From: Candidatus Thalassospirochaeta sargassi
GTDB taxonomy: Bacteria > Spirochaetota > Spirochaetia > UBA9216
DNA length: 64,000 bases
Assembly (NCBI GenBank): GCA_028532855.1
Contig: JAQQAL010000011.1
Coordinates: forward strand, 434,001-498,000
Reading direction: 5' to 3'
Below the pieces are notes generated by a model, which ran no database searches, had not been told where the DNA came from, and saw only the letters and a list, made by a program, of their open reading frames with translations. The position numbers and the translations under genes were made by a program. This document shows positions 1 to 64,000 of this stretch, in pieces (positions within the stretch are counted from its first letter, which is position 1; every line of letters starts with the position of its first letter).

Positions 1-942
1 AACAGGCGCGATATAACAGAAGCAGAATTTTATGAAGAGCTGCAGGCTGAGCTTGCCGACCGCGGAGAAACAATGCGTGAAGTTCCGGTATTGATTACTG
101 ATGACGGTGTTTATCAGGGTGAAGAAGCCGTAATCGAAGCATACACAGCCATTATTTCGGGAGGAAGTTCCGATGCTGCTAACAGCACTGAGGATGCCGG
201 TGGCTCCGAAGGCTCCGGTGGAGATTCCGGAGGGATAAATATCGCTATTCTTCCCGTTCTTGCCGCAGGGCTCCTTGACGGGGTTAATCCATGTGCCTTC
301 ACCACACTTATTTTTCTGTTAAGTGCCCTTTCTGTAGCAGGCAGAAGCAGGCGTGAAACCCTCATCATCGGGCTGTTTTTTACTGTATCTGTATTCGCAA
401 CCTATTTCCTGATAGGCCTCGGCTTCTTCAAGATTATCCGCATAGCTGACTCTTTCGAGCTTGTCAGCAGAATAATCCGCTGGGTCCTTTTCGGCGCGCT
501 CGCACTCTTTGCCGGATTGAGTTTCTACGACTATGCCAAAATACGGGCCGGTAATGCCACCGATATCATCCTTCAGCTGCCGGAAGGCGTAAAACGGAGA
601 ATGCATTCATCTATCAGATCCTACACGAAATCAGCCGCTCTTGCTGGCAGCTCAATTGTGATGGGTTTTCTTATATCAATATTCGAGCTTGGCTGCACCG
701 GGCAGATATATTTCCCGACTATCACCTATATTATCCAGACAGACAAGGCTGCATCAGGTTTTTTCTACCTTGCCCTGTATAACCTGGCCTTCATCCTCCC
801 GCTCGCGGGTGTATTTTTAGTGGTCTATTTCGGTATAACCTCAAAGCGCATAACAAAGAAATTCCAGTCCAACCTCGGCCTTATTAAGCTTCTGACCGGC
901 TTCCTTTTTATAGCATTCGCGGTATTGATGATAATTTTATAA
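1..942 (+). CDS. CcdA/DsbD-like membrane protein with N-terminal thioredoxin-fold segment (5' partial)
   Basis: The frame is open from base 1, so the true start lies outside the window. The first visible residues resemble the end of a glutaredoxin/thioredoxin-like domain (VPVLITDDG, then a G-x-E-A helix). A Gly/Ser-rich linker of about 25 residues follows, then roughly six hydrophobic segments. The membrane part has NPCA in the first helix and ELGCTGQ in a later one, the paired cysteines expected of the CcdA/DsbD transmembrane family that moves reducing power across the membrane. Inference: a thiol-disulfide transfer protein with a fused redox partner. It ends 13 bases before the next gene, so co-transcription is likely. 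Confidence 0.75.
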   Translation, partial: NRRDITEAEFYEELQAELADRGETMREVPVLITDDGVYQGEEAVIEAYTAIISGGSSDAANSTEDAGGSEGSGGDSGGINIAILPVLAAGLLDGVNPCAFTTLIFLLSALSVAGRSRRETLIIGLFFTVSVFATYFLIGLGFFKIIRIADSFELVSRIIRWVLFGALALFAGLSFYDYAKIRAGNATDIILQLPEGVKRRMHSSIRSYTKSAALAGSSIVMGFLISIFELGCTGQIYFPTITYIIQTDKAASGFFYLALYNLAFILPLAGVFLVVYFGITSKRITKKFQSNLGLIKLLTGFLFIAFAVLMIIL

Positions 943-955
943 GGATAAAACACAT

Positions 956-2149
956 ATGAAAGCAAAACTCCTGGGCCACAGTGCCAATGATCTGTTCTGG
1001 TTTATTCTCCCTCTCGTGCTGCCGTCGATGCTCTCCCGCTATGATCTGAATTATACCGAGGCCGGTGGAATTCTTACAATCTATCTGCTTTTTACAGCGG
1101 CGGGTTCATTTGCAGCGGGGAAGCTCTCTGACAGATTTTCAAGGAAACGGATTCTCAGTTACGGGCTCTTTGCAGCATCAGCGGGACTTATTTCAGCATC
1201 CTTTGCGCCTGGTCTACCAGTTTTTCTGATATTGATTTCTCTGACGGCAATAGGCGTCAGCACCTTTCATCCTGTTATGTATGCTGTAATAGATGAAAGC
1301 TACCCGGAGCGGAAAAGCAGGGTTATGGGGTTGTATGAATGCTTTGGAACGGCGGCGATACTGCTGATGTTCCTCATAAACGGGTATCTTCTCAAAAGGA
1401 TAGGGGTTAGGGGAGTGATGATTGTGACGGCAATTCCGGCAATTGTTATGGGATTAGTCTACGCTTTCAGCAGCAGTATACCCGATACCGCATCTATTGA
1501 GAGTGAACCTTCGGGGGGTGTTACAGATTCGGGCCCGGCGGATCCTGACCATAGAATAGAACGCGGTGATGCTCTCAGATTGGTTCTTTTTCTGATATCA
1601 AAAATTTTGCGGATTATCTCTGTTACCGCCCTGCTCAATTTTCTGCCGACAATCTTTGTGAGTTTTTTCGGCATGGAGACCGACAGGGCTGCCTATGCAA
1701 CTGCTTTCTATTTTGCCGGCGGCATCTCCGGTTCAATTATTGCCGGAAAGCTGTCCGAGCATTTTAATTCATTCGGAATCATTCTTGTCGGCACAGTTTT
1801 TATCGGTTTTACATTGCTTGTGCTGGCAGGCAATCTGCCTGTCTGGATATACCTGATTATTATCACCCTCTTCGGTGCATTTGCATCAGGCTGTCTTATC
1901 AACCAGAATCTTCTTATGTCGAGATTGAGCGGTTCTCTAGGCCGGGGCGAGGTGTTCGGGATCATGATGGGTTTTATGACTTTTACCTCCGCGGTAAGTC
2001 CGGCAGTATTTGGTTTTGTTCTAGATTTTACCGGCTACAGGGAGGCTCTATATATCTTTTCACTCCCGCTGCTGGCGAGTATTCTTATTCTATCCTGGCT
2101 GCTGAAAACGGACAGGGCTGTGAAATCCCCCGCCGGAGTAAGTCTTTAA
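956..2149 (+). CDS. MFS transporter
   Basis: A 397-residue protein with about twelve hydrophobic segments and a loop after TM2 reading GKLSDRFSRKR, the major facilitator signature. A charged, Pro/Gly-rich loop near residue 180-200 divides the two six-helix halves. The overall look, including GHSANDLFW at the start, resembles the fosmidomycin-resistance (Fsr)-like branch, but the substrate cannot be assigned. The ATG is preceded by an AAGGAT sequence and lies 13 bases after the CcdA-like gene. Confidence 0.85.
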   Translation: MKAKLLGHSANDLFWFILPLVLPSMLSRYDLNYTEAGGILTIYLLFTAAGSFAAGKLSDRFSRKRILSYGLFAASAGLISASFAPGLPVFLILISLTAIGVSTFHPVMYAVIDESYPERKSRVMGLYECFGTAAILLMFLINGYLLKRIGVRGVMIVTAIPAIVMGLVYAFSSSIPDTASIESEPSGGVTDSGPADPDHRIERGDALRLVLFLISKILRIISVTALLNFLPTIFVSFFGMETDRAAYATAFYFAGGISGSIIAGKLSEHFNSFGIILVGTVFIGFTLLVLAGNLPVWIYLIIITLFGAFASGCLINQNLLMSRLSGSLGRGEVFGIMMGFMTFTSAVSPAVFGFVLDFTGYREALYIFSLPLLASILILSWLLKTDRAVKSPAGVSL

Positions 2150-2192
2150 CAAACTGAGTAAATTGGTTATATTACAAGACTCAGGAGGAAGT

Positions 2193-3602
2193 ATGAAGCT
2201 TAGATTCCCAGCAGCGGTCCTGATTCTGTCTTTATTGATAATCTCCTTCTTTTTTACCGCCTGCACCACAACAGAAAAAAAATCTGCCGCCGAAAAAGGT
2301 ATGCGTGAACAGCTTGAAGAGCGACCGGAACGGATAGCACCGGAAGAAACATATAATAAAATAGAAAACCTGATTAATGAGGGTGATTCTGAGAAGGCTG
2401 TGCAGGAATTTGAGAAGGTCCGTGACGACAGCGCAGAGACAATAAGTGCCTATGCCGGGCTTTTGATGGCCTCCGGCGATTATGATAAAGCGGAAGCTGA
2501 GCTCTCAGCCCTTCTTGAGCGCGAGCCTATGAATGCTGACGCCTGGTTCAACCTTGCTTTGGTGAAGGGCCTCCAGGGAGAATCAGAAGAAGAGACTGCA
2601 CTGCTGGATAAAGCAATTGCTGCAGATGAAAGTCATTCGCAGGCTCTTTCGGTTCGAGGTTCAATATACCTGTCTGAATCGAAGATAAAGAATGCCACGG
2701 AGATGTTTGAGAGGGCTCTTGAATCCGATCCCGACAACATTATCGCCCTTACGGGGTTAGGAAGCGCGCTGATTCGCGATGATAAATATGAAGAAGCTGA
2801 GGGTTATCTTGACAGGGCTGTTGAGCTTGATCCTTCAAATCCTTTCACCTATCTTGACCGAAGCGGTGTCAGGGCTGCAATTGGTGACATGAAGGGAGCT
2901 GAGAGCGATCTGAGTTCGGCAATAGAACTTGAACCGGATTACTTCTGGCACTATCTTGATAGAGGCAGGCTAAGGGTTCGAGACCTTGGAGACCATGAGG
3001 GTGCGCTTGAGGATTTTAACAGGGCAATTGAAATAGATCCGGCAATCTTTTATCCCTATGTTTTCCGCGCAGGAATTTATGATGAGCTGGATGAGTACGA
3101 GTTGGCAGCAGCTGATTACATGAGGGTTATTGAGAGCAAGCCTGATTATTATTTTGCTTATTCGTCTCTCGGTATAATGCGGTTCATGATGGAAGACTGG
3201 GACGGCTGCAGGACTGCATTTGAAAAAGCTTTTGAGTATGAACCAGAAGAGTTTGCTTATCTGGCCATGGCTGCAGTTGCCGAAATGAAAAAAGGCGACA
3301 AGGTTGAAGCCCGGGAATATTATGCGAAAATCATGGATAAAATTCCCTCACAAAGTATATATTATCATATAATCAGGTCGTTCAAAGAACGTGGTTATGA
3401 TGCCTACGCTCTGCGTAAAATTCAGGATGAAGAAGACGATAACCTGCAGAAGCGGCTACTGTTTTATATTGCCGAAATTTATCATCAGGACGGAATGGAA
3501 ACTGCGGCATACAGCTATTTTACTACCGTGAAAGACGCAAAGAATCTCGGTTATTTTGAGAGCAGAATGGCTGAAAGTGAGTTGGAGAAATATTATGAGT
3601 GA
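2193..3602 (+). CDS. TPR-repeat lipoprotein
   Basis: The ATG at 2193 is chosen over an upstream in-frame TTG at 2163 because AGGAGG lies just before it and it gives a clean lipoprotein signal: MKLR, a hydrophobic stretch, then a FTAC lipobox with Cys24. The remaining 445 residues are tetratricopeptide repeats, about eight or nine, with the typical A-x-x-x-x-x-A-L-x-x-D-P spacing. Such proteins are usually scaffolds at the membrane; no partner can be named. The stop overlaps the start of the TraB-family gene by 8 bases, which suggests translational coupling. Confidence 0.85.
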   Translation: MKLRFPAAVLILSLLIISFFFTACTTTEKKSAAEKGMREQLEERPERIAPEETYNKIENLINEGDSEKAVQEFEKVRDDSAETISAYAGLLMASGDYDKAEAELSALLEREPMNADAWFNLALVKGLQGESEEETALLDKAIAADESHSQALSVRGSIYLSESKIKNATEMFERALESDPDNIIALTGLGSALIRDDKYEEAEGYLDRAVELDPSNPFTYLDRSGVRAAIGDMKGAESDLSSAIELEPDYFWHYLDRGRLRVRDLGDHEGALEDFNRAIEIDPAIFYPYVFRAGIYDELDEYELAAADYMRVIESKPDYYFAYSSLGIMRFMMEDWDGCRTAFEKAFEYEPEEFAYLAMAAVAEMKKGDKVEAREYYAKIMDKIPSQSIYYHIIRSFKERGYDAYALRKIQDEEDDNLQKRLLFYIAEIYHQDGMETAAYSYFTTVKDAKNLGYFESRMAESELEKYYE

Positions 3603-4788
3603 AGCTACAGAAAATGATACGATTAAAAGAGTCAGCCTCGGCAGCCGGGAGATTATTCTTTGCGGAACAGCGCATATCTCGAAAGAGAGTGTTGATCAGG
3701 TTGAACAGCTTATCCGGGATGAAAATCCGGGGCGCGTCTGTATAGAGATTGATGAAGGTCGTTTCCGTCAGATGCGCGAAGGGCAGAATTTCAGCAGGCT
3801 CAATATCGGTCAGGTACTCCGCAACGGGCAGGGGTTTCTGGTTCTTGCATCTCTTGTGCTATCGGCATATCAGAGACGGCTTGGAATGGATGTTGGAACA
3901 ACCCAGGGTCAGGAAATGATGATTGCGGCCAAGGTCTGTGATGAGCTTGAGATTCCCTATTCCTATTCCGACAGGGATATTACAACAACACTCAGGCGGG
4001 CATGGTCCAAGTCCAGCTTCTTTCAGAAGATGAAGATGCTTGGTGCGTTGATAGGTTCGGCATTTACAAATGAAAAACTTACCGAAGAAGAGCTTGAAAA
4101 CCTGAAGCAGAAATCGGCCCTTGAATCCATGATGGATGAACTTGCAGATTATCTGCCGGCTGTGAAGGAAGTCTTTATTGATGAACGAGATCAATATCTT
4201 GCTACAAAGATCTTTCTTGAAAAAGAAAAAAAGGTTGTAGCTGTAGTCGGTGCGGGACACATGAACGGAATAGTTCAGTGGCTTGAGGCCCTTGAAAAAA
4301 AGGAGCGTAAAGCTAATCTTGAAGAAGTGTCTGTAGTTCCTCCCTCAAATAAATGGGTCAGCAAACTGCCGTGGCTTATAACCATTGCTGTTGTTGCCCT
4401 TATTGCCTCCGGTTTCATCCGAAACGGTACGAAAGAAGGCTTTGAAATGCTTCTGGTGTGGATTCTGGCAAACGGAACTCTTTCAGCATTGGGAGCTGCT
4501 ATAGCCCTGGCGCATCCGCTGACCATTATTATCTCTTTCGCGGCAGCACCCTTCACCTCTATGAACCCGACTATCGGGGTCGGGATTGTTACCGGGCTAA
4601 TCCAGTCCTGGATTAGAAAACCCCGGGTACAGGACCTGGAGAACCTGAATGACGATATCACGAGCATAAAGGGCTTCTATAAAAACAGATTAACCAAGGT
4701 TCTGCTTGTATTCATTTTTTCAAGTATCGGCAGCAGCATCGGTACATTTGTTGCACTGCCTTATCTTACGGCACTTATAGTCGGTTAG
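3595..4788 (+). CDS. TraB/PrgY family membrane protein
   Basis: The 397-residue frame starts at an ATG embedded in the end of the TPR gene (ATGAGTGA overlap). The N-terminal half carries the TraB/GumN family signatures GTAHIS near residue 18 and VGAGHMNGI near residue 215. The C-terminal third has several membrane helices, as in the PrgY-type members known from pheromone shutdown in enterococci and the related archaeal and eukaryotic TraB proteins. The biochemical role of the family is poorly defined; metal-dependent hydrolase chemistry has been proposed for relatives. Coupling to a TPR lipoprotein suggests they act at the same envelope site (inference). Confidence 0.8.
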   Translation: MSEATENDTIKRVSLGSREIILCGTAHISKESVDQVEQLIRDENPGRVCIEIDEGRFRQMREGQNFSRLNIGQVLRNGQGFLVLASLVLSAYQRRLGMDVGTTQGQEMMIAAKVCDELEIPYSYSDRDITTTLRRAWSKSSFFQKMKMLGALIGSAFTNEKLTEEELENLKQKSALESMMDELADYLPAVKEVFIDERDQYLATKIFLEKEKKVVAVVGAGHMNGIVQWLEALEKKERKANLEEVSVVPPSNKWVSKLPWLITIAVVALIASGFIRNGTKEGFEMLLVWILANGTLSALGAAIALAHPLTIIISFAAAPFTSMNPTIGVGIVTGLIQSWIRKPRVQDLENLNDDITSIKGFYKNRLTKVLLVFIFSSIGSSIGTFVALPYLTALIVG

Positions 4789-4836
4789 GCGATACCCGGG
4801 TACGGATACATGTTTACAATCTGCCCCCGGACGGTT

Positions 4837-6165
4837 CTATTTTCCGAATATTTTTTGAATGCTTTCCTTAAGACCCGAGGTGTTTCCCGGGCTGACAAAA
4901 TTCTTAAACCCCATGTCGGCTGCTGTCTTTGATCGGCGGTCCAGATGTGCAACCGGCATAATCTCGCCTGCAAGGCTGATCTCTCCGGAGCAGGCGGTTC
5001 CCGGCGGTACCTGAATACCCGTCCTTGCTGAATAGAGGGCCAGAGCAAGAGGCAGATCCGTTCCTACCTCATCAATTTTTATGCCGCCTGCTACATTCAC
5101 ATATATGTCCTGATCACTGAAACGAAGCGACAGGTTCTTCTCAAGCACAGCGGCAACGCGTGAAACCCTGCGCCCGTCAATCTTTTCGCTGAAGACGCGT
5201 GATAGCCCGCCCTTTGCGGGAACTGTAAGCGCCTGAATCTCCATCATGAGCACCCTTGATCCCTCGTAAACGGCAGCCGTGCAGGTTCCTGCAGGCTGTT
5301 CACCCTTTCGTTTGACTAGAAACAGGCTAGCAGGTTCATCTACCTGCATCAGTCCCTTTTCAGACATTTTGAACAGCCCTATCTCGTCTATTGAGCCGAA
5401 ACGGTTTTTAACGGCGCGCAGAAGCCTGACGTCAGATGCCCCGTGTTCAAAATACAGGACGGTGTCCACCATATGCTCAAGAACCTTTGGGCCGGCGATA
5501 TTTCCCTCTTTTGTGACATGGGCTACAAGAAAAAGCGGGCAGTTATACAGTTTCGCCCGGGTAATAAGTTCGTCGGAGCAGAATTTAATCTGGTTCACCG
5601 TGCCCGCGACCATCCCGAGTTCGGAATTATACAGGGTTTGCACCGAATCAGTGACGATCATAACCGGCTTCAGACGGTCAATCTGCTTCAGGATTGAGCC
5701 TATCTCCGTTTCGCAGAGAACCTCTATATCGCGGGTTATTCCCAGGCGGTCGGCGCGCATCTTAAGCTGGGAGGCAGATTCCTCGCCGGAGATGTACAGC
5801 ACCGGGCCTTCCGCAATAAGCGAGCTGGAAAGCTGAAGCATCAGGGTTGATTTGCCTATGCCCGGTTCGCCGCCTACAAGGACTGATGCCCCCCGCATAA
5901 CACCTCCGCCCAGGACGCGGTCGGCTTCCGACTGTCCTGAAGCGTAGCGGGTCCCCGCAGTTGTATTTATTCTGCTGAGTTTCTGGGGTCTGGCAGAATC
6001 TTTTTTTTCGGTTCTGCTTCCGGTCGCTGATTTGGACGAGACCGGTTTTACCGGTTTTATTTCAATAAAGCTGTTCCATGAGCCGCAGGCGGGACATTTG
6101 CCGAGCCATTTGGGCTCAATATTGCCGCATGAACTGCATTCAAATCGGATTTTTTCTTTTGCCAT
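4837..6165 (-). CDS. radA: DNA repair protein RadA
   Basis: A 442-residue protein counted from the MAKEKIRFEC start. An earlier in-frame ATG at 6186 would add seven residues, and neither start has a strong ribosome site. Zinc-finger cysteines are at 10, 13, 24 and 27. The Walker A motif GGEPGIGKST is at about 98-106, the RadA-specific KNRFG motif is present, and the C-terminal part is Lon-protease-like. RadA (Sms) is a hexameric RecA-like helicase that helps branch migration in recombination and repair. Length and motifs are complete. It is divergent from the protease gene to its right. Confidence 0.97.
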   Translation of the reverse strand: MAKEKIRFECSSCGNIEPKWLGKCPACGSWNSFIEIKPVKPVSSKSATGSRTEKKDSARPQKLSRINTTAGTRYASGQSEADRVLGGGVMRGASVLVGGEPGIGKSTLMLQLSSSLIAEGPVLYISGEESASQLKMRADRLGITRDIEVLCETEIGSILKQIDRLKPVMIVTDSVQTLYNSELGMVAGTVNQIKFCSDELITRAKLYNCPLFLVAHVTKEGNIAGPKVLEHMVDTVLYFEHGASDVRLLRAVKNRFGSIDEIGLFKMSEKGLMQVDEPASLFLVKRKGEQPAGTCTAAVYEGSRVLMMEIQALTVPAKGGLSRVFSEKIDGRRVSRVAAVLEKNLSLRFSDQDIYVNVAGGIKIDEVGTDLPLALALYSARTGIQVPPGTACSGEISLAGEIMPVAHLDRRSKTAADMGFKNFVSPGNTSGLKESIQKIFGK

Positions 6166-6275
6166 GAAGTGATTCTGCATTATCATGGAGTTTTCGGCAA
6201 GATTATTTTTAAAAAACCTGCTTTGGTTGTAAACATAGTAGCGCAGCGGAAAACACCCTGTTGTAAGGAGCTTTG

Positions 6276-6322
6276 ATAGACTGTGTGTCTCGACGGCAGG
6301 CCAGATTGGTGATACAGTCTAT
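6276..6322. repeat. 9-bp inverted repeat in the radA/protease intergenic region
   Basis: ATAGACTGT at 6276-6284 and its exact complement ACAGTCTAT at 6314-6322 are separated by 29 bases in the intergenic region between divergent genes. The spacing suits either a long-loop RNA structure in the protease leader or a pair of regulator half-sites. No T-tract follows, so it is not a simple terminator. Confidence 0.4.
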
Positions 6323-6380
6323 AGTATGAGCCGGAATAATACTGACGGAGGGTTTTCAGAACCTTCGGGGATGGAAATTA

Positions 6381-8144
6381 TTGAAATTAAATAGAATTAT
6401 ACAAGCTATCGGTAATAGAAAAGCACTTCTGCCGGTTATTATTGTAGTTGTGCTTATTTCTCTGACAACGGTAGGATGCAGGCTGTTTTATCCGTATTAC
6501 ACCCTGACCCTTGTTGTTGAGGATAATGCCGGCGGAACAGTAACTGCAGATCCTGATCGTAACGATTATCGCGAGGACAGCATGGTTGAATTGACTGCTG
6601 TGCCTGATAAAGGCTGGGAGTTGAAATCCTGGAGCGGTGTAGCCGACTCAGATGGCAACACAGCCTCTGTTTTGATGAACGCGAATCGTACGGTTACCGC
6701 CGACTTTGGACTGGATCTTATAGATGATAACCCGTCGGATAATTATCAGAATGCACCTGCGGTAAGTTTCGCTCCAGCTTCAGGTGAAGCCTGGACATTT
6801 ATGATATACCTCGACGGCGACAACAACCTTGATTCATACTCGGTTACAGATTTCAATGAAATGAAAGCAGGCGTTTTAGTTTCTGAAAATACGAACATGA
6901 ATATTATTGTCCTCTATGACCGCTGGGCGTCAGGAAGCGGCTGGAGTGTTTCGGAGGATAGTGAAGGTGGACTTGACAGCGGGGCAAGGCTCTATAAAGT
7001 CAATTCAACTGAAACGATACGCTTGTATCCAGAATACGATACTATTGTCCTGCCATCCGGCACTGAGACAGAATTGAACATGGGCGACCCTGAGGTTTTA
7101 TCCGATTTTATCAGCTATTGCGCAACTGAACATGAGGCCGATCACTACGCACTCATTTTATGGAACCATGGCGCAGGCGCTCGGAGCATCCTGTCTGAAG
7201 AGCCAGTTTCACGGCAGATTTGCTCTGATGATGACACAGGCTCCGGCAGCGGAACGGATATCCTTTATATGAATGAGGTTCAGCAGGCCATTGCAGATGC
7301 TGTTGCAGGCGTGCCAATTTCGGGCGGTCTTGATCTGGTAGGCGTCGATGCCTGCCTTATGGGCACTGTCGAGGTTGCCTATGAGCTGCGAAATCTGACG
7401 TATGTGTATGCCGCGTCTATGAACAGTGAAGGAGCCGCCGGCTGGGACTACGAAGATCTATTCGGTAGAATGAAGGATGACCAGACTGGGACAAGTGCTG
7501 AGGAGCTTGGAAAGCTTATTGTAAGCTCGTTTAAAGATACAGCGGATACATCTATAACTCCTACAATGTCGGCCGTGAGTACAGAACATATGGAATATCT
7601 CAAAGATTCAATCGATTCTCTTGCGGTAGCATTTTACTCAGCTGACTCACAGGCTGTTGTCGAGGACATCCGCGACGAGGCCGTAGACTTCTTTGATGAT
7701 GATTGGGCCTCCGATGCAATATCGAACCCATACCATGATCTGAATGATATCTGCTGGTATGTAATAAACAATGAAGAATATCTTACTGCAGGTACTACTG
7801 CGGCGGCGGAGGATGTGTTGTATGAATTAGGCCGCAGCGTAATATGCGCCTATGCCGGCAGCGGGCTTGGAAATTACTACGGCTTAGGCACCGATGTAGA
7901 ACGCGGTCTTTCTATATTCTTCTCGAAGGGGGATGAGGAGTATGATAATTACCCGCATTACGCCTATCAGTACTGGTACACAGATATAGCCCTTGCTGAT
8001 CTCTATACCACCTACGATGAAGATGACGGCAACCTCGATTTCTGCACCTCCGACACGGACGGCACGGTTGAAACCTGGCGCGAGATGCATGAAGTCTGGT
8101 ATGATGACTATTCTTCAGACGGTTATACCCCCGGGAGCTGGTAA
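6381..8144 (+). CDS. Clostripain-family (C11) cysteine protease lipoprotein
   Basis: Starts at TTG 6381; the nearby ATG at 6371 runs into a stop after seven codons. The signal sequence ends in a VGC lipobox (Cys33). Residues about 40-112 form an InlB-type divergent B-repeat (the GGTVTADP and WSGVADSDG region), an extracellular beta-grasp module. The peptidase C11 domain begins at WTFMIYLDGDNNLDSYS. His263 in LWNHGAG and Cys325 in VDACLMG match the clostripain catalytic dyad. Known members cut after Arg or Lys and often self-process. Inference: a surface-anchored or periplasmic protease. The GNAT gene follows after two bases. Confidence 0.88.
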   Translation: MKLNRIIQAIGNRKALLPVIIVVVLISLTTVGCRLFYPYYTLTLVVEDNAGGTVTADPDRNDYREDSMVELTAVPDKGWELKSWSGVADSDGNTASVLMNANRTVTADFGLDLIDDNPSDNYQNAPAVSFAPASGEAWTFMIYLDGDNNLDSYSVTDFNEMKAGVLVSENTNMNIIVLYDRWASGSGWSVSEDSEGGLDSGARLYKVNSTETIRLYPEYDTIVLPSGTETELNMGDPEVLSDFISYCATEHEADHYALILWNHGAGARSILSEEPVSRQICSDDDTGSGSGTDILYMNEVQQAIADAVAGVPISGGLDLVGVDACLMGTVEVAYELRNLTYVYAASMNSEGAAGWDYEDLFGRMKDDQTGTSAEELGKLIVSSFKDTADTSITPTMSAVSTEHMEYLKDSIDSLAVAFYSADSQAVVEDIRDEAVDFFDDDWASDAISNPYHDLNDICWYVINNEEYLTAGTTAAAEDVLYELGRSVICAYAGSGLGNYYGLGTDVERGLSIFFSKGDEEYDNYPHYAYQYWYTDIALADLYTTYDEDDGNLDFCTSDTDGTVETWREMHEVWYDDYSSDGYTPGSW

Positions 8145-8146
8145 AA

Positions 8147-8623
8147 TTGGAGCTTCATATATCGGAACTCAGTCATTCAGAAATTGGTGACTATTGCGCC
8201 CTTGTACGCGAGGTCTTCGACGAGTTTGTCGCGCCTGATTATCCTGAGGATGGCAACAGAACATTCTATGAGTTTATGTCTAAAGAGAAAGTGCATGAGC
8301 GAATGCATACAGGCGCATTAACGATTGCGGCAAAGAGCGGAGGCGGTCTTGTCGGGGCCTGTGCGTTTCGTGATCTGAGTCATCTGTCGACCTTTTTTGT
8401 AAAGAAGGAGTTTCAGGGCCGCGGAGTCGGGCGCATGATGTTGGCCTACGGTTTGCGAAAGATCCGGGCGGAGTACCCGGATGTTGAAACTGTTACCGTT
8501 AATTCTTCACCCTTTGCAGTTGCGGTGTATAAGCGCCTTGGCTTCAGGGCTTCGGCCGACAGGCAGCAGAAGGACGGCATAATCTTTTATCCGATGGAAT
8601 ACCCGGTAAGATTTTATGCCTGA
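8147..8623 (+). CDS. GNAT family N-acetyltransferase
   Basis: A 158-residue protein starting at TTG 8147, two bases after the protease stop, with GGGAG in the end of the upstream gene as a plausible ribosome site. It carries the acetyl-CoA-binding motif QGRGVG in motif A near residue 90 and the terminal beta-bulge/helix segment VNSSPFAVAVYKRLGF typical of GNAT enzymes. The acceptor substrate cannot be predicted. Tight spacing suggests an operon with the C11 protease, although a functional link is not obvious. Confidence 0.85.
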   Translation: MELHISELSHSEIGDYCALVREVFDEFVAPDYPEDGNRTFYEFMSKEKVHERMHTGALTIAAKSGGGLVGACAFRDLSHLSTFFVKKEFQGRGVGRMMLAYGLRKIRAEYPDVETVTVNSSPFAVAVYKRLGFRASADRQQKDGIIFYPMEYPVRFYA

Positions 8624-8662
8624 TAAGGTCCAAACTGCAGAGTACATTTTTACTCAGGGCGT

Positions 8663-8701
8663 AAAAAAACCGCAGCGGCTGATTTAAACAACCCCTGCGG
8701 T
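8663..8701 (-). terminator. Rho-independent terminator of the immunophilin gene
   Basis: Reading the minus strand, ACCGCAG and CTGCGGT (8695-8701 and 8669-8675) form a seven-base-pair stem, followed by a run of seven T (complement of 8663-8669). It lies 26 bases past the stop of the dual-domain peptidyl-prolyl isomerase gene. Confidence 0.8.
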
Positions 8702-8726
8702 CTGATAGTTTTAGTATCTGATAGTC

Positions 8727-9800
8727 TTAGAAATCGAGCAGTTCAACCTCAAATACAAGGTATGCGTTTGAAGGAATAACTCCCGGATAACCACGTTCTC
8801 CGTAACCGAGTTCCGGCGGGATAATCAGTGTCCGTTTTTCACCCTTGGTCATATCCATCAAGGCTTCATTCCATCCCGGAATAACCTGGCCGATTTTGAA
8901 TGAAGCCGGCTCTCCGCGGTCTACAGAGCTGTCAAATTTGGTGCCGTCAAGCAGGGTTCCGGTGTAGTGTGTTGTGACAGTCGTTCCCATTTCAGGACTC
9001 TTGCCGCCGTCGCCTTCCTGCTCAACTATGTACATAAGACCTGATTCAGTCTTTGTTGCGCCTGCCCAGTTTGCTGCTATGAAATCAAGCTCAGCCTTTC
9101 TTGATTCCTCAAGTTTGGCCTTTGCCCTGTCTGCGGATTCTTTAACAAGCTTGTCGAATGTTTCCTGATCAGCCTTGAAGGCTTCAGCATCGGAACCCTT
9201 TCTTATGATGGTAACCGTTTCGATTTTGTCGCCCTGTTTGATGGCGTTTACAACATCCTGTCCCTCAACCACATGCCCGAAAACAGTGTGTTTGTCGTCA
9301 AGCCAGTCGGTAGCAACATGGGTGATGAAGAACTGGCTGCCGTTTGTTCCGGGACCGCTGTTGGCCATGGAAAGGGTTCCGGGCCCGCTGTGACGAAGGC
9401 TCGGATCAAACTCATCGGGAAATTTGTAACCGGGGTCTCCGGTTCCTGTTCCTAAGGGACAACCGCCCTGAATCATAAAATCGTCTATAACACGGTGAAA
9501 TGTAAGACCGTCATAATAAGGGCCTTCACCCTTAGTGTTCTTTATTTTCCCTTCAGCAAGACCGACAAAGTTTGCAACTGTCATCGGTGTTTTTTTGTAT
9601 TCAAGTTCAAGTATTATTGTTCCCTTGCTTGTTTTCATTTCGGCATAAAGGCCGTCTTTTAGCGCCATCTGCGCCTCCTTATTGGTTTCTTCTGTCGGTT
9701 CGGCGGAAGGAGCTTCAGCCTTTTTATCTGTGTTTGCACAGGAAAAAATGAAAAATGAAAGCGCGGCAATTAATACAGCTGCAATGTTTCTCTTAAGCAT
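8727..9800 (-). CDS. Dual-family immunophilin lipoprotein (cyclophilin-FKBP fusion)
   Basis: The 357-residue protein has a lipoprotein signal ending FIFSC (Cys21). Residues about 48-205 form a cyclophilin-type peptidyl-prolyl isomerase ([33 protein letters not shown]). A charged linker follows, then residues about 260-357 form an FKBP-type isomerase ([42 protein letters not shown]). Fused cyclophilin-FKBP proteins are known as dual-family immunophilins, reported for a few bacteria including treponemes. Predicted role: folding of envelope proteins. A GAGGGG ribosome site lies in the end of the dehydrogenase gene, which stops one base before this ATG. Confidence 0.93.
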
Positions 9801-10973
9801 TTATTTCCCCTCGATTATTCTTGTGAAAATTACTCCGTCAATGGCCTCAATTTCTTTGATTACATTTTCGGTTACTGGGCCGTCAATGTCAATCAGGTTG
9901 TAGGCATAATCACCCTTGTTGCGGTTAATCATGTTGGCAATATTCAGTTCGTTTTCCGCAAGCACATGTGAAATCTGGCCAACCATGTTCGGCACGTTGC
10001 GGTTTCCTATAGTAATACGGGTTTCACCGTTCATTTCCATTGCGCAGTCTGGATAATTTACGGAATTTTTTATATTACCGGTTTCAAGAAAATCTGTTAT
10101 CTGATTTACAGCCATAATTGCACAGTTTTCTTCAGCCTCCGGGGTAGATGCACCAAGATGAGGAATCGGTACTATATTTTTCGCTCCGAGTAATTCTTCG
10201 GAAGGAAAGTCAGTTACGTATCTGTCAATTATCTCTTCATCAATAGCTCTTTTGAGAGCGCTGTTATCGACAAGTCCGCCGCGCGCAAAGTTCAGGAGTT
10301 TTACTCCCTTTTTCATCATCGCGATTTTTTCTTCGTTGATGAAGTTTTTAGTAGAGTCGTTAAGCGGCATGTGAAGGGTGATATAATCACATTTTGCAAG
10401 CAGAGCTTCAATCGAATCAGCCTTCTGCACCTGACTTGAAAGTCCCCATGCGGCATCGATTGATATGTATGGATCAAAACCTATAACATTCATACCGAGA
10501 GAAAGTGCATCGTTTGCTACCATGACACCAATAGCGCCCAGGCCGATAACACCTAGAGTTTTACCCTTGATTTCGCTTCCTGTAAAGTTTGATTTACCCT
10601 TTTCTACAAGCTTGGGAACCTCATCACCCTTGCCGATGAGCTCATCAGTCCATGCAATACCTCTTATTATCTTTCTTGATGAGATAAAAAGGCTCATAAG
10701 AACAAGTTCTTTAACAGAGTTTGCATTCGCACCGGGGGTGTTGAAGACAACAATACCTTTTTTTGTGTAGTCATCGACAGGAATGTTGTTAGTTCCGGCC
10801 CCGGCTCTTGCAACCCCCAGGAGTCCCTCGGGAATTTCCATGTCGTGCATCTTGTAGCTTCTGAGAATGATTGCATCAGTGCGGGGGGCTTCACAGTCAA
10901 CACAGTATTTACTGTAATCAAACAGATTGAGCCCCTTCTTGGATATCTTGTTGAGTGTTTTAATATTAAACAT
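9801..10973 (-). CDS. serA: D-3-phosphoglycerate dehydrogenase with ACT domain
   Basis: A 390-residue D-2-hydroxyacid dehydrogenase. Visible features are RAGAGTNNIPVD, the Rossmann dinucleotide motif LGVIGLGAIGVMVAND, the catalytic-Arg region NFARGGLVDNSAL and the catalytic-His region PHLGASTPEAEENCA. The last 70 residues look like an ACT regulatory domain, as expected for serine-sensitive SerA. It oxidises 3-phosphoglycerate, the first step of serine synthesis. The short N-terminus and overall size match the compact 390-residue bacterial form. An AGGAG site precedes the ATG. The immunophilin gene follows with no gap, so the two are probably one transcript. Confidence 0.9.
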   Translation of the reverse strand: MFNIKTLNKISKKGLNLFDYSKYCVDCEAPRTDAIILRSYKMHDMEIPEGLLGVARAGAGTNNIPVDDYTKKGIVVFNTPGANANSVKELVLMSLFISSRKIIRGIAWTDELIGKGDEVPKLVEKGKSNFTGSEIKGKTLGVIGLGAIGVMVANDALSLGMNVIGFDPYISIDAAWGLSSQVQKADSIEALLAKCDYITLHMPLNDSTKNFINEEKIAMMKKGVKLLNFARGGLVDNSALKRAIDEEIIDRYVTDFPSEELLGAKNIVPIPHLGASTPEAEENCAIMAVNQITDFLETGNIKNSVNYPDCAMEMNGETRITIGNRNVPNMVGQISHVLAENELNIANMINRNKGDYAYNLIDIDGPVTENVIKEIEAIDGVIFTRIIEGK

Positions 10974-11019
10974 TTCTTCTCCTGTCCTTTACTGCCATGG
11001 AAGGCAGGTTTTTAGGAAT

Positions 11020-11049
11020 AGGATGAAAAACAGCAGGGGTTTTCATCCT
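11020..11049 (-). other. Hairpin in the serA leader
   Basis: AGGATGAAAA (11020-11029) and TTTTCATCCT (11040-11049) form a perfect ten-base-pair stem between the Nudix gene end and serA. With the terminator-like hairpin at 11056-11083 and a CTGCC/GGCAG pair at 10992-11006, the 130-base gap holds three stems. They could be a terminator followed by a structured serA leader. No known riboswitch was recognised. Confidence 0.4.
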
Positions 11050-11055
11050 TTAGAA

Positions 11056-11083
11056 AACAATTAAACAGGGATGTTTAATTGTT
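11056..11083 (-). terminator. Terminator-like hairpin after the Nudix gene
   Basis: A perfect 12-base-pair stem (AACAATTAAACA at 11056-11067 with TGTTTAATTGTT at 11072-11083) with a four-base loop, 20 bases past the Nudix stop on the minus strand. The stem is AT-rich and only TTTTC follows, so termination may be partial and could leave read-through into serA. Confidence 0.6.
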
Positions 11084-11103
11084 ACCCTTCTCCCGGTTTA
11101 TCT

Positions 11104-12045
11104 TTATTCGTCTATTTCTAAATCATGGCTCAGCATCTCGTCGTCATCAAAGATGAAGCGGCCGCTGATTTTTATATCGTTTAATGCCTTTTCTAGCCAG
11201 AGGGCATCGTCCGCCCACATTTTATCATAGGGGATCCTCTCTCGATCACACCAGAATGGTTCAGCCTCATCGGTTTCAATCATATCGCCGCTGAATGCTT
11301 CAGCTGTGTAGACGAAGCCGCGTAGAGAATGACCGTTCTTAAAGATGAAGAATAAATCCCCTACATGCTTCGGATCGGCCGGGGTAAGCCCGACTTCTTC
11401 CTGGCATTCGCGGACAACGGCCTCAAGCGGCATTTCGCCCGGTTCAATGCGTCCGCCGGGGGCGTTGACCTTTCCGGCTCCGAGCCCTGTCTTTTTGTTT
11501 ATAAGAAGGACCTGATTTTTATCATTGTCCTTGATGTAGCATATCACTGCCTGTTCAGTGAATTTCCAGCTGTCCCAGTCTACCTCTTCAACTGTATCGG
11601 GAACAACAACCGGTTTTTCCGGTTCAGCCTGGGGTTCCTCAGCCGGTTTCATAAATTTCTGTAGAAAGCCCGGTTTGGGTTCTTCCTCTTCAACTGGCGG
11701 ATCACATTTTTCGCACATATTCGAATCATAATACATGATTCGTTCAAAGCTCATTCTTTCACCGCAAGAGACACATTTAATCTTATACGGAATCGCCTTT
11801 TCACGCAGAATGTAAGCAGCAACTGCTACAATTGCAACGCCGGCTAAGAGGAAGTAGTCGGAAAGACCTTCATTTGAGGCTACTACAATAACTACAACGT
11901 AAAAAGCAAAAATAAGTACAGCCCAAATGAGGGTTGATGTCCGCTTTTTCACACAATGTTTATGGTGTCTTCTCTGCATAATGTTGAGAATGGCTGCTGC
12001 TGCGAGTGCCCAGAAGACGGGTTCAGTAAGTTTTTCTGCTATCAT
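11104..12045 (-). CDS. Membrane-anchored Nudix hydrolase with zinc-ribbon domain
   Basis: A 313-residue protein with an unusual domain order. Residues 8-23, 38-56 and 63-80 are hydrophobic and probably membrane segments. Cys91, Cys94, Cys111 and Cys114 form a CxxC...CxxC zinc-ribbon-like knuckle, followed by an acidic/proline-rich linker. The Nudix domain runs from about 163. Its box at 198-220 fits GX5EX7REUXEEXGU in full (GGRIEPGE ... REC QEEVGL). The catalytic part resembles 8-oxo-dGTP/MutT-type and general NTP hydrolases. The substrate is not assignable. It is divergent from the PAP2-like gene. Confidence 0.85.
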   Translation of the reverse strand: MIAEKLTEPVFWALAAAAILNIMQRRHHKHCVKKRTSTLIWAVLIFAFYVVVIVVASNEGLSDYFLLAGVAIVAVAAYILREKAIPYKIKCVSCGERMSFERIMYYDSNMCEKCDPPVEEEEPKPGFLQKFMKPAEEPQAEPEKPVVVPDTVEEVDWDSWKFTEQAVICYIKDNDKNQVLLINKKTGLGAGKVNAPGGRIEPGEMPLEAVVRECQEEVGLTPADPKHVGDLFFIFKNGHSLRGFVYTAEAFSGDMIETDEAEPFWCDRERIPYDKMWADDALWLEKALNDIKISGRFIFDDDEMLSHDLEIDE

Positions 12046-12133
12046 GAATTAGAAAATAACAGTAGCGGAGACGATAGTCAATCCTTTAAACAGCCTTGAA
12101 TATTTTGCGACACCGGTTTACAAATATGATGGA

Positions 12134-13018
12134 ATGAAAAAAAGATTAGCTCCGAAGAATGGAATACAGAAAATAAGTCCCGTTTTTTTATGGATATCCG
12201 CTTTATTTCGACCTGCGATCCTTATCGGATTAGGCAAGACTTTAGGCTCGATTTTTGCGAAATTCTTCTTTTTACAGTTTCAAACTGTGCTTTTCCCGAA
12301 AACGCGTCCAGTCGTAAATGTTGACCATAAGCTTGATGATAATATCCCTTTTGATCCCTCGTGGGTAGCGTTGTACAACACCTTCACGGCCTTCTGGATG
12401 AAGTCCGCCGGATGGCTTCTGAAAACTTTCGGAAAGGGTGCTGTGAATGATATAGCTGAGTTTACTGAGGATATGTTTAATCTCTATAATGCTGCAGGTG
12501 ATGTGTATAAGGTCTGCCAGTCTACGACCAATAGACCAGGGGTATCGGCTAATCTTAACTTCATAGTCATTCATACCTTTGATCCGCATCTTCACTGTGT
12601 GCCTAGTCTGCATGTTATGGTATGTGCCTATACAGGTTTTAAAACCTGCGAGCTGATAAGGAAGCATGCCGATAATCCGGAAGACTATAAAGCAGAGATA
12701 GATTGGGTATATAAGAACTCACTTGAGATCATAGAATCGGTACTGCTGGTCAAACAGCACAGCGTGAACTGTATACCTGCCGGATATTATATGGTTTCGG
12801 CTATGTATAAAGAATTCCGTAACGGCTGGGCGGATAAATATATAAACGGGATGTTTGCAGACGACGCTAAGGGCATAACTGATATTTCAGATATTCAGTC
12901 GCACATCCGCAGTTATTATGATAAGTTTATAGAAGAGTTCGACAGCGGCGCTTCCCGTGAAGCTGTACTGCTTGATTTTCTCAATAACTATAAGTCCGGC
13001 GGAGTAGAAATTGGTTGA
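12134..13018 (+). CDS. Divergent PAP2-superfamily-like protein
   Basis: A 294-residue protein I do not recognise by name. In order it has a Lys followed seven residues later by Arg-Pro (KVCQSTTNRP, about residues 132-141), then CVPSLHVM (about 156-163), then KQHSVNCIPAG (about 213-223). These resemble the three phosphatase motifs of the PAP2/acid-phosphatase superfamily (KX6RP, PSxH, SRxxHxxxD), in a form closer to the PSLH variant of inositol-phosphorylceramide-type enzymes. Unlike most PAP2 lipid phosphatases it shows only a hydrophobic N-terminus and no set of six helices. The 3' end overlaps the thymidine-kinase-like gene by 8 bases, implying co-translation. Function uncertain. Confidence 0.6.
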   Translation: MKKRLAPKNGIQKISPVFLWISALFRPAILIGLGKTLGSIFAKFFFLQFQTVLFPKTRPVVNVDHKLDDNIPFDPSWVALYNTFTAFWMKSAGWLLKTFGKGAVNDIAEFTEDMFNLYNAAGDVYKVCQSTTNRPGVSANLNFIVIHTFDPHLHCVPSLHVMVCAYTGFKTCELIRKHADNPEDYKAEIDWVYKNSLEIIESVLLVKQHSVNCIPAGYYMVSAMYKEFRNGWADKYINGMFADDAKGITDISDIQSHIRSYYDKFIEEFDSGASREAVLLDFLNNYKSGGVEIG

Positions 13019-14159
13019 GTCAAAGCGCAATCCGGAAACAGAACGCTTTCTGAAAAGCCTCGGTTTTCCTGTAGTAAACGTTCATAATTCGAATAATCAT
13101 CATGATTTCACAAGACCCTCAAGACGAATTCTTGTTATAGGGCCTATGGGTTCAGGCAAAACGGAATTTTCATCAAGGGTCTGGCGTGATTCAAGGGTTG
13201 CCCTGAGCAAATCCGAAGAGGTTGCCGAACTGACTACCACTTCCGGTGCCGACCGCCGCAGGGTGTTCTTCGTCCGTTCGTCGCTTGATTCCGGGCGCTT
13301 CCCTGATTACCCCGACGATGCGCTTGCCTACCGCGGCGGTTATGATCGTCTTGGAGGCAATATAGCCGCAATACGTGATTCGTTTGAACTTGAAGCACTG
13401 CTTGAAAAGCACCTTGAAGTGGGTACCTGGATCATCGACGAGGCCTCATTTTACGACGAGCGCATTGCATATGTCGTCAACCGCTACTCTGAACACTACG
13501 GTATGAACTTCATCTTTCCGACGCTGATTCTCAATTTTCGCCGCGACATTTTTAATGCGGCAGCCCGTTTTCTGCTGAATGTTTCTACCGACGTGTTCAC
13601 CCTCACTGCCTACTGCGAGCATGAAGACTGCATTGCAGATTCTTTCTATACATACCGTTACTATCGTGTGAACGGGCGTGAATGTCCTGCTCTTTACTTT
13701 GACCCGTTGATTGTAATAGGCGGCGATACGGTAAAGGACAACCCCAACGAGCCGAACTACTGCACCCGCTGTGACGAGCATCATTATCTGCCCGGAAAAG
13801 ACTACACCTTTCTTGTTCTTAAACCCCTTGGTGAAGAAGCATCGAAAGGCAGGCTTGACCCGCTTAAGCAGGAACTATTTTCAATCAAGAATGAAATTGA
13901 GCGCTCACAGCTTTATCAGGTATTGCATGAAGCCTTCATTGATACTGAACCGGCCCTTCCTATCTGTATGAATTCACTTATGGTACCATGCATTGCGGAG
14001 AAGGCTCTAATTTACCTCTTTGCTGAAGAAAATCTTCTGGCTGAGGATCAGCTCAAGAGGCTTGCGGAGGAGCTTGAGCTTGATCTTGATTATATTTCCA
14101 AGACCCTTGAGGATAACCGCCGCCCGGTAAACTTTGAGCAGCTGGAACTGTTCAGCTAA
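13011..14159 (+). CDS. Thymidine-kinase-like protein with C-terminal extension
   Basis: The 382-residue frame starts at TTG 13011 inside the previous gene. Walker A GPMGSGKTEF is at 44-53, the Walker B-like WIIDEASFYD at 140-149 (compare IDEAQFF in TK1-type kinases), and NFRRDIF at 175-181 matches the lasso-side FRREPF motif. Zinc-type cysteine pairs are at 202/207 and 251/254, with TYRYY and VIGGDTVKDN between, as in TK1. TK1-type enzymes are usually about 190-230 residues. Here there is about 35 residues of extra N-terminus, insertions and a C-terminal extension of about 110 residues rich in Leu/Glu. The likely reaction is ATP-dependent phosphorylation of (deoxy)thymidine, but the divergence leaves the substrate open. 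Confidence 0.72.
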   Translation: MVESKRNPETERFLKSLGFPVVNVHNSNNHHDFTRPSRRILVIGPMGSGKTEFSSRVWRDSRVALSKSEEVAELTTTSGADRRRVFFVRSSLDSGRFPDYPDDALAYRGGYDRLGGNIAAIRDSFELEALLEKHLEVGTWIIDEASFYDERIAYVVNRYSEHYGMNFIFPTLILNFRRDIFNAAARFLLNVSTDVFTLTAYCEHEDCIADSFYTYRYYRVNGRECPALYFDPLIVIGGDTVKDNPNEPNYCTRCDEHHYLPGKDYTFLVLKPLGEEASKGRLDPLKQELFSIKNEIERSQLYQVLHEAFIDTEPALPICMNSLMVPCIAEKALIYLFAEENLLAEDQLKRLAEELELDLDYISKTLEDNRRPVNFEQLELFS

Positions 14160-14422
14160 TCAACCGCTCACTGACTGCTCTAATGTATAATCTTAAACAG
14201 TGCCGTGAAGAGGGAATAGTTGAAATATATTCTGTAATGTAAATAATTTAGAGAATTTATACTCATAAATCAACAATATTTAGTTTTTGGGGTTCTCAAA
14301 TTTATTGTACTGTTTTCTGCAGTCGTAGAGAGATTCAGAGAGCGGGGGTAACCGGTATTTGATTAAAATACGCAGATTGAAAATGTCTGTCTTTTCTATT
14401 TGATAAAGAGTATTATACAGGT

Positions 14423-14713
14423 ATGAAGAAAACCTTTTCACTGACTGACCCAAAACGTAATCCGGACAGAATGCTCGATGCTGCTAAATATAAAATTCGA
14501 AAATACCTTAAGCGGGAGCAGAAAAAGACTCTCCCCGATGGTTTCGATTATTGGGATTTTGACTGTCGCTACGGGCAGACGGAAAAAGATGCTGAAATTA
14601 TTCATGTTTCAGCTATAAACAAAAACATTGATAAAGTTTGTGAGCAGAAGCTCTCATCTTTTTATCTGGAAATTCTGGCTAAACCGGTTAAACGAAAGAA
14701 TAAACCAGGCTGA
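14423..14713 (+). CDS. Small conserved protein, DUF6172-like
   Basis: A 96-residue, Lys-rich protein beginning MKKTFSLTDPKRNPDRMLDA with a central LPDGFDYWDFDCRYG. This pattern resembles a family of small uncharacterised bacterial proteins (I believe DUF6172); no function is known. The gene ends 25 bases before aconitase and may share its transcript. No strong ribosome site is visible. Confidence 0.6.
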   Translation: MKKTFSLTDPKRNPDRMLDAAKYKIRKYLKREQKKTLPDGFDYWDFDCRYGQTEKDAEIIHVSAINKNIDKVCEQKLSSFYLEILAKPVKRKNKPG

Positions 14714-14738
14714 CACAATCTTTGAATCAGGAGAGATT

Positions 14739-17396
14739 ATGAATACCAAAAAACTGCAAACCCGTTTCGGGAAGTATAAGTATTTCAGTATTGCTGATTT
14801 TGCTGATGAAAACGGAGTTGACATAAGCTGTCTCCCTGTTTCAATTAAGATTGTTCTTGAAAATCTGCTCAGACACGCAGATACTCCTTCTGTAACGCAT
14901 GAAGATCTTCTGGCTGTTGCAGAATGGAATAATGTTGAAGAGAACAGCCGAAAGGATATTTCCTTTCATCCCTCCAGGATAATCATGCAGGATTTTACGG
15001 GGGGGCCTGCAATTGCTGATTTGGCGGCTATGAGGGATGCATTTAGAGAAGCCGGTGGTGACGGAAAAAGAATCAACCCGGTGATTCCTGTGGACATGGT
15101 AATAGATCACTCGGTAATGATTGATTACAACGGGACTACCGATTGCTTCAAGAAGAATGTAGACCTGGAATATAAGCGCAATAATGAAAGATATCGCTTC
15201 TTCAAATGGGCCGAGCAGGCTTTTGATAATTTCCGTGTAGTGCCTCCGGAAACCGGCATTGTTCATCAGGTGAACCTTGAATATCTGGCCTCTGTTGTAA
15301 GCCAGGCAGAAGACTTCGGTAGCGAAACTGTTGTTTTTCCCGATACCCTTGTTGGAACAGACAGTCATACCACAATGATAAACGCTCTGAGTGTTTTGGG
15401 TTGGGGCGTAGGAGGCATTGAGGCTGAGGCGGCTATGCTTGGTCAGCCATTGACGATGGTCATTCCGGATGTTATAGGATTCTGTTTCAAAGGGAAACTG
15501 AATGCTGGAGTGACAGCCACTGATCTTGTTCTCAGGGTGGTTAATATCCTCAGGGAGTACGGGGTTGTAGGCAGCTTTGTAGAATTTTTCGGTTCAGGAC
15601 TAAGCAATTTATCGCTAGCGGATCGGGCAACAATCAGTAATATGGCCCCTGAATACGGTGCAACATGCGGCTTTTTCCCCATCGATGACGAACTGCTTGC
15701 TTATTTGAGACTTACCGGCAGAAGCGATGAAAGGATCAGCCTTGTTGAGGCATATGCAAAAGAGCAGGGGCTCTGGCGGGATGATAACCGGCCTGCAGGG
15801 TATACAGATATAATTGAACTTGATTTGTCAACAGTTTTCCCTGCGGTTGCAGGACCCAGGCGGCCGCAGGATTTAATAGCCCTGAATAAAGTACCGGAGG
15901 TATTTGGAGATGAGCTTTCCACTTACTACAAAACGGGAAATGAGGGGAGTTCAGGCCGGATAAAAGACGGGGATGTTGTGATCGCGGCGATTACCAGCTG
16001 CACTAATACTTCAAATCCGGAAGTTCTGGTTGCCGCGGGAATATTAGCAAAAAAAGCAGTTGAGGCAGGTCTAAAAAGCAAACCCTGGGTAAAAACCTCA
16101 TTCGCACCCGGCAGTAAGGTTGTAACATCCTATCTTGAAAACTCAGGTTTAATGACATACCTGGAAAAACTCGGATTTTATACTGCAGCCTACGGATGTA
16201 CCACCTGCATAGGTAATTCCGGACCTCTGTCCGGGGAAATTGCAGAATTGATAGAAACTGAAGATTTGGTTACTGTAAATGTACTTTCCGGAAACAGAAA
16301 CTTTGAGGGTCGTATAAACCCGCTCTCGCGTGCAAGTTTTCTGGCCTCTCCGCCTCTTGTTGTAGTTTACGCTCTCGTCGGATCCGTTCTTACAAATGTA
16401 GCTAAACAATCTCTCGGAACAGATCGGAATGGTAAAGAGATTTTTCTTTCTGATATATGGCCTTCAGCTGCTGAGATAAATGATGTTATACAGAAATATG
16501 TAAAACCGGAATTGTTTCATCAGAAATACCAAGATGTATTTGAGGGTGCGGAAGCATGGGAAAATCTTACGGCTGCAGAAGGTGATTATTATTCATGGGA
16601 GGGTGATAGCACATATATACGAAAACCCCCGTTTTTTGACGAAATAAGTAAGAGGGCGAGGGGTGGTGGTTTTTCTGAGATTAAGAATGCCAGGTGTCTT
16701 GCCATATTCCCGGACAGCACAACTACTGACCACATCTCACCTGCAGGAAATATTCCCGAAGACAGTCCGGCAGGAAAATATTTAACTTCCAGAGGTATTT
16801 CACCGGAGCACTACAATTCATACGGCAGCAGACGTGCGAATCATGAGGTCATGATGAGAGGTACTTTCGCAAATGTGCGAATCAGGAACAAAATGCTTGC
16901 TGATATTGAAGGTGGATATACAAAAAACAGCGAGGGTGATTTGGCAGCAGTTTTTGATGCTGCAATGGATTGGACGAATACCCCGCTGATAGTCTTTGCC
17001 GGTAAAGAATACGGTTCCGGTTCATCAAGAGACTGGGCAGCTAAGGGGCCTCTGCTTCAGGGTGTTAAGGCTGTAATAGCTGAGAGTTTTGAGAGGATAC
17101 ATAGAAGCAATCTTGTCGGGATGGGAATTCTTCCTCTGGAATTCAGAAAGAATGAGAATATTGAGTCTCTCGGGATAACCGGAACCGAGAAATTCACTAT
17201 ATCGAAATTATCTGAGATCACCCCCCGGGGGCTGTTAACAGTATATATCAAAGGTGATGACGGAAAGGAGACGAGCTTCCCGGTCATAGTCCGGATAGAT
17301 ACAGAACGCGAACTGCTTTACTGGAAGAAAGGCGGGATTCTGAACTTCGTTCTCTCAGAATTTCTTGATGACAAGGCAGCCGACTCTTCGGAATAA
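14739..17396 (+). CDS. acnA: Aconitate hydratase A
   Basis: The 885-residue protein is counted from ATG 14739, behind CAGGAGAG; an upstream in-frame extension to 14628 overlaps the previous gene and is not needed. It belongs to the AcnA/IRP1 branch. TDSHTTMINALSVLGWGVGG and the 4Fe-4S ligands in ITSCTNTSNP and TTCIGNSG are clear, as are the C-terminal swivel-domain motifs SRDWAAKGP and GMGILPLEF. It interconverts citrate and isocitrate. Full length for the family. It is the only TCA-cycle gene in the window. Confidence 0.96.
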   Translation: MNTKKLQTRFGKYKYFSIADFADENGVDISCLPVSIKIVLENLLRHADTPSVTHEDLLAVAEWNNVEENSRKDISFHPSRIIMQDFTGGPAIADLAAMRDAFREAGGDGKRINPVIPVDMVIDHSVMIDYNGTTDCFKKNVDLEYKRNNERYRFFKWAEQAFDNFRVVPPETGIVHQVNLEYLASVVSQAEDFGSETVVFPDTLVGTDSHTTMINALSVLGWGVGGIEAEAAMLGQPLTMVIPDVIGFCFKGKLNAGVTATDLVLRVVNILREYGVVGSFVEFFGSGLSNLSLADRATISNMAPEYGATCGFFPIDDELLAYLRLTGRSDERISLVEAYAKEQGLWRDDNRPAGYTDIIELDLSTVFPAVAGPRRPQDLIALNKVPEVFGDELSTYYKTGNEGSSGRIKDGDVVIAAITSCTNTSNPEVLVAAGILAKKAVEAGLKSKPWVKTSFAPGSKVVTSYLENSGLMTYLEKLGFYTAAYGCTTCIGNSGPLSGEIAELIETEDLVTVNVLSGNRNFEGRINPLSRASFLASPPLVVVYALVGSVLTNVAKQSLGTDRNGKEIFLSDIWPSAAEINDVIQKYVKPELFHQKYQDVFEGAEAWENLTAAEGDYYSWEGDSTYIRKPPFFDEISKRARGGGFSEIKNARCLAIFPDSTTTDHISPAGNIPEDSPAGKYLTSRGISPEHYNSYGSRRANHEVMMRGTFANVRIRNKMLADIEGGYTKNSEGDLAAVFDAAMDWTNTPLIVFAGKEYGSGSSRDWAAKGPLLQGVKAVIAESFERIHRSNLVGMGILPLEFRKNENIESLGITGTEKFTISKLSEITPRGLLTVYIKGDDGKETSFPVIVRIDTERELLYWKKGGILNFVLSEFLDDKAADSSE

Positions 17397-17460
17397 ATAA
17401 GCATGTCCCGGGTCATTGAGCCGGTGCTGCTGCAATATTTTAGATATCAGCCCTCAGCGG

Positions 17461-17480
17461 AAGCTGACTTCGGTCAGCTT
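17461..17480 (+). other. Short perfect hairpin downstream of acnA
   Basis: AAGCTGAC-TTCG-GTCAGCTT is a perfect eight-base-pair stem with a stable TTCG tetraloop, 65 bases past the aconitase stop. There is no T-run after it, so it is either a 3' stabilising structure or a Rho-assisted stop, not a standard intrinsic terminator. Confidence 0.45.
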
Positions 17481-17628
17481 ATGCAAATTGCCGCAAGGAC
17501 CTGTTATTATCATTCAACATTAGGTTCAGCAATATATCATCAATACTAAAAAAACTCTAAAAATTTGATTATCAGGTTTTAAAATCCTACAATTGTATCA
17601 ATATAAAATTTATAAGGAAATCTTTTAT

Positions 17629-18189
17629 ATGAAATAGACACTGCTATTTCTGGTCATTCCGTTACTTGTTTTGATTGCAGGATGTGATACAACAGGAACG
17701 ATTACATTTACTGATTCTGATGGGAATAATGTCTCAGCTGTTTTATCCGAGACCTATTATGGATTAGCAACTGACGGGGGAATTGATATATCTTTTGCAC
17801 TTGAAGAAGAAGATGGTGATATTTGGATTTACGGCTTTCAATTATCTGTTGATGCAACCGATATTTCAACTCTGGGTTCCGGAGAAGTAACTGGCTTAGC
17901 GGTTTTCTATCTTGTTGGTGGAGATGCTGATAATTCAGCTTCTACATCTTACCCGGCAACTGATATATCCTTAGATTACATAATTGCTGTTGATGAAAAT
18001 GGCTCAGAAGGTACTGTTCAGGTTTCAGGAACAATTACAATCACAGTGGATGAAGAAGATGTTATTCAGACCTGGGACATCGATACAACAGTTGCTCCGG
18101 GTAATTTGACAAACTGTGACGGAGATACCGGAGGATACGCAATAGATCAGATGCTTTATCTCTACGATGCCTGCTCTTTTAGATTATAG
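17629..18189 (+). pseudogene. Hypothetical lipoprotein gene interrupted by an amber codon at position 3
   Basis: An ATG at 17629 with AAGGAA upstream is followed by AAA and then TAG (17635-17637). The same frame then runs open for 183 codons and encodes a textbook lipoprotein signal (TLLFLVIPLLVLIAGC, lipobox IAGC) and an acidic, Thr/Ser/Gly-rich secreted domain of unknown function. The only in-frame alternative near the open part, TTG 17671, would remove the signal helix. A single base change at the TAG (for example to AAG or CAG) would restore a normal gene. Recent inactivation, a sequencing error, or start at a non-standard codon such as CTG 17641 are all possible. A terminator follows the stop. 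Confidence 0.65.
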
Positions 18190-18229
18190 TTCCTTTTCGA
18201 ATATGAAACTGCTCGTAGCAGTAGTAACA

Positions 18230-18265
18230 GGGAGCGTCATTTTACTGTTGGCGTTTCCTTTTTTT
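18230..18265 (+). terminator. Rho-independent terminator
   Basis: GGGAGCGTCA (18230-18239) and TGGCGTTTCC (18249-18258) pair over ten positions including G-U pairs, followed by seven T. It lies 41 bases after the interrupted lipoprotein gene. Confidence 0.7.
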
Positions 18266-18438
18266 CTTTATAATTGTTCTAAAATATCTACACAACTTTG
18301 GTGAGAATGTTCATATGTTTGATGCTATGACGGGTGCAGTATGCGCCGCTGCTGAAGAAAGAATTCGTTTTTACGGGTTTAAACCAAAGTGAGGTTATGT
18401 CTCTATAAGAAAAACTGACAACGGGGGAGTTTTAAAAA

Positions 18439-18496
18439 TACAACAATTTAACTTTTTTTAACACAATAAAAATACAATTAACTAAAAATTGTTGTA
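18439..18496. repeat. 11-bp perfect inverted repeat upstream of the chemoreceptor
   Basis: TACAACAATTT (18439-18449) and AAATTGTTGTA (18486-18496) are exact complements separated by 36 very AT-rich bases, and end 41 bases before the chemoreceptor start. The arrangement suits a repressor or activator site pair across a promoter, or an AT-rich RNA stem in the leader. Confidence 0.5.
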
Positions 18497-18537
18497 GAAG
18501 TTGGTAAAAGTTTTTTATAATTGAGTCCGAGGTGATT

Positions 18538-20781
18538 ATGATCAGAAGAACTATTATACTATTGTCAACTGCAGCTTTCATTTTTCTATCTGCTGCAGGA
18601 CTTTCAGCCTGGCAGCTCGATGAACCGGAATGGAAAGTTCTGTTTACTTCTCCTGAAACTAATGTAAATGACATAAAAAGCGAACAGGCTGTAGATGTCA
18701 TTCTTCCGTCAATACAAACTGCACCTGAAGCAGGCGCTTCTGTCCGCGGTGATGGAAACTGTCTCTGGCTGCTTACAGAACTTTCATTTCATTCAGGACT
18801 TCCTGAGTATAGTCTTCTTGTTGATTTTAATGAACCTCCCGGACCTGTTGAATTTTATTTGAACGGCATAGAGCTGGGGCGTGACGGGGTTACCGGTGAT
18901 AATTATTTTATGCAGTCAGGGGTGCACTCTTATTTTAGTCTACCTCCTCAACTTCTAAATCAGGGAGTGAATCACATAGCATTAAAGGTTTTTGGAGACT
19001 CTGAGAACTTTAAGCTGCAGAAACCTTCAATCGGGAAATATGATGAACAGATAAATGATATTTGGAAATTATCCTTTCTTAACGGTCAGATATTTCTGGC
19101 CTTCGGGGTTCTTGTCGCTTTTATTGGTTTGTATTACTTATCTTTGTTTTTGTTTAACAGAAAAGAGATTATTAACCTGCATTTTTCTCTAGCAAATATT
19201 TTTCTAAGTATATACTTCGCCCAGATGGGGCTTCCTTTTCAGACAATTCCAACTCTTCTCCTTCTGGTTGTGTCTAAATTCTCTTTGTTTTTGTATTTTA
19301 CTTTTTTAACGCTTTTCTTCGTTAGATTTTTTAACGTTTTTAACAGGCTTTGGGTTCGTACAATTATTATGGTGACAGCCGTGTTGATCGGCATTCTTTA
19401 CCTGTTCAATTCCGGAAGTTATTCGGAAGTTATGCGGGCTTTTAATACGGCCCTTATTCCCGGAGGGATAGAACTTCTTCTGATGCTCTTTATTTCAGCG
19501 TATTCAATGCTTAAGAAGAATACAGATGCCATTCCCGTTTTTATTGGAGTAGCTACCGGTCTTGGTGCCGCCGTTTATGATTTTTATTTTGCTTTTGCCG
19601 GGATAGAACCTGCGTTCTGGCTGCAGGGGTTCGGTATTCTTATATTCAACATCTGTATGTTCGAAATGCTTTCTATTCGAGCCATCAGGGCAGACAAACA
19701 GCTTAAAGCGTCATCAAGAAAAATAAGTAAAAATTCAAGAGTGATGGCGGAACTCCTTGAAAAAATTGAGATTATATCACTGTCTGTTGCGGATATGAGC
19801 AGCAATCTTGACCGTGAAATAGAGGCCTCAGCAGAAGGTGTAGAAGAGTTGGTCAATGGTACCGCTTCTATTTCATTATCTGCCGGTGAGCAGCTTGATG
19901 ATGTTAAAAAGACTGGTGAGAGTCTTGAAGTCCTTCTTTCGTCTTCCGAGCAGATAAATCAGGAACTGACACGGCAGCAGAAGGATGTAGAGGAAACTTC
20001 ATTTCTAATCACTGAGATGCTTGATAATATTTCTGAGATTACTGATAGTTTAAAGAAAACTTCAGATTTTACTGAAGAGCTGGGCAGTCTTACAGTTAAA
20101 GGAGAATCAGCTGTTAAAAAATCTGCAGAAACTGTAAATGCTATTCATGAGGATTCTAAGAATATTTATCAAATACTTTCATCAATCACTGATATTTCAG
20201 AACAGACTAATTTACTGGCTATGAACGCTGCAATTGAGGCTGCACATGCCGGAAAGGCAGGTGCCGGATTTGCTGTTGTTGCAGGCGAGATTAGAAAACT
20301 GGCTACTAATACTGCAGGGAGAACAAGAGAGACTGTTGAGCAGATCGACAGTATCGTTTCCCGTATCAAAGATGCCTATGAGGCAAACCTTGAAGTAAAA
20401 GATCTGCTGTCACATATAGGCAGAAATACGAAAACCGCTGTAGAGCAGGTAAAATCCGTCTATCTTTCAATCGAGGAACAGCGTACAGCAGGACGTTCAG
20501 TTTTGACTACCGTTGAGTCGTTGAAAGATGCCTCCTCCGGAATAAGAACTCAAACAGAAAAGCAGAGAAGCAAAAGCCGTGATATGGAGGACAAACAGGA
20601 AAATTTAAGAAATATCAGCGGCAGGGTTTATGAGAGTATAGAGAAAATGTCTGAGGCGAACATGAAAATTAAAGAGGCGCTTGGTAAGGTTCGTAATATT
20701 TCTACTGGAACAAGCAGTGAGGCTTTAAGGTTGAAAAATATTCTTGCAGACTCGGACAGCGCAAATAATACCGGTTTTTGA
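18538..20781 (+). CDS. Methyl-accepting chemotaxis protein with 7TM-DISM sensor
   Basis: A 747-residue protein from ATG 18538 with GAGGTGA before it. A signal peptide is followed by an extracytoplasmic beta-rich domain (about 30-175, 7TMR-DISM extracellular type 2-like) and seven hydrophobic segments (about 185-385). A long coiled-coil signalling domain then carries the MCP hairpin tip [20 protein letters not shown] (about 560-580). No HAMP domain is evident between TM7 and the coiled coil. Such 7TM receptors probably bind carbohydrate-like ligands; the ligand here is unknown. It is a single-gene unit with its own upstream inverted repeat. Confidence 0.9.
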
Positions 20782-21025
20782 AAAGTCGTGTTAGATATAT
20801 ACCAGTCAGCTTATGATTAGAGCCCACACTTATACCTGGGGAGTCGTATCCACGGTATTACATTCTTTTTCATTTTTGATGCCGGCCTGTACTCTAATAT
20901 CAATTCGAAGTCGCCTGATTCAGCGAAAGATGAAAATCTCCTGCTTCTTCCATGTTCATATCTTTTTATCGCATCCTGAGAAGGAAAAGTGGAAGCAGCG
21001 GAAAAATTTCTGAGTATAACTATAT

Positions 21026-21241
21026 GTGGGAACACAGCAAAAATCAGAACTGAGAAAAAAGAACCGTGAATTTCAGCCACGGGGCATAAACCTTCTTCAG
21101 GAAATCTTCGCGCGGCATTTATCCGATTTCGTCAGAGTGTATGGGGATGACTATGCTGCCCGTTATGGAAAATACCGTCTCGAACGCATCAAGACAATCG
21201 GAGCACATTTTCTTGCCTGCGGCTCAGAGGCCAATTTTTAA
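21026..21241 (+). pseudogene. N-terminal fragment of an IS91-type transposase
   Basis: A 71-codon frame whose middle, LLQEIFARHLSDF and YAARYGKYRLERI followed by FLACG, matches the start of the zinc-binding N-terminal domain of IS91/ISCR Y2 transposases (helix, R-Y-G, then C-G). The cysteine knuckles and tyrosine domain that should follow are absent, and the frame stops soon after. It looks like a truncated remnant. Confidence 0.55.
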
Positions 21242-21337
21242 AAATAACAATTCAAAAAGTGCTTGATGCCAAGATGGAGAATCATCCTGGCTAAGCGAAA
21301 CATTTCTGAATAGGAGATCTCTGAAGTTATATCATTT

Positions 21338-21463
21338 TCAACTAAAGATTGCTGGACAGCCGGGCGCGACAATATAAAGGCACACAGCCATGGTTCCAAG
21401 CAGGATGTATTCCTTTAATTGAAGTTTCTTCGTATCATTTTTTCTTCTTTTCTTGGTTTCCAT
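21338..21463 (-). CDS. Small membrane or secreted peptide (41 aa), function unknown
   Basis: On the minus strand, ATG at 21463-21461 is preceded by AAAAGGAGAATAATTTTA, a strong AGGAG site at good spacing. The 41-residue product starts with a very basic stretch (METKKRRKNDTKK) and has one hydrophobic segment (about 19-33), ending VAPGCPAIFS with two cysteines in all (28 and 36). It could be a single-pass membrane peptide, an exported peptide or a leftover gene start. The ribosome site is the main argument that it is real. It lies between two transposase remnants. Confidence 0.45.
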   Translation of the reverse strand: METKKRRKNDTKKLQLKEYILLGTMAVCLYIVAPGCPAIFS

Positions 21464-21800
21464 TAAAATTATTCTCCTTTTCTGTTAAATAAAGTTTTCT
21501 TTCAAAAATAACAATAATCAATTAGATTCTTTTATGCATACAATTCTTATAATGACTGTAGCCCAGAAAGCATTTGTGTGTTCATATCAATTAACTTCTA
21601 AGTTAGAATTGCATAATGCAGAAACTTTGTCAACCCTACTTAAGTTAAAAAAGGCTAACTTATGCTTTAAATAGGATGTCCACATAAAAAAGAAATATTA
21701 TCATAAATATGAAGCCTAATTTGACCTTACCCCCAGATTCATAGCTTACACTTAGAGGTTCCGCATAAATTAAATTTGAAAACCAAGGCATATTTAAACA

Positions 21801-22010
21801 TTAATCACCAAAAAGACCATTAAATTTTTCTATGAAGCAGTTTTCAATTGGTTTACCTGGGGTAATAAATGTCAGTTTTATCTTTTTGCTGAATAACACC
21901 AGCTATCAAGGATTCTTCTGATAAACTCCGGTCCATTATCACATAGTATATAATCTGGAAATCCTCGAAATATACCGATACGTTCCAAGGATTCAGCGAA
22001 ATCTTCTTAC
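21801..22010 (-). pseudogene. IS3-family transposase (orfB/rve) fragment, frameshifted
   Basis: Reading the minus strand, one frame gives ESLERIGIFRGFPDYILCDN then GPEFIRRILDSW, and another, starting a few bases on, gives KIKLTFITPGKPIENC then FIEKFNG. Together they match the second Asp block (DNGPEF) and the Glu block (PGKP-EN-FIE-FNG) of IS3/IS407-type DDE integrases, broken by a slip in an A-run near 21885-21890 and by further stops upstream. Both ends of the element are missing. A degraded insertion sequence. Confidence 0.75.
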
Positions 22011-22134
22011 TATATCCTTTAAATTCGCTACGTTGCCGGGAAATTTTATCCGGGGGTGATATAACTTTTCCTATCAATCTTTTTCTGCCCGGTGAGTTTT
22101 TGACTGACTCTAAATTGACCAGTATTGAAGGTAT

Positions 22135-22165
22135 TAAAAAAGCCGGAAAGAGGAACTTTCCGGCT
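22135..22165 (-). terminator. Strong terminator of the small lipoprotein gene
   Basis: AGCCGGAAAG (22141-22150) and CTTTCCGGCT (22156-22165) form a perfect ten-base-pair stem with a five-base loop. On the minus strand it is followed by a run of T, and it lies 27 bases past the stop of the gene at 22192-22530. Confidence 0.85.
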
Positions 22166-22191
22166 TTCTAACTATTACAGATCTCAGGTGA

Positions 22192-22530
22192 CTATAATGT
22201 CTCCCAGGTTCCGTCGCAATTATCTTTGACGTCGGGGTAGAGTTCGAGGTATTCAGCCGAATAATAATTAACCATCTCCTGGTTATATTCGTCGCTTATG
22301 AAGGTACAGGTAGCGGCAACATCTGAAGTGTCGCAGGGTTCTTCAACAGCACCAAGTAATTCCATGGCCACGATAGTTGACATTTCACTCGTGGTGACTT
22401 CATAGCAGTATCCATTCCCGGTACTTACCGAATATGTTGTGCCGAAAATTAATGCACAACCCATAAACGCAAGGGTTGCAGTGCTCAGGACAAGTAAAGC
22501 AATAAGAATTTTTTTCAATTTTTTCTCCAT
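22192..22530 (-). CDS. Small hypothetical lipoprotein
   Basis: A 112-residue protein with a basic start, a hydrophobic segment and a lipobox AFMGC (Cys25). The mature part is acidic and has four further cysteines, suggesting disulfides outside the cytoplasm, and it ends NCDGTWETL. No family was recognised. No clear ribosome site is visible before the ATG, but the strong terminator behind it supports a real transcription unit. Confidence 0.65.
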   Translation of the reverse strand: MEKKLKKILIALLVLSTATLAFMGCALIFGTTYSVSTGNGYCYEVTTSEMSTIVAMELLGAVEEPCDTSDVAATCTFISDEYNQEMVNYYSAEYLELYPDVKDNCDGTWETL

Positions 22531-22682
22531 TTGTTTATTTGATTGAAAACATTATATATCAAAGTTGCAAATTAGCAATTCATTTATTTTAATTGCTGTG
22601 TATTCTCAGGAAATTGCGGCTGATGGAATAAAAATTTGATTTAATCCTACCTTCTTACGATATTTTAAGGAGGGGGCAGCTC

Positions 22683-23987
22683 ATGCACATTACAGACATT
22701 ATCCTCAAAAAGCGCAGCGGTGAAGCGCTAACAAAAGAAGAGATAGATTTTTTTATTAAAGGCTACGTTGATGGGAGTATTCCTGATTATCAGGCGTCAG
22801 CGCTATTGATGGCAATATGGTTCAACGGTATGAATCCGCAGGAAACGACCGACCTTACGCTCTCCATGGTAGCCTCCGGTGATACAGTTGATCTTTCAGG
22901 AATCGATGGAATAAAGGTTGATAAGCATTCAACCGGCGGTGTTGCCGATACAACAACCCTTGTTGCGGCTCCTCTTGTTGCAGCCTGCGGCGGAAGGGTT
23001 GCGAAGATGTCGGGCCGTGGACTGGGACATACAGGTGGAACCCTTGATAAACTTGAGTCGATTCCGGGCCTTTCTATTGAGCAGCCTATGGAGATTTTTC
23101 AGAAACTCGTTAACACGATAGGTCTTTCGGTAATTGGCCAGACGGGAAACCTCGTCCCTGCCGACAAGAAGCTTTATGCCCTGCGTGACGTAACAGTCAC
23201 TGTCGATAATATGTCGCTTATTGCAGGCTCAATTATGAGCAAGAAGATAGCCTCGGGAGCCGATGCAATTGTGCTGGATGTGAAAACCGGCAGCGGCGCC
23301 TTTATGAAAACTGCCGAAGACTCAGTCGAGCTCGCAAAGTCCATGGTTGAAATAGGCAAACTGGCCGGCCGTGCTACAGTTGCGCTTGTAACCGATATGA
23401 ACCAGCCGCTTGGAAATGCCGTGGGCAACGCGCTTGAGGTTCAGGAAGCAATTGAAATCCTAAGAGGTGAGCATCCCGGTGATCTGAAAGACGTTGCCTT
23501 CGCTCTGTCTGCCTGGATGTTGAGGTTAGCCGGGCTCGCAGATGATGAAGCCGCGGCGATGAAGATGCTGACTAATGCTCTTGAAAGCGGTGCGGCCCTT
23601 GATGCTCTGTCAAGGATGATAGAAGCCCAGGGGGGTGACCCGAAGATTTGTGAAGATACATCAAAGCTGCCCCGGGCTGGAAAGCTTATATCAGTTAAGG
23701 CTGAAAGAGACGGTTGGATATCCGAAATGGACAATACCGAAATCGGAATTTCTGCAATGCTGCTTGGTGCGGGGCGCCAGACGAAGGCTGATGTGATAGA
23801 TCCTGCCGTCGGGCTGTGGATGAAAAAGCGCATAGGTGAGCAGGTTGCAGTCGGTGATGAGCTGGCTGTTTTTCATGTCAATGAAGAGAAAAACCTTGAT
23901 GAAGCATTAAAGCGGTTTAAAGCCGCTGTAAAAATAAGCGGTGAGAAACCTGATAAGTTGCCGCTTATCTATCATGTTGTGGAGTAG
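22683..23987 (+). CDS. Pyrimidine-nucleoside (thymidine) phosphorylase
   Basis: The 434-residue protein has the family signature KHSTGGVADTTTL near residue 81 and GRGLGHTGGTLDKLESIPG near 115. The phosphate/base-binding region SKKIASGADAIVLDVKTGSG near 190 matches Pdp/DeoA enzymes. It splits thymidine, deoxyuridine or uridine with phosphate to give the base and (deoxy)ribose-1-phosphate, the substrate of DeoB, which is also in this window. DeoA and Pdp cannot be separated safely by eye. An AGGAGGGGG site precedes the ATG. Confidence 0.93.
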   Translation: MHITDIILKKRSGEALTKEEIDFFIKGYVDGSIPDYQASALLMAIWFNGMNPQETTDLTLSMVASGDTVDLSGIDGIKVDKHSTGGVADTTTLVAAPLVAACGGRVAKMSGRGLGHTGGTLDKLESIPGLSIEQPMEIFQKLVNTIGLSVIGQTGNLVPADKKLYALRDVTVTVDNMSLIAGSIMSKKIASGADAIVLDVKTGSGAFMKTAEDSVELAKSMVEIGKLAGRATVALVTDMNQPLGNAVGNALEVQEAIEILRGEHPGDLKDVAFALSAWMLRLAGLADDEAAAMKMLTNALESGAALDALSRMIEAQGGDPKICEDTSKLPRAGKLISVKAERDGWISEMDNTEIGISAMLLGAGRQTKADVIDPAVGLWMKKRIGEQVAVGDELAVFHVNEEKNLDEALKRFKAAVKISGEKPDKLPLIYHVVE

Positions 23988-23990
23988 ATA

Positions 23991-24383
23991 ATGAATTTCA
24001 CTCTAACCACTCCTGCATTGCTGTTTCCGGCCATATCACTGCTTCTTCTTGCCTACACCAATCGTTATCTGACAATAGCCGGCCTGATAAGGAACCTTTT
24101 TTCCGAAAATGAGGATAACAAAAACAGAATATACACAAAACAGATAGCAAACCTGAGAAAGCGGATTAATATTATCAAGAACATGCAGATATTGGGAGTA
24201 ATGAGTTTTTTCTGCTGTGTTCTTACAATGATGCTGCTTTTTTTCGGTCTGCCTCTGGCAGGTGAGATAATCTTCGGAGTAAGTCTCGCTCTGCTGCTGT
24301 TGTCACTTGGGCTGTCGATATATGAGATTACAATATCAGTAGGGGCTCTGAATATACTGCTGGACAGCTGCTGCAAGGATTAA
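23991..24383 (+). CDS. DUF2721 family membrane protein
   Basis: A 130-residue protein with LTTPALLFPAISLLLLAYTN at the N-terminus, the DUF2721 hallmark, a basic middle segment (RIYTKQIANLRKRINIIKN) and two further hydrophobic helices. Function unknown. It starts three bases after the phosphorylase stop, so it is probably co-transcribed. Confidence 0.8.
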   Translation: MNFTLTTPALLFPAISLLLLAYTNRYLTIAGLIRNLFSENEDNKNRIYTKQIANLRKRINIIKNMQILGVMSFFCCVLTMMLLFFGLPLAGEIIFGVSLALLLLSLGLSIYEITISVGALNILLDSCCKD

Positions 24384-24396
24384 AAGGGGTAATATT

Positions 24397-24945
24397 ATGG
24401 CGGAAAAAAGATTACGTAATTTTGAAACTGCCGGTGAGTTCTTTCGGATGTTTGGAGGAGTGTTCAGGACAATGTCCGGAATGCGGCGAATTCCGAAGAA
24501 TGAAAGAATCGCCGCTGAGTTTTCGGAGAGAATTATGCTTGCTGTAACTGCGGTAAACCAATGTGCCTACTGCTCGTTTCTACATACCCAGACGGCGCTT
24601 GAAAAGGGTGTGCAGCTTGATCAGATACATCAAATTCTTGAAGGGGAAATAGGCAGTTTTTCAGATGAGGAAATACCGGCGGTCTTATACGGCCAGCACT
24701 ATGCTGAAACAAAGGGCAATGTTTCAGCTGCTGCTCGAGAAAAATTTATATCTGCATATGGAGCTTCCAGGGCAGGTCATATAGAAGGCTATATAATGTC
24801 GGTATGTTTTGGAAACCTTTGCTCGAATACCGTATACACGAGAGAGAATAATCTTCTTACCCCTGAACAGAAGCGCAGGGGGTTGCTGTTGTACCTGTTA
24901 TGCAAACCTATAGCCGCAGGAATTAGAAGAAGCGGAAAGCGGTAG
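24397..24945 (+). CDS. Carboxymuconolactone decarboxylase/AhpD-like protein
   Basis: A 182-residue protein with the AhpD-type redox motif CAYCSFLH (Cys56, Cys59, His63) in an all-helical context. AhpD-like proteins use this CxxC-x3-H centre for peroxide or disulfide reduction. The exact substrate is unknown. An AAAGGGGTAATATT stretch precedes the ATG, 13 bases after the DUF2721 gene. It converges closely on the metal permease gene at its end, without a visible terminator. Confidence 0.8.
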   Translation: MAEKRLRNFETAGEFFRMFGGVFRTMSGMRRIPKNERIAAEFSERIMLAVTAVNQCAYCSFLHTQTALEKGVQLDQIHQILEGEIGSFSDEEIPAVLYGQHYAETKGNVSAAAREKFISAYGASRAGHIEGYIMSVCFGNLCSNTVYTRENNLLTPEQKRRGLLLYLLCKPIAAGIRRSGKR

Positions 24946-24951
24946 AGTAAA

Positions 24952-26277
24952 TTATCTCGGGCTGCTTTCAACTACCTCGTAACCTGCCCCGGCAATAGCG
25001 GCCTCAGCTTCTTCAAGCTTGAAATCACCATCTATCATTGCATATTTGCCGTTCAGGTTTACATCAATTTGGTTGATACCGCTGACTGTACTCAAGGCTT
25101 TTTCAACACTTGCTGTACAGTGGCTGCAGCTCATTCCTTCGATTCTAATCTTAGTCATTCTTTTCTCCTCAGTTCCTTTAGTCCGGCACTGTCCATTGTC
25201 GCAGTTACAGTCGTCTGATTTCGCTCCAGCCCTGCCCCTGATTCTTCGCCCAAGCAGTAAGATTAGAAGCCCCAGAAAAATTATCGATACAGCGAAAAGA
25301 AAAGGATTTGAAGCTGCATCCTCATGATTGTGTACCATTGCAGCGCCGAACGGTGATATTCCCAGCCTGCCGTAGATGATATCCATTACAAAACCGAAAA
25401 TAAGGCTGCCGGCTATTATTGTGACAAGGTATCTTACCGTGGCTTTCTTTCCAAGTGCCTTGCTGATGATAGCGAGTGATGCAGCATTTGTTGCCGGTCC
25501 TGCAACCAGAAATACATACGCGGCTCCCGGAGACACCCCCTTGGCTATCAGGGCGACCGCAATTGGAATACTTGAGGTTGAGCATATATACATGGGAATA
25601 CCAATTGCGACCATTATCAGCATGCTGATAATCGGGTTGGACAAAAAAGAGCTTGCAAAGAAGTTGTCGGGTATCGCGATAGAGATAGCCGCTGCTATTG
25701 CCAGGCCTATAATAAAATTGATTACAATATCATTTAGGAGTTCAAACACAGCATAATTGAAGATTTCTTTTATTTTGCCCCAGAGCCCCGGATATTGACT
25801 GACTGTCGATGTTGTCGCCTCAGGTTTTTCATCTTCATCCTTTGAGATCGCACGCTCTTTCCTGTTCAGGATAAACTCTGCAATTCCGCCCGCCATTCCT
25901 ATTATAAGTGCCGCAAGTGCTTTAAAAATTGCAAACAAAGGTCCAAGCATACCCCAGGTTGCGGCGATGCTGTCGACTCCTGTCTGCGGAGTTGAGATTA
26001 GAAATGATGAGACAGAAGCCTTTGATGCTCCGGAGTTTTTCAGGTAAACGGCCGTAGGAACAACCCCGCAGGAGCACAGGGGCAGAGGAACACCAAACAG
26101 CGCTGCCTTGAAAACAGAAGAAATATTATTTCCACCGATATGTTTCGCTACGAAATTCTTACTCAGAATTACGTGCAGAACTCCGGCAATACCAATTCCC
26201 AGCATGATGTAGGGAGCCATATCAAAAAAGAGTTTTACTGCCTCGGTAAAAAAAAGTTTTATATATTCAATTATCAT
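24952..26277 (-). CDS. SO_0444-type metal efflux permease with C-terminal HMA domain
   Basis: A 441-residue protein. The first 345 residues form eight or so helices of the ArsP/UPF0718 permease type, with PLPLCSCGVVPTA and STPQTGVDS in the first half and CSTSSIPIAVAL in the second. A cysteine-rich connecting segment follows (CNCDNGQC), then a heavy-metal-associated domain with GMSCSHC near residue 375. This architecture matches the SO_0444 family of Cu/Zn efflux transporters. The ArsR regulator gene lies just upstream on the same strand and CGGAGG precedes the ATG, so an inducible metal-export operon is the natural reading. Confidence 0.88.
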   Translation of the reverse strand: MIIEYIKLFFTEAVKLFFDMAPYIMLGIGIAGVLHVILSKNFVAKHIGGNNISSVFKAALFGVPLPLCSCGVVPTAVYLKNSGASKASVSSFLISTPQTGVDSIAATWGMLGPLFAIFKALAALIIGMAGGIAEFILNRKERAISKDEDEKPEATTSTVSQYPGLWGKIKEIFNYAVFELLNDIVINFIIGLAIAAAISIAIPDNFFASSFLSNPIISMLIMVAIGIPMYICSTSSIPIAVALIAKGVSPGAAYVFLVAGPATNAASLAIISKALGKKATVRYLVTIIAGSLIFGFVMDIIYGRLGISPFGAAMVHNHEDAASNPFLFAVSIIFLGLLILLLGRRIRGRAGAKSDDCNCDNGQCRTKGTEEKRMTKIRIEGMSCSHCTASVEKALSTVSGINQIDVNLNGKYAMIDGDFKLEEAEAAIAGAGYEVVESSPR

Positions 26278-26301
26278 CTTTGCCTCCGATTATTGTAAAA
26301 C

Positions 26302-26655
26302 CTACTCATTCAGGTGATTAAGACCGATGGCTATAATTTCATCAATGTGTTCATCGTTCAGTGAATAAAATACCTGTTTGCCGTCTTTTCTATATCTGAC
26401 AAGTCTTGATTGCCTCAGTGATTTCAGCTGATGGCTTACAGCTGTCTGCTGCATTTCAAGCATTGTTGTTATGTCGTGAACGCAGAACTCCCCCTGTTTC
26501 AGCAGAAAGAGTATCCTGATACGGGTCGGGTCTCCGAAGACCTTGAAAAACTCAGCAAGATCCTGTATCTCTTCATCAACCGGAAGATTGTTCCTGAGTA
26601 CGGAAGCTTCTTTTTCCGTAAGGTTGCAGGATATTTTTTTTTCAGAATCAGACAT
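26302..26655 (-). CDS. ArsR/SmtB-family metalloregulator
   Basis: A 117-residue winged-helix repressor with FFKVFGDPTRIRILFLL, the DNA-recognition helix TAVSHQLKSLRQSRLVRYRK and the wing GKQVFYSL. Possible metal ligands are Cys58 in EFCVHD (alpha3N/alpha3-type) and Asp101, His103 and His114 near the C-terminus (alpha5-type), so Zn, Cd or Cu sensing are all possible. It probably represses itself and the efflux permease 24 bases downstream through the palindrome in front of it. AGGAG lies seven bases before the ATG. Confidence 0.9.
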   Translation of the reverse strand: MSDSEKKISCNLTEKEASVLRNNLPVDEEIQDLAEFFKVFGDPTRIRILFLLKQGEFCVHDITTMLEMQQTAVSHQLKSLRQSRLVRYRKDGKQVFYSLNDEHIDEIIAIGLNHLNE

Positions 26656-26670
26656 ATAAACTCCTATTGA

Positions 26671-26697
26671 TGAACATATGAGCAGATATTCATATGA
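26671..26697 (-). promoter_or_regulatory. Predicted ArsR operator
   Basis: CATATGA (26675-26681) and TCATATG (26690-26696) form a perfect seven-base inverted repeat eight bases apart, within a TGAACATATGA...TATTCATATG context like the imperfect 12-2-12 operators of SmtB/ZiaR-type repressors. It lies 16 bases before the regulator's start codon. Confidence 0.65.
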
Positions 26698-26735
26698 TTA
26701 GTATAATAAACCTAACTGATTTTGTCAAATATATG

Positions 26736-28301
26736 TTATGAGGAAACTATACAATTTCTGCCGTTTTCTTTGGCCTTATAAAGGTTGATATCAGCTTGTT
26801 TCAATAATTCGTCAATAGATTGTTTGTCTTTACGTTCACTCAGGCCTATGCTGACAGTTATTTCTTTGTTGATTGAAAAAGTATGTTCCTTCACAAGTGA
26901 ACGAATCTTTTCGGCAAGGATTAAAGTACCTGTAATGTTTGATTCAGGACAGATGACAAGAAATTCCTCTCCTCCCCATCGCCCAATTGTGTCGGTTTGT
27001 CTGATGTTTTTTTTAAATAGATCTGATATTTCAATAAGAGCTTTATCGCCTGCATCGTGACCTAGGGTATCGTTGATATTTTTAAAAAAGTCTATATCTA
27101 TCAGCATGACTGAGAGGTTGCATCCGTAACGTTGGCTTCGGTCAAACTCCTTCTGAATGATGTTTTCGATATTCCGCCTGTTGTTTATGCCTGTGAGCAT
27201 ATCAGTGTTTGACAGCTTTATTAGTTCCTTGCTTGCCAGCTGCATAATTTTTTCAGCAATATGTCCAATCTCATTGTCCGGAAAAGCCTGCTCATCTGTG
27301 TAGTCTGATGTTCCGGTAGCAATAGCCTCAGTATGCTCTCTCAGCTGAAGCAGCGGATCTACAATTCTTCGGCCAAGTATTATACTTTGAATATATCCCC
27401 ATAACAAACTGAAAATAAGGATTGATAATAGTGTTACTCCAGCCCGGAAAATGATAGGCCGTAATACCTCGATTCTGTCTACAACAGTCGCTATTACCCA
27501 TCCGTTGTCGGCAATTTTACTGTAGTATCCCAATTTCTTTTTACCGTTATAGGAATATTCAAGAAAGTTTTCATCTGTATTGAAAACATCGGGAGATAAG
27601 GTTTCTACAGTGTCGAAGAGGTTTAATTTAAGACGCTCGTTGAAATGGTGTATGATGATTTCACCGTCTTCTTTGAAAATAAAACTGTATGATGTGTTAA
27701 ATGGTGAAAGTTTATTCTTAAGAAGTGAATTCAGGAGCTCAAGCTCGTAATCCATTGAGATAACACCGGTAATTTCTCCTGCTTCATTAAAAAGTGTTTT
27801 CGATGTTGACGCAAGCCACTTGCCAGTTAACAGATCTTTGTACGGTTCACATATTGATATATCGGGGCTTGTCTGTATCGCGCTGGTGTACCATGGACGG
27901 ATTCTGGGATCATAATCCGCCGGCAGATCATAGCCATTTATTAACATTGTCCCGTCGGTGTATCCGGAATACAGAAATGCTATATAATTGTTGGATTTGT
28001 TCATTATTTTATAAAAATCAACCAGCTCGGCCTGGCCGTCTGCAGATTTGTTTCCTGCTGAAATAACAGTATGCAGGTTTGAAAGAAAACTGACAGTATT
28101 TTTGGTTTCACGGAAAAAATTATCCATGAAATAGTTAAGCGAACGATTATGTTCCTCAAGAATAATCTTGGTATCGGAAAGTTTCTGATTATAAAGACGT
28201 ACTGAAAATAAAATTCCCAATGTAAGAATTGTCATAACAGAGAAAAGAATGCTGTTTCTGAATAATACCTGCTTAACGGTAGAATTATTGCCTTTTTTCA
28301 A
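26736..28301 (-). CDS. Membrane diguanylate cyclase with Cache sensor and HAMP
   Basis: A 521-residue protein starting at TTG with GGAG upstream. It has an N-terminal membrane helix, a periplasmic Cache domain (about 40-270, with the DPRIRPWYTSAIQ segment), a second membrane helix and a HAMP linker. The GGDEF domain has active site GRWGGEEF, and the RQTD five residues before it is a product-inhibition I-site. It should make c-di-GMP in response to a small extracellular ligand. It lies between the LacI regulator and ArsR genes on the same strand but has no obvious link to them. Confidence 0.92.
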   Translation of the reverse strand: MKKGNNSTVKQVLFRNSILFSVMTILTLGILFSVRLYNQKLSDTKIILEEHNRSLNYFMDNFFRETKNTVSFLSNLHTVISAGNKSADGQAELVDFYKIMNKSNNYIAFLYSGYTDGTMLINGYDLPADYDPRIRPWYTSAIQTSPDISICEPYKDLLTGKWLASTSKTLFNEAGEITGVISMDYELELLNSLLKNKLSPFNTSYSFIFKEDGEIIIHHFNERLKLNLFDTVETLSPDVFNTDENFLEYSYNGKKKLGYYSKIADNGWVIATVVDRIEVLRPIIFRAGVTLLSILIFSLLWGYIQSIILGRRIVDPLLQLREHTEAIATGTSDYTDEQAFPDNEIGHIAEKIMQLASKELIKLSNTDMLTGINNRRNIENIIQKEFDRSQRYGCNLSVMLIDIDFFKNINDTLGHDAGDKALIEISDLFKKNIRQTDTIGRWGGEEFLVICPESNITGTLILAEKIRSLVKEHTFSINKEITVSIGLSERKDKQSIDELLKQADINLYKAKENGRNCIVSS

Positions 28302-28353
28302 ATACTGCTCCAGTTGTTAATATCATTATAGTAAAAATCAAAGAGCTTGAAAA

Positions 28354-29331
28354 TTATGATTTAACAATTCCAGGCAGGATTACGGATTCGGTAACCCCTG
28401 TATCGCCTGAAAGACGGAGCAGCAGCGAGACGGCTGCTTGTTTATATATTTCTGCTGGTTGCAGATCAATAGACATAAGTTTAAAAGGGAGGGCTATACT
28501 CAGCGGCATGTTGTCATAGCCGACAAGGGGTATATCGTGCTGAACGCGAATACCCGCTTCGCTCAAAGCGTATCCGGCGCCGGCAGCTGTTATGTCATTT
28601 ACTGCGGCAATACCGTCTGCGCTGCTGATTATTTTCCGGGCAGCTCGATAGCCGGCAGTACGGCCGATTCCGTCTCCGACGATTCTAACATTCTGTTCGG
28701 GGTATACTGAGAGAAAGCCTTCAAGGCGGTCGAGATGGGGCTGCACCATGTCGAGATGCGCCGTGATATAGGCCGGTTTGCTGCATCCCGCGTCCTTCAG
28801 CAGTATGGCTTGCAGTCTGCCGCCCTCAAAGTTGTCCGTACTGCTGCGGCTGAAACCTTCAAACGCTTTAGTGTGGTGGCCGATTACATAGGGTATTCCG
28901 GAGGCGGCTATCATTTCAACCTCGGATATTTCATCCGCATCATAGCAAATTATGCCGTCGGTATGTCCCTTAAGTGCTTCAAGTTCACGGCTGTTGGAAG
29001 CTGACGCTATGTTAAGCTGATACATGCTGTTGTCGATTACATGCTTAACAGCATGGAGTACATCGGTATAGAACCATTTAAAAATAGGCAGATCGCCCCA
29101 GTAATAGGTTCTATGCTTTTTTTTCATCTCTACGAGGGTTATGATACCTGTTCCGTTACGTCTCAGGGCGCTCGCCGATTTGTTTGGAACATAGCCAAGT
29201 TTTTCCGCGGCCTTGAGAACCGCAGTTCGTTTATTCCGGCTAACGCTTGAGGGATTATTATAAACTCTGGAGACGGTTGCGCTGCTTACACCGGCAGCCT
29301 CGGCAACCTCATCTCTTGACACCGGCTTCAT
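28354..29331 (-). CDS. LacI-family transcriptional regulator, probable galactose regulator
   Basis: A 325-residue protein from ATG 29331 (MKPVSRDEVAEAAGVS). The helix-turn-helix and hinge (VSSATVSRVYNNPSSVS) and the periplasmic-binding-like sensor domain (about 60-325) are complete. An upstream ATG at 29367 would run through the operator and is rejected. It is divergent from galT with a 14-base palindrome between the starts, so self-repression plus control of galTKE is likely, with a galactoside as the inducer (inference). Confidence 0.87.
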   Translation of the reverse strand: MKPVSRDEVAEAAGVSSATVSRVYNNPSSVSRNKRTAVLKAAEKLGYVPNKSASALRRNGTGIITLVEMKKKHRTYYWGDLPIFKWFYTDVLHAVKHVIDNSMYQLNIASASNSRELEALKGHTDGIICYDADEISEVEMIAASGIPYVIGHHTKAFEGFSRSSTDNFEGGRLQAILLKDAGCSKPAYITAHLDMVQPHLDRLEGFLSVYPEQNVRIVGDGIGRTAGYRAARKIISSADGIAAVNDITAAGAGYALSEAGIRVQHDIPLVGYDNMPLSIALPFKLMSIDLQPAEIYKQAAVSLLLRLSGDTGVTESVILPGIVKS

Positions 29332-29341
29332 GATGCAGTAT

Positions 29342-29355
29342 TGTACACGTGTACA
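29342..29355. promoter_or_regulatory. LacI-type operator palindrome
   Basis: TGTACACGTGTACA is a perfect 14-base palindrome with a central CG, typical of LacI-family operators. It sits 10 bases upstream of the regulator start and 32 bases upstream of the galT start, well placed to control both. Confidence 0.8.
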
Positions 29356-29387
29356 TAGATAAGTCAAGTCAGATCAGGAGGTTTATC

Positions 29388-30431
29388 TTGAATTTTAATG
29401 AAGATCCGCATCGCAGATTAAATATTCTTACAGGAGAATGGGTGAAGGTATCACCTCATCGTACCAAACGCCCATGGAACGGGCAGGTAGAAAAACTTCC
29501 GCTGGATAGACTTCCCGAATACGACCCAGGCTGTTATCTATGTCCTGGAAATACCCGCTCCGGCGGAGTTGAAAACCCTGATTATGAGGAAACATTTGTT
29601 TTTGATAATGATTTCATGGCTATCCTGCCTGATACCGAGGCTGATGAATATAAAAACGGTTTACTCCGGGCGAAGACTGAACAGGGCATCTGCCGTGTAA
29701 TCTGTTTTTCTCCGCGTCATGATCTCACTCTTGCACTGATGGAACCCGACGCGGTTAAAAAGGTTGTGCAGCTGTGGATTGACCAGTATGAAGAACTCGG
29801 TGCGATAGACTTTATAAATCATGTTCAGATTTTTGAGAATAGAGGAGCAGTGATGGGTTGTTCTAATCCGCACCCGCACGGACAAATCTGGGCTGAGCGT
29901 GAGATTCCCACACTTCCTGCTGTTGAGCTTGAAAGGCAGAAGGCTCATTATTCTGAAAACGGTTCATGCCTGCTCTGTGATTATCTTGCACAGGAGCGAA
30001 GCGACGGCAGCAGGATTATATTTGAAAATGACAGCATTGCTGTTCTTGTCCCATTCTGGGCTGTCTGGCCATACGAAGTCATGATTCTGCCGAAGCGACA
30101 CATGAGCAGTATGTCAGAAATGACCGAATCAGAGAAATTTGATTTGGCCAAGGCTGTTAGAACGCTGGGTATCAAGTATGATAATTTATTTCATACAAAA
30201 TTCCCCTACTCGATGGGGATACATCAGAAACCGACCGACGGCGGTGAATATCCTGAAGCCCATTTTCATTTTCATTATTATCCGCCCCTGCTGCGATCGG
30301 CTACTGTTAAGAAATTCATGGTAGGTTATGAGATGCTTGCAATGCCGCAGCGAGATATAAGCGCCGAACAGGCTGCCGCTGCCTTGAGAGCGCTCCCTGA
30401 GGTTCATTTCAGCGCTGAGGAAGAGGAGTAG
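29388..30431 (+). CDS. galT: Galactose-1-phosphate uridylyltransferase
   Basis: The TTG at 29388 with AGGAGG in front is chosen; an in-frame ATG at 29349 lies inside the operator. The 347-residue protein carries the catalytic HPH motif (NPHPHGQIWAE, His162/His164), the YLCPGNTRSGG zinc-region segment and a second zinc/structural segment near CLLCDY. It exchanges UMP between UDP-glucose and galactose-1-phosphate in the Leloir pathway. First gene of a galT-galK-galE cluster. Confidence 0.95.
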   Translation: MNFNEDPHRRLNILTGEWVKVSPHRTKRPWNGQVEKLPLDRLPEYDPGCYLCPGNTRSGGVENPDYEETFVFDNDFMAILPDTEADEYKNGLLRAKTEQGICRVICFSPRHDLTLALMEPDAVKKVVQLWIDQYEELGAIDFINHVQIFENRGAVMGCSNPHPHGQIWAEREIPTLPAVELERQKAHYSENGSCLLCDYLAQERSDGSRIIFENDSIAVLVPFWAVWPYEVMILPKRHMSSMSEMTESEKFDLAKAVRTLGIKYDNLFHTKFPYSMGIHQKPTDGGEYPEAHFHFHYYPPLLRSATVKKFMVGYEMLAMPQRDISAEQAAAALRALPEVHFSAEEEE

Positions 30432-30434
30432 GCT

Positions 30435-31712
30435 GTGACAAAAGTCAGTGAACTTATTAAGAAGATAGAGCAGGGTGCCGCTGACGACAGCTTGCTTGAG
30501 ATATATACTGAAAATCACCTTGAGGAAAAGAAGGCCCGCTATGTCGAGCTGCTGAACAGGCATTCCGAATTGTTCGGTGATGTTGAAGCAATGATAATAA
30601 GTTCTCCGGGCCGAACCGAGCTGGGAGGGAATCATACTGATCATAATCTTGGAAATGTACTTGCAGGCAGCGTCGATTTTGACTCTGTCTGTGTTGCTTC
30701 ATTGAGTGCTGACCAAAAGGTTGTTCTTGATTCAAAAGGCTATGATGCAGTCAGGCTGTCAATTGATGAGCTTTCCAAAAGGGCTTCTGAAAAAGATACT
30801 ACCAATGCTCTGATTCGGGGTATCCTTTTTAGATTCGATGCGCTGGGTCATAAAATCGGCGGTTTCAACTGCAATATGGATTCAGAGGTTCTGCCGGGTT
30901 CCGGTTTAAGTTCTTCAGCATCGGTTGAGGTTCTTGTCGGTACCCTTGTAAGCGAGCTGTTTAATGAAGGAAAAATAGGCTTTGTAGAGGTCGCAAAGAT
31001 TGGGCAGTTTGCCGAGAATGAATACTTTGGAAAGGCAAGCGGACTGATGGATCAGGTTGCGTGTGCAGCCGGCGGTGTTGTCGGAATAGACTTCAGGGAT
31101 CCGGAAAAGCCGGTAATAAAACCAATAAAATACAGCTTTGATGAAAAGGGTTATGAGCTCATGGTTACTGATGTGCGATCAAGCCACGCAAACCTGTCCG
31201 ATGAATACAGTGCCATGCCTGAAGAAATGAAAAGTATTGCAGGCTATTTCGGCAAGTCGGTCTGTCGCGAAATTACCATCGAACAGCTTACAGCTGCAGC
31301 CAGCGTATTACGTGAGCGCTTCGGCGACAGGGCAGTTCTCAGGGCCTTCCATTTTCTGAATGAAAATGAGCGGGCTGTAGCAGAGCTTAAAGCCCTGGAG
31401 AGCGACAGCCTGACAGAATATTTTAATCTTGTGAATGCTTCGGGCAATTCATCCTTCAAATATCTTCAGAATATTTATCTCGGTACAACTCCGAAAGATC
31501 AGAGTATCAGCGTCGGACTTGCTTTTGCAGAGCAGTTTCTCTCAGGTGCAGGTGCCTGCCGGGTTCAGGGTGGGGGTTTTGCAGGAACTATACAGGCATA
31601 TGTTCCAAAAGCAAGGGTAAAAGATTATATTGTATATATGGAGAGCATCTTCGGCGAGGGATGTTCGGCTGAATTGCGAATAAGAAACAAACCGGCCTGT
31701 AGAGTTTTGTAA
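30435..31712 (+). CDS. galK: Galactokinase
   Basis: The GTG start at 30435 has GAGGAG upstream and lies three bases after galT. The 425-residue protein has the galactokinase signature GRTELGGNHTDHNLG near residue 58, the GHMP ATP loop LPGSGLSSSASVEV near 150 and a C-terminal GAGACRVQGGGFAG motif. It phosphorylates galactose at C1. Somewhat longer than average (about 380-400), with extra residues at the N-terminus, as in other GalK proteins with a leading helical segment. Confidence 0.93.
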   Translation: MTKVSELIKKIEQGAADDSLLEIYTENHLEEKKARYVELLNRHSELFGDVEAMIISSPGRTELGGNHTDHNLGNVLAGSVDFDSVCVASLSADQKVVLDSKGYDAVRLSIDELSKRASEKDTTNALIRGILFRFDALGHKIGGFNCNMDSEVLPGSGLSSSASVEVLVGTLVSELFNEGKIGFVEVAKIGQFAENEYFGKASGLMDQVACAAGGVVGIDFRDPEKPVIKPIKYSFDEKGYELMVTDVRSSHANLSDEYSAMPEEMKSIAGYFGKSVCREITIEQLTAAASVLRERFGDRAVLRAFHFLNENERAVAELKALESDSLTEYFNLVNASGNSSFKYLQNIYLGTTPKDQSISVGLAFAEQFLSGAGACRVQGGGFAGTIQAYVPKARVKDYIVYMESIFGEGCSAELRIRNKPACRVL

Positions 31713-31732
31713 AAGTCGGATAGGAGAATGAA

Positions 31733-32722
31733 ATGAATGTTTTGGTTATAGGCGGCGCCGGATATATCGGTAGCCACGTAGTAAAGGAAATGATAAAGGC
31801 CGGCCATAGTGTGACGGTTTTTGATAACATGTCGTCAGGTTGTGAGGAAAATCTATTCGCTGATGCCGGATTCATAAAGGGTGATATTCTGGACCCTGTT
31901 ACCCTGTCGCAGACTTTCGCGGCTGCTGATTATGACGCAGTAGTTCATCTGGCCGCGTTCAAGGCAGCCGGTGAATCCATGCTTAAACCGGAAAAGTATT
32001 CTGTCAACAATATTACCGGAACCCTGAACATTCTGAACGCCATGTGTGATGCTGATGTTAAAAAGATTGTATTCTCATCCTCCGCAGCCGTTTTTGGTGA
32101 ACCGGAAAAACTACCCATAGATGAAGATCATCCCAAAAATCCGGAGAATTATTACGGTTTTACGAAGCTTGAAATCGAACAATTTCTTGGCTGGTATGAA
32201 AAGCTGAAGGGAATGAAATTTGCAGCTCTCAGGTATTTTAATGCCGCCGGTTATGATATTGATGGTGATATAAAAGGCCTTGAGCAAAGCCCTGCCAACC
32301 TGCTTCCGGTGATTATGGAAACTGCCGTAGGTATGCGTGAACAGCTGCAGATTTTCGGGGATGATTATGATACGCCGGATGGTACAGGTGTCCGTGATTA
32401 TGTTCATGTCACAGACCTGGCTGTCGGTCATGTAATGGCTCTGAATTATATTAGCAAAAATAATGAAAGTCTTATTGTAAACCTCGGTTCAGAGAACGGA
32501 CTGTCTGTTATGGAACTGCTTGAAGAAGCCCGAAAGATATCAGGACAGGAGATTCCCGCCGAGGTGGTAGGCCGAAGGGCAGGTGATCCGGCAAAACTTG
32601 TTGCATCATCAAAAATGGCGAAAGAAAAATTAGGCTGGGAAGCGAAATACAGTGACTGCGAAACCCTTATAAAAACATCATGGGATGTTTATAAGAAGAA
32701 AGCGGAAGAGCTTTTGGGCTGA
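31733..32722 (+). CDS. galE: UDP-glucose 4-epimerase
   Basis: The 329-residue extended SDR protein has the NAD motif [10 protein letters not shown] at the N-terminus, catalytic Ser in [11 protein letters not shown], the YYGFTK (YxxxK) pair, and RYFNAAGYD and [11 protein letters not shown] typical of GalE. It interconverts UDP-galactose and UDP-glucose, completing the Leloir set with galT and galK. A TAGGAGAATGAA stretch precedes the ATG, 20 bases after galK. Confidence 0.94.
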
Positions 32723-32834
32723 TTTTCAGCATTACAAAAAAAGTTTTCCTAATGGGTTTAATTCCCTCTTAAATTCATATCGAATTCCGGTGTATATTCT
32801 TTGTAATAACACAAAACATAAACTGGAGTTAATT

Positions 32835-33518
32835 ATGGCTGAATATACACCTGAGGTTCTTGCAAAATATATTGATCACACAATTTTAAAAGCTGATGCT
32901 ACAGCGGATGCTGTCGACAGAATCTGCGATGAAGCAAAGGAATACGGATTTTATTCTGTATGCGTAAATTCCTGCTGGGTTGAACGCTGTGCGAGAAACC
33001 TTGAAGGAAGCGATGTAAAAGTTGCTGTTGTTGCAGGATTTCCACTTGGTGCAATGTCGCCGGAGGCAAAGGCTATGGAAGCCGGGTGGGCAGTAGATAA
33101 AGGTGCATCCGAGATTGATATGGTTCTAAATGTAGGCGCTATGAAAACCGGAGACTATAAAACGGTAGAGAAAGATATTCGCGGGATTGTTGAAGCCTGC
33201 GGAGGCAAGGCAATTGTTAAGGTTATTCTTGAAACCTGCCTGCTAACCAATGAAGAGAAGCTCAAGGCTTGCGAGATCTCCGTAGGGGCCGGCGCAGGTT
33301 TTGTGAAAACATCCACCGGCTTTTCTACCGGCGGTGCGACTATTGAAGATATTAAACTGATGCGTAAGGCAGTAGGACCGGACATCGGTGTTAAGGCTTC
33401 AGGCGGAGTTAGAACCCGCGAGGATGCAGTGAAAATGATTGAAGCAGGTGCAACAAGACTAGGTGCTTCAGCAGGTGTTGAAATTGTAACCGGCGGCGAA
33501 GGCAAAGGCGGATATTAG
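32835..33518 (+). CDS. deoC: Deoxyribose-phosphate aldolase
   Basis: The ATG at 32835 with TGGAG upstream gives a 227-residue protein; the longer frame to 32685 overlaps galE and is not needed. [12 protein letters not shown] at the start, [12 protein letters not shown], the Schiff-base lysine segment [15 protein letters not shown] and [10 protein letters not shown] are diagnostic of DeoC. It cleaves deoxyribose-5-phosphate to acetaldehyde and glyceraldehyde-3-phosphate, the last step of deoxynucleoside breakdown, and works downstream of DeoB and the phosphorylase. Confidence 0.96.
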
Positions 33519-33540
33519 TCCGTATCCCGGGAGTTTCAAA

Positions 33541-34893
33541 ATGGCCGGAGAATTCTATAAAAAAGATCTGACTGACATTTTTATGACAGCGGTCAATCGC
33601 GTTAATCCTGAGTCTATGCTGCTTAACCAGTGCAGTCTTGACGGCGATACTCTGACCGTATCTCTGCATGAACAGACTGAAAAATATAATCTTGGTGATT
33701 ATAACCGCGTCATCGTAATAGGCGCCGGAAAAGCTACCGCGCGAATGGCTAAGGCTGTTGAGGCAATTCTCGGCGACAGAATAACAGAAGGCCTGATTGC
33801 GGTTAAATACGGACATACCGAGGATCTTTCTATTATCAGAACAATTGAATCCGGTCATCCCGTACCAGACGGGAGCAGCGTACAAGCGGCTGAGGAAATC
33901 CTAAGGCTTGCACATACCGCGGATGAAAAAACACTTGTTATCAATCTTATTTCCGGCGGTGGTTCGGCACTGCTCTGCATGCCATACAAAAATGAAGAGT
34001 GGGAATGCACCTTTGCGGCAAAGCAGGACACTACGAAACTCCTGCTTGAATGCGGTGCTGAAATTACTGAAATAAACACCATCAGAAAGCATCTCTCCGG
34101 TATAAAGGGAGGCAGATTAGCAGAGGCAATTTATCCGGCGGATTCCCTGAATCTGATTCTTTCAGATGTAATCGGCGATAGACTTGATTCCATAGCTTCG
34201 GGACTAACTGTGCCTGATAGTTCCACATTTCAGGAAGCAATTGAAATTATAGAGAAGTATAAACTTAAAAAGCGGATGCCGACGCCTGCGGCCCGAATCA
34301 TGATGTGGGGTGAGGCCGGCACTATTCCCGAGACTCCCAAACCGGGAAACCCCATCTTTGAAAAGAGCCGGAACGTTCTGATAGGTACAAACCTTGCCGC
34401 GCTCAAATCGGCCGAGACCGCTGCTGACAAACTAGGCTTCAACACGGCGGTGCTTTCTTCACAAATTACCGGAGAAGCCTCCGAAGCTGCTAAGTTCTAT
34501 CTTGGAATTGGTCGCGACATCCGGCGCGATCTCGGCATGCTGCAGCGGCCCGCCTGCATCATTGCCGGCGGCGAAACAACCGTCACTATCAGGGGCTCGG
34601 GAATCGGCGGCCGTAACCAGGAAATGGCACTGGCCTTTCTTGCCGGGCTTAAAAACGAACAGGGTATTTACTTCCTTTCGGGCGGAACGGACGGAAACGA
34701 CGGCCCCACTGATGCTGCCGGCGCATTCGCCGCCGCCGACATCTACTCCGCCGGCATTAAAGCCGGTTTAAGCATTCAATCGTACCTTGATAATAACGAT
34801 TCATACAATTATTTCAAACAGACTGGCGGGCTTTTAATCACCGGTCCGACAAATACGAACGTCTGTGATGTGCAGATAATGCTGGTTGTTTGA
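33541..34893 (+). CDS. Glycerate 2-kinase (GckA/MOFRL family)
   Basis: A 450-residue protein with GAGKATARMAKAVE near residue 61, SGHPVPDGSS, LISGGGSALL and a C-terminal MOFRL domain (GGETTVTI, GGRNQEMALAF, GGTDGNDGPTDAAG). The family phosphorylates D-glycerate to 2-phosphoglycerate and was formerly annotated as hydroxypyruvate reductase TtuD. It begins 22 bases after deoC, so the two may be co-transcribed. Confidence 0.88.
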   Translation: MAGEFYKKDLTDIFMTAVNRVNPESMLLNQCSLDGDTLTVSLHEQTEKYNLGDYNRVIVIGAGKATARMAKAVEAILGDRITEGLIAVKYGHTEDLSIIRTIESGHPVPDGSSVQAAEEILRLAHTADEKTLVINLISGGGSALLCMPYKNEEWECTFAAKQDTTKLLLECGAEITEINTIRKHLSGIKGGRLAEAIYPADSLNLILSDVIGDRLDSIASGLTVPDSSTFQEAIEIIEKYKLKKRMPTPAARIMMWGEAGTIPETPKPGNPIFEKSRNVLIGTNLAALKSAETAADKLGFNTAVLSSQITGEASEAAKFYLGIGRDIRRDLGMLQRPACIIAGGETTVTIRGSGIGGRNQEMALAFLAGLKNEQGIYFLSGGTDGNDGPTDAAGAFAAADIYSAGIKAGLSIQSYLDNNDSYNYFKQTGGLLITGPTNTNVCDVQIMLVV

Positions 34894-34900
34894 GGGTAAT

Positions 34901-35545
34901 ATGAAGGATTGTTCACAGGACCTTGAATTAGTTGAGCAGAAACTGAACTCAGTCACCCATGGTATAGGTGCCGGAATGTCGATAGTCGGGATGATAATAC
35001 TTCTCGTGCTCAGCACCCGGGCAAATGATCCGTGGATGATAACAAGCTTCGCCGTCTATTGTTCGTTTCAGATTCTCCTTTATCTCTCTTCAACCCTGAC
35101 CCATGTATTTCATGATATGCCCAAACCCCATTCGGTCCTTCGGGTGCTTGACCAGGCTGCTGTTTACCTGTTGATTGCCGGAACCTATACCCCTGTAGCC
35201 CTCATTGTCCTGCGCGGCTCGGGCGGCTGGTGGATGTTCGGTATCGAATGGGGAATGGCAGTAGCTGGCATTCTTATGAAATCGCTATTTATCAGGGGAA
35301 AACATCTTGCGAGCGATCTTCTCTACCTGCCGATGGGCTGGCTGATTCTATTTTTCATCCGGCCGCTCTCCGCGCTTGCGCCGGGTGGGCTGCTGATGTG
35401 GATCTTCATAGGTGGCGGCTGCTACAGCATCGGGATTATTTTTTACATCATCAAAAAAATACCTCTAGGTCATGTGATCTGGCATCTCTTTGTGCTTGCC
35501 GGCAGCATCAGCTTTTATCTGGGGTTTATTCTTCATCTGGTATGA
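34901..35545 (+). CDS. Hemolysin III / PAQR-family membrane protein
   Basis: The 214-residue protein is counted from ATG 34901 behind GAGGGT, starting eight bases after the glycerate kinase stop. It has seven hydrophobic segments with SVTHGIGAG in the first, SSTLTHVFHD in the third and GTYTPV in the fifth. A C-terminal GHVIWHLFVL histidine pair completes the metal-binding set of the PAQR/YqfA family. The name comes from a haemolytic assay of one member; the physiological role is unclear. Confidence 0.9.
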   Translation: MKDCSQDLELVEQKLNSVTHGIGAGMSIVGMIILLVLSTRANDPWMITSFAVYCSFQILLYLSSTLTHVFHDMPKPHSVLRVLDQAAVYLLIAGTYTPVALIVLRGSGGWWMFGIEWGMAVAGILMKSLFIRGKHLASDLLYLPMGWLILFFIRPLSALAPGGLLMWIFIGGGCYSIGIIFYIIKKIPLGHVIWHLFVLAGSISFYLGFILHLV

Positions 35546-35674
35546 AGTCCCGCTATGAGAATTTCGTCCTGAAAAAATAAAAAAACCTGCAATCATCTTT
35601 TTCCCTGTTGTCATTCCCGGCCTTATTCAACACAATAATAGTCACTATCAAGTAAAGGACCGGCGGAAAAGTAA

Positions 35675-37885
35675 ATGGATTTTCTTTCACGGAGAGAGAA
35701 GCAGAAGGGGCGTAAAAGCTATCTTATCTACACCTTTGTCAACGGCTTGAGTTACAGCTTTTTAGCTGAAACAATCATCACCCTACTTGCTATCTACTAC
35801 GGAGCAAGCAATATACAACTGGGCTACATCAACTCAGCGGTCTATCTTACCGGGCTGATAGTGTTCTTTGTACCAATTCTGTTCAAAAATGCGAGGATTA
35901 TCAGGCTGTTTTTCGTCGCCTGGATGCTGCGCGGCCTTGTCAGCCTCGGCTATGGTTTTACGCCTCTATTGTCTGCTGAAGCTGCGGTCTGGCTGATTAT
36001 CGGAGTCTACACTCTCTACTGCCTGCTGCGCAACATCGCCTACCCGATGAACCACGTAATACAGGGCTACATCACAAAGCCGTCCGAGCGGGGACGCTTT
36101 GCGTCGAAGATTTTGACCCTCCTCTATACCTCGATGACCCTCTCACGTTTCCTGAGTTTCACGACACTGACCCTCTTCGTAGAGCGGAAGCTCGAGGGCT
36201 TTTTCTGCCTGCTCGGCCTGGGGATAATCCTGAACACCTGGGCCTCCGCCGCGATTACTAAGATTCCGGTTAAACAGAAAATCAAGGGCAAGAGGGTGAA
36301 AGAAGCCCTTACAGCCTTCGGCGGTTATCTTGCCGATACCGGTCACCGGGTGCTTATCCTGCTCTACTGCTCGGGCATGTCGCTATTTGTAACCTTCGGC
36401 CTGACAATAGCTTTCCTGCGCAAAACCCTTGACGTGCCCGACAATCTTATCTTCATCTATACAATGCTGAACTTTGCAGGGGTAATTGTAATAAGCCGCG
36501 GAATGCGCCCCTATCTCGACCGCTTTGGAAGCAGGCCCCTGCTGGTCATCTGCAATATCCTGATTTTCGTGTTCTCGCTCCTCTGGGTATTCACGCCTGT
36601 CAGCCTGCCAATCCCCGTCTTCTTCGGCCTCGGCGTCCTGACCATGGCTTTCCTCGGGCTCAATCGCCTGCTGCTCGACCGTCTCATCGTCAACTCGATT
36701 CCTGCCGACGACAGGGTAGGCTTTACAGGGGCCCTTGCAGTTGTCTTCTCGTTTTTCGCCCTGCTTGTCGGTATGGCAGGCGGTTATCTGGCCGACCTTT
36801 CTGTACTGACAAATCCCGGCTGCACCCATGAATACGGCTTTACCTTCGCACTCATGGCCCTGACTGCTCTGGTCAACGTGATCCTCGCTATCATCCTTAC
36901 TGAAAAGGAAAGCCTTTCAGCCTCGCAGCTGCTGGATATTCTATCTCACCCCGATAAACTCAGGACAATTCAGCGCCTTGAAAAACTCGAAAACAGCAGC
37001 AGCTCTACCCAGACCGAGATGATTCTTATCGAGTTGGAGGCCGACCCGACTCATCTGGCTACAAAAGAGATTCAAAGCCGGATGAGGCAGCCGGGACTCC
37101 GCGACAAGGAGATGATAATCCGTTCCCTCTTCTCCAACCCGCGCCCTGAACTCGAGGATGAGCTGATAGCTGAGTCCCTCGATACCTACTCCTGGTGGCG
37201 ACAGAGTGCAATCTTCGCCCTCGGAGCCTACAATACCCCGGGGTCAAGGCAGGCCCTCCGCCGAATTTTCCGTGAAACAAGCTATCCCTATATCCGCTCC
37301 GTCGCAGCAAAATCCATGGCTCGGGTTGGCGACTTCTCCTGCCTTCCTCAGATAAACGAGCTGCTTTCAAGACCGAGTCTTGAGGTCCGGACTTATGTAA
37401 ACCTGATAATAGCAGCAAGTATGATTGAGCGTGACGGGAGCTACTGGAAAAAGATCTTCCGCCTTCTAACGGAGTTTCCCTCCTTCAGGTTTCAACAGAC
37501 CCTCCTGATAATAGGGTCAAAGCGCGCTGGATTCGAACCCCCGCTTGAAGATTATTTCTTCGAGCTGAACATGGATGAAAGCTCGGGGTTTCAGTCTCTT
37601 TTTGAGGACCTCGTAGACTTCGGAATCGAAAAGGCGGAGTATGAACAGCTTAAGCTGCTATGTGAGGTTAAGGACTATTTCGGGATCTGGTCCTTCGCCC
37701 GGGCCAGGTGTAAGGAGATTAGCCTGCTCGAACCCCACGAAATCCTCCGCCAGCAGATATGCGGATGCAGAAAGAGGAGTATCACCCCGAGTTTGGCCCT
37801 GGCCGGCATCTACTTCAGTTTTCAGTTCAGCGGCGAATATGAAATATGGATGAACAAGTTAAAGCAGTCTCAAAGGGCTGAGTAG
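35675..37885 (+). CDS. MFS-like transporter fused to a HEAT-repeat domain
   Basis: A 736-residue protein. Residues 1 to about 410 contain about twelve membrane helices of the major facilitator type. After ILTEKESLS comes a soluble part of about 310 residues of helical repeats. One of these, WWRQSAIFALGAYNTPGSRQ with AVAAKSMARVGDF-like spacing, follows the HEAT pattern. Substrate and partner are unknown. Base composition is richer in G+C than its neighbours, with several CTC/CTG Leu runs. The start has only a weak GGCGGAAAAG site. The 232 bases after it hold no gene. Confidence 0.78.
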   Translation: MDFLSRREKQKGRKSYLIYTFVNGLSYSFLAETIITLLAIYYGASNIQLGYINSAVYLTGLIVFFVPILFKNARIIRLFFVAWMLRGLVSLGYGFTPLLSAEAAVWLIIGVYTLYCLLRNIAYPMNHVIQGYITKPSERGRFASKILTLLYTSMTLSRFLSFTTLTLFVERKLEGFFCLLGLGIILNTWASAAITKIPVKQKIKGKRVKEALTAFGGYLADTGHRVLILLYCSGMSLFVTFGLTIAFLRKTLDVPDNLIFIYTMLNFAGVIVISRGMRPYLDRFGSRPLLVICNILIFVFSLLWVFTPVSLPIPVFFGLGVLTMAFLGLNRLLLDRLIVNSIPADDRVGFTGALAVVFSFFALLVGMAGGYLADLSVLTNPGCTHEYGFTFALMALTALVNVILAIILTEKESLSASQLLDILSHPDKLRTIQRLEKLENSSSSTQTEMILIELEADPTHLATKEIQSRMRQPGLRDKEMIIRSLFSNPRPELEDELIAESLDTYSWWRQSAIFALGAYNTPGSRQALRRIFRETSYPYIRSVAAKSMARVGDFSCLPQINELLSRPSLEVRTYVNLIIAASMIERDGSYWKKIFRLLTEFPSFRFQQTLLIIGSKRAGFEPPLEDYFFELNMDESSGFQSLFEDLVDFGIEKAEYEQLKLLCEVKDYFGIWSFARARCKEISLLEPHEILRQQICGCRKRSITPSLALAGIYFSFQFSGEYEIWMNKLKQSQRAE

Positions 37886-38019
37886 CAGTATTCACACGTT
37901 TAAGCACTCCGAAAACTGCATTTAGTATGAAACTTTGATTACAGTCCTGTTCTCAAACCTGTATGAATAGTCGGCTGAAGCGAAAAAAAATAGACATCCC
38001 GTTCGGTTAAAGATGTATT

Positions 38020-38047
38020 TTGAATATCAGAATTTCGGTGTTATATT
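38020..38047 (+). promoter_or_regulatory. Possible deoB promoter
   Basis: TTGAAT (38020-38025) and TATATT (38042-38047) with 16 bases between, about 70 bases before the deoB start codon. The match to a sigma-70 promoter is fair; no operator is evident. Confidence 0.35.
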
Positions 38048-38117
38048 TAAAAAGCCGAAGGAGTTGGTGTCTTTTTTAAGCTCTTTCTGCCGATACATTT
38101 ATCGAAGGAGTATGTAT

Positions 38118-39299
38118 ATGCGTGCAACAGTGCTGGTAATAGACAGTTTTGGGATTGGAGCCCTTCCCGATGCTGATAAATACGGAGACGCCGGTTCGAA
38201 TACGGCACTTCATATAAGTGAGAACATTCCCGGAGGTGCAAACTGGCCTAACCTGATGAAACTGGGACTGGGTAATGCGTCCATGCTGCTCGGCAATGAT
38301 CTTCCGGGCTGTCCCGCTGTCGATAAGCCGCTTGCCTCCTGGGGTGTTATGAATGAAGCATCACCCGGCAAAGATACAACAACTGGACATTGGGAGCTTG
38401 CAGGAATTATCCTGGATAAAGCCTTTCCTGTTTTCCCGGCTGAGTACCCGTCTTTTCCTCCTGAGCTCATTGAGGCTTTTAAAAAGGAAACCGGACGGGA
38501 CATTATAGGCAATAAAGCAGCTTCCGGAACAGCTATCATTGAAGAGCTCGGCGAGGAGCATATGAATACAGGTTCGCCTATCTGTTATACTTCTGCCGAC
38601 TCGGTTTTTCAGATCGCGGCACACGAAGATATCATTCCTGTAGACGAGCTTTACAGGATATGTGAAATAACACGAAAGCTCTGTGATCCCTACATGGTAG
38701 GTCGAATAATCGCGCGCCCCTTTGAGGGCAGCCCCGGAAACTTTGTCAGAACAAGTAGGCGTCATGATTATTCAATCGCCCTGCCCGGTGATTCAATTCT
38801 TGATCATCTGAGTTCAAATGGAGTTAAAACAACAGCCGTAGGCAAGATAGGCGATATTTTTAATCAGCAGGGTATTGATAAGAGCTGGCCCGACAAAGGG
38901 AATCCTGCCTGCCTTGACAGAACGGCAGAGCTTCTTTCGAAAAAGGACGACAAAGATGAGTTTATCTTTGTTAATCTTGTTGATACCGATATGATCTATG
39001 GTCATCGCCGTGATATTCAGGGTTATCATGATGCTGTAAAAGCAGTAGACGACAGGCTGCCTGAGTTCATTAATCTGATGGATGCCGGCGACCTTCTTGT
39101 TATTACAGCCGACCATGGATGTGATCCTTCTTTCAAAGGAACTGATCATACCAGGGAACATGTTCCCCTGCTTTATTACATCAAGGGTAAGGACGGGGTT
39201 GAGCTGGGAATCAGGGAATCATTTACGGATTTATCCCTGAATTTAACGATTTTTTTTAGTGTTGAGCCTTTTAAAGAAGGTAACTTCTTTGCGTTATAA
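38118..39299 (+). CDS. deoB: Phosphopentomutase
   Basis: The ATG at 38118, seven bases after AAGGAG, is preferred over ATG 38112 (one base after it) and the long N-terminal extension. The 393-residue alkaline-phosphatase-superfamily protein has the metal-site motifs VIDSFGIGALPDAD, GKDTTTGHWE and TADHGCDPSFKGTDHTREH. It moves phosphate between C1 and C5 of (deoxy)ribose. That links the nucleoside phosphorylase to DeoC and the pentose phosphate pathway, which makes it the middle step of the salvage route spread through this window. Confidence 0.95.
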   Translation: MRATVLVIDSFGIGALPDADKYGDAGSNTALHISENIPGGANWPNLMKLGLGNASMLLGNDLPGCPAVDKPLASWGVMNEASPGKDTTTGHWELAGIILDKAFPVFPAEYPSFPPELIEAFKKETGRDIIGNKAASGTAIIEELGEEHMNTGSPICYTSADSVFQIAAHEDIIPVDELYRICEITRKLCDPYMVGRIIARPFEGSPGNFVRTSRRHDYSIALPGDSILDHLSSNGVKTTAVGKIGDIFNQQGIDKSWPDKGNPACLDRTAELLSKKDDKDEFIFVNLVDTDMIYGHRRDIQGYHDAVKAVDDRLPEFINLMDAGDLLVITADHGCDPSFKGTDHTREHVPLLYYIKGKDGVELGIRESFTDLSLNLTIFFSVEPFKEGNFFAL

Positions 39300-39358
39300 T
39301 TGGTTATCATGTTAGAATGATATAGTTTAAATATGTTAGTCTGATTTGGAGGAAGAAC

Positions 39359-41842
39359 ATGTCGTCATTTAAAAAAACGGCCTTACTGGCAGTTTTATTT
39401 TTATCAGTAGCAAGCATTTCGGTATTCGCATTCGGTACCGCAGAGGTCCCTGAGATTCCGCCTGTAACATCGGGAACACAGTATCTCTCACCTAACGGAG
39501 ACGGAATACAGGATGAAGCAACCCTGGATTTCAGCGTTAAAATTTATGTAAAGTCCGATGACGGTTATGTACCTGAGTACGGACTTAGAATCAGCGATTC
39601 CTCCGGCAATGTTGTTGCCGAGAAGGTTGAGAAGGAATCCAGCGATATATCCTGGCTTGTCCGTATATTCCGCGGTTATGATGAATTCAACCTTGAAAAA
39701 AATATTACCTGGGACGGAACAGATGAAGAAGGTAATATTGTTGCGGATGGAGTATATGATGTTACGGTCTGGGTTAAGGATGCAGCAAATCAGATAACAG
39801 AAATTGATGTAGACGATTTTGTTCTGGATACAAAGAAGCCCTCAGTTTCAGTAAAGGCGCCTGATAACCTTTTGTTTTCACCAAATAACGACGGGAACGG
39901 CGATGTTTTTATTATATTACAGGCTAACGGTTCAGTTGAACATGAATGGACTGCCGTATTCAAGGATGCGGCCGGAAAGACTGTACGGACCTTTACCTGG
40001 GAAAATCAGGCTCCCGGCGATGTTCTCTGGGACGGTACTGATCAGGATGGGGGAATGCTGACAGATGGAAAATATAGCTACGAGATACAGACTGTCGATC
40101 TTGCCGGAAACAAATCAGAACTTTATACGATAAAAGACATTGTAATTGACGGAATGTCACCCCTGCTTAACCTTGAATTTGATCAGGCTGCATTTTCACC
40201 GAATGCCGACGGAATAAAAGATGAATTGGTTATTACCCCTGTTTATCAGCTTGAAGAAGAGATCCTGAACTGGAGCTGGTCTTTAGCAGACGGCAGCGGG
40301 GTTGTTCTGCAGAAATCGGGTGAAGCCTCCGACGGTCTACCTGAAGAGGTTGTTCTTGACGGACTCAACGAAAGCGGCCTCCCGCTCTTTCCCGGCACAT
40401 ATCTCTTTTCAATGTCGGTTGAATATGAAAATTCATGGCGGCCGGTTGCTGATGAGGAAATCTTGATTGATATATCAGCGCCAAGGGTTGAAATCACACC
40501 CGAACGGCTCGCCTTTTCACCAAACGGAGATGGGCTTGGTGATGAGCTTTTAATAAGTTTCAAGGCTAACGAAGAGGTTACCTGGGAAGGCAGTATTATC
40601 GATATGAAGGGAAATCTTGTCCTTGAAACTGACTACACTCAGACATCATCACAGGTAAAATGGAACGGCACTATGCCGGACGGCAGCGCTGTTCCGGACG
40701 GCGAATATTTGATCCTTGGAGTTTTCTCCGACCTGGCAGGTAACATAACCTATGCTGAACCCTTTACAGTAATGATTGATCGAAGAACTGTAGAAACCGT
40801 GCTTAATGTTCCTACCGGTTTTTCACCGAATAACGACGGATATGAAGATAAACTCAAGATTGGAATTGATGCTGATCTCTATCTCGACGTAAACGAATGG
40901 AAGCTTGTCGTCATTGACGATAGCGGCGAGGTCCTTACCTCTTTCCGAGGAACCGAAAACCTGCCTGACGAACTGGTTTGGGACGGTATGATAATGCAGG
41001 AAGGTAGTGTTGCACCGGCACTTGAGGGTGTTTATCAGGCTGTTCTCTACGTTGACTATGTGAAGGGTGATTTTGTAAAGGCAGAGTCGGATCTCTTCGT
41101 CCTTGATAACAAGGCTCCGAAGATTGATATGGTTGTACGAACTAATACCTTTGCCGAGACTGAAGAAGGTCTTGAGGGTTCGGTATTTATTTCTGTAAAA
41201 GTTGAAGAGGATCGTGATGTTCGCGGCTGGATGCTCGATGTCTATGATGAACACGGCAATAATATCAGGACATATGCCGGAGAGGGCAACCCGACCGGTG
41301 ATATAACCTGGAATACAGCGGATAACGGTATAAACCTTGAAAGCGGCGGAGACTATACTGTTTCTCTGCGGGTTACCGATAATGCCGGAAACGTCGCTAC
41401 AATGCGTGAAAAGGTTTCACTTGATGTAATGCTTATCAAGAAGAACGGCAAGTACTATGTTATGGTTCCGAATATCATATTCGGCGCTTACAAGTACAAG
41501 CTCGATTCAGCAGGTCCGGCCCGTGAAAAGGACAATTATGAATCGCTGGAGCGAATTATTGAGCTTGCTGATCGCTTCCCCGAATACGGACTCATTCTTG
41601 ATGCTCATGCTCTGAATATCTACCTCGGCACCGATCGTGAGGATAAGGAAGAGGATATCCTCTTCCCTCTGACCGAAAAGAGGGCTCTGGAGGTTAAAAC
41701 GGCGCTGATTGATATGGGAATGGATCCGGACAGGATTGAGATGGAAGCTTTCGGTGGACAGGACCCGCTTGTTTCAGTTACCGACAGAAGCATCAGATGG
41801 AAGAACCGAAGGGTTGAGTTCGCTGTTTCAGGACTTGAATAA
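39359..41842 (+). CDS. Envelope protein with FlgD-like repeats and C-terminal OmpA domain
   Basis: An 827-residue protein with a signal peptide (cut near VFAFG). At least five modules each open with an SPNxDG motif (SPNGDGIQDE, SPNNDGNGD, SPNADGIKD, SPNGDGLGD, SPNNDGYED), followed by a FlgD-type Ig-like fold with W-N-G-T/W-D-G-T and DLAGN segments. The last 110 residues resemble an OmpA peptidoglycan-binding domain (LDAHALNIY, KRALEVKTALIDMGMDPDRI, RIRWKNRRVEF). Inference: a periplasmic or outer-membrane protein tethered to peptidoglycan. GGAGGAAG lies before the ATG, and a strong terminator follows. Confidence 0.85.
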   Translation: MSSFKKTALLAVLFLSVASISVFAFGTAEVPEIPPVTSGTQYLSPNGDGIQDEATLDFSVKIYVKSDDGYVPEYGLRISDSSGNVVAEKVEKESSDISWLVRIFRGYDEFNLEKNITWDGTDEEGNIVADGVYDVTVWVKDAANQITEIDVDDFVLDTKKPSVSVKAPDNLLFSPNNDGNGDVFIILQANGSVEHEWTAVFKDAAGKTVRTFTWENQAPGDVLWDGTDQDGGMLTDGKYSYEIQTVDLAGNKSELYTIKDIVIDGMSPLLNLEFDQAAFSPNADGIKDELVITPVYQLEEEILNWSWSLADGSGVVLQKSGEASDGLPEEVVLDGLNESGLPLFPGTYLFSMSVEYENSWRPVADEEILIDISAPRVEITPERLAFSPNGDGLGDELLISFKANEEVTWEGSIIDMKGNLVLETDYTQTSSQVKWNGTMPDGSAVPDGEYLILGVFSDLAGNITYAEPFTVMIDRRTVETVLNVPTGFSPNNDGYEDKLKIGIDADLYLDVNEWKLVVIDDSGEVLTSFRGTENLPDELVWDGMIMQEGSVAPALEGVYQAVLYVDYVKGDFVKAESDLFVLDNKAPKIDMVVRTNTFAETEEGLEGSVFISVKVEEDRDVRGWMLDVYDEHGNNIRTYAGEGNPTGDITWNTADNGINLESGGDYTVSLRVTDNAGNVATMREKVSLDVMLIKKNGKYYVMVPNIIFGAYKYKLDSAGPAREKDNYESLERIIELADRFPEYGLILDAHALNIYLGTDREDKEEDILFPLTEKRALEVKTALIDMGMDPDRIEMEAFGGQDPLVSVTDRSIRWKNRRVEFAVSGLE

Positions 41843-41864
41843 ACATAATTATTTTTAAATCATC

Positions 41865-41891
41865 GGCTGTCCTTCGGGACAGCCTTTTTTT
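41865..41891 (+). terminator. Strong Rho-independent terminator
   Basis: GGCTGTCC-TTCG-GGACAGCC (41865-41884), a perfect eight-base-pair stem with a TTCG loop, followed by seven T. It closes the OmpA/FlgD-repeat gene. Confidence 0.92.
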
Positions 41892-41990
41892 GGATGATTC
41901 ACAGGGTGAGTTTGGGAAGGGCTGCTTTTCCCGGTTTAAACCCGACCAGGCTTGTAATTTTTAATATTCTGAAGTAACCTCTTTCAATCT

Positions 41991-42857
41991 ATGGAAGAAC
42001 GAAAAGCGGGTGTGATCTACGCAACAGTATCTTATCTCATCTGGGGATTTACCCCTATTTACTGGCAGATTTTTTCCGGTGTTGATTCAATGCAGATTCT
42101 TGCTCACCGGATGTTCTGGGCTTTATTTGTGTCGCTTGCCATGCTGGCTGTTACCGGCGGGCTGCTGCAGTTTAAAAATGGTCTTCTTGATCGAAAAAGA
42201 CTGGGGTGGAGTGTTCTGCGTGCTCTGCTGATTGCCGGCAACTGGTTCACCTATGTGTGGGCGATTGGACACGGTAAAATCCTTGAGGCAAGTCTGGGTT
42301 ATTACCTTAACCCGCTTGTCAGTATTCTTTGCGGACTCATTTTTCTGCAGGAGCGGCTGAATAAACTTCAGTGGGCTGCTGTTGGTTTCGCGGTTGTGGG
42401 TGTGACGCTTAAAACTATTCTTGTTGGAAGTTTTCCCCTTATATCTGTATTGCTCGCACTCCAGTTTGGAATTTACGGTCTTCTGAAAAAGAAGAGCACA
42501 GAAGGCAGTCTTGCGGGGCTTGCAATTGAATGTCTGTTACTTCTGCCTGTATCATTATTTTACCTGATTTTTGTTGAGGTTAACGGAAGCGGCAGCTTTC
42601 TTGCAGCTGACGGCCTTATGAAGCTGATGTATGTAACCACCGGAATTATCACAGTTGTCCCTTTATTCATGTTCTCAAAGGGCGCCATGCGAATACCTCT
42701 TACATGGATAGGCTTCCTGCAGTTTATTGCGCCTACAATGATGCTGCTGTTCGGTGTATTTCTATACGGCGAAGATCTGTCGGTTTATGAATTGACCGGC
42801 TTCGCCGCAGTCTGGATAGGCATAGTTCTTTTTCTGTTTTCTTCCAGAAAAAGCTGA
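41991..42857 (+). CDS. rarD: EamA-family permease RarD
   Basis: A 288-residue protein with ten hydrophobic segments. The N-terminal ERKAGVIYATVSYLIWGFTP and WFTYVWAIGHGKILEASLGY are typical of RarD, a drug/metabolite-transporter superfamily member named for chloramphenicol sensitivity; its substrate is not established. The ribosome site is weak (CCTCTTTCA upstream). It stands between a terminator and the nucleoside ABC operon and may be its first gene (55 bases apart). Confidence 0.85.
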   Translation: MEERKAGVIYATVSYLIWGFTPIYWQIFSGVDSMQILAHRMFWALFVSLAMLAVTGGLLQFKNGLLDRKRLGWSVLRALLIAGNWFTYVWAIGHGKILEASLGYYLNPLVSILCGLIFLQERLNKLQWAAVGFAVVGVTLKTILVGSFPLISVLLALQFGIYGLLKKKSTEGSLAGLAIECLLLLPVSLFYLIFVEVNGSGSFLAADGLMKLMYVTTGIITVVPLFMFSKGAMRIPLTWIGFLQFIAPTMMLLFGVFLYGEDLSVYELTGFAAVWIGIVLFLFSSRKS

Positions 42858-42912
42858 TCTTTTTTCTCAATAAATATGTTAAAATATCCGGAGCAAAAAA
42901 TGAGGAGTGCAT

Positions 42913-44460
42913 ATGCCGGCAATCCTGGACAGAAATGTCGTTCTCGAGATGAGAAACATTGTAAAGCAATTTCCAAAAGTCCTGGCTAACAATAACATCA
43001 ATATAAAACTCTACGAGGGTGAAATTCTTTCTCTGCTTGGTGAAAACGGTGCGGGAAAGTCTACTCTGATGAATGTTCTCTACGGGTTATATAAACCAAC
43101 AAGCGGAGATATTTTTCTCAATGGTGAGAAAGTCAGTTTCAGTTCTCCGAAGGATGCAATTCTGCGGGGACTTGGAATGGTTCACCAGCACTTCATGCTT
43201 GTTGAGACCCTTTCGGTAACCGAGAATATCATTCTTGGGAGTGAACCGGGTAAGGCCGGGGTAATCGATTATAAAACTGCACGTGAAGAAGTCAAAAATC
43301 TTTCGGAAAAATATGGTCTGAATGTAGATCCCGACGCATTGGTTGAGTCGATGCCTGTCGGGCTGCAGCAGCGTGTTGAGATTCTCAAGGCCCTTTACCG
43401 CAAGGCGAATGTTTTAATCCTGGATGAGCCTACGGCAGTTCTGACGCCTCAGGAGGTTGATGAACTTTTTGAAGTAATTAAAACCCTTGTCGCAACAGGT
43501 GTTTCAGTTATTATCATTACCCATAAGCTTGAAGAGGTTAAAGAAATTTCCGACAGGTCTTACATTTTGCGTCGCGGAGAGATTTCCGGTGAGTGTAACA
43601 CAGCTGATGTCTCGAAAGAAGAGCTTGCCAACCTGATGGTGGGGCGCGATGTTGTTCTGACGGTACAGAAAGAGACCAAAGCCTCAACTGTAGAGCCTGT
43701 TTTAAAGATTCGCGGTCTGAATGTTAAAAATGATAAGGGCATTGTTGCCGTATCTAATCTGAATCTAGATATAAGACCGGGCGAAATAGTAGGTGTAGCC
43801 GGGGTAGACGGCAACGGGCAGACGGAGCTGGCTGAGGCAGTCAGAAGTTTGCGTGATGTTGAATCAGGCACTATATTGTTTAAGGAAGAGGATATCACCA
43901 GTCTGAAAACCAAGGAACTGATTGACCGTAAAATGGCCTATGTTCCTGCCGACAGGCATCGTTTCGGTCTGGTTCTTCCCATGACTGTAGCTGAGAACAC
44001 AGTGCTTGGATACCATGATCGTGAACCTGCGGTAAAATCAAAAAACAGTCTGATTATGAATCTGGGCGAAATAGCAGCTGATGCGGAAGCTCTGGTTGAA
44101 CAGTATGATATAAGAACCCCGGGTGTGCAGGTTCCGGCTGGAACCCTTTCTGGTGGGAATCAGCAGAAAGTGATCCTGGCGCGAGAGTTCTCGAGGGAGC
44201 CGGAATTTCTTCTGGTTACCCAGCCTACTCGAGGGCTTGATGTCGGGGCAATTGAATACATACATTCACAAATTCTTGCAATGCGCGACAAAGGGGTGGC
44301 AATCCTCCTGATTTCTCTTGAACTTGAAGAGATTTTTTCGCTATCAGACCGTATTGAAGTAATGTTTGAGGGCCGTCTGGTCAAAGAATTCAGTCCTGAG
44401 GAAACCGACGAAAAAGAAGTCGGCCTCTATATGACCGGAGGTAACACAGATGCAGAATAA
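42913..44460 (+). CDS. Nucleoside ABC transporter ATP-binding protein (NupO/YufO-like)
   Basis: From ATG 42913 behind GAGGAG the protein has 515 residues and two fused ABC ATPase halves. The first has Walker A LLGENGAGKST, signature PVGLQQRVEI and Walker B VLILDEPTAVL. The second has the degenerate loop VAGVDGNGQTELAEAV, signature TLSGGNQQKVIL and VTQPTRGLDVG. This sugar/nucleoside-type double ATPase pairs with two BPD_transp_2 permeases downstream and a BMP-family receptor. It overlaps the first permease gene by 11 bases. Confidence 0.92.
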   Translation: MPAILDRNVVLEMRNIVKQFPKVLANNNINIKLYEGEILSLLGENGAGKSTLMNVLYGLYKPTSGDIFLNGEKVSFSSPKDAILRGLGMVHQHFMLVETLSVTENIILGSEPGKAGVIDYKTAREEVKNLSEKYGLNVDPDALVESMPVGLQQRVEILKALYRKANVLILDEPTAVLTPQEVDELFEVIKTLVATGVSVIIITHKLEEVKEISDRSYILRRGEISGECNTADVSKEELANLMVGRDVVLTVQKETKASTVEPVLKIRGLNVKNDKGIVAVSNLNLDIRPGEIVGVAGVDGNGQTELAEAVRSLRDVESGTILFKEEDITSLKTKELIDRKMAYVPADRHRFGLVLPMTVAENTVLGYHDREPAVKSKNSLIMNLGEIAADAEALVEQYDIRTPGVQVPAGTLSGGNQQKVILAREFSREPEFLLVTQPTRGLDVGAIEYIHSQILAMRDKGVAILLISLELEEIFSLSDRIEVMFEGRLVKEFSPEETDEKEVGLYMTGGNTDAE

Positions 44461-45700
44461 CAGCTTATCTAAAATACTTATAATACTCATGATACTTACA
44501 GGTATTGCAGGTATTGTTCTTTGGTCGGCATCCTATTTCATAGGCATCATCTTTATTGCTGCGGCACTTGTTCTCTACTATTTTTATAAGCGGTCTGCGG
44601 AAGGCGGCGAGTCAGCTGGAGCATGGGCAAAGGGTTTTATTAAAACCCTATACATTCCGGTATTCGGAATAATTGCAGCGATTATTCTCGGCGGCATCAT
44701 CATGATTATTACCGGAAACGATCCGGTTGTCGCGTATAAGGCCTTGTTTTACGGCGGTTTTGTCAGAAGCTGGCACATATCAATACTGAATGCGGTGCCT
44801 CTTATCTTTACAGGACTGTCTGTTGCCTTCGCGTTTCAGGCGGGGTTGTTTAACATCGGTGCTGAGGGGCAGTTTTATATTGGTTCGATGATGGCCACAT
44901 GGCTCGGCCTGAGACTGGGAATGCCGCCGGTATTTTCAATTTTTATTATATTCATCGTTTCCGGTCTTGCAGCAGCAGCTTACAATATCGTACCGGCTGC
45001 TCTGAAAGTGAAAACCGGGGCGCATGAGGTTATAACCACTATGATGCTTGCCCATGTTGCCAGGCATCTGTCGCCGATATTTATTCGGGGAAATGGCGGC
45101 GATCCGGCATCTTCAACCCATGCCTATGTTACCGATGATATCCTCGAGAACAACTTCCTGCCAATCTTCAAAGATTTTCTGCCCAATGCCAATTACAGAC
45201 TTCATGTTGGAATACTGATTGCTATTGCGGTTGCTGTCCTTGTTTATTATATCCTTTACTATACAAGAATAGGTTTTGAGGTGAGGGCTGTCGGCCAGAA
45301 TCCCAACGCCGCAAGGGCGCAGGGGATCTCGATAGGAAAGAATATCATGATAGCCCTGCTTTTTGCCGGTTTTCTCTCCGGGCTTGCCGGTGTTAATCAG
45401 GTTGTCGGTCTTGATCATAAGATGTTTCAGAATCTAAGTGCAGGCTACGGCTGGAACGGTATTTCGGTCGCCATTCTGGCATCGAATAATCCAATCGGTG
45501 TAATTTTCACCTCAATTCTATGGGGCGCACTTGATGCCGGCGGACAATATATGACCCGTACGACCCAGATCCCTAACTCGATTGTTGAGATTATCAAGGG
45601 GATTATTCTCTTCCTGATTGTAGCAAGGTATATTTATACATATTTCGGGAACAGGATGAAAAAGCGCCGGATTGACAGAAAAATAAAGGAGGCGGTGTAG
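44450..45700 (+). CDS. Nucleoside ABC transporter permease (NupP/YufP-like)
   Basis: A 416-residue inner-membrane permease of the BPD_transp_2 family with GLSVAFAFQAGLFNIGAEGQ, KTGAHEVITTMMLAH and the cytoplasmic coupling loop GQNPNAARAQGISIGKN. An extra pair of hydrophobic segments precedes the core. GGAGGT lies before the ATG within the ATPase gene. One base separates it from the second permease gene, consistent with a heterodimer. Confidence 0.92.
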   Translation: MQNNSLSKILIILMILTGIAGIVLWSASYFIGIIFIAAALVLYYFYKRSAEGGESAGAWAKGFIKTLYIPVFGIIAAIILGGIIMIITGNDPVVAYKALFYGGFVRSWHISILNAVPLIFTGLSVAFAFQAGLFNIGAEGQFYIGSMMATWLGLRLGMPPVFSIFIIFIVSGLAAAAYNIVPAALKVKTGAHEVITTMMLAHVARHLSPIFIRGNGGDPASSTHAYVTDDILENNFLPIFKDFLPNANYRLHVGILIAIAVAVLVYYILYYTRIGFEVRAVGQNPNAARAQGISIGKNIMIALLFAGFLSGLAGVNQVVGLDHKMFQNLSAGYGWNGISVAILASNNPIGVIFTSILWGALDAGGQYMTRTTQIPNSIVEIIKGIILFLIVARYIYTYFGNRMKKRRIDRKIKEAV

Positions 45701-45701
45701 T

Positions 45702-46655
45702 ATGGAAGTATTAGCTCAGATCTTTAACACGGAACTTCTTGTGGCAACCATCAGGTTGTCCACCCCCATAACTCTTGCCGCTGTCGGCGCCACGATCTGT
45801 GAACGCTCAGGTGTTGTAAACATTGCGATGGAAGGAATGATGATCGTGGGCGCTTTTACGGGTCTGATAGGCGCGATGTTCACAGGTGATCCCTGGCTGG
45901 GGCTGCTCTTTGCCGTGCTTGCGGGTGGAGTGTTTTCTCTACTACATGCCTTCGCAACGGTAAGTCTGCACCTCGAGCATGTCGTTTCCGGCGCGGTGCT
46001 GAACATTCTTGCGTTCGGCATTGTCCGCTACATGATGGTTATGATTTTCGGGCATCCGGGCACTACGGATCCAATTAGATTTTCACTCAAAAATTACCAG
46101 TGGGCAATACCAGGTTTATCAAAAATTCCGGTACTGGGGCCGATTTTTTTCAATCAAACGCCGATTATATATTTCAGTTTTCTACTCATAATATTCTTTA
46201 CGTTCTTTCTGAAAAAGACCAAGTTGGGTCTCCACATAAAAGCGGCCGGAGAGCACCCCCTAGCGCTGGAAACCATCGGAGTCTCGGTTTATAAAATGCG
46301 GTATACCGGCGTATTTATTTCCGGTATGATGGCCGGGCTTGCCGGGGCATATCTTTCAATCGAAAACGCGGTCTCATTTACCGAGGGCATGAGCAGCGGG
46401 CGTGGATTCATTGCCATGGCCGCAATGATTTCCGGCGGATGGACGCCTATAGGCGCATTTATCGCGTCTCTGTTTTTCGGTTTCGCCGATGCTCTGCAGG
46501 TTAGGCTGCAGGTTGCGCTTGAATTGAGTATTCCGGAGGAATTATTCATCATACTGCCATATGTCCTGACCGTTGTGGCGGTGGCTGGACTGGTTCGAAA
46601 GTCCAGGGCTCCGAAGGCGGACGGCGTAGATTTCATGATTGAGCGTCCAGAATAG
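45702..46655 (+). CDS. Nucleoside ABC transporter permease (NupQ/YufQ-like)
   Basis: A 317-residue permease, partner of the upstream one. CERSGVVNIAMEGMMIVGAF, LEHVVSGAVLNILAFG and the coupling loop GEHPLALETIGVSVYKMRY are characteristic of the second permease in BMP-linked nucleoside importers. GGAGGCGGTG precedes the ATG. The operon then pauses for a 116-base gap with a promoter before the receptor gene. Confidence 0.92.
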   Translation: MEVLAQIFNTELLVATIRLSTPITLAAVGATICERSGVVNIAMEGMMIVGAFTGLIGAMFTGDPWLGLLFAVLAGGVFSLLHAFATVSLHLEHVVSGAVLNILAFGIVRYMMVMIFGHPGTTDPIRFSLKNYQWAIPGLSKIPVLGPIFFNQTPIIYFSFLLIIFFTFFLKKTKLGLHIKAAGEHPLALETIGVSVYKMRYTGVFISGMMAGLAGAYLSIENAVSFTEGMSSGRGFIAMAAMISGGWTPIGAFIASLFFGFADALQVRLQVALELSIPEELFIILPYVLTVVAVAGLVRKSRAPKADGVDFMIERPE

Positions 46656-46705
46656 GTTGATTACAGCGGCGAATGTTAAATCTTGGCTGAGAACAAAATT
46701 CTTTA

Positions 46706-46734
46706 TTGACTAGGTCAGTCAATGGGGATAACAT
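46706..46734 (+). promoter_or_regulatory. Promoter with palindromic operator before the BMP receptor gene
   Basis: TTGACT (46706-46711), a 17-base spacer and TAACAT (46729-46734) form a good sigma-70 promoter. TTGAC and GTCAA (46706-46710 and 46718-46722) are inverted copies covering the -35 box and spacer, a likely repressor site. It would give the receptor its own transcription. Confidence 0.65.
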
Positions 46735-46771
46735 TAATAGGTTTTATTTAATTATATTCGGAGGAAAATAA

Positions 46772-47857
46772 ATGAAAAAAGCAAGAATTATCGCTCTTGT
46801 ACTCCTGATCATGCTTGTTGCATTCGGCTTCACGTCATGTAAAAAAGAAGAGGCTGCGCCCGCGCCTGCACCGGAAGAGAAAGAAGCCGCGCTTCCCGGA
46901 GACGGGATGATTGCCGCAATGGCAACCGACGTCGGAGGTCTGGGAGATAAATCGTTCAATGACGGAGCATACGGCGGACTTAAGATGGCAGAAGAACTCC
47001 TCGGCACAGAGGCCAGGGTTGTACAGTCCAAGCAGCAGACCGACTATGTCCCAAATCTTTCAGGACTTGCTGAAGACGGTGCGGATGTAGTCTTCGCAGT
47101 TGGATTTTTGATGGATCAGGCTGTAAACGAAGCCGCTGCAAATAATCCCGACACTCTCTTTGCCGGAATTGATATCTGGTCAAATGATGCATCACCCGAA
47201 AACTTCATGGGTATTGTTTTCAATGAACATGAGGCAGGTTACCTTGCAGGAATAGTTGCCGGTCTGATGACCAAGGAATATGCATCAGCTTCCGATAAAC
47301 TCAATGACGAAAATAAAATTGGTGTTGTTCTCGGTATGTTTATTCCTCCTGTTGAAAAATATGAAGTTGGATTTATTGCCGGTGCCAGGAGCGTTAACCC
47401 CGATATCGAGGTTCTCAGTGCAACTGCAGGTGACTTTGTCGACCAGGCAAAGGGTAAGGAACTTGCTCTTGCTATGATTGAACAGGGCGCGGACATCATT
47501 TTTCATGCTGCGGGTCTAACCGGTCTAGGTGCAATTAACGCATGTAAGGAAGAAGGCGTTCTGGCCATCGGTGTTGATGTTGACCAGAATTCAACAGCAC
47601 CCGATACAGTTCTCACATCAGCAGAAAAAAAGATTGTTCAGGCTACATACCTTGCAGTTGAATCTGTTATAGACGGTTCATTCAAGGGCGGAACAAGAGT
47701 ATTCGATATCAACGATGATGCAGTTGGCATCTCATCTTTTCACAGCTTTGATTCTGTCGTACCCCAGGCAGTTAAAGATGCTGTAGACAGCGCAATTGCC
47801 GATATGAAATCCGGCAAGGTTACTGTACCCACAACCAGAGCTGAAATCGGTCTGTAG
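46772..47857 (+). CDS. BMP-family nucleoside-binding lipoprotein (PnrA/TmpC-like)
   Basis: A 361-residue lipoprotein with lipobox GFTSC (Cys23) and an Ala/Glu/Pro-rich tether. The type I periplasmic-binding fold has the BMP signature GGLGDKSFNDGAYGGL and later IGVVLGM, AAGLTGLGAI and IGVDVDQNS. The family includes treponemal PnrA/TmpC, which binds purine nucleosides, and Borrelia BmpA. It should deliver nucleosides to the upstream permease. CGGAGGAAA lies before the ATG, and a strong terminator follows. Confidence 0.94.
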   Translation: MKKARIIALVLLIMLVAFGFTSCKKEEAAPAPAPEEKEAALPGDGMIAAMATDVGGLGDKSFNDGAYGGLKMAEELLGTEARVVQSKQQTDYVPNLSGLAEDGADVVFAVGFLMDQAVNEAAANNPDTLFAGIDIWSNDASPENFMGIVFNEHEAGYLAGIVAGLMTKEYASASDKLNDENKIGVVLGMFIPPVEKYEVGFIAGARSVNPDIEVLSATAGDFVDQAKGKELALAMIEQGADIIFHAAGLTGLGAINACKEEGVLAIGVDVDQNSTAPDTVLTSAEKKIVQATYLAVESVIDGSFKGGTRVFDINDDAVGISSFHSFDSVVPQAVKDAVDSAIADMKSGKVTVPTTRAEIGL

Positions 47858-47895
47858 AAGATTCGATTTTCCATGCCGATTTTTACCGGCAAGGG

Positions 47896-47924
47896 CCGCC
47901 CCCGCAACAGGGGCGGTTTTTTTT
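47896..47924 (+). terminator. Strong Rho-independent terminator of the nucleoside transport operon
   Basis: CCGCCCC (47896-47902) and GGGGCGG (47910-47916) pair perfectly around a seven-base loop, followed by eight T, 38 bases past the receptor stop. Confidence 0.92.
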
Positions 47925-47977
47925 CGTATTCATGATCCGGCTTGTTAAAAATGGAATTAAACTGTAAAGTATTGCTC

Positions 47978-48637
47978 ATGAGCATAAAGGCTGTGATTTT
48001 TGATATGGACGGCACACTGCTGGATACTGAAAGGCTCCTTTCTAAATGCCTGATTGATGCCGCAGCTGAAGAGGGCTGGACCCTGGAAATGGATACGGTC
48101 ATAGACTGTATTGGAACTACTGAAGCTGAAACTGAACAGATTGTATCCGGCGCCATGGGCTGTGATTATCCCTACGATCTTATCAGGGAAAAAGGCCTTC
48201 AAATATTTAGAGAATACATTGAGCAGCATGGTATACCGTTTAAATCGGGTGCTCAAAGACTGCTTGACTGTCTTGATAATAAAAAAATCCCCTACGGACT
48301 TGCAACAACAACTGAACGACGGGATGTTGATGAAATCCTTTCATTTGCCGGTATCCGGGACAGGTTTTCAACAACCGTCTGCGGAGATGAGGTTGTCAAC
48401 GGCAAGCCGGACCCTGAAATTTACTTAAAGGCTGCTGAAAATCTCGGCGTAAGCGTAAATCAGACCCTTGTATTTGAAGATTCTTCACCCGGAATCAATT
48501 CAGCTGTTACAGCCGGGGCCAGGGTTATATGGATTCCCGATATACAGCATATTCCGGAAAATGTACGTGAGCGCTGCTATGCTGAGATAGGTTCGCTGGA
48601 TGCGGTCTGTGATAGGCTTGGAGAGCTTGTCAGGTGA
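47978..48637 (+). CDS. HAD-superfamily phosphatase (beta-phosphoglucomutase-like)
   Basis: The 219-residue protein is counted from ATG 47978 so that the nucleophile loop FDMDGTLLDTE lies near the N-terminus; earlier in-frame starts add a non-homologous tail. A helical cap, the Thr motif ATTTERRDVD, Lys in NGKPDPEIY and the acidic FEDSSPGINSA are all present, as in beta-phosphoglucomutase and sugar-phosphate phosphatases of subfamily IA. The substrate is not assignable. It overlaps the following GH1 gene by four bases, which hints at a sugar phosphate. Confidence 0.85.
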   Translation: MSIKAVIFDMDGTLLDTERLLSKCLIDAAAEEGWTLEMDTVIDCIGTTEAETEQIVSGAMGCDYPYDLIREKGLQIFREYIEQHGIPFKSGAQRLLDCLDNKKIPYGLATTTERRDVDEILSFAGIRDRFSTTVCGDEVVNGKPDPEIYLKAAENLGVSVNQTLVFEDSSPGINSAVTAGARVIWIPDIQHIPENVRERCYAEIGSLDAVCDRLGELVR

Positions 48638-50043
48638 TATCAAAAAAACAGGAATACACTGTCAGCAAGTCCGAACTTGGTAAGAAGCCGCTTTTTCCTG
48701 AAGGTATGATATTCGGTGCGGCCACTGCGGCCTACCAGATAGAAGGTTCCGCGGGTGAAGACGGCAGGGGGCCGTCAGTTTGGGATATCTTTTCTCACAA
48801 GCGGGGTCGGGTTTATAATAACGATAACGGCGACCAGGCCTGCGATCATTACAAACGTTACCGTGACGATGTATCGATAATGAGCCGGATCGGTCTGGAT
48901 GCATATCGTTTTTCTATTTCCTGGCCGAGAGTTCTGCCTGAAGGCCGTGGTGCTGTTAACCGGAAGGGGCTGGATTTTTACGATAAACTGGTTGATGAAT
49001 TACTGTTGGCCGGCATCAGACCCTTTGCGACCCTTTTCCACTGGGATTATCCCTACCAGCTTTACCGAAGTACGGGCGGATTTGAAAAACGCTCTTCTGC
49101 TCACTATTTTGCTGATTACGCCGAGGTTGTTGTTAATAAGCTCGGCGACAGGGTCAAGGACTGGATAACCCTGAATGAGCCCTGGGTTCATTCAACCCTT
49201 GGTTATCTTCTCGGCGTTCATGCCCCCGGAGTCAAAAAACCAATCTACTGGAGCAGAACTGTTCATAATCAGCTGCTTGCTCATGCGTGGGCAATGGAAC
49301 GCATAAAGACTGTTAGTCCGGCATCCCGTGTTGGAATAACCCTGAATATTTCTCCGGTGGATGCCTGGGGTGATTCGGCAATGAATCGATCAGTTGTCGA
49401 CATAGCCGATCAGTTTCAGAACCGGGTGTTTCTTGATCCGCTGTTTAAGGGTGAGTATCCGCGACAGTTGATGCGCAAGTTGAATCTTTTCTGGCCGGAT
49501 GTCAGCGACGCGGATATGGATTTGATCAGCCGTCCTATGAACTTTTTGGGAATAAATCTATATACCCGCAAGCAGGTTTTTTATGCTCCATGGATTCCTT
49601 TTTTAGGGGCATGGTTTAAGGAGAATCGTATCCCTAATAAAGAATATATACGAAACGGAGTTCGATATACATCTATGGGCTGGGAGGTCTATCCGGAATC
49701 ACTCTACAATGCGCTGACAGCAATCAGGGATAACTACGGCAATATTCCGGTTTATGTTACTGAGAATGGTGCCGCCTTTAATGACAAGCTGTCGGACTAC
49801 AGGGTACATGATGATGCGAGGGTGCAGTTTCTGTATGAATACACCGCTCAGGCTGCGAGAGCGGCAGCCGAGGGTTGTGATTTGCGCGGATACTTCGCCT
49901 GGTCTCTGCTTGACAATTTTGAATGGGCGGAAGGTTATAGAAAACGTTTTGGTCTGGTTTATGTAGATTATGAGAATCAGCGTCGTACGATTAAGGACAG
50001 CGGATACTGGTACAAAGATCTAATTCTTGCCAATAAACGTTAG
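48634..50043 (+). CDS. Glycoside hydrolase family 1 beta-glucosidase
   Basis: A 469-residue enzyme starting at GTG (GTGA overlap with the HAD gene). GAATAAYQIEGSA at the N-terminus is the GH1 signature. The acid/base is Glu182 in TLNEPW and the nucleophile Glu377 in VTENG. It hydrolyses beta-glucosides or related beta-glycosides by a retaining mechanism. No signal peptide is present, so it acts in the cytoplasm on imported sugars. No phospho-sugar-specific motif was judged reliably. Confidence 0.93.
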   Translation: MISKKQEYTVSKSELGKKPLFPEGMIFGAATAAYQIEGSAGEDGRGPSVWDIFSHKRGRVYNNDNGDQACDHYKRYRDDVSIMSRIGLDAYRFSISWPRVLPEGRGAVNRKGLDFYDKLVDELLLAGIRPFATLFHWDYPYQLYRSTGGFEKRSSAHYFADYAEVVVNKLGDRVKDWITLNEPWVHSTLGYLLGVHAPGVKKPIYWSRTVHNQLLAHAWAMERIKTVSPASRVGITLNISPVDAWGDSAMNRSVVDIADQFQNRVFLDPLFKGEYPRQLMRKLNLFWPDVSDADMDLISRPMNFLGINLYTRKQVFYAPWIPFLGAWFKENRIPNKEYIRNGVRYTSMGWEVYPESLYNALTAIRDNYGNIPVYVTENGAAFNDKLSDYRVHDDARVQFLYEYTAQAARAAAEGCDLRGYFAWSLLDNFEWAEGYRKRFGLVYVDYENQRRTIKDSGYWYKDLILANKR

Positions 50044-50062
50044 CTGAACAATACGACTATTT

Positions 50063-51364
50063 TTAAGTAATCAGGCTCAATAAAACTTCAGCCGGAAGAA
50101 TTTCCGGCAACAGTCTGAAGGCTGCCTGACGATTTTTCATCATCTTTGCATATTCGTAGGAACTGTATTTGCTCAGGCCTCGATCTGATCTAAAAAAACT
50201 GAGAGTCCCTTCAATTGTCTCTTCTATCATCTTCAAAAATGATTCGGATTCTTTCTCACTCGGCAGGTTTCCTGAGCGGTTTATTTCGGCATATTTTTCT
50301 TTAATTGCATCAAGCAGCTCCGAGAGTTTATACAGTTTTATCCGCTCGATATCAAGACTTGCCGCAGCCGCTTCTATAAGACAAAGTATAAGGTCTCGAT
50401 TGCTGCGCTGTTCCTTTGGCAGAATCTCTCTTATAAGCGTTCCAACATTTTCAGGAACTGCCTTGCGGCCGTTAAGCTTAAGGTATTTTGAATATTTGTC
50501 TATGTTATTCTGATTCAATAGCCTGTCGTAGAGTTCTTTCTCAAGCTTGCTGTTTTTATTGATATAATACTTTAATCCATCGTTCTTTCCAAAAACCTTC
50601 ATTGTATCAAGATAACCAGCGTCAATCGCTCTGATTGCATTCTTGGGATTGAAGTCTAGAACATTCCCCAGGGGGACTGAGGTTCTGATATAGATAGTTT
50701 CTGTTCCGGCAATATCCGGTTTGCGGTTTACTCCCACTCCGCCAATGTCTACCACGATTATTCGTCTATATCCGCGATTTTTCATCATGGCATGCGGAAC
50801 ATTATCATACATTGCGCCGTCTGCAAAATGCTTTCCATTTATTTCTGCACGTTTAAAGGCGGGAAATGAAGCACTAGCAAGTAGGTAGTCGGGCAGAGTT
50901 CCGTGAGGCATATCATCCAGGAAGATTTCACAAGGACTGAAATTGTCAACCTTGACTGTTACAATTCCAAGATCAATGCCTGAGCTTCGTATCTTTTCTT
51001 CATCAACCTCTGCTTTCAGCATATTGTGAAGGGGACTTGAATCAAGGCCGAGGTTCTTAATATCAAGATGGAGATCTCCGATTTTCATAAGATTTTTAAA
51101 ACTGAATTTGGGTTTCCCTCCGGACAGCATTTGTGAAGGTATATCGACAACCTTATCGATAGTCAATTCCGACCAGATTTTAATTCCTAAATCAAAATCA
51201 TCCTGTGCAACCACAGCTGCATTAAGGGCTCCCACAGAAGTGCCGCCAACAGCATCAATCTTTATTTTCAGCTCTCTAATAGCTTTCCAGGCTCCAATTT
51301 CATAAGCCCCCTTTGCTCCTCCACCAGAAAAAACTAGTGCATATCCGGGTTGTTTGCTGAACAT
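50063..51364 (-). CDS. Patatin-like phospholipase
   Basis: A 433-residue protein with the oxyanion loop GGGAKGAYEIGAW near residue 14, nucleophile Ser43 in GTSVGA and catalytic Asp182 in DGAMYDN (DGA/G). These are the Ser-Asp dyad elements of patatin-type acyl hydrolases. The C-terminal 150 residues are helical and Glu/Lys-rich, with no recognised domain. There is no signal peptide. GAGGAGAGT lies before the ATG. It is divergent from the response regulator gene. Confidence 0.9.
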   Translation of the reverse strand: MFSKQPGYALVFSGGGAKGAYEIGAWKAIRELKIKIDAVGGTSVGALNAAVVAQDDFDLGIKIWSELTIDKVVDIPSQMLSGGKPKFSFKNLMKIGDLHLDIKNLGLDSSPLHNMLKAEVDEEKIRSSGIDLGIVTVKVDNFSPCEIFLDDMPHGTLPDYLLASASFPAFKRAEINGKHFADGAMYDNVPHAMMKNRGYRRIIVVDIGGVGVNRKPDIAGTETIYIRTSVPLGNVLDFNPKNAIRAIDAGYLDTMKVFGKNDGLKYYINKNSKLEKELYDRLLNQNNIDKYSKYLKLNGRKAVPENVGTLIREILPKEQRSNRDLILCLIEAAAASLDIERIKLYKLSELLDAIKEKYAEINRSGNLPSEKESESFLKMIEETIEGTLSFFRSDRGLSKYSSYEYAKMMKNRQAAFRLLPEILPAEVLLSLIT

Positions 51365-51517
51365 TATACTCTCCTCTCTTAACTTTATTCGAGCAGGGCG
51401 GGCTTGTCAATTTCTTTAGATATATTAAGTGTTATAGAGAATAATCCGTCCTTGATAATAATCGGAGTCTGACCGATAATAATGATGAAGTATATTGTGT
51501 AAAGTCGGAGGCTTCGA

Positions 51518-52771
51518 ATGAAAAAAATACTCCTTATTGATGACTCAAGTTTGTTCCGGGAATATCTGGCAAACAAGCTTGTCGAAAACGGGTTTGAGGT
51601 TATTGAAGCGAGAAATGGACTGGAAGGCTCGCTGAAGCTGCGAAATGATATGCCTGATTTAATCATTATGGAGTATTACCTCACTAGGAAATCCTGTGTA
51701 GAGATTCTCAAAGAAAAGGTTTCGAACAAGAATGTCGTTGATGTCCCGGTAATAATGATATCCACAAGGATCGATAGGGAGAAGATTCTTTCTGTTGCTC
51801 AGTATAATGTTAAAAAATTCTTTTCTAAACCAATTAAGCTTGATGCCCTGCTTCAGACTGTATCAGGCTTTCTTCAGGTAGAGTTGGAAATTGATAATTC
51901 CCCCTGTATTATTGAAGCCCATTTTAATGATGAAATCCTGTTTATAGAGATTGCACTGGGGCTGAATACCGAAAAGATTGAACTTCTGAAATTCAAAATT
52001 ACCGAGCTGGCCCAGCTTTACGGGGTGCCGACACCCAAGGTCCTTATAATGTTTTCTAATATTGAGATGAAACCGACTGATGCCGGTAAGCTTGATCTGC
52101 TTTTTAATACTGTACTTGAGCAAACGGGAAACCGAACCAGGGCGGTAAAGGTTCTGGCTACGAGCGATTATCTTGCTGAGTTTATTGATTCAAAGTCTGA
52201 TTTCAAGGGTATAGATATAAAAGAGAGTCTTGATCTTGCAATGGATGATCTGCTTGGACTTAAACCGGATCAGATTGCGCATGATGAAGTGGCAGCCGCC
52301 AAGATACTCTCAAAGAGCAAACCAATTAATGATTCTCAGGAAGCAATTGAGCTCAGATTTGAAAGTGAGCGCCACGGCGAAGAATCGGACGAAAGGGTTT
52401 ATCCGGAGGCGAATATTGCTGTTGTGGATGATGATATGATAATTCAGGAGCTTGTGAAAACAGTTCTTGATGATACAGGCTGGAATTGTTCAGTTTTCAA
52501 TAATGGAAAGGAATTTGTAGATTCTCTATCTTCTCAATCCTTCGATCTGGTTTTTCTTGATCTGATGATGCCTGAAATGAACGGGTTCCAGGTTCTTCAG
52601 TATATGAAGCAGAAAAAGATCAATATCCCTACCATTGTGTTTTCAGCACTGACAAGGAAGGAAACCGTCGGCAAAGCAATGAGTTTCGGGGTGAAGAGCT
52701 ATATCATTAAGCCCCTGAAACCTGAAAACCTGAAAAGTAAAGCCTTTGAGATATTAATTTCTGATTTCTAG
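51518..52771 (+). CDS. Response regulator with two receiver domains, the first with Glu at the phosphosite
   Basis: A 417-residue protein with three parts. Residues 1-120 form a receiver domain with the acidic pair Asp8/Asp9, Thr83-type switch residue and Lys104, but Glu52 where the phosphorylated Asp is expected (LIIMEYYL). Residues about 125-250 form a beta-alpha domain of STAS-like appearance (KVLIMFSNIEM). Residues 298-417 are a second, intact receiver domain with Asp348 (FLDLMMPEMNG). No output DNA-binding domain is present. It ends 16 bases before the hybrid kinase gene and is probably its partner. Confidence 0.88.
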   Translation: MKKILLIDDSSLFREYLANKLVENGFEVIEARNGLEGSLKLRNDMPDLIIMEYYLTRKSCVEILKEKVSNKNVVDVPVIMISTRIDREKILSVAQYNVKKFFSKPIKLDALLQTVSGFLQVELEIDNSPCIIEAHFNDEILFIEIALGLNTEKIELLKFKITELAQLYGVPTPKVLIMFSNIEMKPTDAGKLDLLFNTVLEQTGNRTRAVKVLATSDYLAEFIDSKSDFKGIDIKESLDLAMDDLLGLKPDQIAHDEVAAAKILSKSKPINDSQEAIELRFESERHGEESDERVYPEANIAVVDDDMIIQELVKTVLDDTGWNCSVFNNGKEFVDSLSSQSFDLVFLDLMMPEMNGFQVLQYMKQKKINIPTIVFSALTRKETVGKAMSFGVKSYIIKPLKPENLKSKAFEILISDF

Positions 52772-52787
52772 CAGGTGAAGGTTTAGT

Positions 52788-55208
52788 TTGGACAAGACTG
52801 AAAAGCTATTTAGAACAATATTTCTTGATTCATCACTGGGTATGTTGCTGTTTAAATCGGACGGTGAAATCCATATGGGCAATAGTGAGGTCTGTAGAAT
52901 ATTCCGCTGTCCCGAAGAGAAAATTGAAAGTACAAACCTGAAGGATTTTGTGTATAAAGATGACCTTGAGCGGTTTATGACTGAGTTAGCCGGACTGCCG
53001 AAAAACAGCAGTGAAAAAATCAAGATTCAGGCTAGGTTCATGAAAACCACCGACCGGCTAGGCTGGTGCAGGTTTAACATCTCGGAAATAAGCTATGACG
53101 ACGGTTGCTCGGAGTATATGCTTGCGCTTGTTGAAGATATAACAAGTCAGATACTGCTTGAGAGGCAGCTGACAAAGGCAAAGCTTGTAGCAGAAAGGGC
53201 GACCCGTACGAAATCAGAATTTCTGGCCAATATGAGTCATGAAATAAGAACTCCTATTCATACTATAATTGGAATGTCCGAGCTGCTGAAGGAGACCAAT
53301 CTTGATGCAGAGCAGAAGGAATATGCCGGTCAGGTTGAGTTCTCGGCCGAGGTTCTGCTTAGTCTTATTAATGATATTCTTGATGTTGAAAAGATTGAAG
53401 CCGGGAAATTGAAGCTCGAAGAAATCGAGATGGATCTGCTTGGGGTAGCCTATTCTGCGGTTGATCTTGTAGCCCTGCAAGCTCATAAAAAAAACCTTGA
53501 AGCTGCTCTGTATATTGAACCTGACGTAAACCATCTTGTTTACGGTGACCCTACACGCCTCCGGCAAATTATTGTCAACCTTTTTAACAATGCAATGAAG
53601 TTTACCTCTGAGGGAGAGATTGAGCTGAAGATTTCCTCAGTTGAAGAAGATGATGAAGAGGTATGTCTCTTGTTCAGGGTTCGCGATACGGGAATTGGAA
53701 TTCCTAAAACCAAGATGGACAAGCTTTTTAAGGAATTTTCCCAGGTTGATTCATCTACAACAAGGAAGTACGGCGGAACTGGTCTCGGTTTGACTATTTC
53801 GAAAAACCTCACTCGCCTGATGAGGGGCGAGATTGGGGTTGAATCTACCGAGGGCGAAGGCTCAACATTCTGGTTTACTGCTCGCTTCAGAAAGCAGCAT
53901 AAGGAGAGTCCGTACAGGAGCTTTAGAGAGAAATATCATGATCAGCGGGTGCTGATAGTTGATGATAATCCGACAGCACGGGAGATTCTGTCCCTCTACC
54001 TCAGTGAACTCGGGTTCTCAGTCAGTGAGACTGATGATGGAAGGAAGGCCCTTGCTATGATTGAAGAGGAAGCACATTCAGAGCTACCCTACAATTCCTG
54101 TGTTATAGACCAGATAATGCCGGGTATGGACGGCTGGTACCTGGCAAGTGAAATAAACTCGCTTAGGGAGCAGTCTGATCTTCAGGCAATTAAAGATTTG
54201 AAGTTATATCTTGTCAGCCCGGCAGGACGGTCGGCAGATGAGGCAAAAATGAAGCTGCTCAATTGGTTTGAGGGGTATCTGAATAAGCCGCTGAAAAAGA
54301 ATCAGCTGTATTCTGTTTTTGCCGGCATGAGCAGTAATGACAATGATGATGAGCCCACTGAGCTGCTTCCTGTTGATGATGCTGAAGACGGTAAGATAAG
54401 AGCTCTGGTTGCTGAAGATCATGAGGTTAATCAGCATCTGTTTAAATCAATCCTCGAAAACATGGGCTGTGAGGTTGCTCTTGCCGCAAACGGGCTTGAG
54501 GCTGTGGCACGATGTGAAGAGTCCGCTCCTGATATAATCTTCATGGACTGTCAGATGCCCGAGATGAACGGTTATGAGGCTACGGAAGAAATACGGCGAA
54601 AGGGATTTATCATGCCTATAGTCGCTGTTACGGCAAGTGCGATCAAGGGTGAGCGTGATAAATGCATGGCCTGCGGTATGACCGATTTTCTGACAAAACC
54701 CTTTAAGAAGAAGGATATTCAGCCGGTTCTTATTAAATGGAAGGGCTTGAACCATGACGGCAGCCGGGCGGCTGAATCCGCTCCGGTAGAGGATGTCTAT
54801 GTGGAAGAAGTTGAAGCAGAAGAGGTTGAAGAGCTTGAGGAGATTGAGGAGATTGAGGAGATTGAAATGCTGGATATTTTTAATTTTGAGGATGCCGTTG
54901 AGACCTTTCTAGGAAATGAAGAGACAGTAAGAAAACTCATAGGAAGCTATTTCGAAAAGGTTGAAACTCAGCTCCCTGCAATTGATGCGGCATTGTCTTC
55001 CGGTGACACCGGGGAGTGTCGGGAGCTTGCTCATTCAATTAAAGGCAGTGCGCTTAATCTGAGTATGAACGCCCTTGGAGATGCAGCGAAGGAACTTGAA
55101 TATTCTTCACGCGACGGTGAGATTGAAAAGTCAAAGGAAAATTACATTCGGGTAAAGAAAACCTTTGAAGAACTGAAGAAATATTCAGCAGAACACGGCT
55201 ATATCTGA
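52788..55208 (+). CDS. Hybrid sensor histidine kinase (PAS-HisKA-REC-REC-HPt)
   Basis: The 806-residue protein starts at TTG 52788 with AGGTGAAGG upstream. Domain order is a PAS-like sensor (10-125), HisKA with His151 (MSHEIRTP), HATPase (RDTGIGIP, GGTGLGL), receiver 1 with Asp441 and receiver 2 with Asp587 (FMDCQMPEMNG). A Glu-rich linker (670-693, EEIEEIE repeats) and HPt with His749 (AHSIKG) complete it. No membrane segment is visible, so sensing is cytoplasmic. It looks like a full phosphorelay in one chain, probably ending on the upstream response regulator. Confidence 0.95.
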   Translation: MDKTEKLFRTIFLDSSLGMLLFKSDGEIHMGNSEVCRIFRCPEEKIESTNLKDFVYKDDLERFMTELAGLPKNSSEKIKIQARFMKTTDRLGWCRFNISEISYDDGCSEYMLALVEDITSQILLERQLTKAKLVAERATRTKSEFLANMSHEIRTPIHTIIGMSELLKETNLDAEQKEYAGQVEFSAEVLLSLINDILDVEKIEAGKLKLEEIEMDLLGVAYSAVDLVALQAHKKNLEAALYIEPDVNHLVYGDPTRLRQIIVNLFNNAMKFTSEGEIELKISSVEEDDEEVCLLFRVRDTGIGIPKTKMDKLFKEFSQVDSSTTRKYGGTGLGLTISKNLTRLMRGEIGVESTEGEGSTFWFTARFRKQHKESPYRSFREKYHDQRVLIVDDNPTAREILSLYLSELGFSVSETDDGRKALAMIEEEAHSELPYNSCVIDQIMPGMDGWYLASEINSLREQSDLQAIKDLKLYLVSPAGRSADEAKMKLLNWFEGYLNKPLKKNQLYSVFAGMSSNDNDDEPTELLPVDDAEDGKIRALVAEDHEVNQHLFKSILENMGCEVALAANGLEAVARCEESAPDIIFMDCQMPEMNGYEATEEIRRKGFIMPIVAVTASAIKGERDKCMACGMTDFLTKPFKKKDIQPVLIKWKGLNHDGSRAAESAPVEDVYVEEVEAEEVEELEEIEEIEEIEMLDIFNFEDAVETFLGNEETVRKLIGSYFEKVETQLPAIDAALSSGDTGECRELAHSIKGSALNLSMNALGDAAKELEYSSRDGEIEKSKENYIRVKKTFEELKKYSAEHGYI

Positions 55209-55211
55209 TTT

Positions 55212-55946
55212 CTATTCTGAGAATACAACCGAAGAATAACCTGAACTCAACAGCATACGTTCAATAAAGTATTTTCCCCTCTTCTCCGCTTCAAGCAGTA
55301 TTCCGCGTCTGAGTGCCTCCTCTTCTGCTGCATCGGACATTATTGAGGTAAGAACCCGCCACTGTTCCGGGCTCACATTCAGGTCCGGATAGTCGTAAAC
55401 CGAGCTGTCGGCATCATCAATAATTATTTCGGTTACTCTAACCGGTGGAAGTTTAACGTGAACCACATTCTCGGTTTCATTAATGCTTATCATGTCGTCC
55501 GATAGATTTTCCGGAAAATCATAGCCCGCGGTAATACGAACGGAAATCACGGCAAAGGATGTGCTGCCGACCCCGATATCAATACCGGCATCAATCGCGA
55601 TGCCGTAGACCGTCATGGTTTTAATCTCTTCAGCGTTCAAGCGTTCTCCAGCCTTGAACCTTCTGAAAATATCAGCCGGTTCAGCCTCGTTTTTAATCAG
55701 ATCATATGGAAACACCGATTTGTAGATAAACTCAATTGTGTTTAACCGGCTTATGTTTCTTACCTGTTGGAGTACCAGAGTTGAAGATGCGGTTTTCCCG
55801 TTTCCTGCAAAAAATCCAAGAATTCCGTCTTCCGGGCCGTGTTGAATAAGTACTATAATGACTGCGACGGCAATGAGAATAAGAAGGGTCAGCAGGAGTC
55901 GCGTCGGAAACGACTTTTTCCCGCGAGGTCTTCTTTTAGTTTTCAC
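55212..55946 (-). CDS. DUF4230-like membrane protein
   Basis: The GTG at 55946 preceded by AGGAGGTTTGAAA is the likely start (244 residues); a longer frame to 56018 lies inside the upstream gene. A basic N-terminus and one membrane helix are followed by an extracytoplasmic domain with LNTIEFIYKSVFPYDL and YGIAIDAGIDIG. The latter two resemble DUF4230. It overlaps its upstream neighbour by 11 bases. The two proteins share domain layout (EQWRVLTSIMSDAAEEEAL here, YYDEINRKKEELVQTAIES there), so they are probably paralogues working together. Confidence 0.7.
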   Translation of the reverse strand: MKTKRRPRGKKSFPTRLLLTLLILIAVAVIIVLIQHGPEDGILGFFAGNGKTASSTLVLQQVRNISRLNTIEFIYKSVFPYDLIKNEAEPADIFRRFKAGERLNAEEIKTMTVYGIAIDAGIDIGVGSTSFAVISVRITAGYDFPENLSDDMISINETENVVHVKLPPVRVTEIIIDDADSSVYDYPDLNVSPEQWRVLTSIMSDAAEEEALRRGILLEAEKRGKYFIERMLLSSGYSSVVFSE

Positions 55947-56520
55947 TTTCAAACCTCCTGAACTGTACCGTTTCAAATCCAGCAAGTTTAAGAAAGCTGC
56001 CGATAAGCTTCTCTGCATTTAAGTCTGCATATTCAAGAAGTCCTGATTCTATCGCAGTCTGAACAAGCTCTTCTTTCTTCCTGTTTATTTCATCATAGTA
56101 TTCAAGTCTTGAAATATCTTCGCCTTTTTCTTTTATGAAATACTGCTCAATAGAAGACTCGTCAGCATCAATGAAAATAATCTCTGACTTCGGAAGGTTC
56201 ACCATTACGGTTCTCTGTCCGGATTCAGATGCCGCATTCAGGCTGATTGATATTTGCTCCGCATGTTTAATTCCGGCTTGTATTCTGATATCAACAGAGA
56301 ACAGTACCTCTTTGTCAGTTGTTGTAAAAAACAACACCTTTTCTTCTTCGCCTATGTAGACAATATCCCGGTAAACCTGTTCGTAGACAGGCAGCTCAAG
56401 GATTTCCCTGACAGAAATCTCAAGTTCATCCGCAGGATATTCGGCTGGTTTTTGTCCGCAAGAGAAGAGTAGAATTAGAAAAAATGAAAGCAGAAAACCC
56501 GGAATCAATCTTTTTTTCAT
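55936..56520 (-). CDS. DUF4230-like lipoprotein
   Basis: A 194-residue protein with lipobox LLFSC (Cys21). The mature part has a beta-rich half (DIVYIGEEEKVLFFTTT, KEVLFSVDIRIQAGI) and a helical end, in the same order as the gene that follows on this strand. This suggests a duplicated DUF4230-type domain, one copy lipid-anchored and one with a transmembrane helix. No function is known. It is divergent from the pyr operon across a region with promoter and operator elements. Confidence 0.65.
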   Translation of the reverse strand: MKKRLIPGFLLSFFLILLFSCGQKPAEYPADELEISVREILELPVYEQVYRDIVYIGEEEKVLFFTTTDKEVLFSVDIRIQAGIKHAEQISISLNAASESGQRTVMVNLPKSEIIFIDADESSIEQYFIKEKGEDISRLEYYDEINRKKEELVQTAIESGLLEYADLNAEKLIGSFLKLAGFETVQFRRFESEN

Positions 56521-56649
56521 TTAAACATTCTAACCTCAGGCGATTGGGGGTGTAAAGAAGAAAAATGATGAATATTTGATCATGTGTCTGAACATACAAT
56601 ATGCACGTTTGAAACTGTTTACCTTAACACTGAATAAAAAGCTGCGGAA

Positions 56650-56693
56650 GCACTTATCGGCCATTGACAGATAAGTGCCTGTCGGTGTATTCT
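56650..56693 (+). promoter_or_regulatory. Promoter and palindromic operator of the pyr operon
   Basis: TTGACA (56664-56669), an 18-base spacer and TATTCT (56688-56693) form a strong promoter 24 bases before the pyrD start. GCACTTATC (56650-56658) and GATAAGTGC (56670-56678) are perfect nine-base inverted copies that bracket the -35 box. This is an ideal repressor site. The leader is too short for PyrR-type attenuation. Confidence 0.7.
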
Positions 56694-56717
56694 CGCAAAA
56701 ATCCCAAGTGGAAGGTT

Positions 56718-57659
56718 ATGAAGAACGAAATAAGGACAGAATTTTTAGGTGTTGAATTGAGTTCACCGCTGGTGCTGCCGGCCGGTGTCCTTGATATTTC
56801 GTTTTCAAGTATGAATCAGGTATCCGCCGTGGGTGCCGGTCTTGTTACCACAAAATCACTTACTATAGAATCCCGTAAAGGCCATGATGGCCCTGTTGTC
56901 GCTGAAGTTGAAGGCGGAATGCTGAATGCGATGGGTCTGTGTAATCCGGGAATTGATGCCGGCCTTGAAGAGTTGAAACTTCTTAAGACTGCAGCCGAGG
57001 CTGATGTAGAAGGCCCTGGCAACTGTCCCGTGAACGTAAGTATTTTTGCTACCGATGTAAATGGTTTTAGTGACCTTGCTGAACGTGTAAATAATTCAGA
57101 AGCTGATTTTCTTGAACTGAACCTGTCCTGCCCGAATGTAATGGACGAGTTCGGTGTACCTCTTGCAGCATCAGAAAAGACAGTGGCAGAAATTATTACA
57201 GCTGTGAAATCAGTCTGTGTAAAACCTGTAATTGCTAAGTTGTCCCCGAATGTTACCAGCCTTACACGAATTGCCGGTGCGGCGGCTGAAGCGGGTGCTG
57301 ATGCGCTGTGCATGATAAATACCCTCGGTCCCGGACTTGAGATTGACATTGAAGCAGGACGGCCTGTTTTATCGAATATAAGCGGCGGGCTGTCGGGTCC
57401 CTGTGTGAAGCCTGTAGCGCTGCGGCTTGTTTATGAATGCCGGAAATCGGGGCTCAGCCTTCCGATTATCGGGATGGGCGGAATTACAACTGGCGAAGAT
57501 GCTGTTCAGATGCTGATGGCCGGGGCCGATTTAGTCGGTGTCGGGACGGCCGTTTATTATCGCGGCCCCGGGGTTTTCGGACTCATTAATGAGGAATTAT
57601 TATCCTTTCTCAAAAGAAAGGGTTTAGAATCTATTACGGACATTAATCGAATTATTTAG
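56718..57659 (+). CDS. pyrD: Dihydroorotate dehydrogenase B, catalytic subunit
   Basis: The ATG at 56718 (behind GTGGAAGG) gives 313 residues; the longer frame would cover the promoter. SPLVLPAGVLD, NLSCPNVMDE with the catalytic-Cys region, VIAKLSPNVT, GGLSGPCVKPVALR and GMGGITTGEDAVQMLMAGA match class 1B PyrD, the FMN subunit that pairs with PyrK and uses NAD+. First gene of the pyr operon. A terminator-like hairpin lies directly after its stop. Confidence 0.94.
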   Translation: MKNEIRTEFLGVELSSPLVLPAGVLDISFSSMNQVSAVGAGLVTTKSLTIESRKGHDGPVVAEVEGGMLNAMGLCNPGIDAGLEELKLLKTAAEADVEGPGNCPVNVSIFATDVNGFSDLAERVNNSEADFLELNLSCPNVMDEFGVPLAASEKTVAEIITAVKSVCVKPVIAKLSPNVTSLTRIAGAAAEAGADALCMINTLGPGLEIDIEAGRPVLSNISGGLSGPCVKPVALRLVYECRKSGLSLPIIGMGGITTGEDAVQMLMAGADLVGVGTAVYYRGPGVFGLINEELLSFLKRKGLESITDINRII

Positions 57660-57692
57660 CCGGATCATTATTTAATGATTCGGTTTTTTTTT
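57660..57692 (+). terminator. Terminator-like hairpin between pyrD and pyrK
   Basis: CCGGATCATTA and TAATGATTCGG (57660-57683) pair over eleven positions including one G-U pair with a very short loop, followed by nine T. It starts at the base after the pyrD stop codon and ends 24 bases before the pyrK start, inside an otherwise tight operon. It may be an internal attenuator or a leaky terminator. Confidence 0.75.
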
Positions 57693-57716
57693 AGTATTTT
57701 GCGAACGGAGAGATGT

Positions 57717-58643
57717 ATGATAAAAGACAAAAGAACAACCCTGCCGATAGCACGGATAGTGGAAGAGACAGAAAATGTTCGAACCTTCACCTTCAGAATG
57801 GATGTGAAGGCTGCTCCAGGACAATTCATTATGCTCACAGATTTTAAAGGGGGAGAAAAGCCTTTTTCAATCTCCGATAATATGCTGGAAGATGGTAAGA
57901 ACGGCTATCTTTCGGTTTCGATAAAAAGAATCGGTGATTTTACTAGAAGACTGTTCGATATGAAAGCCGGCGATATTGTAAGCATTCGAGGCCCCTACGG
58001 TACCCCGTTCTTTATTCCGGGCAAGCCGGACGAAAAGACACCGGAAGTGGTCAGCAAAATTAAACCGGCTGATTTCAGACCGGTGCTATGCGGCGGGGGC
58101 TTCGGGCTTCCTCCTCTTTATCTGCTGGCGAAACGCCTGCTTGAAGCCGGGGTGCCGGCAAAAAATATTAAGGCGGTTGGGGCTGGCCGCAGTGAGGCGG
58201 ATCTGCTTTTTGAGCAGCAGTTTACCGGCTTGGGAATCCCCTACACTGGAGCGGCAGAAAGCCTTGATGATGTATCTGCTGCGGCTTCCCTGGAGGGCGG
58301 CTGTGGTCGAATTTGCGGAACGGCTGCCGAAGCACTGACTGAGATTGCAACCGAAACAAATTTTGTCTATGCATCGGGTCCGGATCTGATGATGAAAAGC
58401 CTGATTCCCCAAATGCCGCAGGATACCGAATACCAGTTCCTTTTTGAGCGCTACATGAAATGCGCAATAGGAATATGCGGCTCATGCGCTACCGACCCCG
58501 GCGGAATAAGAATCTGCAAGGAAGGTCCGGCTCTCTGGCGGCATCAGGTTGAGCAGCTTGAGGACTTTGGCGTATACCGCAGAACAGCCAGCGGCGCTAT
58601 AGAGCTATTTGAGAACAGGCTTGCGGGCAGGGATCGGGCATGA
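57717..58643 (+). CDS. pyrK: Dihydroorotate dehydrogenase electron transfer subunit
   Basis: The ATG at 57717 behind CGGAG gives 308 residues; the in-frame extension to 57675 would translate the terminator hairpin. An FAD-binding beta-barrel (FTFRMDVKAAPGQFIML), an NAD-binding region (LCGGGFGLPPLYLLAKRL) and a 2Fe-2S site with Cys249, Cys254, Cys257 and Cys267 are all present. It passes electrons from PyrD to NAD+. The length is slightly greater than the usual 260 residues. Its stop overlaps the pyrC start (ATGA). Confidence 0.93.
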   Translation: MIKDKRTTLPIARIVEETENVRTFTFRMDVKAAPGQFIMLTDFKGGEKPFSISDNMLEDGKNGYLSVSIKRIGDFTRRLFDMKAGDIVSIRGPYGTPFFIPGKPDEKTPEVVSKIKPADFRPVLCGGGFGLPPLYLLAKRLLEAGVPAKNIKAVGAGRSEADLLFEQQFTGLGIPYTGAAESLDDVSAAASLEGGCGRICGTAAEALTEIATETNFVYASGPDLMMKSLIPQMPQDTEYQFLFERYMKCAIGICGSCATDPGGIRICKEGPALWRHQVEQLEDFGVYRRTASGAIELFENRLAGRDRA

Positions 58644-59965
58644 TTATTAGAAATGCTATGCTGCAGCAGGGGCTCTGCGATATCCAGGTAGCGGATGGAC
58701 TTATAAAAGAGATTGCACCGGTGAGAACTTTGCCGTCTGCTGATGAGGATTACGATGCCGAAGCAAGAATTGTAATTCCCGGAATGATAGACCCCCATGT
58801 ACACATGCGCTGTCCGGGGATGGAGAACAAGGAAGACTGGGTTAGCGGATCCTGGGCTGCATTGGCCGGGGGCGTTACAACTGTTTTTGATATGCCGAAT
58901 TCATTACCGGCAACAGAAAATCTCGAGGCTCTGGAGCTGAAACGTCTTGCAGCAGCGAAGGCTGATGAAGCTGCAGCATCCGGGGGCTATGCTGTTCCCG
59001 GCCGGATGTACTGGGCGGGCTGCTCTCCGGAGACTGTTCAGCTGCTTCCTGAACTGCTGTGTGAAGCGGATGTTGCCGGGTTAAAGCTGTTCTTTTCCGA
59101 AACGAGTTCTAATTCGAGCAGCACGGATATCAACTTTATAAGCAGGGCATTTGCTGCTGCAGCGGAAGCTGGTAAACCCGTGGCCGTCCACTCTGAACTG
59201 GGTGCGCTTTTAAACGGCGGTTCGGAGTGCTCATCATACCTTGAATCTGCCCCCCTCATTCAGCATAACAGCCGGCGGCCGGCAGGAGCTGCAGTTGCGG
59301 GAACAGCCCTAGCGCTTGAGCTGGCGGCCGTAGCAGGCTGCAGGCTTTATGTCTGTCACATCTCCACCATGGCGGAGTTCGCGATGATCAGAAAACACAA
59401 GGAAGCATACGGGGCTGATTCGGTTTATGCCGAACTGACTCCCCACCACCTTCTGCTCGATGAAAATCATATCGTAAAAGGCGGTTTTGATTCATGGGCA
59501 AAGGTAAATCCCCCCCTGCGGTCTATCGCTGACCGCGAAGCTGCGGCAGAAGCTCTTCTTGATGGGACGGTTGATGTAATCGGAAGCGACCATGCTCCGC
59601 ATCTTTTAACAGATAAAACTATGGATACAAGGGATTTTCATGAATGTCCATCAGGGTTTCCCGGCCTGGAAACAGAACTCGGTTTTATTGCAGGATTTCT
59701 AAAAGCTGAGGTTCCGGGAAATGAATCGGAATGGATAGGACGTCTGTGCAGGCTTACAAGCTCCCGGGCCGCAGAGATTTTCGGTTTATCCGGTCTTGGA
59801 GAGATTAAAGCGGGAAACAGGGCAGACCTTACTATCCTTAATGGCCCTCAAAGGGTAGATTCGGACGGGTTCATGACTAAAGCAAAATATTCGCCGTTTA
59901 ACGGTATGAAATCAGATATATCAGTATACAAAACCATTGTCGGAGGAAAAATAATTGGACAGTAA
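58640..59965 (+). CDS. pyrC: Dihydroorotase (type I)
   Basis: A 441-residue amidohydrolase with the metal ligands His53 and His55 in [19 protein letters not shown], a GLKLFFSE lysine segment that fits the carbamylated Lys, and GSDHAPH with the catalytic Asp near residue 315. It cyclises N-carbamoyl-aspartate to dihydroorotate. Length and motifs fit the long bacterial type I enzyme. The 3' end overlaps the pyrEF start by 11 bases, with CGGAGGAAAAATAA inside pyrC serving as the next ribosome site. Confidence 0.94.
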
Positions 59966-61391
59966 GAAGAAAGAATTTATCAAAGGACTATTTGAAATCG
60001 GGGCGGTGAAGTTCGGGCGCTTCACCCTTAAGAGCGGTATTGTCTCGCCTTTTTATCTGGATCTGAGAAGAGTTCCGTCTCATCCGGGTCTGCACAGCCT
60101 TATGTGTGATATGCTTTCAGAGCATGCAGCTAAGCTGAACTTCGATTGTGTACTGGGAATTCCCTATACCGCGCTCCCTTCTGCGGCATTAATAGCCGAA
60201 AAGCTTCAGAAGCCCCTCTTTATGATTCGTAAGGAAGTAAAAACCTACGGTGCGGGCGGTAAACTTGTGGGTGACCCGGATATTAAAGGCAGCTGTCTGA
60301 TTGTTGATGATTTAATTACCACCGGCGGATCAAAATATGAGACAGTCGATGACCTGAAGGCGGAAGGTTTCGAGGTTGAAGACATCCTGGTTGTTGTGGA
60401 CAGAAGTGCAAATGCAGAAGCCGAACTTAAAGACCACGGACTTAAACTGCACAGCCTCATATCGCTTGATGATATCGTAGAACTCCTTACAGCTGATGGA
60501 AGTCTTACCTCTGAAAAGGCTGCTGAAATCAGACAGTTTACTGCCGACCTGGCAGGTGGAAAACTACAGCCCGCCGCTGAGGCAGAAAACGCTGAACAGA
60601 AACCTCAGGTTAATACTAACAGCTTGACTGAAAAACTTCTTGCGGTAATGAAGCGTAAAAAAACAAACCTTATTCTCTCGCTTGATACTGAAGACCCGGA
60701 TGAGTTTTTCTCCATTCTTGAATCAACAGCGGAAAAGATTGCAATGGTTAAGACCCATGTTGATATTATCAGGGACTTTACCCCCGACTTTATTACCAGG
60801 CTTCAGGCGCTTTCAAAAAGCGGTGATTTTCTGATTTTTGAAGACCGCAAGTTTGCCGACATCGGCAACACTGTTAAGCATCAGTTTTACGGTGGAGTTT
60901 ACCGCATCGCCGAATGGGCCGACTGTGTCACTAGCCATCTTATTGCCGGCGCCGGTACTGTACAGGGGCTTTTCCCCGATGGCGAAGATTCAATGCAGGA
61001 AGGCAGGCCGCAGGCTGCATTCTTGCTGGCACGTATGTCGAGTAAAGGGAATCTTATAACGGAAGAATACAGCAGAAATGTTATTGCTGCCGGAAAAGAG
61101 AACAGCAGCCTTGTTTCTGGCTATATCGGACACGGAAAAGATGCCAGTGATATAAAAAACTACAAAGCGATGATTCCTGAAGGACAGCTTCTGCTGATGC
61201 CCGGGGTGAAGCTTGAGCGGGGTACTGATAATCTTGGACAGCAGTATCTGACTGTGGAGGAGGCTATAGAGGGCGGAGCCGACTGCGTTATTGTCGGTCG
61301 GGGAATAATAAAGGCTGATAATCCTGCTCAGGAAGCTGAGGTTTATCGCAGCCGTGCGTGGAAGGTTTTTCAGGCCAGGGAGGGACAATAA
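59955..61391 (+). CDS. pyrEF: Bifunctional UMP synthase (orotate phosphoribosyltransferase-OMP decarboxylase fusion)
   Basis: A 478-residue fusion starting at TTG 59955. Residues 1-200 are orotate phosphoribosyltransferase with the PRPP motif [15 protein letters not shown] (115-129) and a KEVKTYG loop. A 20-residue Glu/Ala/Gln linker follows. Residues about 222-475 are an OMP decarboxylase with Lys266 in VKTHVD and the catalytic Asp297, Lys299 and Asp302 in [11 protein letters not shown]. The wording of the decarboxylase ([25 protein letters not shown]) is that of eukaryotic UMP synthase, not the usual bacterial DxKxxDIPNT type. Order OPRT-ODCase also matches animals and plants. It catalyses the last two steps to UMP. 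Confidence 0.95.
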
Positions 61392-62315
61392 ATGTCCATA
61401 GGCTTAAAGAATAAACATATTATCTCGATGAGAGATCTGGACAGATCGGATCTGGATCTGCTGGTGGAAACAGCCGGAGCAATCGAAGAAGGACGCATTA
61501 AACCCGACATGGCAGGCAGAATTGCCGCATTGCTGTTTTTTGAACCGTCTACACGTACAAGTTTCTCATTTGATTCAGCAATGAAGCGAATGGGCGGTGA
61601 AACTCTGTTGATGAAGGGTACTGGCAGTACTTCTGTTCAGAAGGGTGAAAGCTTCAGCGATACGCTTAGAACAATAGAGCGATACTGCGATATCATTGTA
61701 ATGCGCCATGCAGTAGAGGGGGCTGCCCGCTTTGCATCAGAGGTCGTAGGCCTCCCTGTTGTCAATGCCGGAGACGGTGCCAATCAGCATCCGACCCAGG
61801 CGCTGCTTGATCTATACTCAATAAAGAAAACCCACGGCACCCTTGAGAAACTGAAAATAGGTCTTGTAGGCGATCTTCGATTCGGAAGGACCGTGCATTC
61901 CCTTGCGCAGGCGCTTGCTCCCTATAATCCGGAGTTTTATTTCATATCGCCTGGATTTCTCGAAATGCCTGAACACATCAAAGCGGAACTTACTGCGGGT
62001 GGCGTTAAATATACTGAGCTGAAAGAAGTTGATTCAGTAGTACCCGAGCTCGATATTATGTATGTGACAAGGGTACAGCGTGAAAGATTCGCCGACCCGG
62101 AAGATTATGAAAGGCTGAAAGGTTCGTACATAATTACCCTGGATACGATTAAAGATGCAAAAGAGGGTATGAGGATTCTTCATCCGCTTCCGAGGGTTGA
62201 TGAGATTGCTGAAGAGGTTGATGCTTCACCTCACGCATATTATTTCGAGCAGGCGGAAAATGGTGTCTACATGCGCCAGGCCATATTATCAATTCTGACG
62301 GGAGCGGTAAAATGA
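61392..62315 (+). CDS. pyrB: Aspartate carbamoyltransferase, catalytic chain
   Basis: The 307-residue protein has the carbamoyl-phosphate site FFEPSTRTSFSFDSAMKRMG near residue 50, the HPTQALLDLYS motif near 134 and the aspartate-binding MYVTRVQRERF near 225. It condenses aspartate with carbamoyl phosphate, the first committed step. The length and adjoining pyrI fit the class B enzyme (2 trimers plus 3 regulatory dimers). It begins at the base after the pyrEF stop and overlaps pyrI by four bases. Confidence 0.96.
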   Translation: MSIGLKNKHIISMRDLDRSDLDLLVETAGAIEEGRIKPDMAGRIAALLFFEPSTRTSFSFDSAMKRMGGETLLMKGTGSTSVQKGESFSDTLRTIERYCDIIVMRHAVEGAARFASEVVGLPVVNAGDGANQHPTQALLDLYSIKKTHGTLEKLKIGLVGDLRFGRTVHSLAQALAPYNPEFYFISPGFLEMPEHIKAELTAGGVKYTELKEVDSVVPELDIMYVTRVQRERFADPEDYERLKGSYIITLDTIKDAKEGMRILHPLPRVDEIAEEVDASPHAYYFEQAENGVYMRQAILSILTGAVK

Positions 62316-62773
62316 AACAGTTAAAGGTAGATGCAATTAAAGACGGTACGGTAATAGATCATATTCCGGGCGGAAAAGCGGTACAGGTTCTGAAGATCCT
62401 CGGTGGAGGAAAGGAGGCTACAGTCAGCATAGGAATGAACCTTAACAGCTCGAAACTCGGAAAAAAAGATATCGTCAAGATTGAAAATCACGAACTTTCA
62501 GCTGATCAGGTAAACAGGATTGCAATAATAGCGCCGACAGCTTCCATCACAATTATCCGGAACTACGATGTAGCAGAGAAGCGGAAGGTAGAGATTCCAG
62601 GCAAGATTGACAATATCACCCACTGCCCGAACCCCAACTGCATTACAAACAAGGAAGATATTCGAACGCTGTTTGACAGGTATCGTGGCGCGGATGATGA
62701 CAAGACTGAATTTATGTGCCATTACTGCGAGCGGATATATCCTGCAGATGGCCTAAAGATTAAGGTCGGCTGA
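62312..62773 (+). CDS. pyrI: Aspartate carbamoyltransferase, regulatory chain
   Basis: The 153-residue protein has the nucleotide-binding N-terminal domain (KDGTVIDHIPGGKAVQVLKIL) and four zinc cysteines (105, 110, 136, 139) in HCPNPNC and FMCHYC. PyrI binds ATP, CTP and UTP and gives the catalytic chain its feedback control. The operon ends here and overlaps the opposing hydrolase gene by 14 bases, with no terminator visible between them. Confidence 0.96.
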   Translation: MKQLKVDAIKDGTVIDHIPGGKAVQVLKILGGGKEATVSIGMNLNSSKLGKKDIVKIENHELSADQVNRIAIIAPTASITIIRNYDVAEKRKVEIPGKIDNITHCPNPNCITNKEDIRTLFDRYRGADDDKTEFMCHYCERIYPADGLKIKVG

Positions 62774-63701
62774 TAAATGCTTTTACTGCAGCCGCCACGG
62801 CATCAGGTTGTTCTTCGTGAGCCACATGGCCGCAGTTTTCAAGAAACAGCAGTTCGGCGTTCGGAAGGATGCCGGCTGCTTTTTTATTATCTGATGGAGG
62901 GACAACTTCGTCTTCCCGGCCTTGAATAATGAGTACCGGAAGTTCTATCTCTTTAAGTCTCTCTGCTATAATTGAGTCATCCTGGGCTATGAGGTATTCC
63001 CACAATGCCTGATCCCAGTTTTCCAGCAGGCTGGGCTGAAGGTAATTTTCTTTCATTTCAGAAGTTATAAGTTCAGGATTAAAGTAGTTTCCGGCAAGCA
63101 GTCTGTCTATCTGGTTCGGAAAACTACGGATTACCTCAATGCTCATCTTTTTAAATAATCCCAGCTCCATCAGCTGTCTAATCAGCGGTGGGGGGATTTC
63201 CGTATAAATTCCTGGAGAAATCAGAATAAGGCTGGAGAACTTTTCAGGATACTTTATTGCGAGCCTCAGTGCAAGATTGCCCCCCGCTGAATGTCCAAGC
63301 AGAACCGGATTCTTCATCTGTAGTTTTGAAATAAACTCAAGGGTCTGTGTTTCAGCCTTTTCCGGTGAATACGGGTTGTTCTCTTCAGTTACTTCCGGTC
63401 TTTCTGTCAGTCCGAAGGCCGGCCTGTCGTAGGCAATGCATCTGTAGTTGCTGCTTAGCTGCGGCACTATGTAATCCCAGACACCGGTGTTGGCCATAAG
63501 TCCGTGAAGCATCAGTATTTCAGGATTTCCATCGCCGGTCTCTTTGTAATGCACGGTAATACCGTCAATCTCGATAAATTTACTGTCGGAATCGGCAAGG
63601 GCTGAGGGTGGAAGCAGATTCTCCAAATCGCTGGTGGTTTTACAGGCAGAAATGATGAGAATAAATAATACTATAGGCATACAGAGATACAGCTTCCTCA
63701 T
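62760..63701 (-). CDS. Alpha/beta hydrolase lipoprotein
   Basis: A 313-residue protein with lipobox IISAC (Cys20). The alpha/beta-hydrolase fold has the oxyanion HGLMANTG, nucleophile Ser138 in GHSAGG, Asp265 in GREDEVVPP and His293 in CGHVAHE, a complete catalytic triad. The class includes esterases, haloperoxidase-like and C-C bond hydrolases; the substrate is unknown. The lipid anchor places it in the envelope. No ribosome site is obvious immediately before the ATG. Confidence 0.85.
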   Translation of the reverse strand: MRKLYLCMPIVLFILIISACKTTSDLENLLPPSALADSDSKFIEIDGITVHYKETGDGNPEILMLHGLMANTGVWDYIVPQLSSNYRCIAYDRPAFGLTERPEVTEENNPYSPEKAETQTLEFISKLQMKNPVLLGHSAGGNLALRLAIKYPEKFSSLILISPGIYTEIPPPLIRQLMELGLFKKMSIEVIRSFPNQIDRLLAGNYFNPELITSEMKENYLQPSLLENWDQALWEYLIAQDDSIIAERLKEIELPVLIIQGREDEVVPPSDNKKAAGILPNAELLFLENCGHVAHEEQPDAVAAAVKAFISRP

Positions 63702-63758
63702 ATGTTCAGGATACTACCGCAGCCGGAATTTGTCATGCAGTATAATCCATATCTACAC

Positions 63759-63866
63759 TGCAGGCCGAGTCCTGCAATTGATCTCATTCTTATGATTTGT
63801 ATTTAATTTGCAGGCCGAGTCCTGCAATTGATCTCATTCTTATGGTTTGTATTTAATTTGCAGGCC
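63759..63866. repeat. 50-bp tandem duplication overlapping the YehS gene end
   Basis: A 50-base unit (63759-63808) is repeated at 63809-63858 with a single A/G difference at position 37 of the unit, followed by eight bases of a third copy. Each unit starts with TGCAGG-CCGAGT-CCTGCA, a six-base-pair inverted repeat. The second copy contains the stop codon of the adjoining gene, so the duplication includes the gene's last codons. Confidence 0.9.
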
Positions 63867-64000
63867 TTTGAGGAAGTTCCTTAATACCTGGTCTTTGCAC
63901 TCCCTGTAGTGTTTGTGATCAGGGCGTCTGAAAAAGGCGGAAAGTTCATGCTTGCTTAGATTAAAGTTTGCCTGCGAAAGAATCTCAATTACATCCTCAG
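63840..64000 (-). CDS. YehS/DUF1456 family protein, C-terminal end (5' partial)
   Basis: The minus strand from the right edge encodes 52 residues to a stop at 63840-63842. The segment ISxANFNLSKHELSAFFRRP followed by HKHYRECKDQVLRNFLKGL is the second half of the DUF1456 repeat typical of YehS. The role of the family is unknown; some annotation links it to DNA-related or regulatory functions without proof. The start lies outside the window. The gene end lies inside a 50-base tandem duplication. Confidence 0.85.
   Translation of the reverse strand, partial: EDVIEILSQANFNLSKHELSAFFRRPDHKHYRECKDQVLRNFLKGLQIKYKP

Follow-up and report, generated by a model that had tools for sequence, protein, structure and literature searches.

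The window analysed here, a stretch of 64,000 nucleotides from the bacterium Candidatus Thalassospirochaeta sargassi (Spirochaetota), carries a gene that is highly likely to encode a bifunctional UMP synthase (UMPS) homologous over its full length to the animal and plant enzyme, and to represent an old, ready-made and shared fusion that displaced separate pyrF and pyrE genes. In the textbook view, animals and plants have OPRT followed by OMP decarboxylase (ODC), and kinetoplastids, oomycetes, diatoms and some cyanobacteria have the opposite order (PMC2705460). Enzymes of this kind are known; the host group is unexpected and the host range unusual and poorly recorded, and a literature search for papers on OPRT-ODC fusions in spirochaetes found none. 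Now that the animal and plant fusion is seen in Saprospira as well as in five lineages of spirochaetes, with both domains sharing ancestry, the origin of the eukaryotic UMPS becomes testable.

The fused gene is a single open reading frame with zero internal stop codons (Table 1). Both domains exceed the curated cut-offs: the Pfam families OMPdecase and Pribosyltran match residues 237-462 (5.6e-47) and 57-159 (6.8e-10), and the NCBIfam models for pyrF and pyrE match with 1.4e-48 and 3.7e-38, respectively. The earlier note had read this frame as OPRT followed by ODC in the animal and plant order, with decarboxylase motifs including IVGRGII, inside a co-directional operon with PyrB and PyrI, and each of these readings holds. 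The TTG start lies 8 bases downstream of GGAGG, and is likewise preceded by a GAGG-containing stretch in three relatives from the same family (G003, G006 and G005). In these three and in G001 the frame is intact, with no break between the domains; the copy of another family member, G004, is broken off by the contig end. Since the same unbroken frame recurs in family genomes, it is neither an assembly join nor a product of contamination. GC content and third-position GC of both halves equal those of the other pyr genes, and a recent import, as judged by base composition, was rejected.

Table 1. Features of the pyr operon and of the fused UMP synthase gene (window coordinates).
Feature	Position	Strand	Evidence
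pyrD (dihydroorotate dehydrogenase, type 1B), first gene of the operon	56718..57659	+	NF005574, 298.7 bits (cut-off 269)
pyrK (DHODH electron transfer subunit)	57675..58643	+	NF000796, 1.3e-56
pyrC (dihydroorotase)	58640..59965	+	TIGR00857, 6.8e-81
GGAGG ribosome-binding site of UMPS, within the end of pyrC	59942..59946	+	read directly from sequence
Fused UMP synthase (OPRT-ODC), 478 aa, TTG start	59955..61391	+	ORF, Pfam/NCBIfam, phmmer
OPRT domain, about residues 1-199	59955..60551	+	phmmer against human UMPS OPRT (2wns), 145 bits
PRPP-binding motif of 12 residues, 115-126	60297..60332	+	residue comparison
Linker, about residues 200-221	60552..60617	+	variable; low model confidence
Eukaryotic-type OMP decarboxylase domain, residues 222-478, stop included	60618..61391	+	phmmer
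Decarboxylase motif of 11 residues, 296-306, with catalytic Asp297/Lys299/Asp302 (yeast D91/K93/D96)	60840..60872	+	residue comparison
DNLGQQY, residues 425-431, with phosphate-binding Gln429/Tyr431	61227..61247	+	residue comparison
IVGRGII, residues 446-452, with Arg449 (yeast R235)	61290..61310	+	residue comparison
pyrB (aspartate carbamoyltransferase, catalytic)	61392..62315	+	TIGR00670, 366.8 bits
pyrI (aspartate carbamoyltransferase, regulatory)	62312..62773	+	TIGR00240, 172.9 bits

The operon is compact and co-directional, in the order pyrD-pyrK-pyrC-UMPS-pyrB-pyrI, and its neighbours abut or overlap by 4 to 11 bases, with the exception of a 15-base gap between pyrD and pyrK. The UMPS start overlaps the pyrC stop by 11 bases, and pyrB begins directly behind the UMPS stop, with no base in between. 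For pyrD the ATG at 56718 was preferred to an upstream TTG at 56664. An Rfam search for an RNA leader of the pyr operon gave no match, and a promoter scan of the operon scored no better than shuffled sequences.

On sequence grounds, the gene very probably encodes a working bifunctional UMP synthase, because the catalytic residues are kept and the genome (G000) has no other OPRT or OMP decarboxylase. All of the catalytic residues checked are conserved for both activities. In the decarboxylase half, 14 of 14 residues compared are identical to yeast URA3, including those of the reaction (yeast D37, K59, D91, K93 and D96; here D244, K266, D297, K299 and D302) and those that bind phosphate and base (yeast S154, Q215, Y217 and R235; here S362, Q429, Y431 and R449). 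The OPRT half retains K26, R99/K100/K103/R156 (also given as R92/K93/K96/R150) and the DD...TTG motif, within a stretch of 16 residues. The N-terminal domain is predicted to convert orotate and PRPP to OMP, from which the C-terminal decarboxylase, joined via a flexible linker, would form UMP by removing CO2 through the Lys-Asp-Lys-Asp mechanism. The linker differs in length among relatives and is modelled with low confidence. A structure model of the whole protein, built from 6 sequences only, is of moderate quality (mean pLDDT 75.5); in a Foldseek search its two halves found the ODC and the OPRT of human UMPS, respectively, as best matches.

A second OPRT above the family cut-off was not found in the genome, and candidates for a separate pyrE or pyrF were rejected, as the matches are APT-like and HxlA-like genes. 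The second OMPdecase-family match is a stand-alone HxlA-like gene, read as hexulose phosphate synthase, which adjoins an HxlB-like sugar isomerase gene (L002:1477-2679, contig C21); the two are apparently a ribulose monophosphate pathway pair. carB is encoded elsewhere in the genome (full-length match, 1381 bits). Steps 1 to 4 of the pathway are present and the fused gene is the sole one for steps 5 and 6; therefore UMPS would supply both, if UMP is made de novo. The enzyme would be made from one operon with those of steps 2 to 4, standing in for separate PyrE and PyrF.

Sequence comparisons place both halves with eukaryotic enzymes. The decarboxylase scores 200 bits against human, 185 against yeast and 32 against E. 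coli (phmmer), with identities of 46% to human, 42% to Coffea, 40% to yeast and 19-23% to bacterial PyrF. For the OPRT half the scores are 145 bits (human UMPS OPRT, 2wns), 122 (Leishmania) and about 70 (best bacterial PyrE). The yeast probe matched its PDB entry over the full length; for the plant enzyme, the trees use the printed letters of 8u0z (Coffea arabica) instead of the probe. With animal and plant UMP synthases (human, Coffea arabica) the window enzyme has in common the OPRT-ODC order, the eukaryotic-type decarboxylase and the catalytic residues; unlike them, it is bacterial, lies in a pyr operon with prokaryotic pyrD/K and pyrB/I, and branches outside the sampled eukaryotes. Yeast Ura3 is also a eukaryotic-type decarboxylase but lacks the OPRT fusion. 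Bacterial PyrF (E. coli, Bacillus) catalyses the same reaction and belongs to the same superfamily, but is unfused, about 20% identical and marked by a DxKxxDIPNT motif. The kinetoplastid and cyanobacterial fusions (Leishmania 3qw4, PRK05500) likewise hold the two activities in a single chain, but in the order ODC-OPRT and with a class-2 decarboxylase (DxKRGDIxxT); the window gene, with its OPRT-ODC order and in a genome lacking any TIGR02127 match, does not belong to this type.

Phylogenetic trees bear out this kinship. With bacterial PyrF as the root and three eukaryotic ODCs (human, Coffea and yeast) included, the ODC tree separates the eukaryotic-type clade from bacterial PyrF with support of 100/100, and a smaller sequence set agrees; the window decarboxylase thus falls outside the ordinary bacterial PyrF clade. 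Human, Coffea, yeast and Saprospira, the last on a long branch, group together (100/99), and several spirochaete lineages stand next to them. A clade uniting the spirochaetes with human and Coffea is rejected (AU p 0.002), and the tree neither establishes nor excludes a single clade of all spirochaete ODCs (AU p 0.42). Once the long rows of E. coli and Corynebacterium, a source of disturbance, had been left out, the OPRT tree joined the spirochaete fusions with human and Saprospira (99/97). A later OPRT tree, with one eukaryotic fused-type sequence (human), repeats this grouping (97/91), apart from reverse-fusion OPRTs, Leishmania and ordinary PyrE, with the window's family (f1) and f80 as sisters (98/95). 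Both halves give the same grouping, and one fused ancestor is therefore favoured over independent fusion. Regarding the interpretation in the earlier note, the eukaryotic kind and kinship of the decarboxylase stand; the predicted nesting among eukaryotes does not, at least among the three eukaryotic ODCs sampled.

The earlier note had named a fusion shared by relatives as support for its reading, and the fusion is indeed found well beyond the window. Within f1 it occurs in five genomes (G000, G003, G005, G006 and G001); no ODC at all was found in G002, which is 86% complete. Among the 296 genomes of a first phylum sample, the fusion was seen outside f1 only in genus g90 of family f46, which belongs to another class, where it is confined to two of 46 genomes (G070 and G156). 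A profile search of 148 genomes from the window's own class recovered three further families that the first sample had missed, f56 (G302), f71 (six genomes) and f80 (G382). Overall, the fusion is present in families f1, f56, f71 and f80 and in one genus of f46. The identity of the G302 sequence was established by BLAST, and the trees leave it out. In f71 (L138, L139, L142, L144 and L145) the otherwise strict 11-residue decarboxylase motif has a variant reading, with the catalytic D and K kept.

Beyond Spirochaetota, the search covered plasmids, phages, viral contigs and E. coli; a contig scan with single-sequence patterns reached two congeners only. Beyond the phylum, the fusion turned up in Saprospira plasmids (Bacteroidota; NZ_CP116809, NC_016936), as a bacterial OPRT-ODC gene of the same family, 35% identical to the window's over the full length. 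It differs in being plasmid-borne, adjoining a dihydroorotate oxidase gene and lying closer to eukaryotes in the trees. The gene is annotated only as pyrF, a label that conceals its OPRT half. In Saprospira grandis Lewin, the plasmid has, next to the intact gene, another ODC fragment that is truncated and lies behind a KilA-N gene (L047:1891-2181), which suggests a partial duplication. Viral carriage of the fusion was considered and rejected, as phage and plasmid matches were OPRT only, Saprospira excepted, and a scan of IMG/VR viral contigs found no eukaryotic-type ODC.

The background on which the fusion occurs is that of class-2 pyrF (TIGR02127), which is found above cut-off in the class of the window (94 of 148 genomes) and in that of g90 (32 of 46, sister genus g100 included), and in none of the fusion-bearing f1 or g90 genomes. 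In g90 the operon reads pyrB-I-D-K-C-UMPS, with the fused gene occupying the place of pyrF and without a visible pyrE ahead of pyrB; f1 and f80 have the order K-C-UMPS-B-I, and in f71 and f56 the fused gene stands apart from other pyr genes. The best reading of these gene orders is that a fusion already formed took over from pyrF and pyrE. Outside the family, the PyrD of g90 (58% identical) and its PyrB are the nearest to the window's among the genomes of the first phylum sample, and the PyrB of f80, which was absent from that sample, is 62% identical; parts of the operon may have moved together.

A ready-made fusion, related by common descent to the eukaryotic and Saprospira UMPS, would have entered or arisen in Spirochaetota long ago, and would then have displaced the class-2 pyrF (and pyrE) usual in the phylum. 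Its presence in four other lineages of spirochaetes means that the fusion is neither a purely eukaryotic invention nor a recent import. Decarboxylase identities between f1 and f46, f71, f56 and f80 are 52-57%, about as low as those of human, plant and yeast among themselves (52-63%), and any transfer must therefore be very old; the depth of this divergence says only that the gene is old in the phylum. An old lateral transfer somewhere in the history of the gene is likely, in either direction; eukaryote to spirochaete, bacterium to eukaryote or a longer chain of transfers are all possible.

Among these histories, an ancient acquisition of UMPS by spirochaetes from a eukaryote, perhaps a protist, with later spread from one spirochaete lineage to another, is a plausible but tentative proposal. 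The eukaryotic type of the decarboxylase and the patchy occurrence of the fusion on a class-2 pyrF background would fit it, and with three eukaryotic ODCs and one eukaryotic OPRT in the trees, nesting within unsampled protists is compatible with them. However, the spirochaete sequences lie outside the group of human, Coffea, yeast and Saprospira, and the base composition of the gene is that of its operon. Alternatively, the fusion could be of bacterial making and have reached the eukaryotic ancestor by transfer, with Saprospira as a further recipient or donor. This somewhat doubtful scenario draws on the trees of both domains, where eukaryotes and Saprospira make up one subgroup next to several deep-branching spirochaete lineages. 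It might then be conjectured that the animal and plant fusion is bacterial, already fused in a lineage with descendants in several present-day families of spirochaetes, and was received whole by the eukaryotic ancestor. Against this, the root of the eukaryotic-type clade is not secure, as the outgroup branch is very long (2.6), and few bacterial phyla were covered.

An independent fusion of a spirochaete OPRT to an acquired eukaryotic-type decarboxylase, raised in the earlier note, appears improbable. The OPRT half is 39% identical to the human one and equally close (36-39%) to some of the reverse-fusion OPRTs of spirochaetes, and f1 and f46 are only 37% identical in OPRT compared with 57% in ODC, as such an event might leave them; yet the AU test rejects placing f1 among the reverse-fusion OPRTs (p 0.019), and the OPRT half joins human and Saprospira just as the decarboxylase does. 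Contamination, an assembly artefact or a pseudogene can practically be dismissed, given five genomes with the same frame and operon, a contig of at least 498 kb, the lack of another OPRT or ODC in the genome, and no support found for such a reading.

The single phylum Spirochaetota harbours three different UMPS fusions, animal-like and kinetoplastid-like ones among them. The reverse order, which the earlier note mentioned for kinetoplastids and some bacteria, occurs in many other spirochaete families, where class-2 pyrF is often fused as ODC-OPRT and then resembles the Leishmania enzyme; examples are L022 (369 bits against Leishmania UMPS), L019, L021, L028 and others in families f2, f7 and f10. 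The third fusion, in genus g53 of family f25 (L034-L045), consists of an ordinary PyrF (DLKFHDIPNT) followed by OPRT in one frame of 452-458 aa. Family f20 has the operon pyrE-pyrB-pyrI-(pyrD-pyrK fused)-pyrC-class-2 pyrF, in which PyrD and PyrK form a single frame of about 585-620 aa (L108:4922-6784, L110:7095-8852).
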